A stretch of 64,000 nucleotides of DNA. Source: Ignavibacteriota bacterium (GTDB lineage: Bacteria > Bacteroidota > Ignavibacteria > SZUA-365). Positions 1 to 64,000 of this stretch are shown here, piece after piece. Under the pieces are notes generated by a model. It was not told where the DNA came from and did not search any database. It saw nothing but the letters and a program-made list of their open reading frames with translations. Every line of letters begins with the position of its first letter. The stretch's first letter is position 1. Position numbers and translations under genes: made by a program. The stretch is taken from contig JACRFB010000052.1 in assembly GCA_016218045.1 (NCBI GenBank), positions 1-64,000 on the forward strand, in the 5' to 3' direction.

Positions 1-2
1 AC

Positions 3-389
3 GATTCCGGCAGGGGGCGGAAGTATCCGTTGGCGGGATATCCCTTTCGCAGTGTCATCGAGCAACTCCAGCCCTTCGATTACACGTCGGACATCACCGA
101 CGACGAGTGGCGGGTTCGGATGATACGTGCTCTGCCCATCTTGCGCTTCACTCCCGGGCTTGCGCGACTCGGAGAGCATCTCCTGGGCGTGATATATCAG
201 GAGAATCCGGGAAGCCGACCCACAGGCGCGTTTCTGTTGTTGTTCGATACACAGTCCTACCGGCGTGTGGGATACGTGCTCAACCGGTGGTCCAACATCC
301 TGTACGACGCCCGCACGGGCGAGTTCGGTGGCTTCCGGAAGGAGGGCGAGGATCTGATTGTGGAGTTCGGCAGGGTGCTGCCGGAGTAA
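3..389 (+). CDS. Hypothetical protein, 5' end outside window
   Basis: The frame is open from the first bases of the window to a TAA at 387-389, so the true start probably lies upstream; the TTG at 30 is only the first possible start visible. The visible 129 residues are soluble-looking, with no signal peptide or membrane segment, and mix charged and aromatic residues (a YQENPGSRPTG stretch near the middle, an acidic patch near the front). I do not recognise the family. A strong hairpin follows the stop, so the gene probably ends its transcript there. Confidence 0.55.
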   Translation, partial: DSGRGRKYPLAGYPFRSVIEQLQPFDYTSDITDDEWRVRMIRALPILRFTPGLARLGEHLLGVIYQENPGSRPTGAFLLLFDTQSYRRVGYVLNRWSNILYDARTGEFGGFRKEGEDLIVEFGRVLPE

Positions 390-406
390 GGGAAGCGTGT
401 CGCTGC

Positions 407-443
407 GGGGTCGGGAACGCCCATTTTGGATGTTCCCGACCCC
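407..443 (+). terminator. Stem-loop terminator after the first gene
   Basis: A perfect 12-bp inverted repeat (GGGGTCGGGAAC with its complement) encloses a 13-nt loop and is followed by CTTTGT. It lies 18 bp after the upstream stop codon and 30 bp before the DUF309 start. The U-run is weak, so termination efficiency is uncertain. Confidence 0.6.
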
Positions 444-472
444 CTTTGTATGTTGAACGACGAGTTGCCTCT

Positions 473-844
473 ATGCACGATCTGTTTCTCGAAGGTGTAG
501 CCCATTTCAACGCCCATGACTTTTTCGAATGCCATGACTGCTGGGAAGAACTGTGGATGGACACCATCGGCCACGACAAGCTGTTTTATCAGGGAATGAT
601 ACAGGTCGCAGTGGGATACTACCACGCATCACACGGCAACTTCACGGGGGCGCGCAGTCTTTTCGACAAAGCCCTCCCGAAACTGCGTCCATACGCGCCG
701 CTGCATCGGCGCGTGGATCTCGCGACACTGCTCCCCGTCTTCGAAACACACGCGGCCGCGTTCGATCAGTCGGCGCGCGGCATCCTTTCCTTCGATTCCA
801 ACAACGCACCGACCATACACCTGGTTGACAACAGCGTTTCCTGA
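473..844 (+). CDS. DUF309 domain protein
   Basis: A 123-residue protein with the DUF309 signature: an early [17 protein letters not shown] segment (residues about 12-28) and a helical [13 protein letters not shown] segment after it. The family is a small all-helical fold of unknown biochemical role with conserved His and Glu residues near the N-terminus. The start is set by this conserved N-terminus; the frame stays open upstream to 107, but that part overlaps the terminator hairpin and shows no family similarity. There is no clear Shine-Dalgarno sequence. The ferredoxin gene begins 26 bp downstream and may be cotranscribed. Confidence 0.8.
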
Positions 845-870
845 TTCATACCAGTCTCACGGAGGTTTTC

Positions 871-1203
871 ATGGCAATCTATATCACAGAGGAATGCATC
901 AACTGCGGCGCCTGCGAGCCCGAGTGCCCGAACACGGCCATCTATGAAGGCGGTGCGACCTGGACGCTCGGCGGCACCACCTTCGGCGCCAACGATGCCT
1001 CCCCGACGGGCGCAACAGGCTTCTGGTCGTCGGACTTCTTCTACATCGTTCCCGACAAGTGCACCGAGTGCGAGACCTTCCACGACGAACCGCAGTGCGC
1101 GGCAGTGTGTCCGGTGGACTGCTGCCTCCCGGATCCGAAACATGTCGAATCCAAGGAGCAGTTGAACGCCAAGGTCGAGTATCTGAACGGTATCGGCCGC
1201 TGA
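871..1203 (+). CDS. 2[4Fe-4S] ferredoxin, Chlorobium type
   Basis: A 110-residue ferredoxin with two cluster motifs. The first is [12 protein letters not shown] at residues 10-21. The second, starting near residue 64 ([18 protein letters not shown]), has the long insertion between the second and third cysteines that is seen in ferredoxins of green sulfur bacteria and relatives. The middle of the protein is longer than in clostridial ferredoxins. It should be a soluble low-potential electron carrier, for example for oxidoreductases such as pyruvate:ferredoxin oxidoreductase, though no dedicated partner lies next to it. A good ribosome site (GGAGG) precedes the ATG, and a hairpin follows the stop. 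Confidence 0.9.
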
Positions 1204-1229
1204 ACCCGCGTCCCGCATATTTCAGAGAA

Positions 1230-1257
1230 AGAGGTCTGTTTTTCCGAACAGGCCTCT
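1230..1257 (+). terminator. Hairpin after the ferredoxin gene
   Basis: An 11-bp stem (AGAGGTCTGTT pairing with AACAGGCCTCT, one G-U pair) with a 6-nt loop lies 27 bp after the ferredoxin stop. It is followed by TCCATTTGTG rather than a clean T-run, so it may be an imperfect terminator or a processing/stability hairpin. Confidence 0.5.
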
Positions 1258-1277
1258 TCCATTTGTGAGAGGATACC

Positions 1278-2141
1278 ATGCAGCAGACACAGTTCGGCAG
1301 TTTCACCGTCTCATCCCTTCGCGCGGGCGACCTGCGGCTCGACGGCGGCGCCATGTTCGGCGTTGTCCCGAAGACGCTGTGGGAGAGGACCAATCCGCCG
1401 GACGCACAGAACCGCATCGCGATGACGATGCGTGTGCTGCTGATCCGTCACGGCGACCGCGTCATCCTCGTCGATACAGGCGTCGGCACGAAGGACTCCG
1501 CCAAATTCCGCGAGATCTTCGCGCTGGATTTCGCGACCTACACACTCGAGGGACAACTGGCCGCCGCGGGTCTTACACCCGCCGATGTCACCGATGTGAT
1601 TCTGACACATCTGCACTTCGATCACGTGGGCGGCGCGGTGCAGCGCGGCGATGAGGGTCTGCTGCTGACCTTCCCGCAGGCCACGCATTACGTGCAGCGT
1701 GTGCAGTGGGAATGGGCGCTCGCGCCGTCGGACCGCGACAAGGCCAGCTACATCCCCGACAACTATCTGCCCTTGCGCGAGCACGAGAAACTCGCCCTGC
1801 TCGACGGCGACACGGAACTTTTTCCGGGCCTGTTTCTCCGTGTGGTGAACGGGCACACCTTCGGGCAGCAGCTCGTCGAATTGACCGACGGCGCGCGCTC
1901 ACTCGTGTACTGCGCGGATCTGGTGCCGATGTCGGCGCATGTGCCCGCGCCTTACATCATGGGCTACGATCTGCAGCCCTACGTGACTCTACAGGAAAAG
2001 AAACACATCCTCGACACCGCGGCCACACGCGGCGATGTGCTCGTCTTCGAGCATGATCCGGGAGTGGAAGCGGCACGTATCACCCGCGACATCAAGGGCT
2101 TCCGTATTGAAAAGAGCGGTGGTGTGGAGGACGTGTTGTGA
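1278..2141 (+). CDS. Metallo-beta-lactamase fold hydrolase
   Basis: A 287-residue MBL-fold enzyme. The zinc-binding HLHFDH motif sits at residues 111-116, after a hydrophobic strand ending in VDTGVG (about residues 65-70), and a further metal-ligand candidate lies in VNGHTFGQQ. There is no signal peptide, so it is cytoplasmic. The overall plan resembles the quorum-quenching lactonase / generic MBL hydrolase subgroup, but the substrate cannot be read from sequence. The ATG follows AGAGG. It is first in a run of closely packed genes with the Rieske protein and queG. Confidence 0.85.
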   Translation: MQQTQFGSFTVSSLRAGDLRLDGGAMFGVVPKTLWERTNPPDAQNRIAMTMRVLLIRHGDRVILVDTGVGTKDSAKFREIFALDFATYTLEGQLAAAGLTPADVTDVILTHLHFDHVGGAVQRGDEGLLLTFPQATHYVQRVQWEWALAPSDRDKASYIPDNYLPLREHEKLALLDGDTELFPGLFLRVVNGHTFGQQLVELTDGARSLVYCADLVPMSAHVPAPYIMGYDLQPYVTLQEKKHILDTAATRGDVLVFEHDPGVEAARITRDIKGFRIEKSGGVEDVL

Positions 2142-2150
2142 GGAACCGAC

Positions 2151-2510
2151 GTGGACACTGAGAATACGGATCAGACAACAGCGCAGTGGATCAAGCTCGG
2201 CAAGACCGACGATGTGCGAGAGAAGCGGCCGATGGTCCGAGAGGTACGCGGACACGAAATCGCCGTGTTCCGCGTGGGCGCGGAGTACTTTGCCATCTCG
2301 AACGTCTGCCCGCATCAGCACGCCCCGGTACTTGCCGAAGGGCTCGTGATGGGCACGCAGGTAACCTGTCCCATGCACGGGTGGACCTACGATCTGCGCA
2401 CCGGCTGCGCGGTGCAGGCGAGCGGCCGCGTCCGCACCTTTGAAGTACGCGTGGAGGACGGCACGCTGTATCTACGCACGCCCGACACAGCGGCGGAGCC
2501 CTCGTGGTAG
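2151..2510 (+). CDS. Rieske [2Fe-2S] ferredoxin-like protein
   Basis: A 119-residue single-domain Rieske protein. Cluster ligands are C53-x-H55 (CPHQH) and C73-x2-H76 (CPMHGW). Such free-standing soluble Rieske proteins resemble NirD or dioxygenase ferredoxin components and pass electrons to oxygenases or reductases. It starts with GTG 9 bp after the MBL gene and its last codons overlap the start of queG by 7 bp, so the three genes look cotranscribed. No oxygenase large subunit is adjacent, so the electron acceptor is unknown. Confidence 0.88.
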   Translation: MDTENTDQTTAQWIKLGKTDDVREKRPMVREVRGHEIAVFRVGAEYFAISNVCPHQHAPVLAEGLVMGTQVTCPMHGWTYDLRTGCAVQASGRVRTFEVRVEDGTLYLRTPDTAAEPSW

Positions 2511-3586
2511 ACACAGCCGCAGCCACCGTCGCGGTGAAAACCGCGGCTCTGCAGGCCGGATTCACACAGGTCGGGATAGCACGCGCGGAGGCACTTGTCG
2601 AGGAGCGCGCGCGACTCGAGGAGTGGTTGCGACGCGGACACCATGCGGGCATGGCGTGGCTTGCGCGCGACGTGACTCGGCGCTGTGATCCGCGCGAGGT
2701 TCTCCCCGGCGCGCGTTCTGTCATCGTGGTGAGTTGCACCTATCTGCACGGCGGGGAAGAGGCGGAGGCGCCGACGCGGCGGGGCAAAATTGCACGATAC
2801 GCGCGCGGCCGCGATTACCATCGTGTGCTGCGCCGCATGCTGCGGAAGGTCGAGGCGGCGATACAGCACATTGATCCCGAAGCCCGATCCCGCAGTTTTG
2901 TGGACAGCGGTCCGGTATTGGAAAAGGCCTGGGCTGTGCGCGCGGGACTAGGATGGATCGGCAAACACACCAATCTCATTTCGCGCACGCAGGGATCCTG
3001 GTTTTTCCTCGCCGCCGTGCTTACCACCGCCGCGTTCGAGTACGATGCGCCGGCGGTCGATCATTGCGGTACCTGCACCGCGTGTATCGACGCCTGTCCC
3101 ACACACGCCATCCCCGAGCCGTACGTGCTCGATGCGCGCGCGTGCATTCCGTATCTCACGATAGAACTGCGCGACCCGGTGATGCCGGAACTCGAACACA
3201 CGGATTTCCGCAACTGGGTGTTCGGCTGCGACATCTGCCAGGAAGTGTGTCCCTGGAATCGTTTCGCATCCGAGACACAGCACGACGACTTGCGTCCGCG
3301 CGCTGCCACAACGCTGCCCTCGCTCGACTGGCTCGCCGATATTGACGAGCAGGAGTTCGTCCGCGCGTTTGCAGGCACACCCGTGATGCGCGCGAAGGCC
3401 GCGGGGATGAGGCGCAATGCGCGGTGGCTGCTGCGGGAATCGGACAGCGGGACAGCGGGAGCGGAACAACGAAATAGTGTCACGCTGAGCGTAGTCGAAG
3501 CGCGACGGGACAGCAGGAGAGCGGGACAGCGGGAGAGCGGGACAGCGGGAGAGCGGGACAGCGGGACAGCCGGAGAGCGAACTTGA
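2504..3586 (+). CDS. queG: Epoxyqueuosine reductase QueG with repeat-encoded tail
   Basis: A cobalamin- and Fe-S-dependent reductase that performs the last step of queuosine synthesis in tRNA. The QueG architecture is clear: an N-terminal DUF1730-like domain, then two ferredoxin-type motifs, CGTCTACIDACP (from about residue 188) and CDICQEVCPWN (from about residue 245). The gene starts at GTG 2504 inside the end of the Rieske gene. Normal QueG similarity ends near RRNARWLLRE (about residue 312). The remaining 45 or so residues are an in-frame translation of a dispersed GC-rich repeat (Ser-Gly-Thr-Ala-Gly-Glu-Arg units), so the native stop codon has probably been lost to a repeat insertion or expansion. 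Confidence 0.92.
   Translation: MVDTAAATVAVKTAALQAGFTQVGIARAEALVEERARLEEWLRRGHHAGMAWLARDVTRRCDPREVLPGARSVIVVSCTYLHGGEEAEAPTRRGKIARYARGRDYHRVLRRMLRKVEAAIQHIDPEARSRSFVDSGPVLEKAWAVRAGLGWIGKHTNLISRTQGSWFFLAAVLTTAAFEYDAPAVDHCGTCTACIDACPTHAIPEPYVLDARACIPYLTIELRDPVMPELEHTDFRNWVFGCDICQEVCPWNRFASETQHDDLRPRAATTLPSLDWLADIDEQEFVRAFAGTPVMRAKAAGMRRNARWLLRESDSGTAGAEQRNSVTLSVVEARRDSRRAGQRESGTAGERDSGTAGERT
3450..3586 (+). repeat. Dispersed GGGACAGCGGGAGAGC-type repeat in the 3' end of queG
   Basis: The tract alternates GGGACAGC and GGGAGAGC units and contains one longer core (about 3467-3515) that includes AACGAAATAGTGTCACGC and a GTCGAAGCGCGACGGG segment. The same core occurs three times, in reverse complement, at 20020-20310, and short GGGAGAGCGGGACAGC runs occur near 13500. 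It is translated as the QueG tail. Confidence 0.85.
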
Positions 3587-3700
3587 GCTTCGCTGATACC
3601 GCTTGTGGAGCTTCGGACGGGAATCGTTTCATAGAGGTTGGCATCATACATTTGCAATAATTCGCAGTTGGTTATTTGGATTCACAAAGAGAAGAACATC

Positions 3701-4645
3701 ATGGAACATCGGAAAGTCATCATCATCGGATCGGGTCCGGCCGGACTCACAGCGGCTCTGTACGCGGCGCGCGCAAACCTCACTCCGCTCATCTTCGAAG
3801 GCAGCCAGCCCGGCGGACAGTTGACGATCACGACCGAAGTCGAGAATTTCCCCGGCTTCCCCGAGGGAATCATGGGTCCGAAATTGATGGACGACATGCG
3901 CACGCAGGCGACACGATTCGGAGCCGAATCCCGTTTCGAGATGGTCACCTCCGTCGATTTTTCCTCGCATCCATTCCGCATCACCGTCGACGAGGCCGTG
4001 TACACCGCCGATGCCGTCATCGTCGCCACGGGCGCATCGGCCAAACTGCTCGGACTCGAAGGAGAATCGCGCTTCATGGGCTACGGCGTCTCGGCCTGCG
4101 CCACCTGCGACGGATTCTTTTTCCGCAATCAGGAAGTTGCCGTTGTTGGCGGAGGCGATACCGCCATCGAGGAGGCGCATTACCTCACCAAATTCGCGTC
4201 GAAGGTCACCATCATTCATCGGCGCGACGCTCTGCGCGCATCGAAGGTGATGCAGGAGCGCGCGCTCACAAATCCGAAAATCGAGTTCCTCTGGAACAAC
4301 ACCGTGGAAGACGTCGTGGGCGTCGAGGATAACGGCGTGCGGCGCATGACACATCTCGTGCTGCGGAACACCGTCACGGGCGAGCGCAGCGACTTCCGCG
4401 TCGACGGGCTGTTCATCGGCATCGGACATCAGCCCAACACCGCGCTCTTTCAAGGCGTGCTCGACATGGACGAAACCGGCTACCTGCTTCCGCAAGGGCG
4501 GAGCACCTACACAAACATCGAGGGGGTGTTCGCCTGCGGCGACGTGCAGGACAGCGTGTACCGCCAGGCCATATCGGCGGCGGGCAGCGGCTGCATGGCG
4601 GCCATCGACGCCGAACGCTGGCTCGCCAACCGCGGCATACACTAG
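3701..4645 (+). CDS. trxB: Thioredoxin-disulfide reductase
   Basis: A 314-residue flavoprotein of the usual TrxB length that uses NADPH to reduce thioredoxin. It has an N-terminal FAD-binding GSGPAG motif (residues 10-15), the redox-active C133-ATC-136 followed by DG, an NADPH-binding GGGDTA motif and a C-terminal GDVQD FAD motif. The start is the ATG at 3701, just before the IIIGSGPAG strand; the frame is open further upstream to 3638 but the extra residues are not family-like. It appears to stand alone, with a 114-bp gap after queG and a 78-bp gap before lutA. Confidence 0.95.
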   Translation: MEHRKVIIIGSGPAGLTAALYAARANLTPLIFEGSQPGGQLTITTEVENFPGFPEGIMGPKLMDDMRTQATRFGAESRFEMVTSVDFSSHPFRITVDEAVYTADAVIVATGASAKLLGLEGESRFMGYGVSACATCDGFFFRNQEVAVVGGGDTAIEEAHYLTKFASKVTIIHRRDALRASKVMQERALTNPKIEFLWNNTVEDVVGVEDNGVRRMTHLVLRNTVTGERSDFRVDGLFIGIGHQPNTALFQGVLDMDETGYLLPQGRSTYTNIEGVFACGDVQDSVYRQAISAAGSGCMAAIDAERWLANRGIH

Positions 4646-4723
4646 CGGACCGCCCATTTTCGGATCGTTCACTCCGATATTCCGCGCACAGCGCGGGCGT
4701 TTCACATCGACGAGGCAGAACGC

Positions 4724-5455
4724 GTGACTGTATCACTTTTTCTTCCGTGTTACACAGACCAGTTCTTCCCGGCCACGGGACTGAGCATGGTTTCGGTGCT
4801 CGAACGCCTCGGGCATCGCGTGGTTTTCGACGAGCGGCAGACCTGCTGCGGGCAGCCGGCCTTCAACACCGGCTATCACGACGAGGCCCGCCGTCTGGCG
4901 GCCCGCTTCATTCGGATTTTCCGCGACGCGGAATACGTGGTGGCGCCCTCCGGTTCCTGTGTCACCATGACAAAGTTGATGTACGGCGGCGAATTGTCGC
5001 TGCCCGAGGCGGAGCGGCGCGCGTTCGAGGAAATACGTCCGCGAATACACGAGTTCACCGCCTTTCTGGTGGACGTGCTGGGTGTGACCGATGTGGGCGC
5101 GTCGTACGAGGCACGCGTCACCCTGCACGATTCGTGTCACGCGCTGCGGGAACTGCGCATACACGATCAACCGCGCGCGCTGCTCCGCGCCGTGCGCGGA
5201 CTCGACTTCGTCGAGATGGCGCATCCCGACGTCTGCTGCGGTTTCGGCGGCACCTTCTCGGTGAAGAACGCGGGCATATCAACCGTGATGGGCCGCGACA
5301 AGGCCGACGATGCCGTTGCCAGCGGCGCCGAGGTGGTGACGGCCGTGGATTCGAGCTGCCTGATGCACATCGACGGGATACTGCGCGCGCGCAACCTGCC
5401 GCTTCGCGCCGTACACATCGCCGACATACTCGCCTCCGGAGAGCGGGCACTATGA
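4724..5455 (+). CDS. lutA: Lactate utilization protein A (Fe-S subunit)
   Basis: A 243-residue member of the LutA/YkgE family, one of three subunits of the LutABC L-lactate dehydrogenase complex that oxidises lactate to pyruvate without LldD or D-Ldh. Two CCG-type cysteine motifs are visible (RQTCCGQPAF at about residues 43-52 and DVCCGFGGTF near residue 170), as in heterodisulfide-reductase-like cysteine-rich domains. It starts with GTG at 4724, and its stop overlaps the lutB start by 4 bp (ATGA), a translationally coupled operon. Confidence 0.9.
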   Translation: MTVSLFLPCYTDQFFPATGLSMVSVLERLGHRVVFDERQTCCGQPAFNTGYHDEARRLAARFIRIFRDAEYVVAPSGSCVTMTKLMYGGELSLPEAERRAFEEIRPRIHEFTAFLVDVLGVTDVGASYEARVTLHDSCHALRELRIHDQPRALLRAVRGLDFVEMAHPDVCCGFGGTFSVKNAGISTVMGRDKADDAVASGAEVVTAVDSSCLMHIDGILRARNLPLRAVHIADILASGERAL

Positions 5456-6864
5456 CACACGACGAGTTCACTCCGGCGCGTTTCCACACCCTTGTCGGCG
5501 AACGAATCGGCGACGCCTCGCTGCGGCACAACGTGCGGCGCGCCACCGACACCTCGATGAAAAAACGCGCGGACGTGATTCGCGACTATCCCGACTGGGA
5601 AGAACGGCGGGACGCGGCGGCGGAAGTAAAACGCCACGTGATGGCGCATCTGCGCCACTACCTCGAACTGTTTGAAACGCAGGCCACGGCCGCCGGAGCC
5701 GTGGTGCATTACGCGCGCAGCGGCGAGGAAGCGCGGGCGATCGTGCTTGACATCGCGCGGCGAAGCGGCGCCCGCATCGCCGTGAGGTCGAAGTCGATGA
5801 CGTCGGAGGAAATCGAACTCGGGCGGGCGCTTGCGGAGTTGGGAATCGATTCCGTTGAGACGGATCTGGGCGAATACATCGTACAGATCGCGGGGGAGCC
5901 GCCCTCGCACATCACGGCGCCCGCCTTGCACAAGTCGCGCGACGAAATCGGCGCGTTGTTCGCGCGTGTGCTCGGCATTCCCTTCACCAACGATCCCGAG
6001 GAACTCACCGCCATAGCCCGGCGTGTTCTGCGCGAGAAATTCCTGGGCGCGGATCTCGGCATCTCGGGCGTCAATTTTGCGGTCGCCGACAGCGGCGCCA
6101 TCTGCATCGTCGAGAACGAGGCAAATGCGCGCATGACCACCACGCTGCCCCGCGTGCATGTGGCGCTGATGGGCATAGAAAAACTTGTGCCCGATATGCG
6201 CTCGCTGACGCTGCTGCTCTCGATGCTCGCGCGCAGCGCCACGGGCCAGCGGCTCTCGTGTTACACGAACATCATCCGCGGGCCGCGGAGGGAAGGGGAG
6301 TGGGACGGACCCGATGAGCTGCACATCGTCGTGCTCGACAACGGACGCAGTGGCCTGCACGCGGATCCGCGCCTGCGCGAGGTGCTGCACTGCATCCGCT
6401 GCGGCGCCTGCATGAACACCTGCCCCGTCTATCGCAGTATCGGCGGGCATGCCTACGGCTCGGTGTATTCCGGACCGATCGGGTCTATCGTCACGCCGGC
6501 GCTGCGCGGACTTTCACACGCGAAGGATTTGCCCTACGCAAGTTCGTTGTGCGGCGCCTGCACCGACGTGTGTCCGGTGCGTATCGACCTGCATCACCAT
6601 CTGCTCGCCTTACGCGGCAGGGCGGTGCAGTCGCGGCTCGGACACCCGCTCGAACGCCTGGGCATGCGTCTGTTTCTCCTCGGCATGACATCGCCGCTGT
6701 TGTACCGTATCGGGTCCGCGCTGTTCCGCTTTGCCGCGCCCCTTTTTGGTGACGGCGAGGGCGGTCTGTCGGTACCGGTATGGTCCGCCACTCGGCGTTT
6801 TCCACTTCCGGCGGAAAAATCGTTCCTGCAACTTTGGAAGGAGCGTACGGATGAGCGCGCGTGA
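5452..6864 (+). CDS. lutB: Lactate utilization protein B
   Basis: A 470-residue LutB with an N-terminal LUD domain and a C-terminal ferredoxin-type domain. Cluster cysteines are visible in CIRCGACMNTCPVY and, further on, CGACTDVCPV. In the family this subunit binds two [4Fe-4S] clusters and passes electrons from lactate oxidation onward. The start is ATG 5452, overlapping the lutA stop; an open frame reaches back to 4747 but only shadows lutA. Its end overlaps lutC by 14 bp. The region after the Fe-S domain is hydrophobic and ends in a basic tail, as in other LutB proteins. Confidence 0.92.
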   Translation: MTHDEFTPARFHTLVGERIGDASLRHNVRRATDTSMKKRADVIRDYPDWEERRDAAAEVKRHVMAHLRHYLELFETQATAAGAVVHYARSGEEARAIVLDIARRSGARIAVRSKSMTSEEIELGRALAELGIDSVETDLGEYIVQIAGEPPSHITAPALHKSRDEIGALFARVLGIPFTNDPEELTAIARRVLREKFLGADLGISGVNFAVADSGAICIVENEANARMTTTLPRVHVALMGIEKLVPDMRSLTLLLSMLARSATGQRLSCYTNIIRGPRREGEWDGPDELHIVVLDNGRSGLHADPRLREVLHCIRCGACMNTCPVYRSIGGHAYGSVYSGPIGSIVTPALRGLSHAKDLPYASSLCGACTDVCPVRIDLHHHLLALRGRAVQSRLGHPLERLGMRLFLLGMTSPLLYRIGSALFRFAAPLFGDGEGGLSVPVWSATRRFPLPAEKSFLQLWKERTDERA

Positions 6865-7564
6865 CGATATCCTTCACCGGTTGAGTTTCGGATCCGCCCC
6901 CGCACCCGATCCAGCGGCCCTCGACGCACTTTTCGCCACCATCGAGCCCGCCGCCGAGCAGGATCCGGTAGCGCTGCTGCTCGAGCGCGCGCGTGAACAC
7001 GGCTGCGAGGCCGCCCGTGTGCCTGATGCCGCGGCCGCCGCGTTGTGGATCACGGACTTTCTCACGCGCCACAACTGTGCCACCGTGGCCGCCGCGCCCT
7101 CGACACCTGAACCTGTCATGGCCGCGCTTCAGACGCGTGTATCCGGAGCCGACGGCCGCGTCCTGCATGTCCTGCCCGAAACCGGCGCGGATCCCGAAGC
7201 GCGGCACGCGCGGAGAGTACTGCTGGAAACCTGCGATGCGGGTCTGACAGGCGCGCTGGCGGGATTTGCCATGGAAGGCGGCATCGCCCTGCGCAGTTCC
7301 GCAAATGAGAGCCGCGCCGTATCTTTGTTGACCCGGGCGCATGTTGCGATAGTGCGCACCGCCTCCGTGTACCCGAGTCTCGCGGCGTGGTCGGCATCCC
7401 TGTCCAACGTCGTGCAGGGCGGGGACGGCAGCGCGGTGACACTTGTGACAGGCCCGAGTAAAACGGCGGATATCGAAAAAGTTCTCGTGACCGGCGTGCA
7501 CGGTCCCAAAATCTTCGCGATTCTTGTGTTGGACGAGGGATTGGAACCGGACGCGCAGCGCTGA
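6851..7564 (+). CDS. lutC: Lactate utilization protein C (LUD domain)
   Basis: A 237-residue LUD-domain protein, the third gene of the lutABC set. The conserved LUD features are a GxAMEGGIALRSS-like segment in the middle (about residues 137-150) and a C-terminal GPSKTADIEK motif followed by GVHGPK. The ATG at 6851 lies inside the end of lutB and follows GGAGCG. Order, overlaps and gene lengths match lutABC operons in other bacteria; no LldP permease or LutR regulator is visible next to it. Confidence 0.9.
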   Translation: MSARDDILHRLSFGSAPAPDPAALDALFATIEPAAEQDPVALLLERAREHGCEAARVPDAAAAALWITDFLTRHNCATVAAAPSTPEPVMAALQTRVSGADGRVLHVLPETGADPEARHARRVLLETCDAGLTGALAGFAMEGGIALRSSANESRAVSLLTRAHVAIVRTASVYPSLAAWSASLSNVVQGGDGSAVTLVTGPSKTADIEKVLVTGVHGPKIFAILVLDEGLEPDAQR

Positions 7565-7648
7565 CACCCGCGCGGCCGGATCCGCTTCACGGGAGTACCC
7601 GGGCGGCATCGACGTCCACAACCAGAATCCCATGGAGGAGAAAATAGA

Positions 7649-8701
7649 ATGCGCGTATTGATGGATGAACTCATCGACTTCAAAAAATCGCTGCCCGGGG
7701 ACCTCTCGAAGCAGGTCTCGGAAGTGCGCTTTGTGGTGTACGCCGTACACCCCGGCATGCGTGTACCGCTGGTGCTCGATCTGCTCCTGACACGCCGTCC
7801 GGCCGAAGTGAGCAACTTTGCCACGGCGGATGAAATCGTGTCGGTGATACACGGCGGCGGATCGGAACCCGATCTGCTCGTGGTGGAAGGGAATGGCGAT
7901 CATGCGGGCGTTGCGGAGATGACACGCAAGTTCGGCTGCCGCGTGTATTCGCTCGGTTTCGACGTCAAAAACATCGACGCCGTGGCCGAGACCCTGCGCG
8001 CCCGCGGCGCGAGCTTCATTCAGGACGCGCCCTTCGAGCGCGACGGCATGCGGCATCTGTCCACGACGCAGTCGCACAACACGGGCGACACCTTCATCTA
8101 CGTCGAACGCAAGAAAAAAACGGACAATTACCTCTTTTTCCCGAACGCCATCGAAATCCCCATCGACATCGAGATCGCCGAGGCGATGAAGAAAAAGGCG
8201 CGCCTGAAGACGTACGCCTCATTCGAGGCCCTCGATCACATCCTGTACCGCATCCGCCACGCGCATCTGCTCGAGGCGGCGCGCGAGCTGATCGCGTTCA
8301 CGCCGTACACCCTGCAGGAATCGCTGGATGCGGACGAGAACGACACGCGCCTCCTTCGCTTCCGGAAAGGGAAGTCGGCGTTCTCGATCGCCATGCTCGC
8401 GGGCCGCAGCGAACATTCCGCCGCCGAGGAGTATGTGCGCGCACACGGACCGCGTGTGCAGCACTTTGCGTACACCGTCGCCGATCTCAAAAAGGCCGTC
8501 CTGTCGCTGCGCAAGCGCGGCATCAGTTTCGACAGCGACGCCATTCTCGGCGGTGCCGAGGAAGGCATGGCGCAGATCTACACAACACCCTCGCCGTGCG
8601 CCGGCGACGTGACCGAGTACCTCGAACGCTACGACGGCGGCAACGCGCTGTACCCCGCGGGCGCCGCGCGCGGCGTGTATCAGGATCTGTCCGTCGCCTG
8701 A
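7649..8701 (+). CDS. HPPD-like VOC-family dioxygenase
   Basis: A 350-residue two-domain vicinal-oxygen-chelate protein whose C-terminal half resembles 4-hydroxyphenylpyruvate dioxygenase. Candidate Fe(II) ligands fall in the HPPD places: H197 (FEALDHILY), H272 (PRVQHFAYTV) and a Glu in VTEYLERYDG (E323 or E326). The usual C-terminal QIFTKP region of HPPD corresponds here to AQIYTTPSP. The N-terminal half is divergent, so the substrate may not be 4-hydroxyphenylpyruvate; other 2-oxo acids are possible. GGAGGAG precedes the ATG. Its neighbours are the lut operon and a homoaconitase/PrpD pair, a carboxylic-acid setting. Confidence 0.7.
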   Translation: MRVLMDELIDFKKSLPGDLSKQVSEVRFVVYAVHPGMRVPLVLDLLLTRRPAEVSNFATADEIVSVIHGGGSEPDLLVVEGNGDHAGVAEMTRKFGCRVYSLGFDVKNIDAVAETLRARGASFIQDAPFERDGMRHLSTTQSHNTGDTFIYVERKKKTDNYLFFPNAIEIPIDIEIAEAMKKKARLKTYASFEALDHILYRIRHAHLLEAARELIAFTPYTLQESLDADENDTRLLRFRKGKSAFSIAMLAGRSEHSAAEEYVRAHGPRVQHFAYTVADLKKAVLSLRKRGISFDSDAILGGAEEGMAQIYTTPSPCAGDVTEYLERYDGGNALYPAGAARGVYQDLSVA

Positions 8702-8770
8702 TCACGCGTGCGGCGGCCTAGCCCTCCCAACACAGCACCTCCCACCACTCCCCACATATTTGAGGATTTC

Positions 8771-9304
8771 ATGAACGACCTGGTTCCCCGCCTGCTGCCC
8801 GAAGTACTCGACATCAGCGACGAAAAGATACGCGCCGGCGTCATCGCCTGTTGGGACGAGGCGATCGCGTACCGCGGCTGGACCGAAGACCTGCTGCGCG
8901 CGATTCCCTTCACGCTGCTCGCGAGCAATGTGAGCATCTCCTTCATCGACCACGTGCGGGCCGTCTGCCGTATGTGCACCGCCGTCGACGATGTGCTCAC
9001 CGCCGTGCACGGCGCGAAAAAGACGCCCGTCAACCGCGACTACCTCATCGCGGGCGCGCTTCTCGCCGATGCCGGAAAACTCTTCGAGTACGAAATCGTG
9101 GACGGGAAGTCGATCAAATCGGATTTCGGCAAACACATCCGCCACCCGTTCAGCGGCGTGGCCCTGGCCTTCAAACACGGGCTTCCCTCGGAAGTGATGC
9201 ACGTCATCGCCACACATTCCAAGGAAGGCGCCGGCGAAAAACTGCTGCCCGAAAGCATCATCTTCCACCACTGCGATTTTATAGACTTCGATCTCGTGAA
9301 ATAA
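8771..9304 (+). CDS. HD-domain-like protein with altered HD pair
   Basis: A 177-residue helical protein similar to HD-superfamily phosphohydrolases. H61, H125, H144 and H149 sit where metal-binding histidines are expected, but the signature His-Asp pair reads Ala99-Asp100 (GALLADAGK), so one ligand appears to be missing. The start is ATG 8771 after a TGAGGA ribosome site; the frame is open back to 8708 but the added residues are low-complexity Pro/Thr. It follows the HPPD-like gene by 69 bp. Function is unknown. Confidence 0.65.
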   Translation: MNDLVPRLLPEVLDISDEKIRAGVIACWDEAIAYRGWTEDLLRAIPFTLLASNVSISFIDHVRAVCRMCTAVDDVLTAVHGAKKTPVNRDYLIAGALLADAGKLFEYEIVDGKSIKSDFGKHIRHPFSGVALAFKHGLPSEVMHVIATHSKEGAGEKLLPESIIFHHCDFIDFDLVK

Positions 9305-9330
9305 GCCGCGCCCGCGGCAAGCAGGTTAAT

Positions 9331-9377
9331 GCAGGAGGAACGGAGGGAAGGACACTCTCCTTTCCGTTTCCTCCTGC
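9331..9377. repeat. Long imperfect hairpin from a CTCCGTTCCTCC repeat family
   Basis: GCAGGAGGAACGGAGGGAAGGA pairs with TCCTTTCCGTTTCCTCCTGC across a 5-nt loop, with few mismatches. A direct single copy of the same motif (AAAGTCTCCCTTCCTCCG and following) lies at 9465-9490 in the same 224-bp gap. Both match the core of the 94-bp tandem repeats at 11577-11905. No T-run follows, so it is not a standard terminator. Confidence 0.7.
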
Positions 9378-9528
9378 GGCGATCACACGGCACCGCGGCA
9401 CTACGACGGCGCACAGCCGACGACGATTCGTCCCCCGCGCGACACATCGCGGCTGACAAAAAAAGTCTCCCTTCCTCCGTTTCTCCTGTGTACAGACCCC
9501 CTTTGTTTCCATCACTCAGGACACGCAC

Positions 9529-11499
9529 ATGCCACAGAATCTCATCGAAAAAATAGCGCAGCGCTACGCCGTCGGTCTCGAAGAGGGACACGAGGTGCGC
9601 AGCGGCGATTACATAACCATACAGCCGGCGCATGTGCTCACGCACGACAATACCGGAGCGGTAATTCCGAAATTCCGCAGCATCGGCGCGACGGCGCTGA
9701 AGAATCCGCGGCAGGTGGTTGTGACCCTCGATCACGACGTGCAGAATCGCACCGAGAAGAACCTCGAGAAATATGCCAAGATCGAGGCCTTTGCACGCGG
9801 GATGGGAGCGGACTTCTATCCCGCGGGACGCGGCATCGGTCATCAGATCATGTGCGAGGAGGGCTACGCGTGGCCGGGAACCATGGCCGTGGCGTCCGAC
9901 AGTCACAGCAACATGTACGGCGGACTCGGCTGCCTCGGCACGCCGATCGTACGCACCGACGCCGCAGCGATTTGGGCCACCGGTCAGACGTGGTGGCAGG
10001 TGCCGCCCGTGGCGCGTGTCCGGCTCACCGGATCGCTGAAGCCGGGCGTGCGTGGAAAGGATGTGATCATCGCGCTCTGCGGATATTTCCGCAAGGACGA
10101 GGTGCTCAACCACGCCCTTGAATTCACCGGCGACGGTGTGGCCGCGCTGACCATCGAGCAGCGGTTGACCATCGCCAACATGTCCACCGAATGGGGCACC
10201 ATGGCGGGAGTGTTTCCCGTCGACGCTGTCACCATCGCCTGGCTGCGCGCGCGCGCGGCGACGGTTGCGGCACGCGGGCTCGAGGGTGTTCCCTCCGACG
10301 CCGACGGCCGCGGCCTGCATCCGCGCATCAATACGGCGCGCATCGACGCGCTCGAGAACGACATCCTTCAGCCCGATGCCGACGCGTTCTACGCGCGCAC
10401 CATCGAGTTCGATCTCGGCAGCATCGAGCCCGTTGCGTCCGGACCCAATTCCGTCAAGACCATGACTCCCGTGGCCGTGCTGCGCGACCAGCGTATTCCG
10501 ATTCAGAAGGCATACCTGGTGTCCTGCGTCAACAGCCGCCTCGAGGATTTGATCGAGGCCGCGGATGTAGTGCGCGGCCGCAAGGTTGCCGAGGGTGTGT
10601 CGTTCTACATCGCGGCGGCATCGAGCGAAGTGCAGCGCGACGCCGAGGCGCACGGCGCATGGTCGGCCCTGCTCGCCGCGGGCGCCATTGAACTTCCGCC
10701 GGGGTGTGGTCCGTGCATCGGCCTCGGCATCGGCCTTCTGGAAGAAGGGGAGGTGGGCATCTCGGCCACGAACCGGAATTTCAAGGGCCGCATGGGCGCC
10801 GCATCGTCCCAGGCCTATCTCGCGTCGCCCGCCGTGGTGGCCGCGTCGGCCATCGCGGGGTATATCGACAGTCCCTACGAGGCCGGGACCGGCGGCATCC
10901 GCGGATCCATCGCCATACACGAAAAAACAGCCGGTGCCGCGACACGCACGCAGGTGATTGCCGGCTTCCCCGATGTGATCGAGGGCGAGATCCTCTTCTG
11001 TCATCAGGACAACCTCAACACCGACGGCATCTATCCCGGGAAGTACACCTACAACGACGACTTCACGCCGGAGCAGCAGGCCGCCGTTGTGATGGAGAAT
11101 TACGATCCGTCTTTCGGCAGCATCGCACAAGAGGGCGACATTCTCGCGGGCGGATTCAATTTCGGAACGGGCAGCTCGCGCGAACAGGCCGCAACGGCGC
11201 TGAAATACCGCGGCATCCGTCTCGTGCTCGCCGGCTCCTTCAACGAAACCTACAAGCGCAACGCGCTCAACAACGGTTTTCTCGTGATCGACGCGCCGGG
11301 TTTAATCAACGACCTCAAAGCACGCTTCGGAACCGACACGTTGACCGTCCGCACCGGCGTACACTGCCGCATCGACCTCCGCCTCTCCGAACTCGAAGCG
11401 GCAGGAAAAACCTACTCCATCGATCCAGTCGGTCCGAGCGCCCAGGAATTAGTCCTCCTCGGCGGCCTCGAAGAATGGGTGCGCCGCCGCCTCGTATAA
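9529..11499 (+). CDS. Homoaconitase / aconitase-family hydratase, fused chain
   Basis: A 656-residue single-chain aconitase-superfamily enzyme with both the Fe-S catalytic part and the C-terminal swivel domain (GSSREQAATALKYRGI near residue 555). The [4Fe-4S] ligands should be C333, C393 and C396 (PPGCGPCIG). Segments such as EGYAWPGTMAVASDSHSNMY and CLGTPIVRTDAAAIWATG closely match fungal mitochondrial homoaconitase (Lys4), which turns homocitrate into homoisocitrate; bacterial homologues usually have two separate subunits. The neighbouring MmgE/PrpD gene suggests work on a tricarboxylate or methylcitrate-like compound, but the true substrate is not settled by sequence. Confidence 0.8.
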   Translation: MPQNLIEKIAQRYAVGLEEGHEVRSGDYITIQPAHVLTHDNTGAVIPKFRSIGATALKNPRQVVVTLDHDVQNRTEKNLEKYAKIEAFARGMGADFYPAGRGIGHQIMCEEGYAWPGTMAVASDSHSNMYGGLGCLGTPIVRTDAAAIWATGQTWWQVPPVARVRLTGSLKPGVRGKDVIIALCGYFRKDEVLNHALEFTGDGVAALTIEQRLTIANMSTEWGTMAGVFPVDAVTIAWLRARAATVAARGLEGVPSDADGRGLHPRINTARIDALENDILQPDADAFYARTIEFDLGSIEPVASGPNSVKTMTPVAVLRDQRIPIQKAYLVSCVNSRLEDLIEAADVVRGRKVAEGVSFYIAAASSEVQRDAEAHGAWSALLAAGAIELPPGCGPCIGLGIGLLEEGEVGISATNRNFKGRMGAASSQAYLASPAVVAASAIAGYIDSPYEAGTGGIRGSIAIHEKTAGAATRTQVIAGFPDVIEGEILFCHQDNLNTDGIYPGKYTYNDDFTPEQQAAVVMENYDPSFGSIAQEGDILAGGFNFGTGSSREQAATALKYRGIRLVLAGSFNETYKRNALNNGFLVIDAPGLINDLKARFGTDTLTVRTGVHCRIDLRLSELEAAGKTYSIDPVGPSAQELVLLGGLEEWVRRRLV

Positions 11500-11576
11500 T
11501 TGTCCCACACAACGAGAGGAGCACAAACACACTTTTCTTGTACACCACAAAATCGTGTTGGAACAAAAAATACAAG

Positions 11577-11905
11577 AAAGTCTCCGTTCCCTCCGTTCCT
11601 CCTGTGCACACCCGTCATATCACCTTCACCACATTTTGATACGCCACGCAAGCATGTTGGAACAAAAAAGAAAGTCTCCGTTCCCTCCGTTCCTCCTGTG
11701 AACACCCGTCCTATCACCCTCACCACATTTCGATACACCACGAAATCGTGTTGGTTCAAAAATTAAAAAAAGTCTCCGTTTCCTCCGTTCCTCCTGTGCA
11801 CACCCGTCAAATCACCTTCACCACATTTTGATACTCCACGCAAGCATGTTGGAACAAAAAAGAAAGTCTCCGTTCCCTCCGTTCCTCCTGTGAACACCGC
11901 CTTCC
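11577..11905. repeat. 94-bp tandem repeats (3.5 copies)
   Basis: Units beginning AAAGTCTCCG start at 11577, 11671, 11769 and 11863, giving periods of 94, 98 and 94 bp; the fourth copy is cut short after CTCCTGTGAACACC. Each unit contains TCCGTTCCCTCCGTTCCTCC, then a CACCTTCACCACATTTTGAT-like part and an A-run after TGTTGGAAC. A half copy (CACCACAAAATCGTGTTGG) precedes the first unit. They fill most of the 444-bp gap between the homoaconitase and PrpD genes; I see no promoter or gene here. Confidence 0.95.
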
Positions 11906-11943
11906 ACCTGTAATCACACTCACTCAAAACTCCCACACCACAC

Positions 11944-13374
11944 ATGGAAAAATCTATCGCCCGCACCATGGCCGAATATGCCGTCGGCCTGAAATATGAA
12001 GATCTGCCCGCAGACGTCGTGCACGAAGTGAAGCGCTACCTCTACGATTCCGTGGGCTGCGCGTACGGCGCGACAGGAACGCGCGATGTCACGATGATGA
12101 AGGACGTGCTTCTCGACATGGGCGGCACGCCCGAGGCCACCGTGCTCGGTTTCGGTCACAAGCTTCCCGCGGCGAATACCGCGCTGCTCAACGCGCTGAT
12201 GATTCGCTCGCTCGACTTTAACGACATCTACTGGAAGGAGGATCCATCGCATCCGTCCGACATCATTCCCGCGGCGCTTGCGGCGGGTGAGCGTGTGGGC
12301 GCGTCGATGAAGGACGTGATCACCGCCATCGTGCTCGCGTACGAATTCGAGCAGCGGCTCTGCGAGTTCGCCGTGCCGGGGATTCGTGAACGCAAATGGC
12401 ATCACGCCACACTCACGCAGTTCGTGTCGCCCCTCGTCGCCGGCAAGGTGCTCGGACTGACGGTGGACCAGATGGTGAACGCCATCGGCATCAGCGGATC
12501 ACACAGCCACACCATCGGCTGTCCCACCGCGGGCAAACTCACCATGATGAAAAACACGGTCGATCCGATGGCCACGCAGGCAGGCGTCTTCGCGGCGCTG
12601 CTCGCGCAGAAGGGATACACGGGCACCGAAGCGGTGTTTGAAGGCAAGGAAGGATTCATGGACTGCTTCTTCGGCTGGGATGTGAAGGCACAGCAGGTGC
12701 AGCCGGTGCCGATGCAGGGTCGAGAAACTCTCGGCGAGTGGGGATGGAATCTCGACAAGCTCATCGGCGGACTCGGTTCCTCGTACAAGATTCTCGAATG
12801 TTCGATGAAGGCCTTCCCGACCGAGGCGCTGACACACACACACATTTCGTGTCTGCTGAAAACCGTGACAGGACACAACATCAGCTACGACCAGATCGAG
12901 AGTGTCACCGTCACCACCATCGCGCGCGCATGCGACATCCTCTTTGATCCGCACAAGTACCGTCCCGAAAGCCGGGAGACCGCGGACCATTCACTACCGT
13001 ACTGCCTCGCGGTGGCCATGGTGGATCACAAGGTGACAACACAGTCGTTCAGCGACGAGAAACTGAAGGATCCCAGAATCTGGGAAGTGATCGATCGTAT
13101 CAAGGGCGAGGCCTCGATGGAATTCGAGCAGATGTTCCCCGCCAAACAGCCCTCGCGTGTCGTGATCCGCACCAAGGATGGACGCGAGTTCTCGGAGTAT
13201 CTCGAATATCCGAAAGGTGATCCCCGCGAACCGATGACCATGGAGGATCTCGACAACAAGTTCGAAGCTCTCGCCGGCGCACTCTCCGCCGAAAAACGTG
13301 CCGCGGTCAAGGATACAATCTTTGGCTGCGACGTGATGAACGTGCGCGAGTTTATGCAGGCGCTTGTTGTCTGA
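11944..13374 (+). CDS. MmgE/PrpD family protein
   Basis: A 476-residue member of the MmgE/PrpD family, which includes 2-methylcitrate dehydratase and cis-aconitate decarboxylase. Family landmarks are the N-terminal helical bundle with a YDSVGCAYGA segment (about residues 35-44), the LDFNDIYWKEDPSHPSDII region (about 95-115) and a C-terminal mixed domain. The substrate cannot be assigned: no prpB, prpC or acnD is adjacent, though the upstream aconitase-family gene makes a tricarboxylate plausible. The ATG at 11944 has no strong ribosome site. A rho-independent terminator follows. Confidence 0.85.
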   Translation: MEKSIARTMAEYAVGLKYEDLPADVVHEVKRYLYDSVGCAYGATGTRDVTMMKDVLLDMGGTPEATVLGFGHKLPAANTALLNALMIRSLDFNDIYWKEDPSHPSDIIPAALAAGERVGASMKDVITAIVLAYEFEQRLCEFAVPGIRERKWHHATLTQFVSPLVAGKVLGLTVDQMVNAIGISGSHSHTIGCPTAGKLTMMKNTVDPMATQAGVFAALLAQKGYTGTEAVFEGKEGFMDCFFGWDVKAQQVQPVPMQGRETLGEWGWNLDKLIGGLGSSYKILECSMKAFPTEALTHTHISCLLKTVTGHNISYDQIESVTVTTIARACDILFDPHKYRPESRETADHSLPYCLAVAMVDHKVTTQSFSDEKLKDPRIWEVIDRIKGEASMEFEQMFPAKQPSRVVIRTKDGREFSEYLEYPKGDPREPMTMEDLDNKFEALAGALSAEKRAAVKDTIFGCDVMNVREFMQALVV

Positions 13375-13398
13375 TTCGATTCATGTGGTGGATACAGA

Positions 13399-13428
13399 AC
13401 CCTCTCCGTTTCGGGGAGGGTTTTTTTT
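13399..13428 (+). terminator. Rho-independent terminator of the PrpD gene
   Basis: ACCCTCTCCG and CGGGGAGGG form a stem of nine or ten pairs (one G-U) with a 3-nt loop, followed by eight T residues, 25 bp after the stop codon. This is the clearest intrinsic terminator in the left half of the window. Confidence 0.9.
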
Positions 13429-13550
13429 GGAGGAGCTAGGATTGAGGAGGTAGGAATTAGGATTTGGGAGGAGGGAGTGGGGAGTAGGGAGGAGGGAGTA
13501 GGGAGAGCGGGAGAGCGGGACAGCGGGAGTGCGGGAGCTGTGACATGCCG
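13429..13550. repeat. Purine-rich degenerate repeat tract
   Basis: The + strand here is almost pure A/G: GGAGGAGCTAGG, then TAGGAATTAGGA units, then GGGAGTAGGGAGGAGGGAG and finally GGGAGAGCGGGACAGCGGG. The last part belongs to the same family as the queG tail repeat. It has many short G-runs and could form G-quadruplex or triplex structures. No gene is seen. Confidence 0.85.
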
Positions 13551-13598
13551 AGTTTGTCGAGGCACGACGGATCAGTTTCCAGAAAATCGCGCACACGC

Positions 13599-13947
13599 TC
13601 TCGCAATGCGGTTTTCACGTCTCGCAATGCGGTTTTCACGGTTCGCAATGTGGTTTTCACGCGCTGCAATGCGGTTTTCACGTCTCGCAATGCGGTTTTC
13701 ACGCGTTGCAATGCGGTTTTCACGTCTCGCAATGCGGTTTTCACGTCTCGCAATGCGGTTTTTACGGCTCGCAATGTGGTTTTCACGGATCGCAATGCGG
13801 TTTTCACGTCTCGCAATGTGGTTTTCACGGATCGCAATGCGATGTTCACGACTTGCAATGTGGTGTTCACGGCACGCAATGCGATGTGAACGCGTTGCAA
13901 TGCGATGTGAACGTGTCGCAATGCGATGTGAACGTGTCGCAATGCGG
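13599..13947. repeat. 21-bp tandem array, about 16.6 units, exact register
   Basis: Sixteen full units and a partial one follow each other every 21 bp without a single insertion or deletion. The unit is a variable tetranucleotide followed by GCAATGCGGTTTTCACG. The variable part reads TCTC, TCTC, GTTC, CGCT, TCTC, CGTT, TCTC, TCTC, GCTC, GATC, TCTC, GATC, ACTT, GCAC, CGTT, TGTC, TGTC. From unit 12 on, the constant part drifts to GCGATGTTCACG and then GCGATGTGAACG. Because 21 is a multiple of three, frames stay open on both strands; on the minus strand they read as VKTALRD heptads. Coding is not proven. Confidence 0.97.
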
Positions 13948-14031
13948 AAATCATCCGAAATTCATTGCATGATCTCCGTCCGGCTTCTATTTTCAGACTC
14001 CGTTTTCTTTCACCCCACAAAGGAAAATACC

Positions 14032-14469
14032 ATGACAACAGTGAACGTGTATCTGAATTTCGCCGGGAACTGCGAAGAGGCGTTCGAATTCTATAAATCC
14101 GTGTTCGGCGGAGAATTCCCGTATGTCGGACGTTTCAAGGACATGCCGCCGCAAGAGGGTATGCCGCCGCTGCCGGCGGAGATGGAAAACCAGATCATGC
14201 ATATCTCGCTGCCGATCGGTGGCGACACCATGCTGATGGGGAGCGATACCGGCGGCGAATGGGCGCCGAGCTATGTGCAGGGCAACAACTTCGCCATCTC
14301 GATCAGCACCGACACGAAGGAAGAAGCCGACCGGCTCTTCGCCGGACTCTCCGCCGGCGGCACCGTCACCATGCCGCTCAGCACCGCCTTCTGGGGCTCC
14401 TACTTCGGCATGTTCACCGACAAGTTCGGTGTGAACTGGATGGTGAGCCAGGGCGGCGAGGGAATGTAA
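14032..14469 (+). CDS. VOC-family PhnB-like protein
   Basis: A 145-residue glyoxalase/bleomycin-resistance-fold protein of the PhnB/DUF1338-like single-domain group, with the typical start (VNVYLNFAGNCEEAFEFYKS), a MGSDTGGEW middle segment and the closing FGMFTDKFGVNWMVS strand. These proteins dimerise to form a ligand site; the substrate is unknown. The start is ATG 14032 after AAAGGAAAA. The frame runs open upstream through the 21-bp array to 13477, but that part is repeat-encoded and not family-like. Confidence 0.9.
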   Translation: MTTVNVYLNFAGNCEEAFEFYKSVFGGEFPYVGRFKDMPPQEGMPPLPAEMENQIMHISLPIGGDTMLMGSDTGGEWAPSYVQGNNFAISISTDTKEEADRLFAGLSAGGTVTMPLSTAFWGSYFGMFTDKFGVNWMVSQGGEGM

Positions 14470-14484
14470 CAGCAGCAGTGCAGT

Positions 14485-14540
14485 AAAGTGGCAAAGTGGC
14501 AAGGTAGCAAGGTGGCAAGGTAGCAAGGTAGCAATGTGGA
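14485..14540. repeat. 8-bp microsatellite, seven units
   Basis: AAAGTGGC, AAAGTGGC, AAGGTAGC, AAGGTGGC, AAGGTAGC, AAGGTAGC and AATGTGGA follow each other without gaps, starting 15 bp after the VOC stop codon. It is a degenerate octamer repeat with no coding potential. Confidence 0.95.
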
Positions 14541-14619
14541 ATTGTAACACGGTGGAAACTGTGAAAGCGGTTTCCACCTTTTTTTACTCAACCTGTCGAA
14601 TGCAAATAATATGTCTCCG

Positions 14620-14755
14620 CCTGTTGCGTTCGGGCGAGGAGCCGTCGGGCAGCCGTGTCCTCGATGTGGACGTGGCGGGTCTGCGCGCGGGGCTGTACTT
14701 TGTGCGGGTGACCGGCAGGCAGGCGACACAGACAGTGAAACTGCTCATACGTTGA
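14620..14755 (+). pseudogene. Orphan fragment of a T9SS C-terminal sorting domain
   Basis: The last 45 or so codons before the TGA at 14753 encode a recognisable half sorting domain (SGSRVLDVDVAGLRAGLYFV, then a short TVKLLIR end). About 70 nt at 14637-14707 are almost identical to 17911-17981 in the intact Asp-box gene downstream. No start, signal peptide or body precedes it; upstream is microsatellite. It is most likely what remains of a deleted T9SS cargo gene, or the donor/recipient of a duplication. Confidence 0.8.
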
Positions 14756-14782
14756 TAAGCCCTCGCAACGGATCGATTTTGC

Positions 14783-14811
14783 TTGACTATGACTATTCTC
14801 GTCCGTATAAT
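14783..14811 (+). promoter_or_regulatory. Near-perfect sigma-70 type promoter
   Basis: TTGACT (14783-14788) and TATAAT (14806-14811) are separated by exactly 17 nt. Transcription would start near 14818 and leave a leader of about 145 nt before the ATG at 14962. It lies in the AT-rich part that also holds the next two genes. The match to the E. coli consensus is striking for this lineage, but there is no experimental support. Confidence 0.55.
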
Positions 14812-14961
14812 TTCCTTACAGACCTTCGTTGAACGTCCCGTGAACACAGGTGGAATTCCGGACACATGTTCAGCTCACAACAGATTCTGGGTGAATTCAT
14901 GCGTTGACATCCTACGGTCAAACTGGCCGGGGATACACCACCAATATTTGGAGGATTGGTT

Positions 14962-15648
14962 ATGAAACGCAGCACCGCCCCACCCCCCCCGTCACTTGTA
15001 ACTCTGAACAACAGTAGCCGCCAACGTTACAAGTTGGTGGGGTTCGTTCAGGTGTCCTCCGAACCATCCTTATCCAAAGTACAAGAACGCCACTGTGTGC
15101 AACCGTCGGGTAGCTCAGTTCTGGCTTCGATTGTCGGACTCTCGTTGATATTGTTCATACTTGCACTAACTCCTGACACGTCAGACGCGCATGATTATTC
15201 GCGGCAGAATGTTGCCTTCAAATCTGCAATAATGTCGGCCGTTCCCCCAGTAGAATATATATTCACATCCGTGGGACAGAGCCAAACAATGGCATCTGGT
15301 TCACACATGATCATAGTGAGCAGCAGGACGGGATTCTGCATTAACATCTCTGAATACCCACCCCAAGGTACTGATTGCGCACCCGGTGATTGTTCCAATC
15401 CTCCATGTTACTGCTCTGCAACGGTCAGATTCAAGTCCGGACTCATGTGTGGCAACATTGCGAATCCTCAACCATGTTCCCAGTCTTGGTTCCCAATCAA
15501 TTGTTGCAGTTCTGTGTCCAATGGGGACACGATTTGGATTGATATTGATGTGTGCGCAACAAAAAGCTGGTGGCGACGGCAATTCCATGCCCTTGTTGAG
15601 TTCGGGGCGGCCGCGTTAGCAAAGAACAGATTCTCCTGGTCGCCCTAA
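14962..15648 (+). CDS. Cys-rich membrane-anchored or secreted hypothetical protein
   Basis: A 228-residue protein I cannot assign to a family. A Pro-rich and polar N-terminus of about 50 residues is followed by one hydrophobic segment (SVLASIVGLSLILFILAL, about residues 51-68), then a region with at least eleven cysteines, several in pairs (GTDCAPGDCSNPPCYC, INCCSS). This suggests export and disulfide bonds. The ATG at 14962 has GGAGG 7 nt upstream; a TTG at 14956 is a poorer start. Base composition is AT-richer than the genome around it. The Asp-box gene starts 26 bp downstream. Confidence 0.65.
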   Translation: MKRSTAPPPPSLVTLNNSSRQRYKLVGFVQVSSEPSLSKVQERHCVQPSGSSVLASIVGLSLILFILALTPDTSDAHDYSRQNVAFKSAIMSAVPPVEYIFTSVGQSQTMASGSHMIIVSSRTGFCINISEYPPQGTDCAPGDCSNPPCYCSATVRFKSGLMCGNIANPQPCSQSWFPINCCSSVSNGDTIWIDIDVCATKSWWRRQFHALVEFGAAALAKNRFSWSP

Positions 15649-15674
15649 CACCGGGCGACCAGGAGGTTGAAATT

Positions 15675-18029
15675 ATGATCCAAGTTCAGGACACTCCAGT
15701 GCTCAAAAACCGCATCCTCTTCATCCTCGCCTGTATCATTCCGTGGCTCGGGAACAACTATCCGTGTCAAGCTCAAACATTACGCCAGATATATCCAGAC
15801 TGGCCGTGTGAAACTCTTACATCTCTCTGTGTCTCGGGCTCCGATACATTATTCGCCACCGGTCTTAACGCCACAATCCTGATCTCCACAAATGGGGGTG
15901 CAAACTGGTCTCTCCAACAACGAATATATGGAGCTTACGATTACTGGAGGTCGGGGTGGTATGACGGTTCACTGTGGGTTCTCCCATCAGGTCTATCTTA
16001 CAGAGATGAATTGCTGCGTGACTCATCCAATCTCTTCCTTTTACGATTCGGATTAGACGGGACTAGTGAACGCATTCAGATTCCATTATCGCTCGGAGTG
16101 GATGAAAACTCTGTTCTTGGTCTGGATCTCTCGGCCAATCAGGCTGCCGCATTTGTCGCATACTGGTCACCAACACAAGGCCAGTCTCGAGCGGTTCGTA
16201 CGACTACGGGAGGACGTACGTGGGACGTTGTACCGCTTCCCAGCGATGGAAAACCGTCGATCATGAATGCACTGTTCTTTCACGATGCTAGAAGAGGGCA
16301 CGCAATCACCGCGGAAGAAGCTGACGGGGATTATCACCTCTACCTTACAAATGACGCAGGGTTGTCGTGGCAGCGCGCAAACGAGATTCAGTTTCGCACT
16401 CGCTGGCACAGCGGGTGGCTAGGATATCCGGTAAGTTGGATTGATGATAGCAGTATTGTCGCCATTTCGCGCAATACAGAGGTGTATTTAAGCAGAGACT
16501 ATGGTCGGACATGGCAATTACGCAATATCTCACTTCCTGCAATTGGGATTTCCATTGCCATGCGAGGTTCGGGGGTAGGGATTATGGTCGGGGCCGGTCT
16601 GGATGTGTATCGCACCACAGATTTTGGCACGACGTGGGTGGCGCTTACACGCCAAAGGGCAGCTTCCGAGCAATCCATAGTTCGTCTTTTGAAGGATTCG
16701 ACGTTCGTGATAATCACTGAAACTGGAATGAGATTCGGCAGCTCTGACGCAGGGCAGACGTGGAACGGTCAATACCACGAATATCGTAACGGTCTACTCC
16801 CCAGATATTTCCACAATAACACCCAAGCATATTCGCTTGCGATGCCACCCGGTTCTGATCTTACAACAGTCATTGCTGGTACCACAGATACAGCGAAAAC
16901 TTGGCGCACGCTGAACCTACCAGAGTATGACGCAGTGCTTGGAGTTATACCAATCTCGCCAACAGAGGTCCTGGCATTTCGGACATCCACAACTGCAACA
17001 GGACCGCTTGTATACCGGACATCCGATGCAGGAAACACCTGGACAAGCGTTCTCGCGTCCGGGCAACCTGATGCCGCATTGCACCTCAATAATATGCGTG
17101 ACAGGTTGCATCGCGGTCGCGACACCGTATTTCTCGCCGGGAGAGAAGGCATGTATTGCAGCAGCGATCAGGGAAAATCTTGGACCTACTATGCAAGAGA
17201 AGGATTTCCGCGTACGAGCGATTCGATTTGGTATACCATGGATCTGACATATCGGGAGTACTCCTGGTCGCTATTCGGTGGTTCGATATTTCGTTCGGCA
17301 GATGATGGACGCACGTGGGAGCGTGTCCTGACAATGCCTCCGAACAATACACGATTATCAGTTCTTGGACCAAAAACCGTTGCGGTGTATTCGACATTTC
17401 GTGAACATGGCGCTGCTCGCGATGTTACAGGAACGCTGTATCACACTGAGGATGGAGGTATACAGTGGTCAAGTAGTCCACTTCGCGGCGACAATCCTCG
17501 TGTGAGAACCGAAGGTGGACTAAATATGGAGGGACGCGGGATTGGTGTATTATATAAGAACAATACGATCCCAGGTGGCACAAAATATATTATAAACATG
17601 ACGACAGATCTTTGGAGATCATATACGCCTGTGTGCAGTATTAATGAACGAAACAATGTTACGATCGTGACCATCGACAAGCATGATCCTCTCGTATTTC
17701 GCGGTCATGTAATATACCGCCTAACATCGTACTCCTCAACCACGATTAACTACAACCATACGCCACAACAGGCGCTGCTCGGTCCCGCCTACCCGCAGCC
17801 GGCGCGTACACGCGTGCAGGTGCCGTACACGGTGGAGCATGCGGGGACGCTGCGTTTTGATCTGTACGACGCGATGGGCCGCCACATCCGCACACTGCGA
17901 GCCGGCGAGGAGTCGCCGGGCAGCCGTGTCCTCGATGTGGACGTGGCGGGTCTGCGCGCGGGGCTGTACTTTGTGCGGGTGACGACGCCCTCCGGCGTTG
18001 ATGTGCGACGTATCAGCGTGCTGCCATGA
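15675..18029 (+). CDS. Asp-box (BNR-like) propeller protein with T9SS sorting domain
   Basis: A 784-residue secreted protein. A signal peptide (hydrophobic stretch about residues 14-25, likely cut near CQAQ) leads into a beta-propeller with about eleven Asp-box-like motifs (STNGGANW at 71-78, then TNDAGLSW, SRDYGRTW, TTDFGTTW, SSDAGQTW, TSDAGNTW, SSDQGKSW, SADDGRTW and others). The last 80 or so residues are a type A T9SS sorting domain (PAYPQPARTRVQVP start, GLRAGLYFVRV near the end). The body is AT-rich (35-43 % GC in two hand-counted 60-nt lines before 17640), while the sorting domain begins at about 75 % GC at 17761. Catalytic sialidase residues are not evident, so adhesion or another surface role is more likely. 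Confidence 0.85.
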   Translation: MIQVQDTPVLKNRILFILACIIPWLGNNYPCQAQTLRQIYPDWPCETLTSLCVSGSDTLFATGLNATILISTNGGANWSLQQRIYGAYDYWRSGWYDGSLWVLPSGLSYRDELLRDSSNLFLLRFGLDGTSERIQIPLSLGVDENSVLGLDLSANQAAAFVAYWSPTQGQSRAVRTTTGGRTWDVVPLPSDGKPSIMNALFFHDARRGHAITAEEADGDYHLYLTNDAGLSWQRANEIQFRTRWHSGWLGYPVSWIDDSSIVAISRNTEVYLSRDYGRTWQLRNISLPAIGISIAMRGSGVGIMVGAGLDVYRTTDFGTTWVALTRQRAASEQSIVRLLKDSTFVIITETGMRFGSSDAGQTWNGQYHEYRNGLLPRYFHNNTQAYSLAMPPGSDLTTVIAGTTDTAKTWRTLNLPEYDAVLGVIPISPTEVLAFRTSTTATGPLVYRTSDAGNTWTSVLASGQPDAALHLNNMRDRLHRGRDTVFLAGREGMYCSSDQGKSWTYYAREGFPRTSDSIWYTMDLTYREYSWSLFGGSIFRSADDGRTWERVLTMPPNNTRLSVLGPKTVAVYSTFREHGAARDVTGTLYHTEDGGIQWSSSPLRGDNPRVRTEGGLNMEGRGIGVLYKNNTIPGGTKYIINMTTDLWRSYTPVCSINERNNVTIVTIDKHDPLVFRGHVIYRLTSYSSTTINYNHTPQQALLGPAYPQPARTRVQVPYTVEHAGTLRFDLYDAMGRHIRTLRAGEESPGSRVLDVDVAGLRAGLYFVRVTTPSGVDVRRISVLP

Positions 18030-20002
18030 AACGAGGTCTGATCCTTCCACTTCTTCTTCTATGTCTGTGCACTACGTCCGCACAGTTGCGCCTCGAGGTG
18101 CCTGCGCTCGACATGCAGGCCCTTCCGCATGTGCGTATGCGTGTGTTGCTGTTGCGCGATGGTGCGCCCTACGCCGCATCAGCCCGCGCCACGTGGCGGC
18201 TCACACAGAACGGTCGGCCCGTCGATATCGAGGTGGCGTGTCCCGACAGCGGCTGGTTCAACGCGGTGGCACTTGTGCTCGACAACTCGGGTTCGATGAC
18301 CGGTGTCTCGCTGGATGGACTCAAGTCAGCGGCCCATACGCTGGTCGACAGTCTGCGTCCCGTCGACGAAACGGCCATCGTCACCTTCGGTACAGGTGTG
18401 CAGGTGACACGCGACTTCACCGCGGCAAAGGACTCGCTGCATCGCGCAATCGATACGCTGCGTGCCGGCGGGAACACTCCGCTGTACGACGCCATCATGG
18501 AGGCACTGCGGCGCATCTCCCTGAAGCAGGGCCGGAAGGCGCTGGTTGTATTCACCGACGGGGTCGACAACGCGTCCTCGTCGAGTTTCGAGGATATACG
18601 CGCTGCGGCCTCCGCGGCGGGCGTGCGCCTCTTCACCATCGGTTTCGGCGGCGGGGCGGTATCGGAGCGGCAGCTCCAGCTACTGGCCACCGAGACCGGG
18701 GCACGCTACTTCCGTGTGTTCGGCGCGTCGCAGTTGCGCGAGGTGTTTGCCGCCATCGCCAGCGACCTGACCTTCCCCGGCTGTGTGCTCACGTGGCAGG
18801 CGCCATCCTGCACCGACAGTACACGCTTCCTCCACCTCGAGGCCACGGCGCAGGGGCAGACGGCGATGTGGGACAGTGTTGTGCAGTTTCCCTTCCGACC
18901 AGATACACTGACATTGCGTGTGGACGCTCCTCCCGAGGTGGATCCCGGGGGAAACGTGATCGCCTACCTGCGGCTTACACCACGTGTGCACACCGGCCTG
19001 TTGCTCAGTTTCCGTTTTCTGTTCCGCTACGATGCCGCACTGCTCGACATCGCCCCATTGCTTCCTGTGACGGTCGGCACCATCACGCAGAATACACGCG
19101 TGACATTGCGCGCGTTGCGACCGGGCACAATCGAGTGCAGCGCCGAACTCATCGAGCCGGCGTTTCATACCGGGGCGTTGCTCGGTTTCCGTCTCACAGG
19201 ACGCGCGGCCGACAGCAGCCGTCCCGTGATACTGGCCATCGACAGTCTGGAGTTCGAAGCCGGCTGCGCCAGTGTTGTTCACACTGTGCCCGACACCATC
19301 GATGTGTGCCAGTGCCTTGTGTTGGCACCCGCGGAGGTGTCGGTACCCGTCTTCAGTCAGGGCGGTTCGGAACTCACCGCAACGGTCCGTTACCCGGCTG
19401 CATTCCGTGGCAGGCCCGGGGTGTTTCACCTGCAGTTCCGGCACGATGCACACCTGCGATTTCTGCGCGCGGAGGGCGGGGCAGGGGATCGGTTACGCTG
19501 GCAGAGCGAAGGCAGTTCGGTGCGTGTTTCCGGAGCGGGGGATGGATCCGCAACCGGCGATTCAGTACTCTGTCGCCTTGTGTTTGCTGCCGCGTCGCTG
19601 CCTGCAGGAGCGCATGCGGGACTACTTGTACATGATGCTCGCGCATACGCCGACTGCTGCGTATGGAATACAGCGGAAATATCCGACAGCACGTCCATCG
19701 ACGGTTACTGTACACCGCTACTTGGCAGAGCGTCCAGTGCGCGTCTCGGCGCACCGTACCCGCAACCGGCCAATGGGATGGTGCTGTTACCGGTGCATAT
19801 GCCATCCGGTCAGGCACAACAGATTCGTATCGTACTCACCGCCGGAGACGGCGCGGAAGTATTCCGTCTTCACGACGGTTTACTTCAGCCGGGCACGCAT
19901 GTGCTGCGCTGCGATCTCGTGGCGCTTCCGTCCGGAGTGTACCACATTCACCTCCAGAGCGAGACCGCGGGCGAGACACGTTCTTTTCGCATAGTGCGTT
20001 GA
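18026..20002 (+). CDS. VWA-domain surface protein with T9SS sorting domain
   Basis: A 658-residue exported protein. Order: signal peptide (residues 1-19, ending TTSAQ), a short beta region, a von Willebrand A domain with a full MIDAS start (D86-N-S88-G-S90) and the later FTDGVDN aspartate, two cohesin-like beta domains (about 290-420 and 440-550), then a T9SS sorting domain from about residue 575 (LGAPYPQPAN, LPSGVYHIHL). VWA domains bind proteins through a metal ion, so adhesion is likely. It overlaps the Asp-box gene by 4 bp (ATGA) and has normal high-GC composition, unlike the body of that gene. Confidence 0.88.
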   Translation: MKRGLILPLLLLCLCTTSAQLRLEVPALDMQALPHVRMRVLLLRDGAPYAASARATWRLTQNGRPVDIEVACPDSGWFNAVALVLDNSGSMTGVSLDGLKSAAHTLVDSLRPVDETAIVTFGTGVQVTRDFTAAKDSLHRAIDTLRAGGNTPLYDAIMEALRRISLKQGRKALVVFTDGVDNASSSSFEDIRAAASAAGVRLFTIGFGGGAVSERQLQLLATETGARYFRVFGASQLREVFAAIASDLTFPGCVLTWQAPSCTDSTRFLHLEATAQGQTAMWDSVVQFPFRPDTLTLRVDAPPEVDPGGNVIAYLRLTPRVHTGLLLSFRFLFRYDAALLDIAPLLPVTVGTITQNTRVTLRALRPGTIECSAELIEPAFHTGALLGFRLTGRAADSSRPVILAIDSLEFEAGCASVVHTVPDTIDVCQCLVLAPAEVSVPVFSQGGSELTATVRYPAAFRGRPGVFHLQFRHDAHLRFLRAEGGAGDRLRWQSEGSSVRVSGAGDGSATGDSVLCRLVFAAASLPAGAHAGLLVHDARAYADCCVWNTAEISDSTSIDGYCTPLLGRASSARLGAPYPQPANGMVLLPVHMPSGQAQQIRIVLTAGDGAEVFRLHDGLLQPGTHVLRCDLVALPSGVYHIHLQSETAGETRSFRIVR

Positions 20003-20019
20003 ATGGAGATCGGGTTCGG

Positions 20020-20310
20020 GACCTTGTCTCTCTCCCGCTGTCCCGCTGTCCCGCTGTCCCGTCGCGCTTCGACTCCGCTCAGCGAGACACTATTTCGTTG
20101 TTCCGCTCCCGCTCTCCCGCTGTCCCGCTCTCGCGCTGTCCCGTCGCGCTTCGACTCCGCTCAGCGAGACACTATTTCGTTGTTCCGCTCCCGCTCTCGC
20201 GCTGTCCCGCTCTCGCGCTGTCCCGTCGCGCTTCGACTCCGCTCAGCGAGACACTATTTCGTTGTTCCGCTCCCGCTGTCCCGCTCTCCCGCTGTCCCGC
20301 TCTCCACACC
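20020..20310. repeat. Three 82-bp units of the dispersed repeat
   Basis: GTCGCGCTTCGACTCCGCTC starts at 20061, 20143 and 20225, so the period is exactly 82 bp. Between cores lie CCCGCTCTCCCGCTGTCC runs. The core matches, in reverse complement, the repeat in the queG tail. It fills the 357-bp gap between the VWA gene and crtI; the frame happens to stay open into crtI. No promoter was recognised. Confidence 0.95.
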
Positions 20311-20359
20311 GGGAACCCCGCGAAGCGCGCGGCGTGTTGTAGGGGGCAGTACATATGGA

Positions 20360-21847
20360 ATGCCACACGTGAAAGACATCATCATCATAGGCGCCGGGTT
20401 CGGCGGACTCGCAGAGGCGATACGGCTTCAGGCGCGCGGATACCGCGTTACACTGCTTGAACAGCGGGAGCGGGTCGGCGGGCGCGCGTATCAACTTGTG
20501 AAGGACGGCTACACCTTCGACATGGGACCGTCGCTCATCACTGCGCCGTTTATCATTCAGGATGTGTTTGCCGCGGCGGGGAAGCGCATGGAGGACTACC
20601 TCGACGTCGTTCCACTCGATCCCTTTTACCGCATCTATTTCCACGACAAAAGTTATGTCGATTACTCCGGCGACTCCGAGGCGATGAAGGCGCAGCTTCG
20701 CGCAATCAATCCTGTCGACGCCGATGCCTACGACCGCTTTTTTCACGATATCAAGGCCGTGTACGATGCGGTAATCACGGAAGGCATGGGCGCGCAGGAT
20801 TTTGGATCGCTGAAGCAGTTCTTCTCGTTTGCGCCGCGCGCCATGTCGCTCAAGGCGCTCAAGCCCGTTCATTCCTTTGTTGCGGACTATTTCACCGATC
20901 CCAAGTCGCGTTTCCTTTTCTCGTTTCACCCGCTGTTTATCGGCGGGTCGCCCTTCCGCGCACCAAGTGTGTACATCATGATTCCGTATCTCGAGAAAGA
21001 GGGCGGCGTGTGGTTTTCGAAAGGCGGCATGTACAGTCTGGTGAATGCCTTCGAGCGTGTGTTCCGCGAGTTGGGAGGCACCATCCGTACGAGTGCGAAG
21101 GTGGACGAGATTCTTGTCGAAAACGGTACCGCCGCGGGTGTGCGCCTGGGGGACGAAGTCCTGCGTGCCGACGCGGTTGTATCGAACGGCGACGTGCCCT
21201 GGGTGTACCGCAACATGCTGAAACCCGAACACAGGCGGCGCTGGAGCAACCGCCGCATCGACCGCCTGCACATCTCGATGAGTGTGTTCCTGTTGTATAT
21301 CGGCGTGAAGAAGCAGTACCCCGCGCTGAAACATCACACATTGATTCTGAGCGAGCGCTACCGCGAACTGATCGGCGACATCTTCGACCGGAAAATTCTG
21401 GCCGACGATTTCTCGATGTACCTGCATGTGCCCACACGCACCGATCCCGCCATGGCGCCGCCGGGCTGCGACAGCATGTATCTGCTCGTGCCCGTGCCGC
21501 ATAACGGATCGGGAATTGATTGGCAGAGCATGGCCGCGCCGTTCCGCGAGAAACTTCTCGCCTTCCTCGAGGAGGAATTCGGTCTCGAGGATTTCCGCGC
21601 GAACATCGAGGTGCTCGAGACGTTCACTCCTGACGATTTTGCCTCGCAGTTGCTTTCGCTCTACGGCAATGCCTTCAGCATCGAACCGCGGCTCACGCAG
21701 ACGGCGTGGTTCCGTCCGCACAACCGCAGCGAGGATGTGCGCCGTCTCTACTTCGTCGGCGCGGGCACCCATCCCGGCGGGGGAGTGCCCGGTGTGCTTC
21801 TGTCGGCCGAGGCAACGGAGAAGTGCATTGTGCAGGATCTTTCCTGA
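20360..21847 (+). CDS. crtI: Phytoene desaturase
   Basis: A 495-residue FAD-dependent CrtI that turns phytoene into lycopene or similar. The FAD-binding GAGFGG lies at residues 11-16, the second motif DMGPSLIT follows at about 54-61, and the C-terminal carotenoid-desaturase signature GAGTHPGGGVPGV is intact. The start is ATG 20360; the open frame further upstream is repeat sequence. A GTG at 20369 is an alternative start. It is the first gene of the carotenoid operon and is followed by crtB after 36 bp. Confidence 0.95.
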   Translation: MPHVKDIIIIGAGFGGLAEAIRLQARGYRVTLLEQRERVGGRAYQLVKDGYTFDMGPSLITAPFIIQDVFAAAGKRMEDYLDVVPLDPFYRIYFHDKSYVDYSGDSEAMKAQLRAINPVDADAYDRFFHDIKAVYDAVITEGMGAQDFGSLKQFFSFAPRAMSLKALKPVHSFVADYFTDPKSRFLFSFHPLFIGGSPFRAPSVYIMIPYLEKEGGVWFSKGGMYSLVNAFERVFRELGGTIRTSAKVDEILVENGTAAGVRLGDEVLRADAVVSNGDVPWVYRNMLKPEHRRRWSNRRIDRLHISMSVFLLYIGVKKQYPALKHHTLILSERYRELIGDIFDRKILADDFSMYLHVPTRTDPAMAPPGCDSMYLLVPVPHNGSGIDWQSMAAPFREKLLAFLEEEFGLEDFRANIEVLETFTPDDFASQLLSLYGNAFSIEPRLTQTAWFRPHNRSEDVRRLYFVGAGTHPGGGVPGVLLSAEATEKCIVQDLS

Positions 21848-21883
21848 TATTTGTATCAACGCAGCCAGACACTCGAGGGAACT

Positions 21884-22921
21884 ATGAGCGAGCACACACC
21901 GGCCTACGACCGGGATGATATCACACTGTGCAGGGAGGAGACGCGCGCGCACGCAAAGTCGTTCTACTTTGCCTCGCACGTCCTGCCGCGCGAAAAACGC
22001 GACGCCGCGTACGCCGTGTACGCCTTCTGCCGCCTGGTGGACAATACCGTCGACAACGCCCCCGATGGTGATGCCGCTGCCATCACACGCGCGCTTGACA
22101 CATTGCGTGTGCTTGTGGACCGCGCGTACGAGGGGGACGAGACGCTGCCGCCGCGTTTCCGCGCCCTGTCGATCGCCGTCCGCGCCAATGACGTCCCGAA
22201 ACGGTATTTCCAGGAACTGATCGCCGGCGTCGAGATGGATCTCACCATCAAACGATTCGACACTTTCACGGATCTGGACCTGTACTGTTACCACGTCGCG
22301 TCGGTGGTCGGACTCATCATGACACACATTTTTGGTGCGACCGAAACGTCCGCGCTGCGATACGCCGCGGCGCTCGGCACCGCGATGCACTTGACGAACA
22401 TCCTTCGCGACGTCGCGGAGGATTTGCGGCTCGGTCGTGTGTATCTGCCGCAGGACGAACTCCGCGCCTTCGGCATCACGGAAGACGATCTTGCCGCGGG
22501 CACAGCAACTCCGGCCTTTGTGCGGATGATGGAATTCCAGGCGCGCCGCGCGCGCTCGTACTACCGGCTGGCGGAGCACGGACTCGCCCTGCTGCCCGAC
22601 GACGGTTCGCGGTATTGCGTGCGCCTCATGAGCAACATTTACGAGGGCATTCTCGACGAGATCGTCCGGCTCGAGTACAACGTCTTCAATCGTCGTGCCT
22701 ATGTGTCGACACGGAAAAAGCTGGGCATTGCGGTATCGAGTTACATGGCGCGTGTGCCCCGCCTCCTGCACGGATCGGGTCACTCCGCAACACTTTTTGC
22801 GCCCGGCCTCGGCGACGATTCTTTGAATCCCGGGAACGAGACCGTGCCGGGTTTCGCCGCGCTGCAGTCGTCGTACAACGACACGCGCGAGTCGACGGAG
22901 CACATGAGCGAGAGGACCTGA
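21884..22921 (+). CDS. crtB: Phytoene synthase
   Basis: A 345-residue squalene/phytoene synthase that joins two geranylgeranyl diphosphates. Both Asp-rich Mg2+ sites are present: DNTVD (about residues 55-59) and NILRDVAEDLRLGRVYLP (about 167-184). Conserved YCYHVASVVG lies before the second site. The ATG at 21884 has GAGGGA just upstream. The C-terminal 40 residues after the enzyme core are variable. crtZ begins 5 bp after its stop. Confidence 0.95.
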   Translation: MSEHTPAYDRDDITLCREETRAHAKSFYFASHVLPREKRDAAYAVYAFCRLVDNTVDNAPDGDAAAITRALDTLRVLVDRAYEGDETLPPRFRALSIAVRANDVPKRYFQELIAGVEMDLTIKRFDTFTDLDLYCYHVASVVGLIMTHIFGATETSALRYAAALGTAMHLTNILRDVAEDLRLGRVYLPQDELRAFGITEDDLAAGTATPAFVRMMEFQARRARSYYRLAEHGLALLPDDGSRYCVRLMSNIYEGILDEIVRLEYNVFNRRAYVSTRKKLGIAVSSYMARVPRLLHGSGHSATLFAPGLGDDSLNPGNETVPGFAALQSSYNDTRESTEHMSERT

Positions 22922-22926
22922 ACCGC

Positions 22927-23394
22927 ATGAACGCCGTGTATTTTATCCTCGCGATGACCGGCTCCTTCCTGGTGATGGAGTTTGTGTCGTATCTCGCGCA
23001 CAGGTATGTGTACCACGGCATAGGGTGGCGCTTTCATCAGAGCCATCACACCAAGCGCCACGGCATCTTCGAGAAGAACGACGTGTTTCCGCTCTTTTTT
23101 GCGACGAGCACCACGGCTGTCATGATACTCTCGCTGCAGTTCGAATTACTCTCCTGGCTGCTGCCTTTCAGCATCGGCGTGTCGGCCTACGGTGTCACCT
23201 ACTTCCTGATACACGACATCTACGTCCATCGGCGCAGCAGGCATTTCCGTCCGCGCTGGTCGTATTTGCTCAAGATAAAAAAGGCGCATGCGGCGCATCA
23301 TCGTTACGGGGAAGAGCCCTACGGACTGCTGCTTTTTTCACGGAGGCACCTGCATCCGCGCGAGAAGGACGTGACTGTCGACGAGGTGGTATGA
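22927..23394 (+). CDS. crtZ: Beta-carotene hydroxylase
   Basis: A 155-residue membrane hydroxylase of the CrtZ / fatty-acid-hydroxylase superfamily, adding 3-OH to beta rings. The four di-iron histidine motifs are all visible: HRYVYH, HQSHH, HDIYVHRR and HAAHHRY. Hydrophobic segments at about residues 5-22 and 55-85 should span the membrane. It follows crtB by 5 bp and overlaps the next desaturase gene by 4 bp (ATGA), so it belongs to the operon. Confidence 0.93.
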   Translation: MNAVYFILAMTGSFLVMEFVSYLAHRYVYHGIGWRFHQSHHTKRHGIFEKNDVFPLFFATSTTAVMILSLQFELLSWLLPFSIGVSAYGVTYFLIHDIYVHRRSRHFRPRWSYLLKIKKAHAAHHRYGEEPYGLLLFSRRHLHPREKDVTVDEVV

Positions 23395-24875
23395 AACGGA
23401 TCGCGGTCATCGGCGCGGGTCTCGGAGGCCTTTCCGCGGCGATCCGGCTTGCGCGGGCGGGGCATGATGTCACGGTGTTCGAGAAAAACGACAGTGCGGG
23501 CGGGAAGATGCACCGGCTGCAACTCGGTGCGTACACCTTCGACACGGGACCGACACTTGTCACCATGCCCTTTGTGCTCGAAGAGCTTTTTCGCGCGGCG
23601 GGTGAAGATCCCGCGCGGCACCTCACGCTGAGACCACTGGATCCGAGCTGCCGCTACACCTTCTCCGACGGTTCACAGCTCGACACGAGCAACGACATGG
23701 CGGAGCTCGAGGCCCGGATCAGCGCATTCAGTCCGTCGGATGCCGGCGCATTCACACGCTTCCTTCGTCGAGGGGAACGGATATACAACGCCGCCGCGCA
23801 GCCGTTTTTATTTTCCGGCTTCGGAAGCTGGAGCATGGGCGACATCCTGCGCAGCATGCGCCATCTGCCCGCCGTGCCGCGGCTCGATTCGGGACGCACC
23901 CTGCACGAGGCCGTGGCGGAAGCGTTTCACGACGAGCGCCTGCGGCAACTGTTCGACCGTTTCGCCACCTACAATGGTTCATCACCATTCCGCGCACCGG
24001 CCACACTGGCCATCATTCCCTATGTGGAATTCGCCTTCGGCGGATGGTATGTGGACGGCGGCCTGTACGAGATCGCACGCGCGCTGCACGGTGTGGCGGA
24101 ACGCGTGGGTGTTTCGTTCCGCTTCGATGCGGAGGTGCGGCAGATCACAACGGAGCGCCGCTCCGTGCGGGGAGTGCAGTTGCACGACGGTTCGCGCCAC
24201 GAGGCCGATGTGGTCATATCGAATGCCGATGCATCATACACGATGCAAACCCTCCTGCGCGACACCGCGGGCATTCCGCATACACAGTGGTCGGCGCTCG
24301 AACCGTCCCTCGCGGGATACATCATGTATCTCGGCGTGAAACGCGAGTATCCGCAGCTCGCGCACCACAACATCTTTTTCTCGCGCGACTACCGGCGCGA
24401 GTTTGCGCAGCTTGTGGACGAGGGAGTGCCGGCGGATGAACCCACGATCTACGTCTCCACGTCGTCACGCGCGAATCCGTCGCACGCGCCCGCGGGCTCG
24501 ATGAATCTGTTTGTGCTGGTGAACGCGCCCGCGCTCAACGGACGCGTATCGTGGCCCGCGGAAAAACTGCGTTATCGCGACATCGTGCTTCGGCGCCTGG
24601 AGGCATGTGGTCTCGACGCCCTCGAAGCACACATCGAGGAGGAGGCGATAGTCACTCCCGACGAGTTCGAGGCGCGCACACACGCGTTACACGGATCGAT
24701 TTACGGATCCTCGTCGAACAACCGCTTTTCGGCCTTCCTGCGGCCGCCCAACCGCTCACGTCATGTACGCGGACTCTACTTCGCCGGTGGCACGGCGCAT
24801 CCGGGCGGCGGCATACCGCTGGTGTTGCTCTCAGGGAAAATCGTCGCAGAGTTGATCGAGGGCGCGCGTGATTAA
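23391..24875 (+). CDS. CrtD-like carotenoid desaturase
   Basis: A 494-residue second CrtI-family enzyme, with FAD motif GAGLGG (residues 8-13), FDTGPTLVTMP, and C-terminal GGTAHPGGGIPLV. Having a second paralogue beside crtI, plus cruF and glycosyl- and acyltransferases, points to a CrtD-type 1-hydroxycarotenoid 3,4-desaturase acting on the acyclic end. A CrtO/CrtN-like role or a second phytoene-desaturation role cannot be excluded from sequence. It overlaps crtZ by 4 bp and the acyltransferase gene by 8 bp. Confidence 0.8.
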   Translation: MKRIAVIGAGLGGLSAAIRLARAGHDVTVFEKNDSAGGKMHRLQLGAYTFDTGPTLVTMPFVLEELFRAAGEDPARHLTLRPLDPSCRYTFSDGSQLDTSNDMAELEARISAFSPSDAGAFTRFLRRGERIYNAAAQPFLFSGFGSWSMGDILRSMRHLPAVPRLDSGRTLHEAVAEAFHDERLRQLFDRFATYNGSSPFRAPATLAIIPYVEFAFGGWYVDGGLYEIARALHGVAERVGVSFRFDAEVRQITTERRSVRGVQLHDGSRHEADVVISNADASYTMQTLLRDTAGIPHTQWSALEPSLAGYIMYLGVKREYPQLAHHNIFFSRDYRREFAQLVDEGVPADEPTIYVSTSSRANPSHAPAGSMNLFVLVNAPALNGRVSWPAEKLRYRDIVLRRLEACGLDALEAHIEEEAIVTPDEFEARTHALHGSIYGSSSNNRFSAFLRPPNRSRHVRGLYFAGGTAHPGGGIPLVLLSGKIVAELIEGARD

Positions 24876-25590
24876 AGCACACAAATCGCGGATCTTCGAG
24901 GCCTTGTTCGACGTGTACACCACACGGCTGCTGAAGCGCAGTTTCCATACGATTCGTCTGCGTGCGGACGCGGATCTTCAGGCGTCGATACGGTCCGCGC
25001 CGCTGGTGTTATGCCCGAATCACAGCAGTTGGTGGGATGCGCTTCTCCCGCTCTATCTCGCGCGGCATGTCTTCCACATCGATTCCTACGCGATGATGGA
25101 GGAGGAGCAGCTTCGACGATATCCGTTCTTCCGCCGCATCGGCGTCTTCTCCGTGGACCGCGGGCGCGGGCGCGACGCGTTGCGATCGCTCGAGTACGCG
25201 GCGGGTCTGCTGAACGCGCCGGGCCGCGCACTGTGGCTGTATCCGCAGGGCGAGCTGCGGCCGCATGCCGTGCGGCCCCTGCATTTCCTGCGCGGCGTGG
25301 ATATGCTTGCTTCCGCGGTTCCTGATGCGCTCTTTGTTCCCATGGCGTTCACGTACGAATTCCGTCATGAACAAAGGCCCGAAATTTTTATCTCCGCCGG
25401 TGCGGCGATAGCGCCGACTCGCGGCGAATCCCTTTCGGCGCAACTCGAGCAGCGTGTCACCGCGTTGCTCGACGCAATGACGCAGGATCTCGCGCGATCC
25501 GACATCGCCTCATTTCGATACATTCTTCGCGGCCGTGCTTCGAAGGGCAGTCGGCTGGTGGAAACTGCCGCGGAGGGCCGCGGCCAATGA
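24868..25590 (+). CDS. PlsC-type acyltransferase, CruD-like by context
   Basis: A 240-residue 1-acyl-glycerol-phosphate-acyltransferase-fold protein. The catalytic NHSSWWD (HX4D, about residues 50-56) and a YPQGELRP block in place of the usual EGTRS motif are visible. In green sulfur bacteria a similar enzyme (CruD) attaches a fatty acid to the sugar of carotenoid glycosides, and the glycosyltransferase gene right after this one supports that role; ordinary phospholipid synthesis is the alternative. It starts with GTG at 24868 inside the end of the desaturase gene. Confidence 0.8.
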   Translation: MIKAHKSRIFEALFDVYTTRLLKRSFHTIRLRADADLQASIRSAPLVLCPNHSSWWDALLPLYLARHVFHIDSYAMMEEEQLRRYPFFRRIGVFSVDRGRGRDALRSLEYAAGLLNAPGRALWLYPQGELRPHAVRPLHFLRGVDMLASAVPDALFVPMAFTYEFRHEQRPEIFISAGAAIAPTRGESLSAQLEQRVTALLDAMTQDLARSDIASFRYILRGRASKGSRLVETAAEGRGQ

Positions 25591-26720
25591 TCGTGTACGG
25601 TTGGGTTGTGCTCGCCGCGTTGTTGCTCATGCTCGCGGTCGTGCTCGTGAACGTGCAGTTTTTTCGTCGCATACCGAAGGCCGTATCGGGCGGCACGCCG
25701 CGGCTCTCCGTATGTATCCCCGCGCGGAACGAAGCCGCGCGTATCGGCGCATGCATCCGCTCGCTTGTCGCGCAGGAGTATCCGTCTTTCGAAATCCTGG
25801 TACTGGATGACGAATCCACCGACGGCACCGCCGACGTTGTGCGGGATGCGGCAGGTGGACACACATCTGTGAAAGTACTCCCGGGAAAGCCGCTGCCCGA
25901 GGGATGGACGGGGAAGAACTGGGCCTGTGCGCAACTGGCCGAACAGGCGCAGGGTGAACTTCTTCTGTTTACCGACGCCGATACCACGTACGAGCCCGGC
26001 GCATTGCGCGCGCTGGCCGCGGCGATACACACGTACAGAGCTGACCTCCTCTCGCTTATTCCGCGGCAGCGCATGGAAACTTTCTGGGAACGTGTATTCA
26101 TGCCGCTGCTACATTTCGTCACGATGTGTTATCTGCCTTTTCCCCTCGCCACCTACACACGGTCCACACGGCTTGCCATGGCCAACGGGCAATGTATGCT
26201 GTTCCGCCGCGACAGCTACGAGACGCTGGGCGGGCACACCGCCGTTCGTTCCGCCGTGGTGGACGACGTCTGGCTGGCGCGCGCGGTCAAAGAACACGGC
26301 GGCCGCATCCGTGTCATGGACGGCACGGGAACCGTCTCGTGCCGCATGTACGAATCGCTCGAGGGCATACGCGAGGGCTTCAGCAAAAACATCTTCGAAG
26401 GATTGGGTCGTTCATTCCTCCTCGCGACCGCCGTGGTGCTGTGGAATCTCGCGACCGGTGTGCTGCCGTTTCTGCTGCTTCCTCTTGTCCTGTTTGTTCC
26501 GGCTTTTGAAGACGCACACACATTGTTCCTGCTTCATGTTGTCGCGGCACTCGGCATCCGGCTCATTCTCACAATAAAATTCCGTTACTCTCTTCCGCAC
26601 GTGTTCACACATCCGCTCGCGATACTGCTGCTCGTGTCCATCACGATTCGATCCGCGCTCGCTTCGAGGCGCGGCGGTGTTGTGTGGAAGGGGAGAACAT
26701 ACACCCAGGCCCACACATGA
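25587..26720 (+). CDS. GT2 glycosyltransferase, CruC-like by context
   Basis: A 377-residue family 2 glycosyltransferase. One N-terminal membrane segment (about 6-24) precedes the GT-A domain with SVCIPARNEA, a VLDDESTDGT motif and a TDADT metal site; later NGQCMLFRRD and the VVDDVWL acceptor motif follow. Two or three membrane segments end the protein. By position it probably glycosylates a hydroxy-carotenoid, as CruC does in Chlorobaculum or CrtQ in staphylococci. It overlaps both neighbours by 4 bp. Confidence 0.82.
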   Translation: MIVYGWVVLAALLLMLAVVLVNVQFFRRIPKAVSGGTPRLSVCIPARNEAARIGACIRSLVAQEYPSFEILVLDDESTDGTADVVRDAAGGHTSVKVLPGKPLPEGWTGKNWACAQLAEQAQGELLLFTDADTTYEPGALRALAAAIHTYRADLLSLIPRQRMETFWERVFMPLLHFVTMCYLPFPLATYTRSTRLAMANGQCMLFRRDSYETLGGHTAVRSAVVDDVWLARAVKEHGGRIRVMDGTGTVSCRMYESLEGIREGFSKNIFEGLGRSFLLATAVVLWNLATGVLPFLLLPLVLFVPAFEDAHTLFLLHVVAALGIRLILTIKFRYSLPHVFTHPLAILLLVSITIRSALASRRGGVVWKGRTYTQAHT

Positions 26721-27268
26721 TACCCGCACTCATCATTGCCACCCACATAGCCCTGCGGCTCTTCACCGTCGAGGCTTCGTCGTCCATCAAATACAGCGTG
26801 GACATTCCCATCGAACGCATCAAGGCGTACGGCGACGACATCGGGCTCCTGTCGCGCAACATGCCCGGTGTGACCGCGATACAGCAGATCGCGCCGAACA
26901 GGTACCTGTACAAGACGCGCAAGTCCGTGCCATTGTCGAGCGACATGAAGCTCGATTTCACCATCGAGCGGAGTCTTTCGGGCGAGACCACGGTGTACGA
27001 ATCGGTGCAGCCCAACGATCCGAATTACATGCGCTGCGCCGTGCGGCTGGTGCCTCTCGGCGAGTCGCGCACCGGCTTCGAGATTTCATTACGTCTGCGG
27101 CTGCAGCGCGAGGACGCTTCCGACGTGCATTGGCTGGCGCCCATCGTCGGTGAAAAATTCCTGTCGGAGCAGATGAGCGACGACATGAAGGAGATGCTGG
27201 AGGAATTCAAACAGCGCGCCAGTGCCGAGCTGTACAACAAACTCGGGCGGGGAACAGGCCGCCAGTGA
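26717..27268 (+). CDS. START/SRPBCC-like (DUF1997-like) protein
   Basis: A 183-residue protein that probably has a helix-grip fold. Its KYSVDIPIERIKAY start, alternating strands and the long C-terminal amphipathic helix (about residues 140-175) look like DUF1997/SRPBCC proteins, which hold hydrophobic ligands. The start is ATG 26717, overlapping the GT2 stop by 4 bp; the first 15 residues are hydrophobic and may be a weak membrane anchor. Position between glycosyltransferase and cruF suggests carotenoid or lipid handling, but no function is established. Confidence 0.6.
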   Translation: MIPALIIATHIALRLFTVEASSSIKYSVDIPIERIKAYGDDIGLLSRNMPGVTAIQQIAPNRYLYKTRKSVPLSSDMKLDFTIERSLSGETTVYESVQPNDPNYMRCAVRLVPLGESRTGFEISLRLRLQREDASDVHWLAPIVGEKFLSEQMSDDMKEMLEEFKQRASAELYNKLGRGTGRQ

Positions 27269-28116
27269 ACGACACACTGCGGACATACGGAGAGCGATTC
27301 TTCGGGCTGCACGATCACGATTACGGTCCGGGCCCCGCGCGCACGCTGTTCCGAATCCTGCTCGGGACACTCGTCTTTTTGTTGCCCTTCAGTCTGATCT
27401 TTGTCCCGTTCCGTCTCTTGCCCGGCATGCTCGCCTGGATGAGCGCGGCCAGCATCGTCTTGTACGGCATGGCGGTGTTGTTCTCCGAACTGCGTCTGGG
27501 TTCTGCCGGCACGACACTCGCGCGCTTCGCCGTAATCGCCTGTCTGTTCTTTTTCATCGAATGGGCCGGCGTGAGCAGCGGTTTTCCTTTCGGTGTCTAC
27601 ACGTACACCGACAGACTCGCGCCGACCTTCGCGGGTGTGCCGCTTGCCATGGCTTTCGCGTGGTACACCGTACTCATCACATCATGGCGCATCGCACAGA
27701 GCGCCGCCGCCGCTGCCGGATTCTGGCGCAACACGGGTGTGATCACACTCGGAGCAGCGCTGCTCGCCACCGCGCTCGATCTGCTCCTCGAACCCATGGC
27801 CGCATTCGTGCATGACTACTGGCGATGGAGCGGCGGATCCGTGCCGCTGCAGAACTACGCCGCCTGGTTTCTTCTCTCCGCCGCGGCCGTGCTGCTGCTT
27901 GAGATACACGACAGGCTGCGCAACACGGCTCCACCCGCGCTTCCGCACACACGCAGCGCCGCAATACTATACGTGATGCAGGTCTTGGTGTTTGTCGTCT
28001 CGGCGTTGGTCGCAGGCCACGTCGCCGAAACGGTGCTTGCTCTGGCATTGATCGCCGCGCTTCTGGCGCCGCAGCGGAAACGCCTGGCGTCCATACACAG
28101 GAGTATCGGATCATGA
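27265..28116 (+). CDS. cruF: Carotenoid 1,2-hydratase CruF
   Basis: A 283-residue integral membrane protein of the CruF/DUF422 family with about seven hydrophobic segments. The family hallmark is present in the fourth segment: EWAGVSSGFPFGVYTYTD (about residues 94-111), plus a further LDLLLEPMA segment. CruF adds water to the psi end of gamma-carotene-type pigments, creating the 1'-OH that is later desaturated and glycosylated. It starts with GTG and overlaps both neighbours by 4 bp. Confidence 0.9.
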   Translation: MNDTLRTYGERFFGLHDHDYGPGPARTLFRILLGTLVFLLPFSLIFVPFRLLPGMLAWMSAASIVLYGMAVLFSELRLGSAGTTLARFAVIACLFFFIEWAGVSSGFPFGVYTYTDRLAPTFAGVPLAMAFAWYTVLITSWRIAQSAAAAAGFWRNTGVITLGAALLATALDLLLEPMAAFVHDYWRWSGGSVPLQNYAAWFLLSAAAVLLLEIHDRLRNTAPPALPHTRSAAILYVMQVLVFVVSALVAGHVAETVLALALIAALLAPQRKRLASIHRSIGS

Positions 28117-28424
28117 AATCGGAATATCTCCTCGTCCTCCTTGCCACTGTGTTTTTTCCGTTCCTGCTCAGCTTCGACCGGAAACTGGGAATCTATCGCC
28201 ACCGCCGCGCGATGTTTCTTGCGATCGCGCTGGTGTTTGTGGTGTTCGGCGCCTGGGATGTGGCCGCCACACTTCGCGGACACTGGTTCTTTAATCCCTC
28301 TTACACGCTCGGTATCACCATCATCCACCTGCCTCTCGAGGAGTGGATGTTTTTTCTCGTCGTGCCCTTTGTCGCCATTTTCACCTGGGAATCGGTGAAG
28401 TACTTTCTGCGGAGAGGGAAGTGA
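28113..28424 (+). CDS. crtYc: Lycopene beta-cyclase subunit (CrtYc-like)
   Basis: A 103-residue, three-helix membrane protein of the lycopene cyclase domain family. The conserved HLPLEEWMFFLVVPF motif lies at about residues 72-86. In actinobacteria and myxobacteria two such small subunits form the heterodimeric cyclase that closes beta rings. It overlaps cruF by 4 bp and the following subunit by 1 bp. Confidence 0.9.
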   Translation: MKSEYLLVLLATVFFPFLLSFDRKLGIYRHRRAMFLAIALVFVVFGAWDVAATLRGHWFFNPSYTLGITIIHLPLEEWMFFLVVPFVAIFTWESVKYFLRRGK

Positions 28425-28732
28425 TGGAGTACACGATCTGGGCATCGGTCTCGGTTGTGCTTGTGACGGCGGCAGACCTGACCCTCGGCGCGCGTCTCAC
28501 TCGACGCGGTGCCTTCTGGCTGTTCCTCGCGGTGATGTTCGCCTTCAAGCTGGCCGTAAACGGCTACCTGACCTGGCGGCCCATCGTGATGTATGAAGAG
28601 ACGCAGTATCTCGGCCTCCGCATCATCACGATTCCCGTCGAGGATTTTCTGTTCGGCTACAGCCTGATTCTGCTGACTGTGACGGTGTGGGAGAAACTCA
28701 CGGGCAGGGGCGAACGTTCACGGCCGCGGTGA
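28424..28732 (+). CDS. crtYd: Lycopene beta-cyclase subunit (CrtYd-like)
   Basis: A 102-residue partner of the preceding cyclase subunit, with three hydrophobic helices and the matching TIPVEDFLFGYSLI motif (about residues 68-81). A heterodimer of this type can make one or two rings; with cruF present, a monocyclic product is likely. It is the last gene of the carotenoid operon, and its final 15 bp overlap the convergent DUF362 gene. Confidence 0.9.
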   Translation: MEYTIWASVSVVLVTAADLTLGARLTRRGAFWLFLAVMFAFKLAVNGYLTWRPIVMYEETQYLGLRIITIPVEDFLFGYSLILLTVTVWEKLTGRGERSRPR

Positions 28733-29839
28733 GTGGGCCAGGGTTCCCTGTTTCTTATACTCCGCGAACAACCGGCCCCACGAAGTGTTCGCCATCCAAC
28801 CTTCGAACGTTTTCCTGTCCTTCAGCGGCCAGCGGTAGTAGTCGTGATACACTTCCGAGCCCGCCACAAACATGTGCACAAGCGGCGTGTGGAAGAACAG
28901 TTTCTGCAGCGGTTTGAGCGGTCCGAACCACATGAGATCACCCACCATGCTGGCGCCGTTGTCGCCCACGGTGAAGTGCCAGTTCTCGTTGTGAATGTCG
29001 TCTCCCACGATCTCGATATCACGCACGTCGCCGATGCCGAGTCCCTTGTCGTGCGCCAGACGCACATAGGCGAGATCCTTCAGCGGATCAAACCCCATCA
29101 TCTTGGCGGCCACCGCGTCGATGGCAACCTGATCGTCGCTCGCAAGAATCACGTTTTTAATCTCGGGATACATGGTGCGTGGTCCGGGCCCGTTGCCTGC
29201 GGTTGTTCCGTCCATGATCGCGAAGATGCCTGAGTGGATTTCCTTCTGTATCGCCAGAAGATCCACGAGTGTCTCGTGAATCCAACTGTGTGTGTAGTGC
29301 CGTTTCGTGTTGAGCAATCCGCCGAAGGCATTTTTCATCGCGCCTGTCGTGGTGGTGTATATGTGACATTTCACGGTGGGCAGATGCACGATGTTCTTCC
29401 CGAAAAAATAATCCGGAATCAGGATGCCCTCGGGGAAGATTTTTTTCAGCACCATCATCTCGGCCTTCGGCTCATACACCGACCACTTCATGTCCTCTTC
29501 CTTGAAGTTGAAGAGCACCGGAATGTCGTAGGCCTTGAATATCGGCACGTAGCCGTTGAGGTCTTCACCCTTGAACGCGTCGGTCACGACTGTCTTGTTC
29601 TGCACGCAGACCACGTCGTTCAGGCCGCTGTCGCGCAGCGCCATCACGGTGGCCTCGAGCTGCCACGGCGTGGTGTTTGCGCCGGGGAAAGGGAAGTGCC
29701 ACGAGATGTTGTCCTTCAGAATCGTTGTCGCGCCCGGCGTGAGTGCGTCGCGCATGCCCGCGAGTTCGGCGAGGCGGATATAGTCCTGCAACACCGTTTC
29801 GGGTGTGGTGCGAAGAACGGCAACTTTGCTTTTCGACAT
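28718..29839 (-). CDS. DUF362 domain protein
   Basis: A 373-residue protein of the DUF362 family. Characteristic stretches are VHLPTVKCHIYTTTTGAMKN, HSWIHETLVDLLAI and the ILASDDQVAIDAVAAKMMG block. Many relatives carry a ferredoxin domain, but this one has no CxxCxxC motif. The role is unknown. The ATG at 29839 begins MSKSKVAVLRT; 9 bp separate it from the stop of the UbiA-type gene upstream on the same strand, so the two are probably cotranscribed. Confidence 0.85.
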   Translation of the reverse strand: MSKSKVAVLRTTPETVLQDYIRLAELAGMRDALTPGATTILKDNISWHFPFPGANTTPWQLEATVMALRDSGLNDVVCVQNKTVVTDAFKGEDLNGYVPIFKAYDIPVLFNFKEEDMKWSVYEPKAEMMVLKKIFPEGILIPDYFFGKNIVHLPTVKCHIYTTTTGAMKNAFGGLLNTKRHYTHSWIHETLVDLLAIQKEIHSGIFAIMDGTTAGNGPGPRTMYPEIKNVILASDDQVAIDAVAAKMMGFDPLKDLAYVRLAHDKGLGIGDVRDIEIVGDDIHNENWHFTVGDNGASMVGDLMWFGPLKPLQKLFFHTPLVHMFVAGSEVYHDYYRWPLKDRKTFEGWMANTSWGRLFAEYKKQGTLAHSPRP

Positions 29840-29848
29840 GGGGGAATC

Positions 29849-30781
29849 CTAACGCAGATAAATGACAAGCATGACGGCAATGCCCCAGAAGAAGACATTC
29901 GCCAGAAGCGGACGGTCGGTCAACAACTCGGCCGTCGGATCACCTCCGGTTTTTTTCTGGTGCACGAGATAGAGGTAGCGGAACAAACCGTACAGGACGA
30001 AGGGGACGGTCCATAGAAGATTCTTCGATCCGAATTTGAGCACGGTATCGTCGGCCACGGTGTAGAGGATGTAGCAGATCAGTGTGGATGCGGTGACCAG
30101 CGAGATCATCTGATCGAGGAAATACGTGTTGTACTCGAGCAGCACGGGCCGATGCACCGACGCGTTGTTTTCGAGCAGCGTGATCTCGTGCCGGCGTTTG
30201 CTGAATCCGAGGAACAACGCCAGCAGCGAGGTGCAGATCAGCAGCCATTCCGACACGGGGACCGTGATCGCAAAGGCGCCGCCCACGATGCGAAGGACGA
30301 AGGAGGCGGCGATCGACATAACATCGATGATCACCGTCTCCTTCAGCCAGAACGAATACACCACGTTCAGTACGAGATAGCCGCACACGATCAAAAAGAA
30401 GTACAGATTGAGCGCGTAGGACGCGACAAGTGTTCCGGAGAGCAGGACCGCGACCGCGCCGAACGCCGTGCCGCGTCCTAGATCGCCCGAGGCGATGGGG
30501 CGGAAACGTTTGACGGGGTGCTCGCGATCCTTCTTCGCGTCGACGAGATCGTTCAGCAGGTAAATGCTGCTTGCGAGCAGCGAGAAGCAGACAAAGCCCG
30601 CCACTGCGCTGAGCAGTGTCGGAATGTCGAACAGATGCCGCGAGAAGAGCAGCGGCGACAGGACAAAGAGGTTCTTCGTCCATTGCTTCGGACGCATGGA
30701 CACAAGAAGGGCCGCGGGGAGCGACCTGCGCGCGCGCTGGCTGACGGCCTCGGACATCAAGCGCCGCGGCCCCGGCGCCAC
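29849..30781 (-). CDS. UbiA-family prenyltransferase, DPPR-synthase-like
   Basis: A 310-residue polytopic membrane protein. The motif NDLVDAKKDREHPVKRFRPI (Asp-rich Mg2+ site) and the later DVMSIAASFVLRIVGGA block are those of the decaprenyl-phosphate phosphoribosyltransferase subgroup, which puts phosphoribose on polyprenyl phosphate to start arabinose-donor synthesis in mycobacteria. Outside that group the product is often unknown. The ATG at 30781 overlaps the upstream gene by 25 bp; later starts at 30757 or just before RPKQWTKNLFV are possible. Confidence 0.8.
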   Translation of the reverse strand: MAPGPRRLMSEAVSQRARRSLPAALLVSMRPKQWTKNLFVLSPLLFSRHLFDIPTLLSAVAGFVCFSLLASSIYLLNDLVDAKKDREHPVKRFRPIASGDLGRGTAFGAVAVLLSGTLVASYALNLYFFLIVCGYLVLNVVYSFWLKETVIIDVMSIAASFVLRIVGGAFAITVPVSEWLLICTSLLALFLGFSKRRHEITLLENNASVHRPVLLEYNTYFLDQMISLVTASTLICYILYTVADDTVLKFGSKNLLWTVPFVLYGLFRYLYLVHQKKTGGDPTAELLTDRPLLANVFFWGIAVMLVIYLR

Positions 30782-31155
30782 GTGTCGGTGAAACTCTTCA
30801 AGCCGCTTGTGACACTGCTCACGATCGATGCGAATTCGAGCAGCGGTGGTTCTATCCTGTCGACCACAATCTGCTGCAGGCGATAGACGTTGCGTGTGAT
30901 GCCGCGCATGTAGTCCACTGTTTCCGCCACCGCCTGCCGGTTTTCATTCACCACGGCGAGCGTCTGTTCGACGGAAGCGGTGAGGGCGTTGATGCGCTCG
31001 ACGAGAGGCAGCACCGTCTGTGTCGTGCGTGTCAGTTCGGCCTGCAGTTCCGCCACGGTGCGTGTGATGCGCGAGATGACGATGATGATAGTGACAATCA
31101 ATCCGCTCCCGAGCACGAGCAGGACCGACAGCAGTGTGCTGTTCAACTCCGACAT
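30757..31155 (-). CDS. Small membrane-anchored coiled-coil protein (DUF948-like)
   Basis: A 132-residue protein with one N-terminal membrane helix (about residues 7-27) followed by a long amphipathic helical region (TVAELQAELTRTTQTVLPLV and on). This layout matches DUF948-type general-stress/cell-envelope proteins. It sits between a YtxH protein and the UbiA-type gene; YtxH plus DUF948 pairs are common. No enzymatic motif is present. Confidence 0.7.
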   Translation of the reverse strand: MSELNSTLLSVLLVLGSGLIVTIIIVISRITRTVAELQAELTRTTQTVLPLVERINALTASVEQTLAVVNENRQAVAETVDYMRGITRNVYRLQQIVVDRIEPPLLEFASIVSSVTSGLKSFTDTWRRGRGA

Positions 31156-31191
31156 GAGAGGCCTCCGCGTTCGAAAAAGGGTGGGTGCGAA

Positions 31192-31584
31192 TCAGGACTC
31201 GGCGCCGGCGCCGCGTTCGTCCTTGTACGTGTCGATGCCCGCCTTGACGGCGGTCTTCAGCCGCGAACCCTCGTCCGCGACTTTCTTCTTCGCGTCCGAC
31301 ATGATCTGTTCGGCGTCCTTCAGGAGACCTTCCGCCTTCTCGCGGGCCTCTGTAATGAGGTGCGCGGATTTCTCCTTGCCCTCGTTGATCAGGTGTTTCG
31401 CCTTCGCCTGCGCGTCCTTCAGATACTCCTCGACATCCTCGGCGATCTCCTCGCCTTTGCGCTTCAGATCCTGGCGCAGTTCCTTGCCTGATTTGGGGGC
31501 GTACAGCAGGGCGATGACGCCGCCGACAACTGCGCCGGAGAGGAAGCCGATGATGAGGCCTTTTGCCATTCTCTCGTCTGACAT
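31192..31584 (-). CDS. YtxH domain protein
   Basis: A 130-residue protein with the YtxH signature at its N-terminus: a glycine-rich membrane helix (IIGFLSGAVVGGVIALLYAP, residues 10-29) followed by KSGKELRQDL. The rest is a charged Lys/Glu/Ala helix. These are small stress-associated membrane proteins of unclear function. The ATG at 31584 follows GGAGAACACC; the longer frame upstream lacks similarity. Confidence 0.88.
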   Translation of the reverse strand: MSDERMAKGLIIGFLSGAVVGGVIALLYAPKSGKELRQDLKRKGEEIAEDVEEYLKDAQAKAKHLINEGKEKSAHLITEAREKAEGLLKDAEQIMSDAKKKVADEGSRLKTAVKAGIDTYKDERGAGAES

Positions 31585-31645
31585 GGGTGTTCTCCTCGAA
31601 AACGATGTGTGCGTAACCGCGCCGCACAGGCGGCGCGAGACGGCA

Positions 31646-32161
31646 TCATGCTCCGGGTGCGCCGGCCGCAAGCCGGTCGAAAGAGTCCCGCAGCCGCAGC
31701 ATGGTGTCGTGCATGGATTCGGAAATGACTTTGGTGTCGCCGATCACCGGCATGAAGTTCATGTCGCCGCTCCAGCGGGGCACGATATGCAGGTGAATGT
31801 GCTGGTCGATGCCCGCGCCCGCGACCCGGCCCACGTTGGAGCCGATGTTGAAACCCTGCGGACGCATGACGTCGGTAAGGACGCGGATCCAAACACGGAC
31901 GAGGTCCCACATTTCCATGTGGGACCCCGCATCGAGTTCAAGATACGAATCGGTATGACGATGGGGGACGATGAGCAGGTGTCCGCTGTTGTACGGATAC
32001 AGATTCAGGAGCGTGACACAGTCCCCGTGCCTGCGCACGAGGTAGCGCGCGTCATCGTCGTCGGCTGCGATGGCATCACAGAACACACAGCCCTGCGGCT
32101 CCTTGTCGGTGCCGATTGCCTGTATGTACTGCGAACGCCAGGGTGACCACAGCCGATCCAT
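31646..32161 (-). CDS. HIT family hydrolase (AP4A phosphorylase-like)
   Basis: A 171-residue histidine-triad protein with the catalytic QHIHLHIVPRW motif (about residues 120-130) and the preceding NLYPYNSGHLLIVPHRH segment. A CVFCDAI pair near residue 25 and a later His suggest a zinc site as in many HIT proteins. The family cleaves nucleoside phosphates such as AP4A. The start is ATG 32161; the miniprotein stop lies 16 bp upstream on the same strand. Confidence 0.9.
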   Translation of the reverse strand: MDRLWSPWRSQYIQAIGTDKEPQGCVFCDAIAADDDDARYLVRRHGDCVTLLNLYPYNSGHLLIVPHRHTDSYLELDAGSHMEMWDLVRVWIRVLTDVMRPQGFNIGSNVGRVAGAGIDQHIHLHIVPRWSGDMNFMPVIGDTKVISESMHDTMLRLRDSFDRLAAGAPGA

Positions 32162-32177
32162 GTGTTAGCCCGCCCGA

Positions 32178-32273
32178 CTAGCGGTTTTTCTTCTTGTGCC
32201 GGTTCTTCCGGAGGCGTTTCTTGCGCTTGTGCGTCGACATTTTATGACGCTTGCGCTTCTTTCCACACGGCAT
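32178..32273 (-). CDS. AURKAIP1/COX24-like basic miniprotein
   Basis: A 31-residue protein, MPCGKKRKRHKMSTHKRKKR followed by LRKNRHKKKNR. About two thirds of its residues are Lys, Arg or His. Nearly identical miniproteins are found across Bacteroidota and are annotated as AURKAIP1/COX24 domain proteins, related to the mitochondrial small-subunit protein mS38; a ribosomal role is therefore likely. GGAGAACGCTC precedes the ATG, a strong translation start. It is too short for most gene finders. Confidence 0.9.
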   Translation of the reverse strand: MPCGKKRKRHKMSTHKRKKRLRKNRHKKKNR

Positions 32274-32330
32274 GAGCGTTCTCCTGATGGTGTGTGTGAG
32301 GACTGTGAATTAGAGAGTTCTTTCGATAGG

Positions 32331-33194
32331 TCAATTCTGGACTGCGGGCTTCTCGTCGAGAAGCATTTTTGCATTCTCGGCCACACGGCTCGTGGGATCG
32401 ATGGCGATGGCCTTGCGGAACCATTCAACCGCCGCAACTTCGTTGCCGGCGTTTCTGTTCACGATGCCGAGATTAAAATGACCGAGCTGATGCGTGGGGT
32501 GTTTCGCGACAACGGCCTCCATCTGCGCGATGGCGGCGGGGAAATCCCGCAACTCAAAATAACACACGCCGAGGTCAATCCCCGCATCGGGATTATCGGG
32601 GACACGGTCAAGATACCTTTTATATGCAGCGACCGCCTGCTCGATCATGCGCGCATCGTGAAGTTCATTGGCGTAGTGCAGGATCGTCTCGGCGTCGGAG
32701 GGATTCGCCTCCATCTGCTTGCGCAGGTCCTCAAGACGTTGGAGGTTGACAGGCGGCACAGAGCCGGCCGCGGGATTCTGCGCGCCGGGCAGCGTCGAAG
32801 TGGAGCCGCCGTCATTGGTGGCAATGTAGATCACCGCGGCGATGATCGCGATGCCGACAATGGAGCCGAAGAGTAACTGACCGCGCGTGACGCTGAACGT
32901 GATGGTGTTCGGCCGTCTCGTGTTTTTTCCCTGCCCGACGGAGCGGGACGATTTACCCGATTTCTGCTGCGTCGCCGATGCAGCACGCTGCTGCGGCGCG
33001 GGGCGCGGTTGTGGTGCAGGTTCCGGCGGAGCTTGCACCGCGGGCTCGGGCGCCGCAACAGGTTCGGGCATCGTTGCATCTTCTGCAACTTCCGCGGATT
33101 CGGGGAACACGTATCCGCACACATCACAGACGGTGGCGTCATCGTTGATCCGCGCTCCACAGGCGGGGCAGATCTGTTTTTCGGAAGCCGCCAC
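32331..33194 (-). CDS. Zinc-ribbon, single-pass membrane TPR protein
   Basis: A 287-residue protein with three parts. An N-terminal zinc ribbon (CPACG at residues 9-13, CDVCG about 23-27) leads to a Pro/Ala/Gln-rich linker (about 35-90). One membrane helix (LLFGSIVGIAIIAAVIYIAT, about 107-126) is followed by a C-terminal TPR-like region of about three repeats (AVAAYKRYLDRVPDNPDAGI and similar). It probably scaffolds proteins at the inner membrane. It starts with GTG at 33194, only 2 bp after the HU stop. Confidence 0.78.
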   Translation of the reverse strand: MAASEKQICPACGARINDDATVCDVCGYVFPESAEVAEDATMPEPVAAPEPAVQAPPEPAPQPRPAPQQRAASATQQKSGKSSRSVGQGKNTRRPNTITFSVTRGQLLFGSIVGIAIIAAVIYIATNDGGSTSTLPGAQNPAAGSVPPVNLQRLEDLRKQMEANPSDAETILHYANELHDARMIEQAVAAYKRYLDRVPDNPDAGIDLGVCYFELRDFPAAIAQMEAVVAKHPTHQLGHFNLGIVNRNAGNEVAAVEWFRKAIAIDPTSRVAENAKMLLDEKPAVQN

Positions 33195-33196
33195 GA

Positions 33197-33490
33197 TTAC
33201 TCTCCGGCCTTCAACGTCTGATCGACACCATGACGCAACTCCTTCGAGACCTTGAACACGGGCACGAAGTGTTCCTCGACAAAGACCTCCTCGCCCGTGC
33301 GGGGATTGCGCGCCATGCGCGCCTTGCGCTTCTTCACCTTGAAGCTGCCGAAACCACGGATCTCGATGGTTTTTCCCTCGCGCATCGCCTGGCTCACGGT
33401 TGCGAGAAATCCGTCGACGACGGCTTCGGTTTCTACTTTCGTCAATCCGGTTGCGGACGCGATGTTGTCCACGATATCGGCCTTCGTCAC
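33197..33490 (-). CDS. HU-family DNA-binding protein
   Basis: A 97-residue HU/IHF protein. The N-terminal helices (MTKADIVDNIASATGL) and the beta-arm motif GFGSFKVKKRKARMARNPRTG (about residues 45-65) are standard. It bends and compacts DNA in the nucleoid. Translation starts at GTG 33490 after AAGGAAA. The C-terminus continues about seven residues beyond the usual HU end. It lies between sppA and the zinc-ribbon TPR gene, all on the same strand. Confidence 0.93.
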   Translation of the reverse strand: MTKADIVDNIASATGLTKVETEAVVDGFLATVSQAMREGKTIEIRGFGSFKVKKRKARMARNPRTGEEVFVEEHFVPVFKVSKELRHGVDQTLKAGE

Positions 33491-33501
33491 GGCGTGTTTC
33501 C

Positions 33502-34437
33502 TTATTGTTGCGAGTAAGACATTCTGTATTCGAGGGGCGCGGAGGTGCGCAGCCGCTTCTGCATATCGTCCATAAGCGACACTGCGCGGCTTCCCATCAT
33601 GCGTTCGATAAAGGATTCGCGCCTGCGCTCTCGTGTGATGTGTGGTTCGCCCACAATGCCGCCCAGCACGCCGGCAATCGTGACGGCTGTTTGAAACGTG
33701 CCGATCGTGTCGACGAGGCCGTTGCGATAGGCCTGCCGTCCGGTGTAGATGCGGCCTTCGGCGAGAATCCGCACGCTGTCGCGGTCGAGTCCGCGCGCCG
33801 TCGCCACGTCCTCCACGAACTGATCGTACACGTCGTCGATCAGCGCCTGGATCTGCGCGATGTCGACCTCGTTCATCTGTCTCGAGGGATTCCCGACATC
33901 CTTGTACTTCCCCGATTTCACGGTGGTATTTTCGATGCCGAGTTTATCCATCAGGCCTTTGAAACTCGTGAACTCGGAAATCACGCCGATGCTGCCTGTG
34001 ATTGTCCCAGGGTTGGCGACGATGCGCGAGGCGCCGGCCGCGATGTAGTAGGCGCCGCTCGCGGCTATCGATCCCATCGACACCACAACAGGTTTGCCAA
34101 GGTCGCGTGTACGTTTCACTTCCTGGAAAATTTCCTGGCTTGGTGCAACCGCGCCTCCCGGCGAATTGAGACGGAGCACGATGGCCTTCACCGAATTCCG
34201 ATTCTGGTACTTGCGGAATTGCCGGACAATCTCCTCCGATTCCAGTATCGGTTCCTCGAGATCGATGACGGCAACAGTGCCGGATCCGGAACTCGAGCCG
34301 ACCGTTTCATCATACACACCCGACTGCGACGTCGAGAGTGTTGTGATGAGGCCGAAGAAGCCGAAGGCAACGGCAAGCATGCCGAGGCCCAGGAGCGCCA
34401 GCCCAATTCCAAGAATCCATTTTCCGGTATTACTCAT
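33502..34437 (-). CDS. sppA: Signal peptide peptidase SppA
   Basis: A 311-residue, short-form (36K-type) SppA that degrades cleaved signal peptides in the inner membrane. An N-terminal membrane helix (about residues 7-33) is followed by the S49 protease core: LRLNSPGGAVAPSQEI, VVSMGSIAASGAYYIA with the catalytic serine, and GVISEFTSFKGLMDKLG with the region bearing the catalytic lysine. The ATG at 34437 has an inverted repeat 19-45 bp upstream that may be an operator. Confidence 0.92.
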   Translation of the reverse strand: MSNTGKWILGIGLALLGLGMLAVAFGFFGLITTLSTSQSGVYDETVGSSSGSGTVAVIDLEEPILESEEIVRQFRKYQNRNSVKAIVLRLNSPGGAVAPSQEIFQEVKRTRDLGKPVVVSMGSIAASGAYYIAAGASRIVANPGTITGSIGVISEFTSFKGLMDKLGIENTTVKSGKYKDVGNPSRQMNEVDIAQIQALIDDVYDQFVEDVATARGLDRDSVRILAEGRIYTGRQAYRNGLVDTIGTFQTAVTIAGVLGGIVGEPHITRERRRESFIERMMGSRAVSLMDDMQKRLRTSAPLEYRMSYSQQ

Positions 34438-34455
34438 CGTGGTGGTCTCGACAAG

Positions 34456-34482
34456 GTAACTTGTTGAGGATTCATAAGTTAC
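34456..34482. promoter_or_regulatory. Inverted repeat in the divergent sppA / M36 protease gap
   Basis: GTAACTT (34456-34462) and AAGTTAC (34476-34482) are perfect inverted heptamers, 13 nt apart, in the 324-bp gap between sppA and the fungalysin gene. The centre-to-centre distance is 20 bp, about two DNA turns, typical of a dimeric regulator site. The rest of the gap is AT-richer and holds no gene. Confidence 0.45.
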
Positions 34483-34761
34483 GAAAAGAAACAGAGATTG
34501 TCAATCGAAAGGTTCTTCCTTTCCGACAGAATTCCTCAATCTTTCCTCCCTCTCTTCATGCGCTACTTCGGTGAACGACTCCTATCTGCGCAACGGTGTG
34601 GCGTTGCACCAACAGGATCCTTTTGCACCGCCTTCCGGTTCATACAAACAAAGACCAATGCAAATTCTATACTGTATTCCATTTTCCCGATACCAATTGA
34701 GTGCATTCGAGTGTATTTTTATCCCATTATTTCGAGATCCCACCAATTGCAGGATCAAGTC

Positions 34762-37700
34762 ATGCTCAGATTTCTCCGCGTTTCCCTGACCCTAGTCACA
34801 CTTGTGTTTGTCGCGCAGGCACAGGAAGAGGGCGAAATCCGACTTCCACATCAAGGGTATTCTCCCGCCTTCGAGCGGGCAATGAAAGAGGCACAGGCGG
34901 CAAACGCGAATTCCGTCCAGTGGGCGCAATTTCGCGCGCAGCATGGCGAATGGAGCGCCGTGTGGAATGCCTGGGGCGCGACGCCGTACCGGGTGTGGGG
35001 CGAGGGCATGCAGGTTCCGGGCTTCTCGACCATCACCGCCGCAAATGCCGACGCGGCGGCACGAGTCTTCCTCGGGCGAGTCAGCGCACTGCTCCGCTGT
35101 GATCCCGCAAAACTGCGCCTGGCGAATGCCAACGAATACAACGGCAAATGGAGCATAAGCTACGACCAGATACATGAAGGTGTGCCGGTTCTGTTTTCCA
35201 CCGTGTACGTGAGCATGACATCGTCCGGCCGGGTGTTCCTTTTCGGATCCGAGTATCAGCCCGAACTCGACGTCAAGACGCGGCCGTCGCTCGATGCACA
35301 GACGGCGCGTGTGTATGCGGCCGCGGGACTTTCGCTCGCCCCCGGCGTGATCGACCAGGTGACCGGCGGAGACCTCTACGTGCTGCCGAGATTTTCCGAG
35401 AGCGGAGTGTCGCAGCACCTCGTCTACGAATTCACGATACCGCAGGACGAATTCCATGTGTGGCATACCTTCGTGGATGCACACATCGGTACGGTTCTCT
35501 GGCGGACAAATATCGTGCATGACGGCGTGAATGGAACCGTGTCGAGTTCCGTGCGGACAACATCCATCAATCAGCCGCCGGTCACCGTGCCTGTGACGGA
35601 TCAGTACGTGACCATCGGCGGGGTGAACACCACGTCGGATTCGCTCGGCAACGTTACAAGCAACAATTCCGGATCGTTGACAACCAAATTTGAGGGTCCC
35701 TACTGCAAGATATCCCGGCAGGATGGAACGAACTCGCAGATCTCAACGACCGTCACGAACAACACCACCTTCAATCTTGCCTGGACAGCGACCAACAGCA
35801 CCGCATCCGAACGAACGGCCTTCTACGCAGTGAACCGTTCACGTCGGTACATCCTCGAAATGGATCCGGCCATCTCGTCGTTGAACTATCAGGTGCTTAC
35901 CAAGGTGAATCTCGCGCAGACCTGTAATGCCAACTTCGACGGCAGCGGACTGAACTTCTATCGGAGCGGCACCTCGACACAGGGCACCTGCCCGAATGCC
36001 GCCGAGATGGTGGACGTGGTGATGCACGAATACGGGCACCTGGTGAATGAAAAAGTGTACGTGCAGATGGGTGCCGGTTCGGCGGGAATGGTGAACGGCG
36101 CCGTACATGAAGGGATCGCGGACGCGAATGCCGCATTACAACTCGACCGCCCCGAGATGGGCGTTGGATTTTTCGGCAGTAACACCGTGCTGCGGAATTT
36201 GAACAACACCAACCGCTACCCGCGGGACATCATCAACGAAGTGCATTACGACGGTCTTGTGATCGGCGGCGCCGTGTGGGATATGCGTCAGGCGATCGGG
36301 CTCACACTCGCGTCCCAGTACGTGCATTACGCCCGCCGCGGCAAACCCGACGACACCAATACCGGCAAGGCCTTCACGAAGTATTTTCTGGAAGTCCTCA
36401 AGGCCGACGACAACGACGGCAACTTGGCAAACGGGACGCCGAACGCGAGCAGCATTGTGCCCGCATGGGCAAAACACGGAATCCCTTCGGGCATGCTGAC
36501 GATCACCCATACAAAAATTTCCGGCGCATCCGGCAGCACCGACATCCCTGTGACGGCAAGCGTCACTTCGGCCCTTTCACAGATCTCGACATCAACCGTC
36601 ACCGTCTGGTACCGTCAGCATGGCACCAGCACGTGGAGCAGCGCGGGTCTGAGCAAGACCAGCGGCAACAGCAACGGCACGTCGGTATGGGCCGGCAGCA
36701 TCCCCGGACAGCCCGACGGCAGCGTGATCGAGTACTACCTCGAGGCCGAGGAATCGTGGGGCTCGGAAATAACCTCTCCGTCGGCCGGTGCGGCGGCGCC
36801 GTATCAGATCCTTGTGGGATTCACCCGCGTCAGCTACTACAATTTCGAGAACGCGAACGGCTGGCAGGGACACATTTCGGGTGATCAGGCGATGACAGGG
36901 AAGTGGATCATGGCTGATCCGGTTGGCACGGTGTACAACAGCACGCAGGTGCAGCCCGAAGACGACAACTCCGCGACAGGCACCAAGTGCTGGGTCACCG
37001 GCAACGGCACCATCGGCGGCGACCTGGGCGAACAGGATGTGGACGATGGAGAAACAACACTGCTGTCGCCGACTCTCGATCTCACAAACCTGAACGTTCC
37101 CGTCATCCGATATTACCGCTGGTTCTCGAATAACATGGGCGCAAATCCGGGTGGCGATCCGTGGGTGGTGGAAATCTCGAGCGACAACGGCGCGACGTGG
37201 GCGCGGGTCGAGAACACCACTACCTCGTTCAACGTCTGGTCCGAGAACGTGATCATCGTGGGCGACTATATCACCCCCACCAACGCCGTGCGTGTGCGCT
37301 TTGTCGCGCGCGACGACGATCCGCAGTCTCTCGTGGAAGCCGCGGTGGACGATTTCGAAATCCTGCACGCCGTCAACATCCCCGTCGAGTTCCTGTCGGT
37401 CTCCGCGACCCGCCGCGATGGCGCCGTCCATGTTGCATGGCGAACCGCGTCGGAACTGCGCAACAGTGGATTTGATGTCGAGGCACTGCAGGAAAACGGC
37501 ACGGTGTGGCAGCGTGAGGGCTTTGTACCCGGGCGAGGCACGTCACACACGGAAGCCGCCTACACGTACTCCTTCGACGAGACACACGGCGCGGTTGCCT
37601 TTGTGCGTCTGCGTCAGATCGACTTCGACGGAACCGAATCCTATTCACCGGCAGTGGCCGTTGCTGGCGCTCCCGCGTCGTTCACGCTGCTCGGAGTAAC

Positions 37701-37938
37701 CCCGCAGCCGGCGCGCGAAAGCGGTCTGCTGCAATTCGATCTGCCCGAAGCGCGTGAAGTCACACTCGTGCTCCGCAATGTACTCGGAGAGGAGATATTC
37801 ACGCAGGAGCGAGGAGTGCTCGTCAGCGGACGCCATGTTGCGCGGCTCGATCTGTCGAACCTTCCGGCGGGCGTGTACATGTGCACTCTCACCGCGGGTG
37901 ATCAACGCGCCGTCACGCGTTTTGTCCACACGCGATAG
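34762..37938 (+). CDS. Secreted M36 fungalysin metalloprotease with T9SS sorting domain
   Basis: A 1058-residue exported protease. After a signal peptide (residues 1-18, ending VAQAQ) comes an FTP-type propeptide region. The peptidase has the zinc site H422-E-Y-G-H426 (MHEYGHLV) and the third ligand E450 (VHEGIADANAA). Beta-rich accessory domains follow (about 575-880), including one with an immune-inhibitor-like VPVIRYYRWFSNN segment. A T9SS sorting domain closes it (TPQPARESGL, NLPAGVYMCTL). The ATG at 34762 begins the signal peptide; the open frame back to 34498 is not protein-like. plsY starts directly after its stop. Confidence 0.92.
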   Translation: MLRFLRVSLTLVTLVFVAQAQEEGEIRLPHQGYSPAFERAMKEAQAANANSVQWAQFRAQHGEWSAVWNAWGATPYRVWGEGMQVPGFSTITAANADAAARVFLGRVSALLRCDPAKLRLANANEYNGKWSISYDQIHEGVPVLFSTVYVSMTSSGRVFLFGSEYQPELDVKTRPSLDAQTARVYAAAGLSLAPGVIDQVTGGDLYVLPRFSESGVSQHLVYEFTIPQDEFHVWHTFVDAHIGTVLWRTNIVHDGVNGTVSSSVRTTSINQPPVTVPVTDQYVTIGGVNTTSDSLGNVTSNNSGSLTTKFEGPYCKISRQDGTNSQISTTVTNNTTFNLAWTATNSTASERTAFYAVNRSRRYILEMDPAISSLNYQVLTKVNLAQTCNANFDGSGLNFYRSGTSTQGTCPNAAEMVDVVMHEYGHLVNEKVYVQMGAGSAGMVNGAVHEGIADANAALQLDRPEMGVGFFGSNTVLRNLNNTNRYPRDIINEVHYDGLVIGGAVWDMRQAIGLTLASQYVHYARRGKPDDTNTGKAFTKYFLEVLKADDNDGNLANGTPNASSIVPAWAKHGIPSGMLTITHTKISGASGSTDIPVTASVTSALSQISTSTVTVWYRQHGTSTWSSAGLSKTSGNSNGTSVWAGSIPGQPDGSVIEYYLEAEESWGSEITSPSAGAAAPYQILVGFTRVSYYNFENANGWQGHISGDQAMTGKWIMADPVGTVYNSTQVQPEDDNSATGTKCWVTGNGTIGGDLGEQDVDDGETTLLSPTLDLTNLNVPVIRYYRWFSNNMGANPGGDPWVVEISSDNGATWARVENTTTSFNVWSENVIIVGDYITPTNAVRVRFVARDDDPQSLVEAAVDDFEILHAVNIPVEFLSVSATRRDGAVHVAWRTASELRNSGFDVEALQENGTVWQREGFVPGRGTSHTEAAYTYSFDETHGAVAFVRLRQIDFDGTESYSPAVAVAGAPASFTLLGVTPQPARESGLLQFDLPEAREVTLVLRNVLGEEIFTQERGVLVSGRHVARLDLSNLPAGVYMCTLTAGDQRAVTRFVHTR

Positions 37939-38559
37939 ATGGACGGTTTTCTTCCGACGGCCGCAGTAGCGGCGGCATCTTTCCTCATTGGCTCCATCCC
38001 GACGGCGTATCTTATGATGCGTCGTCGTGGTTTGGACCTGCGGCGCGAGGGGAGCGGAAACATCGGCGCGCTCAACGCCTTCGAGGTCTCACGGTCGCGG
38101 AGCATCGGAATCGCCGTCCTCGGCCTCGATCTCCTGAAGGGCGCGTTGCCCGTTCTCGTTGTGCAATGGGTGTTACACGGCGACTATGTGCTCGCAGTGA
38201 CGGCCCTGCTCGGAACCGTTATCGGGCACAACTACTCGCCGTGGATAGGATTCAAAGGTGGACGCGGACTGGCGTCCGCTGCGGGAGGCACACTCGTATT
38301 TGACGCCTCCTTTCTGATTTTCTGGGTCGGCGTGTGGCTGCTCTCACGAATTTTTTCGCGCAACGTCCATGTGGGAAATATCGCCGCCACGGTGCTCGCC
38401 CCGTTTGGTGTGCTGCTGCTCCCGGCATTCAGCGATTATTTTTCGACCTATGCGGGAGTGGCTCCAGCGGTGCGGAGCATAGCGGCTTTCACGCTCTGCT
38501 GTGTTATTTTTCTTCGACACATCGCGCCGCTTCGCGTTCTGCTCCGATCTTCGGCTTAA
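37939..38559 (+). CDS. plsY: Glycerol-3-phosphate acyltransferase PlsY
   Basis: A 206-residue membrane enzyme that transfers an acyl group from acyl-phosphate to glycerol-3-phosphate, the first step of phospholipid synthesis. The three PlsY motifs are visible: GSIPTAYL then REGSGNIGALNAFEV (about residues 18-50), GHNYSPWIGFKGGRGLA (about 95-111), and a more weakly conserved third loop (HVGNIAA). Five hydrophobic segments fit the family. The ATG directly follows the protease stop codon with no gap. Confidence 0.92.
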   Translation: MDGFLPTAAVAAASFLIGSIPTAYLMMRRRGLDLRREGSGNIGALNAFEVSRSRSIGIAVLGLDLLKGALPVLVVQWVLHGDYVLAVTALLGTVIGHNYSPWIGFKGGRGLASAAGGTLVFDASFLIFWVGVWLLSRIFSRNVHVGNIAATVLAPFGVLLLPAFSDYFSTYAGVAPAVRSIAAFTLCCVIFLRHIAPLRVLLRSSA

Positions 38560-38607
38560 AGGAGTGCAGCGCTGAGCGCGCAGAGAATCACCATTCCGGA
38601 GCAGTAG

Positions 38608-39747
38608 ATGATCAACACACGAATGGCGCCCCTGACGGCGCTGCTCTTTTTCAGCGTCACCGCACTTGCGTGCGCGCAGATGGCGCGGCGCGGCGACACA
38701 GCACCTTCACACGAAATCAGCGGTACAACGGACCGTGCGCTTGCCGCAGGTGTGGACGATTCGCGACGCAACGCGCTGACCCGCGCGATAGAGACATGCA
38801 GCCCCGCGGTTGTGGGCATCAACGTCACAGAAGTGCGCGAGTATCGTCAGCAGGATCCATTCTGGCGCTTCTTCTACGGCGACCGCGTGTACCGCGAAAA
38901 CGTCCCGTCGCTCGGTAGCGGCTTTCTGATCTCCAGCGATGGATACATTGTGACGAACGACCATGTGGCAGGGAGTGCCGATCAAATCACGGTGACGCTG
39001 ACAAACGGGGAGAAACGTCCCGCGAAGCTCATCGGCACGGATCCGGTCACAGATGTGTGCCTGATCAAGATACAGGACGCCTCGGATCTGCCATACCTGC
39101 GTCTCGGCAATTCGGACGATGTGATAGTGGGCGAATGGGCGATCGCCTTCGGGAATCCTTTCGGCCTCTTTTCCTCGAGCGCGAAACCGACAGTGACCGT
39201 CGGCGTCATCAGCGCAACACACGTGTATCTCGAACAGCGCGAAGGCCGCGTCTACCGGAACATGTTGCAGACCGATGCGGCCATTAACAGCGGGAACAGT
39301 GGCGGACCGCTGGTGAACGGACTCGGCGAGGTCATCGGCATTAATACCGTGATTTACACACCGAATCAGGGGAGTGTCGGTCTCGGCTTTGCGCTGCCCA
39401 TCAATCGTGTGAAGGAGATCGTCGAAATACTGCGCAAGGACGGCAAGGTGAACCGCGAGTTTTATCCCGGCTTCCGTGTACAGCCCGTGAATTCAGCCGT
39501 GGCGCGCGCATACAAGCTCGATCGCGTCGAGGGAGTGATCGTGACCGACATCGACAGGCGCGGCGCGGCACAGGCGGCCGGACTCGAAGTGGCCGACATC
39601 ATCGTGCGCGCAAACGACGAGCCGGTGATGGCGATCGACAATCTCGAGGGACTCGTCCGCTATTCAAAGGTCGGCGATGTGATCCGGCTTCAGGTACTGC
39701 GCGACCGTAAACAACTTTCCATCGATCTCGAACTCAAGGCGAAATAA
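38608..39747 (+). CDS. HtrA/DegP-type serine protease with one PDZ domain
   Basis: A 379-residue periplasmic protease. A signal peptide (residues 1-24, ending ALACAQ) precedes a trypsin-like domain with catalytic triad H119 (VTNDHV), D149 (DVCLIKI) and S231 (GNSGGP). One PDZ domain follows (about residues 275-379, starting GFRVQPVNSAVARAY), so it is closer to DegS-like or single-PDZ forms than to DegP. It handles misfolded envelope proteins. The purB gene begins 4 bp after its stop. Confidence 0.92.
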   Translation: MINTRMAPLTALLFFSVTALACAQMARRGDTAPSHEISGTTDRALAAGVDDSRRNALTRAIETCSPAVVGINVTEVREYRQQDPFWRFFYGDRVYRENVPSLGSGFLISSDGYIVTNDHVAGSADQITVTLTNGEKRPAKLIGTDPVTDVCLIKIQDASDLPYLRLGNSDDVIVGEWAIAFGNPFGLFSSSAKPTVTVGVISATHVYLEQREGRVYRNMLQTDAAINSGNSGGPLVNGLGEVIGINTVIYTPNQGSVGLGFALPINRVKEIVEILRKDGKVNREFYPGFRVQPVNSAVARAYKLDRVEGVIVTDIDRRGAAQAAGLEVADIIVRANDEPVMAIDNLEGLVRYSKVGDVIRLQVLRDRKQLSIDLELKAK

Positions 39748-39751
39748 TCCC

Positions 39752-41044
39752 ATGATCGCACGTTACACGCGCCCCGAGATGGGCGCGCTCTGGACTGACG
39801 ACGCAAAATTCCGCACATGGCTCGACGTGGAAATCTATGCCTGCGAGGCGCAGGCCGAACTCGGCCTTGTCCCGCGCGAGGCGATTCCCGTGATCCGCCA
39901 GCGGGCCGCCTTCACCGTCGAACGCATCAACGAACTCGAGCGCACCCTCAATCACGACGTCATCGCATTCCTGACCAACGTCGCGGAAAACGTCGGCGAG
40001 AATTCGCGTTTCATCCATCTTGGCATGACATCGTCGGATGTTGTCGACACCTCGTTGAGTTCCCTGACGCGGCGCGCGGGACTGCTCCTGCGCGACGGAC
40101 TCGCCGGTCTGCTGCCCGTGCTCGCGGCGCGGGCGCGTGAACACAAGGATTCGGTGATGATCGGGCGCACACACGGCATTCACGCCGAGCCCATGACATT
40201 CGGCCTCAAGCTCGCCCTCTGGCACGAGGAAGTGAAGCGCGATCTTGCGCGGCTCGACCGGGCCATCGAGGCGGTTTCGGTGGGCAAGATCTCGGGCGCT
40301 GTCGGCACGTATGCGCACATCGATCCCTTCGTCGAACGATACGTCTGCGAGAAGATGTCGCTGGTCCCGGCGCCCATCTCGACGCAGATCCTTCAGCGCG
40401 ACCGGCATGCGGAATTTCTTTCGACGCTGGCCATCATCGCCGGATCACTCGAAAAGTTCGCCACCGAGATCCGACACCTGCAGAAGACCGAGGTGCTGGA
40501 GGCGGAGGAGTATTTCGCCGCGGGACAGAAGGGCAGTAGCGCGATGCCGCACAAGCGCAATCCCATCACCTGCGAACGTGTTGCGGGTTTGTCACGTGTC
40601 ATGCGCGGATACGCTCTGGCCGGCTTCGAGGATCAGTCGCTCTGGCACGAACGCGATATCACGCATTCGTCCGTGGAACGTGTCATCCTCCCCGACGCAA
40701 CGATCACGCTCGACTACATGATCGAAAAGATGCGCGGCATACTCGAGAAAATGTTCATCTATCCCGACAACATGATGCGCAATCTCACATCCACACACGG
40801 GCTTATCTTTTCGCAGCAGGCATTGCTCGCACTGACACGCAAGGGCATGCTGCGCGAGGACGCCTACCGTATCGTACAGGACGCCGCCATGCGCGTCTGG
40901 CGGGAGAGGGTGGAGCTGCGCGACCTCCTCGCCGCGGATCCGTCCGTGACGGCTCTCCTCACCGAGGCAGAACTCGACGCCTGCTTCGACGTGCAGGCCG
41001 GCCTGCGCCATGTGGACACGATTTTCGAGCGGCTTGGAATATGA
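39752..41044 (+). CDS. purB: Adenylosuccinate lyase
   Basis: A 430-residue purine-synthesis lyase that cleaves SAICAR and adenylosuccinate. The fumarase/aspartase signature [15 protein letters not shown] is present (about residues 262-276), as are the early LTNVAENVG and [12 protein letters not shown] and the [14 protein letters not shown] active-site stretches. Length and start ([13 protein letters not shown]) match the common bacterial PurB. The gene is separated from htrA by 4 bp and is followed by a 199-bp gap with a strong stem-loop. Confidence 0.95.
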
Positions 41045-41100
41045 GAGTGATTTCACGATCTTAATCGACTTTATAAAAATATCACGATGAAACGCATTTA

Positions 41101-41153
41101 CGGACAGAACAAGGCAGCATCGGCGAACAGCCGCCGTGCTGATGTTCTGTTCG
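41101..41153. ncRNA. Bulged stem-loop between purB and the lysine aminotransferase gene
   Basis: CGGACAGAACA pairs with TGTTCTGTTCG (one G-U), then CAGCA with TGCTG and CGGCG with CGCCG, giving about 21 pairs with two small bulges around a 6-nt loop. It sits 57 bp after purB and about 90 bp before the next start codon. No T-run follows on either side, so it may be a leader structure, an RNA processing site or an unusual terminator. Confidence 0.4.
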
Positions 41154-41243
41154 TGAAATATTCGGGCGCGCTCCCATCCACGACGTTCCTCCCCGGCAAC
41201 CGTCTTTCGATTCACGGTCATTTGCTTCATTCAGGAGAACGTC

Positions 41244-42614
41244 ATGATTCATTCCAACCAGGCCGACGCGCCTGACATCCGCACCGCTCCCGCTTCTTAC
41301 ATCGCGCCGTCCGACGTCCACAACAGCCTTCGTCGCCATCTGCTTGTCGACGGCTTCGACATTGTGGTCGATTTACAGAACAGCTCCGGCTCGCGCATCC
41401 GCGACGCCGTGACAGGGCGCGAGTACCTCGACTTTTTCACGTTTTTTGCCTCGTCGCCCGTGGGGCTGAACCACCCCGCCATGCTCACCGAGGCCTTCCG
41501 CGATGAGATACTTCACGCGGCGATAAACAAGCCGTCCAACTCCGACGTGTACACCGTCGAGATGGCGAGCTTTGTGGACACCTTCTCGCGTGTCGCGATT
41601 CCACAGGCACTGCAGCACGCGTTTTTTGTTGAAGGCGGCGCGCTCGCTGTGGAAAACGCGCTGAAGACCGCCTTCGACTGGAAGGTGCAGAAGAACTTTG
41701 CGCGCGGCATCACCGATGAGCGCGGTCATATGATTCTGCATTTCCTGCAGGCCTTCCATGGCCGTTCGGGATACACGATGTCGCTCACAAACACGGATCC
41801 GACGAAGATCCGGCATTATCCGAAGTTCCGTGACTGGCCGCGCGTGTCGAATCCGGCCATACGATTTCCGCTGGAGAACGAGAACCTGACCGCCGTCATC
41901 GAACTCGAGAAGCAGTCGCTTTCGCAGATCAAAGCCGCGTTCACCGCGCATCCCCGCGACATCGCGGCCATCATCATCGAACCCATACAGGGCGAAGGCG
42001 GCGATAATCACTTCCGGCCGGAATTCCTTCAGGCCCTGCGCGTGCTCGCCGACGAGAACGAGGCCTTGCTCATCTTCGACGAAGTGCAGACGGGCATCGG
42101 CATCACGGGCCGCATGTGGGCGCACGAGTATTTTGTCGAACCCGACATTCTGGTGTTCGGCAAGAAGATGCAGGTCTGCGGCATCCTCGCGGGGAAGCGT
42201 ATCGACGAAGTGCCGACCAACGTGTTCCGCGTATCGAGCCGCATCAATTCCACCTGGGGCGGAAATCTCGTTGACATGGTGCGCGCGCGCAAGTATCTCG
42301 AGATTATCGAGAGCGACCGGCTCGTGGAGAATGCCGACACCTGCGGGCGCTATCTGCTCGGCCGTCTGCACGAACTGCAGGCGGAATTCCCGCAGTATCT
42401 GTCGAACGCCCGCGGACGCGGCCTGTTCTGCGCCATCGACTTCGCGACCCCTGACATGCGCGATGCGGTGCGTAACGACTGTTACAACCGCGGTCTCATC
42501 ATTCTGGGCTGCGGCGAGAGCGCGTTGCGCTTCAGGCCCGCGCTGAATATCGACGCGGCGACTCTCGACGAGGGCCTCGACATTCTCCGGTCCTCGATCG
42601 CGACACTCGGCTGA
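41244..42614 (+). CDS. lat: L-lysine 6-transaminase
   Basis: A 456-residue class III PLP aminotransferase very like L-lysine epsilon-aminotransferase, which converts lysine and 2-oxoglutarate to aminoadipate semialdehyde (piperideine-6-carboxylate) and glutamate. The PLP lysine lies in VFGKKMQVCG (K307 or K308), IFDEVQTGIGITG supplies the cofactor-binding Asp, and the family-specific FFTFFASSPVGLNHP and INKPSNSDVYT segments are present. An AGGAGAACGTC ribosome site precedes the ATG. The next gene supplies the matching aldehyde dehydrogenase. Confidence 0.9.
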   Translation: MIHSNQADAPDIRTAPASYIAPSDVHNSLRRHLLVDGFDIVVDLQNSSGSRIRDAVTGREYLDFFTFFASSPVGLNHPAMLTEAFRDEILHAAINKPSNSDVYTVEMASFVDTFSRVAIPQALQHAFFVEGGALAVENALKTAFDWKVQKNFARGITDERGHMILHFLQAFHGRSGYTMSLTNTDPTKIRHYPKFRDWPRVSNPAIRFPLENENLTAVIELEKQSLSQIKAAFTAHPRDIAAIIIEPIQGEGGDNHFRPEFLQALRVLADENEALLIFDEVQTGIGITGRMWAHEYFVEPDILVFGKKMQVCGILAGKRIDEVPTNVFRVSSRINSTWGGNLVDMVRARKYLEIIESDRLVENADTCGRYLLGRLHELQAEFPQYLSNARGRGLFCAIDFATPDMRDAVRNDCYNRGLIILGCGESALRFRPALNIDAATLDEGLDILRSSIATLG

Positions 42615-42664
42615 TTCCCAATACAACGTATTCAAGAGCGTTTTATCCTTAGAACGGAGCACCC

Positions 42665-44197
42665 ATGAACCTTCTCGAAACACTCGGTATCAAAGACAAA
42701 AATCCCGGCGCATCGACTGGACGTCTGTGGCTTGCAAGCAGCGGCCAGGGTGAACTGCGCATCAGCTCGCCCGCGACGGGCGAATACATCGCGTCGGTAT
42801 ACCAGGCCTCGGAGGCGGACTACGAACACATAGTCGCGACGGCAACGGCGGCCTTCCGCATGTGGCGCGACATTCCCGCGCCGAAACGCGGAGAGATCGT
42901 GCGACAGATCGGCAACCGCCTGCGCGCATTCAAGGAGCCGCTCGGGACGCTCGTCTCGCTCGAGATGGGCAAGTCGCTGCAGGAGGGCCTCGGCGAGGTG
43001 CAGGAGATGATCGACATCTGCGATTTCGCCGTGGGGCAATCGCGGCAGCTCTATGGCTTCACGATGCATTCCGAGCGTCCCGATCACCGCATGTACGACC
43101 AGTACCACCCGCTCGGCATTGTGGCCACGGTCTCGGCCTTCAATTTCCCGGTCGCCGTGTGGTCGTGGAATGCGATGCTCGCAGCCGTGTGCGGCGACGT
43201 GAACCTCTGGAAACCTTCGTCGAAGGTGCCGCTTACCGCGATCGCGTGCCAGAATATTGTGGCCGAAGTCCTCGCGGAGAACAACCTTCCCGAGGGCATC
43301 TTCTCGCTGATCATCGGCAAGGGCTCCACCATCGGCGAAAAAATGTTGAACGATTCGCGCGTGCCGCTGGTCTCCGTCACCGGATCCACGTCGGTCGGCC
43401 GTCATGCCGCCGAGGCCATTGCCCGCCGCTTCGGCCGCGCCATCCTCGAGCTGGGCGGAAACAACGCGATCATTCTCACACCGGACGCCGACCTTGCTCT
43501 CGCCGTCCCTGCAGTGGTGTTCGGTGCAGTAGGTACGGCCGGCCAGCGCTGCACCAGCACCCGGCGCCTCATTGTACACGAATCCATTTACGACCGCGTG
43601 AAGGACGCGCTCGTCAACGCCTACCGCGCCCTACGTATCGGCAATCCGCTCGATGCATCGAATCATGTCGGACCCCTCATCGACACCGCAGCCGTGGGCA
43701 TGTTTACCGCGGCCATCGAGTCGGCGAAGAACGAGGGCGCCACACTGTTGAGCGGGGGAGAGGTGCTGTCAGGTCCGGGTTACGAATCGGGCTGTTATGT
43801 GCGCCCGGCCATCATGGAGGCCGAGAACAGCTACGCGATCGTGCAGGAGGAGACCTTCGCGCCGATCCTGTACCTGCTCAAGTATTCCGGTGATGTGCGC
43901 AACGCGATCGGCATACAGAACGATGTCGTGCAGGGTCTTTCGTCGGCGATCTTCACGCTCAATCTCCGCGAGGCGGAGGAATTCCTTTCGTGCCGCGGAT
44001 CCGATTGCGGCATCGCCAACGTCAACATCGGAACATCCGGTGCCGAAATCGGCGGCGCCTTCGGAGGCGAAAAGGAAACGGGCGGCGGCCGCGAGTCCGG
44101 TTCCGACTCGTGGAAGGCCTATATGCGCAGGCAGACAAACACGATCAACTTCGGCACAACACTCCCGCTCGCGCAGGGAATAAAGTTCGACATATAG
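42665..44197 (+). CDS. Aldehyde dehydrogenase, likely aminoadipate-semialdehyde type
   Basis: A 510-residue NAD(P)-dependent aldehyde dehydrogenase. The general-base glutamate lies in [11 protein letters not shown] and the nucleophilic cysteine in [13 protein letters not shown]. The C-terminal [20 protein letters not shown] block is typical of the antiquitin / AmaB subgroup that oxidises aminoadipate semialdehyde. Together with lat this would turn lysine into 2-aminoadipate. It follows lat by 50 bp with a GGAGC ribosome site, and a perfect 10-bp terminator hairpin follows it. Confidence 0.9.
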
Positions 44198-44208
44198 TTC
44201 GCATGGTT

Positions 44209-44231
44209 GGAGGGCCCCGCGGGGGCCCTCC
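44209..44231 (+). terminator. Terminator hairpin after the aldehyde dehydrogenase gene
   Basis: GGAGGGCCCC and GGGGCCCTCC form a perfect 10-bp stem with a 3-nt loop, 11 bp after the stop codon. A weak T-rich stretch (GCCTTGTCTTT) follows. It most likely ends the lat-aldehyde dehydrogenase transcript. Confidence 0.75.
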
Positions 44232-44308
44232 GCCTTGTCTTTCCGCGTGTGGGAGACGCGTGTTGAACCAATGGGCGACGGCGAGTGTTACACTGTCGAG
44301 GTACAGCC

Positions 44309-44797
44309 ATGTCCGATTCCATACGACAGTTCAAAAAAGTAATGAGCCATTTCCCGACAGGTGTGTGTGTTGTCACCGCGCGCTGCAACGGTGACGCGGT
44401 CGGTCTGACGGTGAACAGTTTCACATCCGTCTCGCTCGATCCACTGATGGTGCTTATCTGCATCACCCGCAACACCACGGCGCACGAGGTTATCAGCCAG
44501 GCCGGGGCGTACACCGTCAGTATTCTTGCGGAGGGACAGGAGTCCGTCTCCACCGTTTTCGCAGGCGCCCCGAACAATCAACGTTTCACGCTCGTGCAGA
44601 CCGAGGCGTCTCCGCTCGGCAATCCCGTCGTCGAGGGAGCCATCGCGTATCTCGACACGGAAATCGTGGACAGCCGCGACGCAGGCGACCACACGATCTT
44701 CATCGGCAGGGTCACCGCGCTCCACTTGATGCACGAGGACGCGCGCCCGCTCGTCTACCACCGCGGTGGCTACAGGAGGCTTGCGCCTCAGGATTGA
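44309..44797 (+). CDS. Flavin reductase family protein
   Basis: A 162-residue FMN-binding split-barrel protein of the flavin reductase (HpaC/ActVB-like) family. The typical start RQFKKVMSHFPTGVCVVTA, the GLTVNSFTSVSLDPLMVLIC flavin-binding stretch and the closing PLVYHRGGYRRL are present. It would reduce free flavin with NAD(P)H for a partner monooxygenase, but none is adjacent. The ATG at 44309 was chosen over 44285 because family similarity begins there. Its end overlaps the convergent transporter gene by 10 bp. Confidence 0.9.
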   Translation: MSDSIRQFKKVMSHFPTGVCVVTARCNGDAVGLTVNSFTSVSLDPLMVLICITRNTTAHEVISQAGAYTVSILAEGQESVSTVFAGAPNNQRFTLVQTEASPLGNPVVEGAIAYLDTEIVDSRDAGDHTIFIGRVTALHLMHEDARPLVYHRGGYRRLAPQD

Positions 44798-46194
44798 CCC
44801 GGCTCCGCGTGGATGAACACCTTCACGATGCGCGGATCACAGGCACTGACAGCCGTCTCGACCCGGTTGACCACGTCGTGCATGTGCTGCAGCGAAAGCG
44901 CTGACGGACACACGCAGGAGAGTGCCACCTTGATGCCGCGATGTGTGCGGTAACATCGTATGTCGCTGCAGCCGAGCACCTCGGTGTCGGCCTTAGCAAC
45001 GGCGGTGATTTTTCCGACAAGATCCGGCTCGGCGCCAGTGATATCATCGGCCTCGATGATACCGCCCGCCTCCATTTCGAGGTGGACGCGCACGTCCTCG
45101 ACACGGGGAATGGCCTCGAGAATATCCCTCTCGATTACGCTTGCGAGCGCGTGGGCCTTGTCGAAATCGGTCCCGAACGGATACTCGACATCGAGTTCGA
45201 TGTGCAGTCGCTCGTCGGCGCGCAGCACGAGGATGTTGTGCGCGCGTACGCCGTGGCGCTGTACGAGCCAGGCGACGCTGTCCTGCACGGCCTCGTTCTC
45301 GTGTATGGCCGGCTCGGCATGGACAATCGCGTCGGAACGCGGAACCAGTTCGGCGATACGCGCCTCCACGTCGTCCATGATGCGGTGCACGTCGTCGAAG
45401 GTGTTCCGCCGATCGATTCCTACCACCGTGTCGATGAAAGTGCGCGCACCGCTCTGACGGAGCCGCAGAGAGCGCACGTCGCGCACGCCGTCAACGCCGC
45501 GAATGCCATCCGTCAGTGTGGCCTGCATGCCGGCGGGAACCCGGTCGAGGAGCACATCGATGGTGCGTTTCCCGAGCTGCAGGCTGATCCAGATTACGAT
45601 GGCCGCGACGAGCAGGGCGGCGATGGCATCTGCCGCCGGGTATCCGAGGAGCACGCTCACGAGTCCGATCAGCACCACAAACGAACTGTAGATGTCCGTC
45701 TGAAAATGCAGCGCATCGGCCTCGAGGGCCTGGCTGTGATACTTCCGCGCCACGCGCGAGAGTGCGCGGGAGCGGCTGAAGTCGATCACGATCGACACGA
45801 TGATGACGATGAACGACCAGTAAGTCACTTCGACCGGATGTCCGCCTCCGAGCAGGCGGTCGGCCGCTTCGTACAATATCCACACACAGGTGAGCAGGAG
45901 CAGCAGCGTTTCAACGAGTGCGGAAAGATTCTCGATCTTCCCGTGCCCGAAATTGTGATCCTCGTCCGGCGGTCGATCCGCGGCGCGCACGGCGATCCAT
46001 GTGATGGCCGCTGCGACGAGATCAAGTCCGGAGTGCGCCGCTTCGGAAAGGATGCCGAGGGAATTGGTCATCAAGCCGACTGCCAGTTTTCCGCCGGTCA
46101 GGGCTATTGCCGCGATCACGGACGTCATCGCGACAAAGTTTTTTTCGCGACGCATCAGGGCGTCGGCCGCGGCGTGTTCCTCTGCCGATTTCAT
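44788..46194 (-). CDS. Cation diffusion facilitator transporter
   Basis: A 468-residue CDF-family divalent-metal/proton antiporter. Six membrane helices occupy about residues 20-215, with metal-site motifs NSLGILSEAAHSGLD in helix 2 and HFQTDIYSS in helix 5 (HxxxD type). The His-rich loop before helix 3 is short (EDHNFGHGKIE). The cytoplasmic part is longer than usual: two consecutive ferredoxin-like C-terminal domains (about 225-300 and 320-468), whereas one is standard. The metal (Zn, Fe, Mn or other) is not determined. Confidence 0.88.
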   Translation of the reverse strand: MKSAEEHAAADALMRREKNFVAMTSVIAAIALTGGKLAVGLMTNSLGILSEAAHSGLDLVAAAITWIAVRAADRPPDEDHNFGHGKIENLSALVETLLLLLTCVWILYEAADRLLGGGHPVEVTYWSFIVIIVSIVIDFSRSRALSRVARKYHSQALEADALHFQTDIYSSFVVLIGLVSVLLGYPAADAIAALLVAAIVIWISLQLGKRTIDVLLDRVPAGMQATLTDGIRGVDGVRDVRSLRLRQSGARTFIDTVVGIDRRNTFDDVHRIMDDVEARIAELVPRSDAIVHAEPAIHENEAVQDSVAWLVQRHGVRAHNILVLRADERLHIELDVEYPFGTDFDKAHALASVIERDILEAIPRVEDVRVHLEMEAGGIIEADDITGAEPDLVGKITAVAKADTEVLGCSDIRCYRTHRGIKVALSCVCPSALSLQHMHDVVNRVETAVSACDPRIVKVFIHAEPGQS

Positions 46195-46231
46195 ATGCTG
46201 TGTGGACTGTGGCCTGTGTGCAGATCGGCCG

Positions 46232-46621
46232 TCATCGGAGCGTTATTCGGAGCGAGTCGCTGTCTTCGGCCTTCCCCGGCACTATGCCGCGCACAACGAT
46301 CAGATGTTCGCCGCTGAGCCCGCGCACGTCCCAGTCGTAGGAGTAGTCCGCGAGAAAATCCGTGAACAGGTGGTTGCCGTCGATCCAGAACTCCGCCTGC
46401 GCGAGACATCCGCAGTTGCGTGTCACCGAAGCGATGATACGCACGGTCGAGTCGCTGATGACCTCTCCGGCCAACGGCTGCGTGATGACGGTTTTAACCC
46501 ATGGCGTTTCGGTGGGGGTGTCCTCGTCGCAGGCCGCAACAATAAAGGCAAGAAGGAGGGTAGTCGCGGCGAGCACGATGCGCCCGCGCGTGAGGCGGCG
46601 GACTATGGCCGAATGTTTCAT
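46232..46621 (-). CDS. Lipoprotein with Ig-like domain
   Basis: A 129-residue protein with a lipoprotein signal peptide (hydrophobic stretch ending LLLAFIVAAC, lipobox cysteine at about residue 31), followed by an acidic CDEDTPTETP spacer and one beta-sandwich domain with the Big-like sequence ITQPLAGEVISDSTVRIIA. It should be attached to the outer membrane. The ATG at 46621 gives a normal lipoprotein signal; the longer upstream frame does not. Confidence 0.7.
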   Translation of the reverse strand: MKHSAIVRRLTRGRIVLAATTLLLAFIVAACDEDTPTETPWVKTVITQPLAGEVISDSTVRIIASVTRNCGCLAQAEFWIDGNHLFTDFLADYSYDWDVRGLSGEHLIVVRGIVPGKAEDSDSLRITLR

Positions 46622-46679
46622 TGCTCTGTCGGGATGTGAGATGGTTGCCTGACCGATGCTAGCGGATTTGTGTGTGGAA

Positions 46680-47759
46680 TCAAAGCGCCGCACCGCCGCC
46701 TGCACGGATATGCCGTGCTCTCTCGAGCATGGAATCGAAGGCCGCAAGCACGGTGTCGACGGAGAGTTCCGTCATACACATGTTGCCGATGGGGCACTCC
46801 GTGTAATTACATGCAAGACATTCGAGTTTTTCATTGCGCACCCACGCGCTGAGGGCATTAAACGGTCCTTGCAGATGCGGATTGGTCGGACCGTGCACGC
46901 CGAGCACAGGAATGCCCACAGCCGCGCCAAGATGCATGGGCGACGTGTCGTTCGAAACCATGCCGTCGCAGCGCGCGAGCAGCGCCCCCAGTTGTTTGAG
47001 GGTCGTCTTCGGAGGAACAAGCGCGGGTGCCTGCATGAGTGAGGCCACGCGCAGAGCGTCGTCGTGTTCACCGGGACCCCATACAATCACAGGCACGGCG
47101 TTATATCGCGCCGCCAGAGCGTCCCCCAGGCCGGCGTAATGATCGAGTCCCCAGCGCTTCGATTCCCAGGTGCCGCTCGGGTTCAGGGCGACAAGCATTT
47201 TTCCCTCCGCCCTGTAGGGAGCAAGCAGACCCGCCGCCCAGCGGTCGGCATCCGGTGTGATCGCAAACGACAACGCGCGGTCGGTAATGGGGATCTGCAG
47301 GACGGCGAGCGCGTCGAGATTGAACTCTGTGTTGTGCACGCGGTCGGACCGCACCGGAACATGGACGGTGTAGGCGTATGCCCGACCACGGAAGGGATAC
47401 CCGACTCGCACCGGCGCGCGCGTCGCGAAGGTGATCTGTGCCGAGCGGGGATTGCAGAAGAGATCGAAAACCAGATCGTAACGCGCGCGATATATCTGCC
47501 GAAGGAGCGAAAGAAAACTGTCGTGCCGCGGATCGAAGATGAGCGTCCGAGTCAGTGCAGGATGCCCCTCGACGATGTCGCGCGCGGGCGCCTCCGTCAG
47601 GTAGTCGATCTCCGCGTCGGGAAAGGCCGCGCGGACAGAGCGCAGAACTACCGTCGACAAAAGGACGTCGCCGATGGCGCGCAGCTTGACGATGAGTATG
47701 CGCCGGACAGGACGCGCCCGCAACGCGGGATACAAAAACTGCGGTGCGGGCGCGCGCAT
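46680..47759 (-). CDS. Glycosyltransferase family 9 (heptosyltransferase-like)
   Basis: A 359-residue GT9 enzyme. It shows the N-terminal ILIVKLRAIGDVLLSTVVL motif of heptosyltransferases, a VALNPSGTWESKRW donor-site segment and the C-terminal MVSNDTSPMHLGAAVGIPVLGV signature. It probably adds a sugar to lipopolysaccharide core or a similar envelope glycan. The sugar need not be heptose. It lies 15 bp downstream of ackA on the same strand. A CLACNYTECPIGNMC cysteine cluster near the end is a common GT9 variation. Confidence 0.88.
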   Translation of the reverse strand: MRAPAPQFLYPALRARPVRRILIVKLRAIGDVLLSTVVLRSVRAAFPDAEIDYLTEAPARDIVEGHPALTRTLIFDPRHDSFLSLLRQIYRARYDLVFDLFCNPRSAQITFATRAPVRVGYPFRGRAYAYTVHVPVRSDRVHNTEFNLDALAVLQIPITDRALSFAITPDADRWAAGLLAPYRAEGKMLVALNPSGTWESKRWGLDHYAGLGDALAARYNAVPVIVWGPGEHDDALRVASLMQAPALVPPKTTLKQLGALLARCDGMVSNDTSPMHLGAAVGIPVLGVHGPTNPHLQGPFNALSAWVRNEKLECLACNYTECPIGNMCMTELSVDTVLAAFDSMLERARHIRAGGGAAL

Positions 47760-47774
47760 GTCGGATTGGATGCG

Positions 47775-49028
47775 TCAGGACAGGGGCTCGAGGTCCCGGT
47801 TCTTCACCATGTTTTTCATCGTCGGGGGCGTCTGCCCGTTTACGATGGCCATGGTGTCGAGTGCAATCACGAGTTCCTCGTTGGTCGGAATCACACCCAC
47901 AACGGCGCGGGACCCCGGCCGTGTCACGATGCGCTCCTTCGGACCCTCCGCGTTGAGCGCGGGATCGAAGTCGATGCCGATGAAATCCATGGACGAACAC
48001 ACGGCGTCACGCACGCGGACGCTGTTCTCACCGATGCCGCCGGTGAACACGACCGCGTCGACTCCACCCATCGCTGCGGCGTACGCGCCGATGTATTTCT
48101 TCACGCGGAAGCAGAACAGATCAAACGCGATTTTTGATTTTGCCGAACCCTTCACCATGGCGTTCTCGATTTCGCGCATGTCGCTGCTCTCGCCCGAGAT
48201 ACCGATGAGACCGCTGTGTTTGTTGAGCAGGGTGGTCGCCTCCGAAAGCGTCAGGCCCTCCTTGCCCATGATGTACAGGATCAACTGCGGATCGAGGTCG
48301 CCCGAGCGGGTGCCCATGAGCAATCCCTCGAGAGGCGTGAAGCCCATCGTTGTGTCCATCGACTGTCCGTGTTTCACCGCGGCCATGCTGCAGCCGTTGC
48401 CAAGATGGCAGGTGATGATGCGCAGATCCTCGATGGGTTTGTCGAGCAACTCCGCCATGCGGTTCGCCACGAAGAAGTGTGATGTGCCGTGGAATCCGTA
48501 GCGGCGGATCTTGTACTTCTGATAGAACACGTACGGAATGCCGTACAGGAAGGACTTCGGCTCCATGGACTGATGGAAGGCGGTGTCGAACACGCCCACC
48601 TGGGGCACGCTGGGTAGATGCTGCTTGCATGCGACGATGCCGCGGATGTTATGCGGATTGTGAAGCGGCGCAAGTTCGATGTTGTCGCGAAGCGACTGCA
48701 TGACCTGGTCGGTGATCAGCACGGAACCGGCGAAGTCTTCCGCGCCGTGCACGACACGATGCCCGACGGCGTGTATCTCGGAGCGGTCCTTGATAACACC
48801 GTGATTCTTGCTCAGAAGCACCGCCAGCACGTATTCGATGGCAATGCCATGGTCGAGGATGTCACCCGTCAGCTTGATCGTGTCGCTGTCGTAGCGCGTG
48901 TTTGTGAGCACCGCGCCGCTCATGCCGATGCGTTCGACGAGACCGCGCGCCATCGTGGTGCGCGATTCTGCTTCGATGAACTGGTACTTTATCGAGGAGC
49001 TTCCGCAATTGACGACGAGGATGTTCAT
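47775..49028 (-). CDS. ackA: Acetate kinase
   Basis: A 417-residue acetate kinase interconverting acetate plus ATP with acetyl phosphate. The ASKHA signatures are present: NILVVNCGSSSIKYQ at the start (residues 2-16), GFHGTSHFFVA, and CHLGNGCSMAAVKHGQSMDT with the adenosine-site residues. It starts at ATG 49028, overlapping the dehydrogenase stop by 4 bp. No phosphotransacetylase gene is adjacent. Confidence 0.95.
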   Translation of the reverse strand: MNILVVNCGSSSIKYQFIEAESRTTMARGLVERIGMSGAVLTNTRYDSDTIKLTGDILDHGIAIEYVLAVLLSKNHGVIKDRSEIHAVGHRVVHGAEDFAGSVLITDQVMQSLRDNIELAPLHNPHNIRGIVACKQHLPSVPQVGVFDTAFHQSMEPKSFLYGIPYVFYQKYKIRRYGFHGTSHFFVANRMAELLDKPIEDLRIITCHLGNGCSMAAVKHGQSMDTTMGFTPLEGLLMGTRSGDLDPQLILYIMGKEGLTLSEATTLLNKHSGLIGISGESSDMREIENAMVKGSAKSKIAFDLFCFRVKKYIGAYAAAMGGVDAVVFTGGIGENSVRVRDAVCSSMDFIGIDFDPALNAEGPKERIVTRPGSRAVVGVIPTNEELVIALDTMAIVNGQTPPTMKNMVKNRDLEPLS

Positions 49029-49978
49029 TTGGATGCCTCCTCTTTGATGCGGTTGCCGGATTCGTCATACAGGAAGAATCCCTCGCCGCTTTTCTTTCCG
49101 AATTTCTGCTCCCGCACAAGTCGGCGCAGCAGCGGACAGGGACGGTACTTCGCTTCACCGAACTCGTGGAACATCGATTCCATCATCGCGAGCAACTCCT
49201 CGAGACCCATCGAATCGGCAAGTTCAAGCGGACCCATCTGAAAATTGAAACCGAGGCGCATGGCGGTGTCGATGTCCTCGGCCGACGCGACTCCTTCCAT
49301 CAGGATGTACATCGCCTCGTTCAACATGGGGATGATGGTGCGCGTGGTGATGAATCCGGGATACTCGTACACTTCCACAGGCGTCTTGCCGATCGAGCGT
49401 ATGAAGTCCTTGGTCTTGCGGAAGGTGTCTTCCGTTGTATGGAAGCCGCGGATGATCTCACAGAGCGGCGTTTTCGGCACGGGATTCGAGAAGTGCAGGC
49501 CGATGATTTTTCCCGGGTGCACCGCGCCGCGGACCATCTTCGTGAGACTGAGCGTCGATGTGTTCGAGGCGATGATCGCGCCGGGTGCCGCCACGCGATC
49601 GAGCTTCAGCAGCACGTCGCGTTTTAATTCGAAGCCCTCGTCGACCGCTTCCATTGCAAAGTCGACATGCGCCATTTCGTTGATGTCGGTGGTGACCTTG
49701 ATGCGCGAGAGGATGGCGCGTTTCTCGCCGGTTGTCATGGCCCAGCGCTGTATTTCGCGGTCCATGTTCTCGGAGAGGCCGTCGAGACAGGCCTGCAGCC
49801 GTTCGGAATCTTTTTCGACGATGAGGACGTTCAGGCCGTGCGTCGAGAGGGTCTGGGCGATGCCGCGGCCCATGACGCCGCCACCGATGATGCCCACCGA
49901 TTCGATGCGAGAGGCCGACGCGGGTTGCGCGGGCATGTCGCTGGTGAGATCCTGCAGCGTGAGTGGTTGTTCAGACAT
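49025..49978 (-). CDS. 3-hydroxyacyl-CoA dehydrogenase
   Basis: A 317-residue single-domain-pair enzyme of the 3-hydroxybutyryl-CoA dehydrogenase type. The NAD-binding GGGVMGRGIA lies at about residues 32-41, the NTSTLSLTKM segment holds the catalytic Ser region, and GLHFSNPVPKTPLCEIIRG carries the conserved His. It works in butyrate/poly-hydroxybutyrate or fatty-acid oxidation. The ATG at 49978 has GGAG about 9 nt upstream; the frame is open to 50200 without similarity. The 20 residues before the Rossmann fold are an unusual extension. Confidence 0.92.
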   Translation of the reverse strand: MSEQPLTLQDLTSDMPAQPASASRIESVGIIGGGVMGRGIAQTLSTHGLNVLIVEKDSERLQACLDGLSENMDREIQRWAMTTGEKRAILSRIKVTTDINEMAHVDFAMEAVDEGFELKRDVLLKLDRVAAPGAIIASNTSTLSLTKMVRGAVHPGKIIGLHFSNPVPKTPLCEIIRGFHTTEDTFRKTKDFIRSIGKTPVEVYEYPGFITTRTIIPMLNEAMYILMEGVASAEDIDTAMRLGFNFQMGPLELADSMGLEELLAMMESMFHEFGEAKYRPCPLLRRLVREQKFGKKSGEGFFLYDESGNRIKEEASK

Positions 49979-50162
49979 GAGGTGTGCTCCGGTGGAACGC
50001 TCGCGGGGATGTGCCACGCAAGGTGTTGGTGAGTGGAGGTGCGGATGGAATGTGCGCGTGGGAATGCCGCCGTGCGGCATGATCCGTTCTATCCTTACAA
50101 AAGTACCGCTCGGGCGGGTGAAAAAAAAGATGCGATAGAGGACAAGAATATCGTGAACGGTG

Positions 50163-51395
50163 CTATTCGCCGCGGGTGTTGTAGAGTGCCGTGTGGACAA
50201 GCAACGCTGCGGCGATCATCGTGGTCATGAGGAAGGATCCGCCGTAACTCATGAACGGCAGGGGAATGCCGATGACGGGAAGCAGCCCGAGCGACATGCC
50301 GACGTTCACGAACACATGCACAAAAAAGACTGTCGTGATACCGATGGCCATCGCGCTCGAGAAGCGGAAGGGCGCGTCGCGCGCGATTCGCCACCCCCTG
50401 TGAAGGACAAATCCGAAAAGACAGAGGATGACGATGGCGCCGATAAAACCGAACTCCTCCGCCGGGACGCAGAAAATAAAGTCGGTCCACTGTTCGGGGA
50501 CGAACCGCAACTGTGTCTGCGTTCCCTGCAGGTAGCCCTTGCCGGTCAAACCACCCGATCCCACTGCCACCTTCGCCTGCATCACGTTGTAGCCGGCCGA
50601 GGTCGGCGAGCGCGAGGGATCGAGGAACACGGCGATACGCGCCTTCTGGTATTCTGGAAGACGGTCGTAGAAGTACTGCACCGTGAAGCCAACCGAGAGG
50701 TTCAGCACAAGAAAGAGCAGCGCCACGCCGATATTTCGGCGCAGAAGGTAGAACACAACCGAGAGAACCATCGTGAACGCGAGGAACATCCACAGATCGA
50801 AGATGGAGAGCACCGCGGCGATGACCGGGGACACAAAGGCCAATAGAATGACAAGATCGGCTCCCGCCCAGAATATCATCACGAGGAAGAACGCCCAGTA
50901 CACGAGGCCGGTTCCGAAATCCGGCTGAATAAAAATCAGCAGCCAGGGAACAAACACGATGGCGAAGGCGATACCGAGATCACGAAACGAGCGTAGCGAG
51001 GTGGTGCTGTCTGAGACGAAGCGGGCCAGCGCAATCACGGTCGCGACCTTGGCAAATTCGGACGGCTGTATTCCGAATCCGGCGACACCGAACCAGCCGG
51101 CGTTCCCCGACACCACTTTCCCGAAGGGCAGAACAAGAAGAAGCGGTACCAGCGCGACGGCGTAGATGATGTACGCGCTGTAATGGAAGAATCGTGCCGG
51201 CGAGAGCAGCACGACAACAAACAGAAGTATGCCGAGCACCGCCCATACAATCTGTTTCTGGAAACGCACGAAGACTTCCGTCCCGTGTGTCGCGCTGTAC
51301 ATCGACACGAGGCCGAGCGCCAGCAGCACCGCGACGGCCGCGATCAGAAGGTAGTCGACACCTCCGCCGGATCTGTCGGTCATACTTCTCGGCAT
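50163..51395 (-). CDS. rodA: Rod-shape SEDS glycosyltransferase RodA
   Basis: A 410-residue SEDS-family peptidoglycan polymerase with about ten membrane helices. Typical motifs include GNAGWFGVAGFGIQPSEFAK (the Asp-to-neighbour region of SEDS proteins near residue 105), QPDFGTGLVYWA, and the late GIPLPFMSYGGSFLM. It polymerises lipid II together with PBP2 during elongation. The start overlaps the mrdA stop by 1 bp; a second ATG at 51383 is also possible. Last gene of the mre operon. Confidence 0.95.
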   Translation of the reverse strand: MPRSMTDRSGGGVDYLLIAAVAVLLALGLVSMYSATHGTEVFVRFQKQIVWAVLGILLFVVVLLSPARFFHYSAYIIYAVALVPLLLVLPFGKVVSGNAGWFGVAGFGIQPSEFAKVATVIALARFVSDSTTSLRSFRDLGIAFAIVFVPWLLIFIQPDFGTGLVYWAFFLVMIFWAGADLVILLAFVSPVIAAVLSIFDLWMFLAFTMVLSVVFYLLRRNIGVALLFLVLNLSVGFTVQYFYDRLPEYQKARIAVFLDPSRSPTSAGYNVMQAKVAVGSGGLTGKGYLQGTQTQLRFVPEQWTDFIFCVPAEEFGFIGAIVILCLFGFVLHRGWRIARDAPFRFSSAMAIGITTVFFVHVFVNVGMSLGLLPVIGIPLPFMSYGGSFLMTTMIAAALLVHTALYNTRGE

Positions 51396-53227
51396 CAGTC
51401 CGCCAGGTGGGGAACGACTTTGGGGCGCCGCTCGTCCGGAGTTGCGACGCGCAGACTGTCGCCTCCCGCGGTTCCGGCGCCTGGTCCGAACAGCGCGTAC
51501 CGCATGATGGATCCTGCGACCGGCGCCGCCGCATCACCACCCCAGCCGCCGTTCTCGATGATGACGGCCACGGCAACCTTTGGATTTTTGTACGGGGCGA
51601 ATCCCACAAACCATGCGTGGTCGCGGCCGTGAGGATTTTGCGCGGTGCCTGTCTTGCCCGCCGCCTGAGCGCCGCCGATGCGTGCCGCGTATCCCGTGCC
51701 GTTCCCGTTCACCGCGCGGAACATTCCATACCGCACCGTACTCCACACGTGATCGGCGATGGGCAGCTTCTCGCGCGGCACCGGCACCATCTTTTTTCCT
51801 CCCGCCGTCCTGTCGATGATGGCGCGCACGACATGGGGACGGAAGTAGGTGCCGCCGTTCGCGATGGTCGCAGTATAGGCGGCCATCTGCAACGGTGTCG
51901 TGTTCACCTCTCCCTGGCCGATGCCCAGACTCACTAGATACCCCTTGTTCCATCGCTTACCGTATCGGCGGTTGTAATACGCCTCGCTTGGCAGCACGCC
52001 GGGACTTTCCGACGCGATGTCCATGCCGGTCTTCCTCCCGAAGTGAAACATCGCTCCGTAGCGCGACCACGCGTCGAAACCGAGCTTGAAGATGAGCTTG
52101 TAGAAGAACACGTTGCACGAGTATTCGATGGCGGGGATGACCGAGATGTTTCCGTGCGCGCCGTGGCATTTGAAGGTCACGCCCGCAAGGGTGTAAGAGC
52201 CCGGGCAGGGGATGGTGGTCTTCTCATCGATGATGCCTTCCTGCAGAGCCGCGACGGCGAGCAGCATTTTGAACGTGGAGCCGGGGGGATAGGCGGCCAT
52301 CGAACAACGGTTGTATAACGGATGGCCCTCGTCCTCATTGAGGTTGCGCCAGAGATCGGAGGAAATTCTGCCGGACAAATCCTTGAGATCGTAATCGGGG
52401 CTGCTTGCAAATGCCAGGATCTCGCCGTTGCTCGGATCGAGTGCGACGATGGATCCTCGACGCCCGCGCAGCAGGCGCTCGGCGTAATCCTGCAACTTCA
52501 TGTCGAGCGACAGCACGATGTCGGATCCTTCCGTGGCCGCCTCGTCGGAACGTCCGTTCTCGAAACTCTCCACCACCTTGCCGCGGCTGTCGACTGTGTA
52601 GTACCCGTAGCCCTTCACACCGCGCAGCACATCCTCGTAGTAGGCCTCGAGTCCGCTGTATCCGACGATGTCGCCGGGTTGATAATACGGGCCCTTCTTC
52701 TCGAGCAGCTTCTGCGAAATTTCCTTTGTGTACCCGATGAGATGCGCCATGCGCGCCTGCATCTTGTACTCGCGCCGGCTCTCGACCAGATAACTCACTC
52801 CCGGCAGCGCGGCGCGATTTTCCTCGAGCAGCGCCAATTGTTCGAAGGTGATGTCGCGCGCAATCTTGACGGGTTCGAACGCGTTCCGTGTCGATTTTGA
52901 GATGCGGTACCGCACGAGATTTGAATCGAGGGCGAAGAGGCGGCTCAGGAGGGGAAGGCTGCTCCACGAGAACTCGAACGGTGTGACGGTGAGTGTGTAC
53001 GACGGATTGTTGTCCACCACCACCTTCATCTCACGGTCGTATATAAGGCCGCGCATCGGTTCCCGCGCGATGCGGCGGAGCGAGTTGCGTGCAGCGTGTT
53101 CGCGGAATGCGTCGTATTCCACGAACTGCAGATGGTACAGCCGGTAGCCCAGCAGCGCGAACCCAGCGAGGAAAATGCCGTAGATGACGATGCCCCGGCG
53201 CGACGAGGAGAAGTGCTCGCTATCCAT
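51395..53227 (-). CDS. mrdA: Penicillin-binding protein 2
   Basis: A 610-residue class B PBP, the transpeptidase of cell elongation. One N-terminal membrane helix (about residues 11-28) and a PBP dimerisation domain precede the transpeptidase with the catalytic PPGSTFKML (SxxK, about residue 310), the SxN motif in EYSCNVF and the KTGTAQ motif near the end. It partners the adjacent RodA. It overlaps mreD by 8 bp. Confidence 0.95.
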   Translation of the reverse strand: MDSEHFSSSRRGIVIYGIFLAGFALLGYRLYHLQFVEYDAFREHAARNSLRRIAREPMRGLIYDREMKVVVDNNPSYTLTVTPFEFSWSSLPLLSRLFALDSNLVRYRISKSTRNAFEPVKIARDITFEQLALLEENRAALPGVSYLVESRREYKMQARMAHLIGYTKEISQKLLEKKGPYYQPGDIVGYSGLEAYYEDVLRGVKGYGYYTVDSRGKVVESFENGRSDEAATEGSDIVLSLDMKLQDYAERLLRGRRGSIVALDPSNGEILAFASSPDYDLKDLSGRISSDLWRNLNEDEGHPLYNRCSMAAYPPGSTFKMLLAVAALQEGIIDEKTTIPCPGSYTLAGVTFKCHGAHGNISVIPAIEYSCNVFFYKLIFKLGFDAWSRYGAMFHFGRKTGMDIASESPGVLPSEAYYNRRYGKRWNKGYLVSLGIGQGEVNTTPLQMAAYTATIANGGTYFRPHVVRAIIDRTAGGKKMVPVPREKLPIADHVWSTVRYGMFRAVNGNGTGYAARIGGAQAAGKTGTAQNPHGRDHAWFVGFAPYKNPKVAVAVIIENGGWGGDAAAPVAGSIMRYALFGPGAGTAGGDSLRVATPDERRPKVVPHLAD

Positions 53228-53747
53228 TGACGGCCTTCTGCATGTCGACGCGACGGCTCTGCCGCGACAGGATAAGCACTACGATAAGTACGATGACGGC
53301 CGTGTACACGGCGCCGCCGAAACCGTGTTGCACTATCGCCAGCAGCACATCGGTGTCGAGTGTGCGGAAATACAGCAGGAGGGACAGGATCTGATGGAAA
53401 AAGACCAGGCCGGCCGTACGCGTCATGAAGCGCGGCAGGCGTCCAAACGGTTCACTGCGCTCCGGATCGTACAGGATGCCCGCGCCGAAGCCCGTCAGGG
53501 TTTTTGCGAGCGCGAGTATGCCGACCACTTCGCCCGAGGCAAGGTCCATGATCAGGCCCGCGCCGAAGCCCAATGCTGTCGCGGGAAGACGGCCCAGCCG
53601 GTGGGCAATGAAGATCAATCCCACGAGCGGCAGGTCAGGAGCAACGCCGCCGATGGAGAGGTACCGCGCGAAGAGGACCTGCAGCAGGATCAGACCGAGC
53701 AGAAGGGCGGAAGCGCGGAGTATCTCGCGGACGGTCTGCGACATCAC
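53220..53747 (-). CDS. mreD: Rod-shape protein MreD
   Basis: A 175-residue integral membrane protein with five or six hydrophobic segments and the MreD-like GVAPDLPLVGLIFIAHRLG start. MreD links the cytoplasmic MreB filament with periplasmic MreC. Sequence conservation of MreD is low, but the position between mreC and mrdA with 4- and 8-bp overlaps makes the call secure. Confidence 0.92.
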   Translation of the reverse strand: MMSQTVREILRASALLLGLILLQVLFARYLSIGGVAPDLPLVGLIFIAHRLGRLPATALGFGAGLIMDLASGEVVGILALAKTLTGFGAGILYDPERSEPFGRLPRFMTRTAGLVFFHQILSLLLYFRTLDTDVLLAIVQHGFGGAVYTAVIVLIVVLILSRQSRRVDMQKAVNG

Positions 53748-54583
53748 GTCGGCTCCTTCGGCGTGACGCGCTGCTCGAGTTCATCTTGACCCGGTTTGCG
53801 TGTGTAACGAATGACAAACACTCGTTCGAGCCGTTCGAATTGTACACCGGGGCTGACGTCGATGCGGCTGAAAATGCCGCGCTCGCCGGGTCCGATCGAC
53901 AGGACCACTCCGATCGGTATTTCGGCGGGAAACGTGTTCGAGTACTCGGACGTCACGATGGTGTCGCCTGGAACGACGTCCGCCGTTTTCAACACGTTGA
54001 ACAGGAGCAGCGACGCGCCGCTCTCCCAGCCGATGATCCCGTCGACACGTGTGCGGGCGATCTTCGCGGTTGCGCGGAACGTCTTGCTCGTGGCCAGTTG
54101 CACGATCGAGTAGCCGCCGCTGGTTGAAATCACTTTGCCGACGAGCCCGCGTTCATGAACGACAGGCATGCCCGCCGCCACGCCGTCGTCGGATCCGACG
54201 TTGAGCGTGACTGTCGACTGCCCTGGCGCCGTGCTTTTCCCGACGATCTCGGCGGGAACAAGCTGATGTTGTGATCGCTGGCTGAATCCCACCATCGAAC
54301 GCAATTCGTCGTTTTCCTGCTTGAGGCGGCGGAGCTGCATCACTTCCTCCATCAACTCCATGTTGATGGTGCGCATGGTGCGTATCTCGTCGCGCGCTGT
54401 GAACAGCGACGCGAGCCAGCTCGTCGGTGTCTGCGCCGAGGCGAAGACGGCGAGCGCGCCCGCGCGAAGCACCTGCACCTGGGGGCCGTCGCTGTTGGCG
54501 ATCAGCACGATCGACACGAGCGAGAGCCCGGCGGCGACGAGATAGTCCCTCAGAGATTCGAGCAGGCGGAGTAGACGCTGCAT
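53744..54583 (-). CDS. mreC: Rod-shape protein MreC
   Basis: A 279-residue protein with an N-terminal membrane helix (about residues 13-32), a coiled-coil stretch (IRTMRTINMELMEEVMQLRR, about 67-86) and a C-terminal beta domain (VGKSTAPGQSTVTLNVGSDD and on). MreC organises PBP2 and RodA in the periplasm. It lies 14 bp after mreB and overlaps mreD by 4 bp. Confidence 0.93.
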   Translation of the reverse strand: MQRLLRLLESLRDYLVAAGLSLVSIVLIANSDGPQVQVLRAGALAVFASAQTPTSWLASLFTARDEIRTMRTINMELMEEVMQLRRLKQENDELRSMVGFSQRSQHQLVPAEIVGKSTAPGQSTVTLNVGSDDGVAAGMPVVHERGLVGKVISTSGGYSIVQLATSKTFRATAKIARTRVDGIIGWESGASLLLFNVLKTADVVPGDTIVTSEYSNTFPAEIPIGVVLSIGPGERGIFSRIDVSPGVQFERLERVFVIRYTRKPGQDELEQRVTPKEPT

Positions 54584-54597
54584 CGCGGCCCGATCGG

Positions 54598-55623
54598 TTA
54601 GTACTTCTTGCCCTTGAGAATGACCTTGCTGTACTTCGGCAAGTTCTCCATGATCGCGCCCGCGCCGCGCACGACGGCTGTGAGCGGATCTTCCGCGACG
54701 TGTACAGGCAGGTGGGTTTCCTGACGGATGCGCGCGTCGAGTCCTTTGAGCAGCGCTCCGCCGCCTGTGAGCATGATGCCGCGGTCGAGGATGTCGGCCG
54801 CGAGTTCCGGCGGCGTGCGCTCGAGCGTGGCTTTGACGGCTTCGACAATGATGCCGATCGGTTCGGCGAGGGCCTCGCGAATTTCGGATGAGGACGCTTC
54901 AACCGTGGTGGGAAGACCGCCGACCAGGTCGCGGCCCTTCACGCGTACCGCAAGCTCCTGCTTCAGGGGCACGGCGGATCCGACCTCGCACTTGATGATC
55001 TCGGCCGTCCGCTCACCGATGAGCAGATTGTGATTCTTCTTGAAATGCGTGATGATCGCGTTGTTGAGTTCGTCGCCCGCGATGCGGATCGATTCCTCCT
55101 GCACAATACCGCTCAACGCGATCACGGCGATTTCGGTCGTGCCGCCGCCGATGTCGATGATCATGTCGCCGACGGGTGCGTCGACTTGCAGTCCGATGCC
55201 GATGGCCGCCGCCATGGGTTCGGCAACAAGGTACACTTCCTTCGCGCCCGCGTGTTCGCCGCTGTCGCGCACCGCGCGTTTCTCGACCTCGGTGATGCCG
55301 CTCGGCACGGAGATGACAATGCGCCTGCTCGGGACCCAGCTATTCGAAATCTTCTTGATAAAGGCGCGCAGCATACCCTCGGCGATTTCGAAGTCCGCGA
55401 TCACGCCGTCGCGCATCGGGCGGATCACCTGAAGGTCGCGATGCGTCTTGCCCTGCATCTCGCGCGCGTCGTTGCCGATGGCGATGATTTTTTTTGTATT
55501 GATGTCGAACGCCACGATGGATGGTTCGCTGAGAACCACGCCCTTGCCCTTCACCCAGATGAGGGTGTTGGCTGTTCCGAGATCGATGGCGATGTCGTTG
55601 GAGAATACGCTAAACAAGCCCAT
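54598..55623 (-). CDS. mreB: Rod-shape actin homologue MreB
   Basis: A 341-residue actin-like ATPase. The phosphate-1 motif DLGTANTLIWVKGKG lies near residues 14-28, phosphate-2 in MIIDIGGGTTEIAVIALSG, and the adenosine motif in IMLTGGGALLKG. The N-terminus (GLFSVFSNDIAIDLG) has the amphipathic start that binds membranes. It heads the mreBCD-mrdA-rodA operon and follows purH by 18 bp, so a shared transcript with the purine genes is possible. Confidence 0.97.
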   Translation of the reverse strand: MGLFSVFSNDIAIDLGTANTLIWVKGKGVVLSEPSIVAFDINTKKIIAIGNDAREMQGKTHRDLQVIRPMRDGVIADFEIAEGMLRAFIKKISNSWVPSRRIVISVPSGITEVEKRAVRDSGEHAGAKEVYLVAEPMAAAIGIGLQVDAPVGDMIIDIGGGTTEIAVIALSGIVQEESIRIAGDELNNAIITHFKKNHNLLIGERTAEIIKCEVGSAVPLKQELAVRVKGRDLVGGLPTTVEASSSEIREALAEPIGIIVEAVKATLERTPPELAADILDRGIMLTGGGALLKGLDARIRQETHLPVHVAEDPLTAVVRGAGAIMENLPKYSKVILKGKKY

Positions 55624-55641
55624 GGGCCTTCCGTGTTCCGG

Positions 55642-57171
55642 TCAGTGTTTGAAATGGCGGATGCCCGTAAAGAGCATCGCGATGTTGTGGGCGTCGGCGG
55701 CGTCGATCACTTCTTGATCGCGGACCGAGCCGCCCGGCTGCACGACTGCTGTCGCGCCTGCGGCGACGGCCTCGAGCAGACCGTCGGCAAAGGGGAAAAA
55801 CGCGTCGGAAGCGACGACGGATCCGTCGAGCGGGAGTCCCGCCTTCTTCGCCTTCATCACTGCGATGGTGCTGCTGTCGACGCGCGACATCTGTCCCGCG
55901 CCCACGCCGAGCGTTTTAATGTCATTGGTGTACACGATCGCGTTGGACTTCACGTGTTTGGCAACCTTCCACGCGAAAGCGAGTGCGGCCAGCTCGCGAG
56001 CGTCTGGTGCGCGGCGCGTGACACATTTCCATGTGGAGGGATCCTCGACCGCGGTATCAACGGTCTGGCAGAGGCAGCCGTTGGCGACTGTTTTGATGTC
56101 GTACTTCAGGCGCTCCCGCACCGCGCCGCGCTGACGGAGGAGCCGGCGGTCCTTTTTCTGCATGAGCAGCGCGAGTGCGTCGTCGGTGTAATCGGGTGCG
56201 ATAAGCACCTCGAGAAAAATCTCGTTGAGTTTTTCGGCGAAGGGGGCGTCGATCACGCGGTTCACCGCAACGATACCGCCGAAGGCGGATGCAGTGTCGG
56301 TGGTAAGCGCCTCGACATAGGCCTCGAGGACGGAAGCACCAATGGCGCAGCCGCAGGGATTCGTGTGTTTGATGATCGCTGCCGCAGGATGTTCGAATTC
56401 CTCGGCGAGCAACGCGGCTGCCTGAATGTCGACGATGTTGTTGAACGACAGTTCCTTGCCGTGCAGCTTCTCGAAGATGCCGTCGAAGTCGCCGTACAAC
56501 GCTGCGCTCTGATGCGGATTCTCGCCGTAGCGGAGCGGCATACTCTGCGGAAGCAACAAACGCAGCGTGGCGGGGAGGGTGCCGTCGCCGACGGAGGAGT
56601 TCTCGAGGTGTGTTGCGATGGCGGCATCGTACGCCGCGGTGCGCGCAAACACCTTCCGCGCAAGACGCGCCCGTGTCGCGGGATCCGTGTCTCCGTCTCG
56701 GAGAATTTCAGACAGGACGCTCTCATAATCGGCGGGATCACACACCACCGTGACACTTTCGAAATTTTTTGCCGCGGAACGGAGCATTGACGGTCCGCCG
56801 ATGTCGATCTGTTCGATACACTCCTCGAGCGGCGCACCCGAGGCGACGGTCCTTTCGAAGGGGTATAGATTCACGACCACGAGGTCGATCATTCCGATGC
56901 CGTGTTCATGCGCCTGCGCCATGTGTTCCGCGACGGGGCGCCGGGCGAGCAGTCCGCCGTGAATCTTCGGATGCAGGGTTTTGACGCGTCCGTCCATGAT
57001 TTCCGGGAACCCGGTCACATCGTCGATGCGTGTCACGGGAACGCCGGCGCCGGCGAGCATTGCGTGCGTGCCGCCTGTTGAGATGAGGTGAATGCCTTTC
57101 CCGGCAAGTGCCTGCGCGAAGGGGAGAAGTCCCGTTTTATCGGAAACGCTGAGCAGCGCGGTCGAAATCAT
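55642..57171 (-). CDS. purH: Bifunctional AICAR transformylase / IMP cyclohydrolase
   Basis: A 509-residue PurH that carries out the last two steps of IMP synthesis. The N-terminal MGS-like cyclohydrolase domain (about residues 1-195; ISTGGTHAMLAGAGVPV and DGRVKTLHPKIHGGLL) is followed by the transformylase domain (LRYGENPHQSAALYG; FIKHTNPCGCAIG-like). It overlaps purN by 4 bp; the two form a purine pair upstream of the mre genes. Confidence 0.96.
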   Translation of the reverse strand: MISTALLSVSDKTGLLPFAQALAGKGIHLISTGGTHAMLAGAGVPVTRIDDVTGFPEIMDGRVKTLHPKIHGGLLARRPVAEHMAQAHEHGIGMIDLVVVNLYPFERTVASGAPLEECIEQIDIGGPSMLRSAAKNFESVTVVCDPADYESVLSEILRDGDTDPATRARLARKVFARTAAYDAAIATHLENSSVGDGTLPATLRLLLPQSMPLRYGENPHQSAALYGDFDGIFEKLHGKELSFNNIVDIQAAALLAEEFEHPAAAIIKHTNPCGCAIGASVLEAYVEALTTDTASAFGGIVAVNRVIDAPFAEKLNEIFLEVLIAPDYTDDALALLMQKKDRRLLRQRGAVRERLKYDIKTVANGCLCQTVDTAVEDPSTWKCVTRRAPDARELAALAFAWKVAKHVKSNAIVYTNDIKTLGVGAGQMSRVDSSTIAVMKAKKAGLPLDGSVVASDAFFPFADGLLEAVAAGATAVVQPGGSVRDQEVIDAADAHNIAMLFTGIRHFKH

Positions 57172-57797
57172 GTGCGAGGGTGCTCCAGAATGTAGGTACG
57201 TGATCCGCTGACAGTCACACGGCCTTCCGAAAAGGCCTGCAGGACTGCGGGATAGAGGAGATGTTCTTCGGTGAGGACACGCGCCGCGAGCGTTTCCACC
57301 GTGTCGTCGTCATGCACGGGCACAACACGCTGGGCGACGATGGGACCGCGGTCGTATTCTTCATCGACAAGATGGACTGTCGGACCGGAAAATTTTGCGC
57401 CCGACTCCAGAACGGCGACATGGACACGCGTCCCGTACATGCCCTTCCCGCCGAAGGCAGGCAGAAGGGCGGGGTGGATGTTGAGAATGCGGTTCGCGAA
57501 GGCGCGCACGAATTCGGCGGGCAGAAGTTTCAGATAACCGCAGAGGGCAATAAAATCGGCCCCGTGCCGTTGTGTTGCCTCCAGGAGAATTGCGCCGCGG
57601 GCGGGTGAGGACAGGTCTTCGGAGGTGAGAATCCGCGTGGGTATGCCCTCGGCAGTCGCAAATGTCACTGCTCCACACGTGGCCTTGTCGGTCACGAGCA
57701 GCACAATACGCGCCGCAAGCCGTCCTTCGGAGACAGCCCGGTGTATGGAACGGAAATTGGAGCCGTTTCCTGAGGCGAATATGGCGAGATTCAGCAC
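57168..57797 (-). CDS. purN: Phosphoribosylglycinamide formyltransferase
   Basis: A 209-residue GART that formylates GAR with 10-formyl-THF. The substrate site ASGNGSNF lies near the N-terminus. The catalytic Asn/His and loop are in NIHPALLPAFGGKGMYG (about residues 104-120), followed by GPTVHLVDEEYDRGPIV with the catalytic Asp. The start is GTG 57797 with CGGAGA just upstream; the open frame to 57905 is not family-like. Divergent from the cysteine desulfurase gene. Confidence 0.93.
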   Translation of the reverse strand: MLNLAIFASGNGSNFRSIHRAVSEGRLAARIVLLVTDKATCGAVTFATAEGIPTRILTSEDLSSPARGAILLEATQRHGADFIALCGYLKLLPAEFVRAFANRILNIHPALLPAFGGKGMYGTRVHVAVLESGAKFSGPTVHLVDEEYDRGPIVAQRVVPVHDDDTVETLAARVLTEEHLLYPAVLQAFSEGRVTVSGSRTYILEHPRT

Positions 57798-57917
57798 GAT
57801 TCTCCGGAAAAAATCATCACAAAAAGTACGTAAATGTTGGCGGGGAAACAAAGCGGCCGGAGTGCGTTGCGCAGGGCCGGCGGCGGGGGTATTTTCCTTC
57901 CACAATCACATGTAGCC

Positions 57918-59066
57918 ATGCCCCGGACAGCACCCATATATCTGGATTATCTCTCCACGACCCCGGTCGATCCGCTGGTGCTCGAGGAAATGCTGCCGTA
58001 TTTCTCCGTGAACTTCGGCAATACCGGAAGTCCGCATTTCTACGGCTGGGAGGCAGGCAATGCAGTGCGGCGTGCCCGCGATCGTGTTGCCTCACTCATC
58101 GCCGCCGATCCGGGCGATGTGATCTTCACCGCAAGCGCAACCGAGGCGAACAATCTCGCGATTCGAGGCGTGTACACCGCCGCGGGGAAGGCGGGCGGGC
58201 GCATTATCACGAGTTCTATCGAACACAGTTCCGTTCGAGCCGCCTGCGAGGCGCTGGTGCGTTCCGGGGCCGAGCTTGTCACGATTCCAAACGACGGATC
58301 GGGTCGTCTCGATGTGGCGGCGCTGGAGAGGGCTCTCGATGCCCCCGCGACGCTTGTCAGCATCCAGCACGCGAACAACGAAATCGGAACGGTGCAGGAT
58401 CTGCCGCTCATATCCGCGCTGTGCCACGCGCGCGGGGTACTTCTGCATACAGACGCGGCGCAAAGCGCGGGCAAGATCCCTCTCGACGTGGCGGCTCTCG
58501 GCGCGGATCTGCTGACGTTCAGTGCACACAAGATGTACGGCCCCAAAGGCGCCGCGGCGCTGTTCATACGGCCCGGACGGCCGCGCGTACACCTCGATCC
58601 GATTGTGGAGGGCGGGGGCCAGGAACGAGGTCTGCGCGCCGGAACCCTGAATGTTCCAGCCATCGTCGGTTTCGGGAGAGCCGCAGAACTCGCTCGCGCG
58701 CTACTTCCAGACGAGATGTCGCGTCTCGGCACGCTGCGCGACCGCTGCGAAACCGGCCTTCGAGAGATCGAGCCGTCCGTGCGTATCAACGGTCATCCTG
58801 TGCAGCGTCTGCCCGGTGCGACATCCGTGACATTTCCGGGCCGCAGGGCTGACCGTCTGCTCCGCGCGCTGAACGGCATCGCCATCTCGAGCGGGTCCGC
58901 TTGCGCATCCGGCGAGGCCGTACCATCGCGCGTGTTGACGGCCGTTGGTTTGTTTGCCGAAGACGCCGCCGCTACTTTGCGTATCTGTTTCGGTCGCCCG
59001 AGCGGCGAATCGGATCTGAAAACCGCACTCGATGAGTTCCGCCGCGTGCTTTCCGCTTCTGCCTGA
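57918..59066 (+). CDS. Cysteine desulfurase (NifS/IscS family)
   Basis: A 382-residue class V PLP enzyme that takes sulfur from cysteine. The start YLDYLSTTPVDP, the EHSSVRAA histidine region, DAAQSAGKIPLDV and the PLP lysine in TFSAHKMYGPKG (about residue 204) are standard. The sulfur-carrying cysteine loop reads SSGSACASGE, which marks the short-loop group I. An A-type Fe-S carrier gene lies 440 bp downstream; there is no iscU. The ATG at 57918 precedes the family start. Confidence 0.94.
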   Translation: MPRTAPIYLDYLSTTPVDPLVLEEMLPYFSVNFGNTGSPHFYGWEAGNAVRRARDRVASLIAADPGDVIFTASATEANNLAIRGVYTAAGKAGGRIITSSIEHSSVRAACEALVRSGAELVTIPNDGSGRLDVAALERALDAPATLVSIQHANNEIGTVQDLPLISALCHARGVLLHTDAAQSAGKIPLDVAALGADLLTFSAHKMYGPKGAAALFIRPGRPRVHLDPIVEGGGQERGLRAGTLNVPAIVGFGRAAELARALLPDEMSRLGTLRDRCETGLREIEPSVRINGHPVQRLPGATSVTFPGRRADRLLRALNGIAISSGSACASGEAVPSRVLTAVGLFAEDAAATLRICFGRPSGESDLKTALDEFRRVLSASA

Positions 59067-59130
59067 CTTGCAGGCGGACGCCAATCCTGACGATCAATTC
59101 CGTTCATCTCACACACATTCCGGACCTCGC

Positions 59131-59445
59131 ATGAACGTCCCTCCCATCACCGGCAAGGAGAAGGAAATCCTTGCATTCATGAAAGAAACCGGCTACCCGG
59201 TGTTCCATCGTTCCAACATGTTCTACCGCGATTTTCAGTATGCGGTGCGGGATTACTACCGCGACAAACACAAGGTCGACATCGGATCGCGTGAGAGTGA
59301 TGCGCGCGGTGAAGCCGTGATCCGCGCCCTCGAGACGGCCGGCATCCTCGTACCCGCAACACCGAACGTGTGGATCCTGCACATGGAGGAGTATCTGAAT
59401 CCTCCAAAGGCGGAAGAGAAAAAGGCGGAAACTCCCGCGGCATAA
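59131..59445 (+). CDS. Small conserved-looking protein between Fe-S genes
   Basis: A 104-residue soluble protein that I cannot name. The core (residues 5-85) is dense in charged and aromatic residues (FHRSNMFYRDFQYAVRDYYR) and looks like a compact alpha/beta domain; the tail (KAEEKKAETPAA) is flexible. The length, strong coding bias and position between a cysteine desulfurase and an A-type carrier suggest a real gene, perhaps helping Fe-S assembly. The ATG at 59131 is chosen because residues upstream overlap the desulfurase end. Confidence 0.7.
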   Translation: MNVPPITGKEKEILAFMKETGYPVFHRSNMFYRDFQYAVRDYYRDKHKVDIGSRESDARGEAVIRALETAGILVPATPNVWILHMEEYLNPPKAEEKKAETPAA

Positions 59446-59508
59446 TTGGTGTTTGATGATGTGAGCGCTCTGCGCGATCAGTCACACACAAGTTGAAAGG
59501 CAATTCCC

Positions 59509-59865
59509 ATGTCTGATATGCTCACCGAAACCGGCCAGGAAATCACGCTGACTGAAAAGGCGGCTGCCGAGATCCAGTCGATCATGAAGGACAACAACAT
59601 TCCCGACACCTACGGCCTGCGCATCGGCGTGAAGGGCGGCGGCTGTTCCGGGCTCTCGTACTCCCTCGGCTTCGATGGAGAAATCCGTGAGACCGATGCG
59701 GTGATGGAGTTGAAGGGGATCAAGTTCGTGATCGATGCCAAGAGCCTGTTCTATCTCGGCGGCACGGAACTCGATTTCTCCGACGGTCTGAACGGAAGGG
59801 GCTTTGTCTTCAACAATCCGAATGCGGTCCGTACCTGCGGGTGCGGGAGTTCCTTCGGGGTGTGA
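59509..59865 (+). CDS. A-type Fe-S cluster carrier (IscA/ErpA-like)
   Basis: A 118-residue HesB/IscA family protein that passes iron-sulfur clusters to target proteins. The three cluster cysteines are in GGGCSGLSY (about residue 46) and the C-terminal CGCGSSF (about residues 112-114). A Gly/Asp-rich FVFNNPNAVRTCGCG end is typical. GAAAGG precedes the ATG. A clear terminator hairpin follows. Confidence 0.94.
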   Translation: MSDMLTETGQEITLTEKAAAEIQSIMKDNNIPDTYGLRIGVKGGGCSGLSYSLGFDGEIRETDAVMELKGIKFVIDAKSLFYLGGTELDFSDGLNGRGFVFNNPNAVRTCGCGSSFGV

Positions 59866-59871
59866 CACAGG

Positions 59872-59896
59872 CGGGGTCCACGACGGACCCCGTTTT
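59872..59896 (+). terminator. Terminator after the IscA-like gene
   Basis: CGGGGTCC and GGACCCCG form an 8-bp stem with a 5-nt loop, directly followed by TTTT, 6 bp after the stop codon. It separates the Fe-S carrier gene from the superoxide dismutase gene. Confidence 0.8.
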
Positions 59897-59948
59897 CCGT
59901 ACGATACCGACACTCACACACCACACGTTTATATCTCGGAGGATTCAC

Positions 59949-60578
59949 ATGGCGTACGAATGGAAGTTCAATCCCAGGCCCTACTCGGATGAAGAAGCGA
60001 AGACCCTGCTGAAGGATGTCGTCTCGCCCGAAACGTCGGACTGGCACTACAACACGCATCACAAAGGATACGTGACCTTCCTCAACAAGATCGAAGCGGC
60101 TCTCGAGACCGCCGACCGCTCCGCGGCAAATGGCAACTACAGCGAAATCGGCGAACTCAAACGTCGCTTGACCTGGAACCACTCGGGCGCGCTTCTGCAC
60201 GATCTGTACTGGAACAACCTCGGCGGCGACGGCGATCCCTCCAAAGGACCCGACGTGCTGAAAGCCATCGAGGAGAACTTCGGTTCGTTCGACGCATGGA
60301 AGGCCGACTTCAAGGCGGCCGCTGTCGCTGCAAAATTGAGCGGCTGGGGCCTGCTCGTGTGGGATCAGCTCTACTCGGGCCGCCTCCTCAACGTGCTTGT
60401 CGACGAACATCAGTACGGCGCGATCTGGGGCGGCATTCCGCTCATCGCCTGTGACGTGTTCGAGCATGCGTATTATCACAAGGACGGCCCGGGCCGCGCA
60501 AAATACATCGACAATTTTCTCGCGAATCTGCACTGGGGCCGCATCAACGAGCAGTTCCTGAAATTCAAGACCAAGTAA
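59949..60578 (+). CDS. Superoxide dismutase (Fe/Mn)
   Basis: A 209-residue Fe/Mn SOD. Metal ligands are visible in the N-terminal THHKGYVTFLN segment, in WNHSGALLHDLYW, and in the C-terminal ACDVFEHAYYHKDG (Asp and His). Residue patterns alone do not safely separate Fe from Mn forms. No signal peptide, so it is cytoplasmic. GGAGGATTCAC precedes the ATG at 59949, and a strong terminator follows the gene. Confidence 0.95.
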   Translation: MAYEWKFNPRPYSDEEAKTLLKDVVSPETSDWHYNTHHKGYVTFLNKIEAALETADRSAANGNYSEIGELKRRLTWNHSGALLHDLYWNNLGGDGDPSKGPDVLKAIEENFGSFDAWKADFKAAAVAAKLSGWGLLVWDQLYSGRLLNVLVDEHQYGAIWGGIPLIACDVFEHAYYHKDGPGRAKYIDNFLANLHWGRINEQFLKFKTK

Positions 60579-60598
60579 TCCGAATATTCCGTCCACGT

Positions 60599-60637
60599 GC
60601 GTCCGGTTTCCTTGTGGAGCCGGACGCCGTCTTTTTT
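60599..60637 (+). terminator. Rho-independent terminator after the SOD gene
   Basis: GCGTCCGG and CCGGACGC form a perfect 8-bp stem around a 13-nt loop; CGTC and six T residues follow. It lies 21 bp after the SOD stop and just before the LON-domain gene. Confidence 0.88.
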
Positions 60638-60645
60638 CCCCGCTC

Positions 60646-61296
60646 ATGTCCGAACCCACACGCACGATCCCGCTCTTTCCTCTGGGTCTGGTCCTCTTTC
60701 CGGATTCGCGCTTGCACCTGCACATATTCGAGGAGCGCTACAAGACGATGATCCGCGCTTCGATCGCGGAGGGCGTCGTGTTCGGAATCAATCTTCTACA
60801 GGACCGCTACATGCATCCTGTCGGCTGCACGGCGGAGGTCGAGCGTGTTTCGCGCAGTTATCCCGACGGGAGTTTCGACGTGGTTGTGCGCGGCGTGGAC
60901 CGTTACACGGTGACGGACTATCACGAGGCGCCCGCCGGATACTTCGAGGGAGTGGTCGAACTGTTTACCGACACGGCCTCGGAGGTGCCGGAGCGTCTGC
61001 GTCTTGATGCCGCGGAAGCCTACAACAGCATCATCGACGCGGTGTTTTCCGGACAGGAGGATCTGAAACTCCGCATGGACGAGACACTCGGGCTCGGCAT
61101 CTCCTATGCGATGGCCGAGAAAGCCGGCCTCGATCTGCTCGGCAGGCAGCGGCTGCTGGAACTCCGTACCGAAGCGGAGCGGCTCGATTCACTGCTCGTA
61201 CACATGCAGCGGCTACTCCCGCTGTTGGTAGACGGGAAACGGCTCAGGGAGGTGTCGGCCAACGATGGATACCTCCCCCGCGGCACCGCGTTTTAG
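60646..61296 (+). CDS. LON substrate-binding domain protein
   Basis: A 216-residue stand-alone LON N-terminal domain. The start TIPLFPLGLVLFPDSRLHLH and the FEERYKTMIR segment are the family signature; a C-terminal helical bundle (about 120-205) completes it. There is no ATPase or protease domain. Such proteins are widespread but their role is unknown; binding of unfolded proteins is inferred from the family. It ends in a 4-bp overlap with the convergent S41 protease gene. Confidence 0.9.
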   Translation: MSEPTRTIPLFPLGLVLFPDSRLHLHIFEERYKTMIRASIAEGVVFGINLLQDRYMHPVGCTAEVERVSRSYPDGSFDVVVRGVDRYTVTDYHEAPAGYFEGVVELFTDTASEVPERLRLDAAEAYNSIIDAVFSGQEDLKLRMDETLGLGISYAMAEKAGLDLLGRQRLLELRTEAERLDSLLVHMQRLLPLLVDGKRLREVSANDGYLPRGTAF

Positions 61297-62984
61297 TGCG
61301 CCTGGCTTAACGCGACTTCGTAGGAGGCGGGATCCCGGAGCAGCGCAAGCGCCTTCTGCAATTGAATGTCGGAATCACGCGTCGTGCGGAAACGCAGCTT
61401 GGATCCGCCGAGTTGAAAGGCGAATTCCTTGCGAAGCAGTCGGGCAAGATGCGCCCAGAAAAACTCGACACGATTCGGACGCGCTGCGCGCAGACCAGCG
61501 GCAAGGGCCTCGGCCTGCTGCACCGTCTTGTGTCCGTAGCCCTCGTCCTGCAGGGCGGTGAGCAATTTTCGTGATGCGGCCTCGGCATCGGTTTCCGCAA
61601 ATGTTTTCATCGAGTCGATGTGTTTTCTGAACGCGTCACGCATCGAGTTTTCCATGGACGGCACGGTGCGCAGATTCAGGCGATTGATGCGTTCGGCGGT
61701 AAACACCAGCAAAGCACCGCTTTGTGATACCTGCCGAACAAACGGATGGAGGGAATCGTCTGCGAGTGTCACGTCGGGTTCGATGCCGCCCGCGCCGCGC
61801 AGGAGGCGGCGCTTCACGAGTGTCCGGTACACCTGCTGCGTGTCGGCACCCATGTCCGGCAGTACACCTTCGGGTCCACGCTTTCCGAAATCACTCTTCT
61901 GAATGCAGCGCCCAGACGGTGTGTAGTATTTGGATGTTGTCAGTTTGAGCTGGTTCTCGCCGTCGAGCGGCAGAATGCTCTGCACGAGTCCTTTGCCGAA
62001 CGTACGCGTGCCGACAATGACACCCCGGTCAAGATCCTGAACGGCGCCGGCGACGATCTCGCTTGCGCTCGCGCTGTTGCCGTTGACGAGCACCACCAGC
62101 GGTATATCGGCGCTGAGAGGGGTTTCGGCGGAGCGGTACTCGCGCGTGTAGGCGGGATGCCTTCCGCGCGTCGAAACGAGGATGCTGCCTCGCGGGGCGA
62201 AATACTCGAGCAGACGCACGGCCGCGTCGAGGAGTCCGCCGCTGTTGTCGCGCAGGTCGATGATCACACCACGTGCGTCGCGTGTTTGAAGGAAGGGCGC
62301 GAGCACGTCGCGCACTTCGCTCGACGTGGAGTGGGTGAAGCGGTCGAGCTTGATGTACAGCACGCCGTTGTCGAGCCGTTCGGAGAAGGCCATGCCGCGG
62401 ACCGGAATATCGCGACGGGTGAGATCGAGGTTTTTTACGCCGGCATGCCCGGGCCTGCGTACGACGATACGGACGGCGCTGCCCGCGGGTCCGCGCAGGA
62501 AACGGCGGAGATCGAGGCCGGCTACCCCTTCCACACGTATCGAGTCGATGCGCAGAATTTCGTCGCCGATGCGCAGGGGAATAAGCCGCTGGCCTTCGTC
62601 GTCCACAACGGCGGAGATCAGGTATTTGCTCGCGCGATTGGTGATGGAAATGCCGAGTCCTCCATACTTGCCGAAGGTCAGCATGTCGAGATCGGCGCGC
62701 TCCTGTTCATCGATGAACGAAGAATACGGATCGAGTGTGGAGAGCATCCCTTTTATTCCGGCCTTCATCAACTGGGTCTGTTGCACCGGCTCCACATAGT
62801 TCCCGGCGATTTCCTGATACACGCGGCCCAGCAGCGACATGCCGCGCGCGATGGAGGACGGATCGTCGGGACGGCCGCGGAAACCGGTCAGGAACAGCAG
62901 CACGCTGAGGGTCGCGCAGGCGAGTACAACGGCCTTCGCGCGGCGACGGTACCTGCGGGGGAGTTTGGGCATGGGACGTGTCAT
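61293..62984 (-). CDS. S41 C-terminal processing peptidase
   Basis: A 563-residue CtpA-type protease. One N-terminal membrane segment (about residues 17-36) leads to a PDZ domain (about 90-180; GGLGISITNRASKYLIS) and the S41 core with the Ser in VLVNGNSASASEI and the Lys in GTRTFGKGLVQ. After the core there is a helical C-terminal part of about 150 residues typical of the Bacteroidota forms. It works in the periplasm. Start overlaps the tmk stop by 4 bp. Confidence 0.92.
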   Translation of the reverse strand: MTRPMPKLPRRYRRRAKAVVLACATLSVLLFLTGFRGRPDDPSSIARGMSLLGRVYQEIAGNYVEPVQQTQLMKAGIKGMLSTLDPYSSFIDEQERADLDMLTFGKYGGLGISITNRASKYLISAVVDDEGQRLIPLRIGDEILRIDSIRVEGVAGLDLRRFLRGPAGSAVRIVVRRPGHAGVKNLDLTRRDIPVRGMAFSERLDNGVLYIKLDRFTHSTSSEVRDVLAPFLQTRDARGVIIDLRDNSGGLLDAAVRLLEYFAPRGSILVSTRGRHPAYTREYRSAETPLSADIPLVVLVNGNSASASEIVAGAVQDLDRGVIVGTRTFGKGLVQSILPLDGENQLKLTTSKYYTPSGRCIQKSDFGKRGPEGVLPDMGADTQQVYRTLVKRRLLRGAGGIEPDVTLADDSLHPFVRQVSQSGALLVFTAERINRLNLRTVPSMENSMRDAFRKHIDSMKTFAETDAEAASRKLLTALQDEGYGHKTVQQAEALAAGLRAARPNRVEFFWAHLARLLRKEFAFQLGGSKLRFRTTRDSDIQLQKALALLRDPASYEVALSQAH

Positions 62985-63616
62985 TCGAAGTAGGTGTGTC
63001 TGAGAATTCGTTCAATGCGGTCGAATATGGCGTCGGGATTGTCGCGGCCGTCGAAGAGCGAGATACGCCAGGGTTCGGCGCCCGCGATACTGCGGTAGCC
63101 AGCGGCGACCCGCGCGAAGAATTCCTCGTCAGCCGCTTCCATGCGGTCGTCGTCCCGGCCCTGCGCCGCGCGTCTCCGTCTGCTCTCGGCCACGTCGATG
63201 TCGAGCAGGAAGGTGATGTCCGGCAACAGCCCGCCCGTGGCGAGGCGGTGCACTTCGGCGATGGACGACAGATCGATGCCGCGCCCGTGACCCTGATAGG
63301 CGGTGGTCGAGTCGAGAAAACGGTCCGCGATGACACTCGTGCCGCGCGCGAGGGCGGGGCGGATGACCTCCTCGATCAATTGCGCCCGCGCGGCGGAAAA
63401 CAACAGCAGTTCCGCAACAGGCCGCAGCGCGTGATGGTCCCGGTCCAGAAGTATGTCGCGCACGCGTTCCGACACCGTCGTGCCTCCCGGTTCACGGACA
63501 AAGAGATGCGGAATGTCGTGTTTTTCGAGCCAGGCACGCGTGCGAGAGCACTGCGTGGATTTGCCCGAGGAGTCGATGCCCTCGAAGGTAATGAATCGTG
63601 CGGGGAAGGAGTGCAT
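62981..63616 (-). CDS. tmk: Thymidylate kinase
   Basis: A 211-residue dTMP kinase making dTDP. The P-loop FEGIDSSGKST lies at residues 9-19, the FVREPGGTTVSERVR segment carries the DR-type catalytic residues, and DRFLDSTTAYQGHGRG the TMP-binding region. The LID (ESRRRRAAQGRDDDRME) is Arg-rich. The ATG at 63616 is set by the family start; the frame upstream is open to 63847 without similarity. It follows xerD by 10 bp. Confidence 0.94.
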   Translation of the reverse strand: MHSFPARFITFEGIDSSGKSTQCSRTRAWLEKHDIPHLFVREPGGTTVSERVRDILLDRDHHALRPVAELLLFSAARAQLIEEVIRPALARGTSVIADRFLDSTTAYQGHGRGIDLSSIAEVHRLATGGLLPDITFLLDIDVAESRRRRAAQGRDDDRMEAADEEFFARVAAGYRSIAGAEPWRISLFDGRDNPDAIFDRIERILRHTYFE

Positions 63617-63626
63617 AACGATGGGA

Positions 63627-64000
63627 TCAGTGCGCGCGGGGATGATAGGTGCGGTGCACGTCGCGCAGGTATTCGCGGTCGACATGCGTGTATATCTGCG
63701 TCGTGCCGATGTCGGCGTGGCCGAGCATTTCCTGCACGGCCCGCAGATCGGCGCCTCCCTCGAGCAGGTGCGTCGCGAAGGAATGGCGGAACGTGTGCGG
63801 GTGTACATCGCTGCGAATGCCCGCGGCCGATGCGTATTTCTTGACAATCGTGAGGATGCTCATGCGCGTGAGACCTCCGCCGCGATGGTTGAGGTACACG
63901 ATGGAATGCGGCCGCGCGCTGCGCGCGAGCAGGGGACGCGCGTCGCGGAGGTATTTGCGCAGCCACTCGGCGGCGATGTCGCCCAACGGAACGAGACGCT
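63627..64000 (-). CDS. Tyrosine recombinase XerC/XerD, partial
   Basis: Only the C-terminal 124 codons are in the window; the gene continues past 64000. Visible catalytic motifs are HTFRHSFATHLLEGG (His and Arg), LGHADIGTTQIYTHV (His and the nucleophilic Tyr), and the RLVPLG entry strand at the edge. This is the housekeeping recombinase type that resolves chromosome dimers at dif, judging by the short C-terminus and conserved spacing; XerC and XerD cannot be told apart from this part. Confidence 0.92.
   Translation of the reverse strand, partial: RLVPLGDIAAEWLRKYLRDARPLLARSARPHSIVYLNHRGGGLTRMSILTIVKKYASAAGIRSDVHPHTFRHSFATHLLEGGADLRAVQEMLGHADIGTTQIYTHVDREYLRDVHRTYHPRAH

Follow-up and report, generated by a model that had tools for sequence, protein, structure and literature searches.

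A probable species-specific 21-nucleotide satellite at intergenic sites of an Ignavibacteria-like genome, with change concentrated in two spacers separated by about one helical turn

Introduction

Bacterial tandem repeats of 20 to 21 nt form a class described by Subirana and Messeguer as constant in size, species specific, and non-coding (PMC8161180). In this class, every repeat carries a short characteristic motif, a genome can hold several families of the same length, and the unit length equals two helical turns; no function is known (PMC8161180). The class was called enigmatic, with nucleoid proteins or small RNAs offered as guesses at its function, and in B. simplex such repeats dominate the repeats of the genome (PMC8161180). 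Prokaryote satellites have been surveyed (PMC6749651), and heptameric bacterial repeats are also known, including the Xanthomonas/Nostoc GGGAATC type (PMC4692102) and TAACTGA repeats (PMC4679880).

Here, a 21-bp tandem array within a 64,000-nucleotide stretch of DNA (the window) was analyzed, together with three arrays of the same family on contigs C40, C49, and C63 of the same genome. Like the published 20- to 21-nt class, the four arrays have a constant unit length (21 bp, with units of 20 or 21 bp in a second type at C49), appear non-coding by codon tests, are species specific, and carry a characteristic motif, GCAATG; the genome also holds several 21-bp unit types (GCAATG, TTCCGCGGGCAT, and GTTCCGCGCGGTGGTCACATG). 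They differ from that class in their Ignavibacteria-like host, in mosaic arrays and 105-bp higher-order repeats, and in the concentration of variation in two spacers one helical turn apart; unlike in B. simplex, 21-nt arrays are a minority of the tandem repeats (7/38). With the heptameric repeats they share the character of intergenic short tandem repeats, and this genome also has many 7- and 8-bp arrays; however, no 7-bp periodicity is found within the 21-bp unit.

Plasmid replication iterons are direct repeats of about 20 bp, with a conserved core and a short variable spacer, set on one helix face. The arrays resemble iterons in their ∼20-bp direct repeats, conserved core, short variable spacers, and phasing but lie on chromosome-like contigs beside metabolic genes and have no plasmid match. 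No replication gene was seen in the array neighborhoods that were read (three arrays). A literature search found no earlier report of intergenic tandem repeats in Ignavibacteria and, with the terms used, nothing on 21-bp minisatellites, Ignavibacteria repeats, or iterons.

Results

The window array and its setting

The array lies on the plus strand between genes for an MmgE/PrpD family protein and a VOC/glyoxalase-like protein, and the features of this region are as follows.

11944..13374, plus strand: MmgE/PrpD family protein gene, 476 aa, upstream flank (Pfam PF03972, PF19305)
13402..13429, plus strand: likely intrinsic terminator of the MmgE/PrpD gene, a stem-loop then T8
13466..13537, plus strand: 7/8-bp simple repeats adjoining the array, GGGAGTA and GGGAGAGC (TRF)
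13594..13947, plus strand: 21-bp tandem array, ∼16.8 units, consensus GCAATGYGGTTTTCACG plus NNNN (TRF, unit listing)
13603..13833, plus strand: first sub-block, 11 units with a GTTTTCACG core (one GTTTTTACG) (unit listing)
13834..13938, plus strand: second sub-block, 5 units with a derived core, TGTTCACG then TGTGAACG, a directional drift
13939..13947, plus strand: truncated terminal unit, GCAATGCGG (unit listing)
14032..14469, plus strand: VOC/glyoxalase-like (PhnB-type) protein gene, downstream flank (Pfam PF00903, PF06983)

TRF called the array at 13594 to 13947 (16.8 copies of 21 bp) with a score of 403, against a ceiling of 70 across 20 Markov shuffles of the window. The unit listing gave an exact 21-bp register over 16 consecutive units (13603 to 13938), with a partial unit on either side and with indels confined to the ragged ends. 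An earlier note on this DNA had described just such an exact-register array, and the TRF call, the shuffles, and the unit listing bear it out. Also as that note had it, GCAATG is invariant (16/16 units) and the tetranucleotide is hypervariable, taking 9 forms among the 16 units. Its claim of a fixed CACG was slightly overstated: ACG is present in all 16 units and CACG in only 12, the exceptions being unit 8 (TACG) and units 14 to 16 (GAACG). The one-directional drift that it reported is found in the core, which reads TTTTC in units 1 to 11 (except TTTTT in unit 8), already TGTTC in unit 12 (starting at 13834) and again in unit 13, and then TGTGA in units 14 to 16, so that the change from TTTTC to TGTTC to TGTGA spans the last five units.

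The MmgE/PrpD protein shares at most 79% identity with proteins encoded by metagenome-assembled genomes of Ignavibacteria and Bacteroidota. Its likely terminator was the one intrinsic terminator found in the region, where 1.1 would be expected by chance, and it is placed directly after the stop codon at 13374; the array would thus fall outside the MmgE/PrpD transcript. The 7/8-bp repeats that follow are typical of intergenic DNA in this genome. The array ends ∼85 bp before the ATG of the VOC gene (14032), and no promoter-like site was found in the window array region.

Two further features lie nearby. Imperfect 94/192-bp duplications (AAAGTCTCCGTTCCCTCCGTTCCTCCTGTGAACACC...) occupy 11541 to 11898, between an aconitase-like gene and the MmgE/PrpD gene, and a related 93-bp repeat occurs on contig C44 (L144, 15260 to 15439). 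At 14600 to 14755, a short ORF has at its end a T9SS-type C-terminal motif (SGSRVLDVDVAGLRAGLYFVRVTG...), a repeat of the C terminus of a 784-aa protein at 15675 to 18029; the short ORF is probably a remnant copy.

Tandem repeats of the genome

Tandem repeats are plentiful between the genes of this genome, with 184 TRF loci in 1.24 Mb of stretches, although this density is slightly inflated because four of the stretches (the window and three loci) were chosen as array bearing. Thirty-eight of the 184 loci have at least 4 copies of a unit of at least 10 bp. The dominant periods in the genome are 7, 8, 14, 16, 21, and 24 bp; repeats of 20 to 21 nt account for 7 of the 38 arrays with at least 4 copies, and two of these seven are heptamer derived. 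Repeats of CGGGACAGCGGGAGAG (8/16 bp) and 74- to 148-bp composites that include GCGACTCAGCGAGACACTATTTCGTTGTTCCG-like parts are scattered across the genome, often at contig ends (window 3506 to 3579 and 20030 to 20305; L143, L144, L147, L148, and L149). On contig C70, a 794-aa protein with long internal repeats (ALRDSLDANTRQYTRLSQLSDSLNTLPRQQGM; L151, 662 to 3046) is likely a genuinely coding tandem array, in contrast to the 21-bp arrays.

Four arrays of one family

A search for further arrays with the GCAATGCGG/CACG frame, as the earlier note had proposed, returned three more, all in the same genome. Those at C40 (∼16 units), C49 (∼12 units), and C63 share the frame GCAATGNNGTTTTCACG-NNNN. 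Exact 21-bp phasing extends over 16 consecutive units in the window, 15 at C40, and 11 at C49; GCAATG is present in 16/16, 15/15, and 7/11 of these units, respectively, and TTTTCACG in most units. No solitary copy of the core was found in the genome at up to one core mismatch.

The array at C63 (L038, 429 to 740) is a 105-bp (5 × 21) higher-order repeat built from two 21-bp unit types, in which GCAATGACGTTTTCACG units alternate with GCAATGACGTTTCAATCC units. This higher-order organization resembles that of eukaryotic alpha satellites. At C49, the array passes into a second type of 21-bp unit, GTTCCGCGGGCATNNCAATCC, two units of which are 20 bp. This second type (TTCCGCGGGCATNNCAATCC; L030, 3241 to 3471) begins where a small gene with no Pfam match ends, at its stop codon, and runs into the GCAATG array upstream of argF. 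Besides the GCAATG type and the TTCCGCGGGCAT type at C49, the genome has a 21-bp array of another sequence, GTTCCGCGCGGTGGTCACATG, at the end of C70.

Each array has been homogenized locally, since the nearest relatives of 52 of 55 units all lie within the unit's own array. Adjacent units tend to resemble each other more than distant ones do (lag-1 p values of 0.06, 0.06, and 0.01). Around three arrays, the neighboring genes encode metabolic, exported, or unknown proteins, among them MmgE/PrpD, VOC, and ornithine carbamoyltransferase. Wherever the downstream gene is known (window, C40, and C49), the units have the orientation of that gene.

Occurrence in other genomes and databases

No array was present in 11 genomes of the same family, and a similarity search of 15 relatives found none; a search of the class (390 other genomes) returned a single degenerate match of two units. 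Relatives retain the flanking genes but have no arrays, and the equivalent sites beside prpD and argF lack one. Specificity to the species thus holds at the family and class levels, with array-free family relatives and a single degenerate pair class-wide. Neither GTDB contigs (∼85,000 species) nor viral contigs contained an array in an exact-pattern scan, and BLAST gave no match in 72,556 plasmids and none in phages; with no plasmid, phage, or viral-contig match, mobile iterons and a viral source were rejected. CRISPR was ruled out by the 4-bp spacers and the 21-bp period. In a family-level relative (G004), a locus with a 76-bp period and 96 copies (L212, 2521 to 9852) is possibly a CRISPR array.

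Coding, RNA, and heptamer readings

The earlier note had also read VKTALRD-type heptads on the minus strand and had offered a variable coiled-coil protein gene as one option. The heptads are indeed readable, in an open frame of 193 aa in which V/I and L are kept at the coiled-coil core positions across the units and which has weak generic coiled-coil Pfam matches. However, no stretch passes alone for the best of these (DASH_Duo1), and four of the six frames of the window array are stop-free, as a unit length divisible by 3 leaves several frames open. Of the changes in the VKTALRD frame, 4/24 in the window, 2/12 at C40, and 6/13 at C49 are synonymous, where fractions of 0.27, 0.26, and 0.23 are expected without selection, and the pooled count of 12/49 is in line with the expectation without constraint (0.23 to 0.27). 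The variation has no 3-bp periodicity (p of about 0.7), the Leu codon in GCAATG units is always TTG, and at codon 7 bases 1 and 2 vary while base 3 is fixed, the opposite of purifying selection. The ORF ends are unrelated between arrays and run through simple repeats, and the 20-bp units at C49 break the heptad frame. Judged from these codon patterns, coding for amino-acid repeats is not supported, and we regard the coiled-coil gene as the least probable account of the array. A plus-strand ORF (13477 to 14469) passes through the array into the VOC gene; an in-frame N-terminal extension of the VOC protein was rejected, as the frame joining array and gene differs at C40 and CAATGA units give stops.

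An RNA-level element, transcribed upstream of the VOC gene and folding or acting as a small RNA, would account for the better-than-shuffled folding of the window plus strand (z = −2.3) 85 bp upstream of the ATG (minus strand, z = −1.4), but shuffled sequences fold at least as well as the arrays at C40 (z = +0.26) and C49 (z = +1.71). With a signal in the window array only, conserved RNA structure was rejected, and an RNA element is improbable. Descent from a decayed heptamer microsatellite (3 × 7 bp) would make the array one of the many 7- and 8-bp repeats in a genome dominated by 7-, 8-, 14-, 16-, 21-, and 24-bp repeats. The consensus self-similarity at a shift of 7 is 0.38 for the window and 0.14 for C40 and C49, against 0.81 to 0.90 for the true heptamer-derived 21-bp arrays of this genome, and none of the relatives showed a 7-bp array at the window site. 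A heptamer origin was rejected on the self-similarity and is slightly more improbable than an RNA element. Bent DNA (a phased TTTT tract) is also unlikely, as, on inspection of the sequence, the T tract is missing from the second C49 type and from units 12 to 16 of the window array.

Position of the changes within the unit

Minimum-spanning-tree changes in the window, C40, and C49 arrays fall mainly in two spacers separated by about one helical turn, with 16 changes in positions 7 to 9 and 21 in positions 18 to 21. The two spacers, 7 of the 21 sites, thus take 37 of the 49 changes, and most core sites have few. When positions were permuted within arrays, an equally rich pair of 3- and 4-site blocks arose once in 2000. 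The variation profile has its strongest power at 10.5 bp (A+B+C, p = 0.005), a harmonic suggested beforehand only by the "two helical turns" of the earlier note, and none at 3 bp; entropy and tree changes gave the same 10.5-bp outcome. For the in-phase 10.5-bp sum, position permutation gave a p value of 0.0003 with three arrays and a lower one with four, while circular shift, a stricter null that keeps clumping, gave 0.054 to 0.079 and 0.011 to 0.029, respectively; these values come from few arrays, which may share ancestral variants. The second C49 unit type had no 10.5-bp signal (p = 0.82). This distribution of changes is the best evidence, of moderate strength, for a putative helical-face constraint of the kind expected in a protein-bound array, and the way the variable sites are spaced is a hint that the array is read as DNA, not as protein.

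Discussion

We consider the array to be, with a probability of roughly three in four, a non-coding, species-specific 21-nt bacterial satellite that has spread by copying to four or more intergenic sites, where it has grown and been homogenized locally. The family fits the published, unexplained 20- to 21-nt class (PMC8161180), in a lineage for which no earlier report was found. Its unit consists of two blocks with their spacers: GCAATG, a 2- to 3-nt spacer, GTTTTCACG, and a 4-nt spacer. A unit or short array would have been copied to the four or more intergenic sites, after which each array would have grown and been homogenized locally by replication slippage or unequal exchange, growth sometimes proceeding in multi-unit blocks, as the 105-bp higher-order repeat at C63 suggests. 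Slippage or unequal exchange is the turnover that we infer; that the 10.5-bp block spacing reflects a protein contacting one helix face is a weaker suggestion.

The array may instead be functional, a tentative possibility in which GCAATG and GTTTTCACG, two contacts per unit, are bound on one helix face by a sequence-specific protein that polymerizes along the array, for example to organize the nucleoid or to control the downstream gene; the spacers would face away and be free to vary. Consistent with this are conserved blocks centered ∼10 bp apart within the 21-bp unit, the 10.5-bp harmonic without a 3-bp one, the exact phasing in the window, C40, and C49, and the match of unit direction to the downstream gene in those three arrays. 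Against it, the second C49 type includes 20-bp units and lacks the harmonic, the core drifts toward the end of the window array (its last five units), functional sites of one or two units are absent elsewhere, and relatives keep the neighboring genes yet have no arrays; with only four arrays, perhaps of shared ancestry, the statistics are soft. The more specific proposal, that the unit is a two-contact site on which a putative DNA-binding protein polymerizes along one helix face, with one contact per turn and the spacers facing away, is somewhat more doubtful. Purely neutral turnover, for its part, would not predict that the same two spacers change in separately homogenized arrays or that the 10.5-bp periodicity is in phase across arrays; neutral satellite turnover may nonetheless account for the array. 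The protein-binding and satellite DNA options of the earlier note both survive.

What is new in the satellite described here is variation pooled in two spacers, with a 10.5-bp periodicity in phase across arrays and no 3-bp periodicity. With four arrays in one genome, the sites that tolerate change could be mapped, and their spacing is 10.5 bp, not 3 bp. The comparison of 10.5- and 3-bp periods is simple and applicable to the published 21-nt arrays, where it could separate helix-phased constraint from neutral turnover. Outward-facing spacers, if true, would explain why 20- to 21-nt repeats recur in unrelated bacteria without shared sequence.
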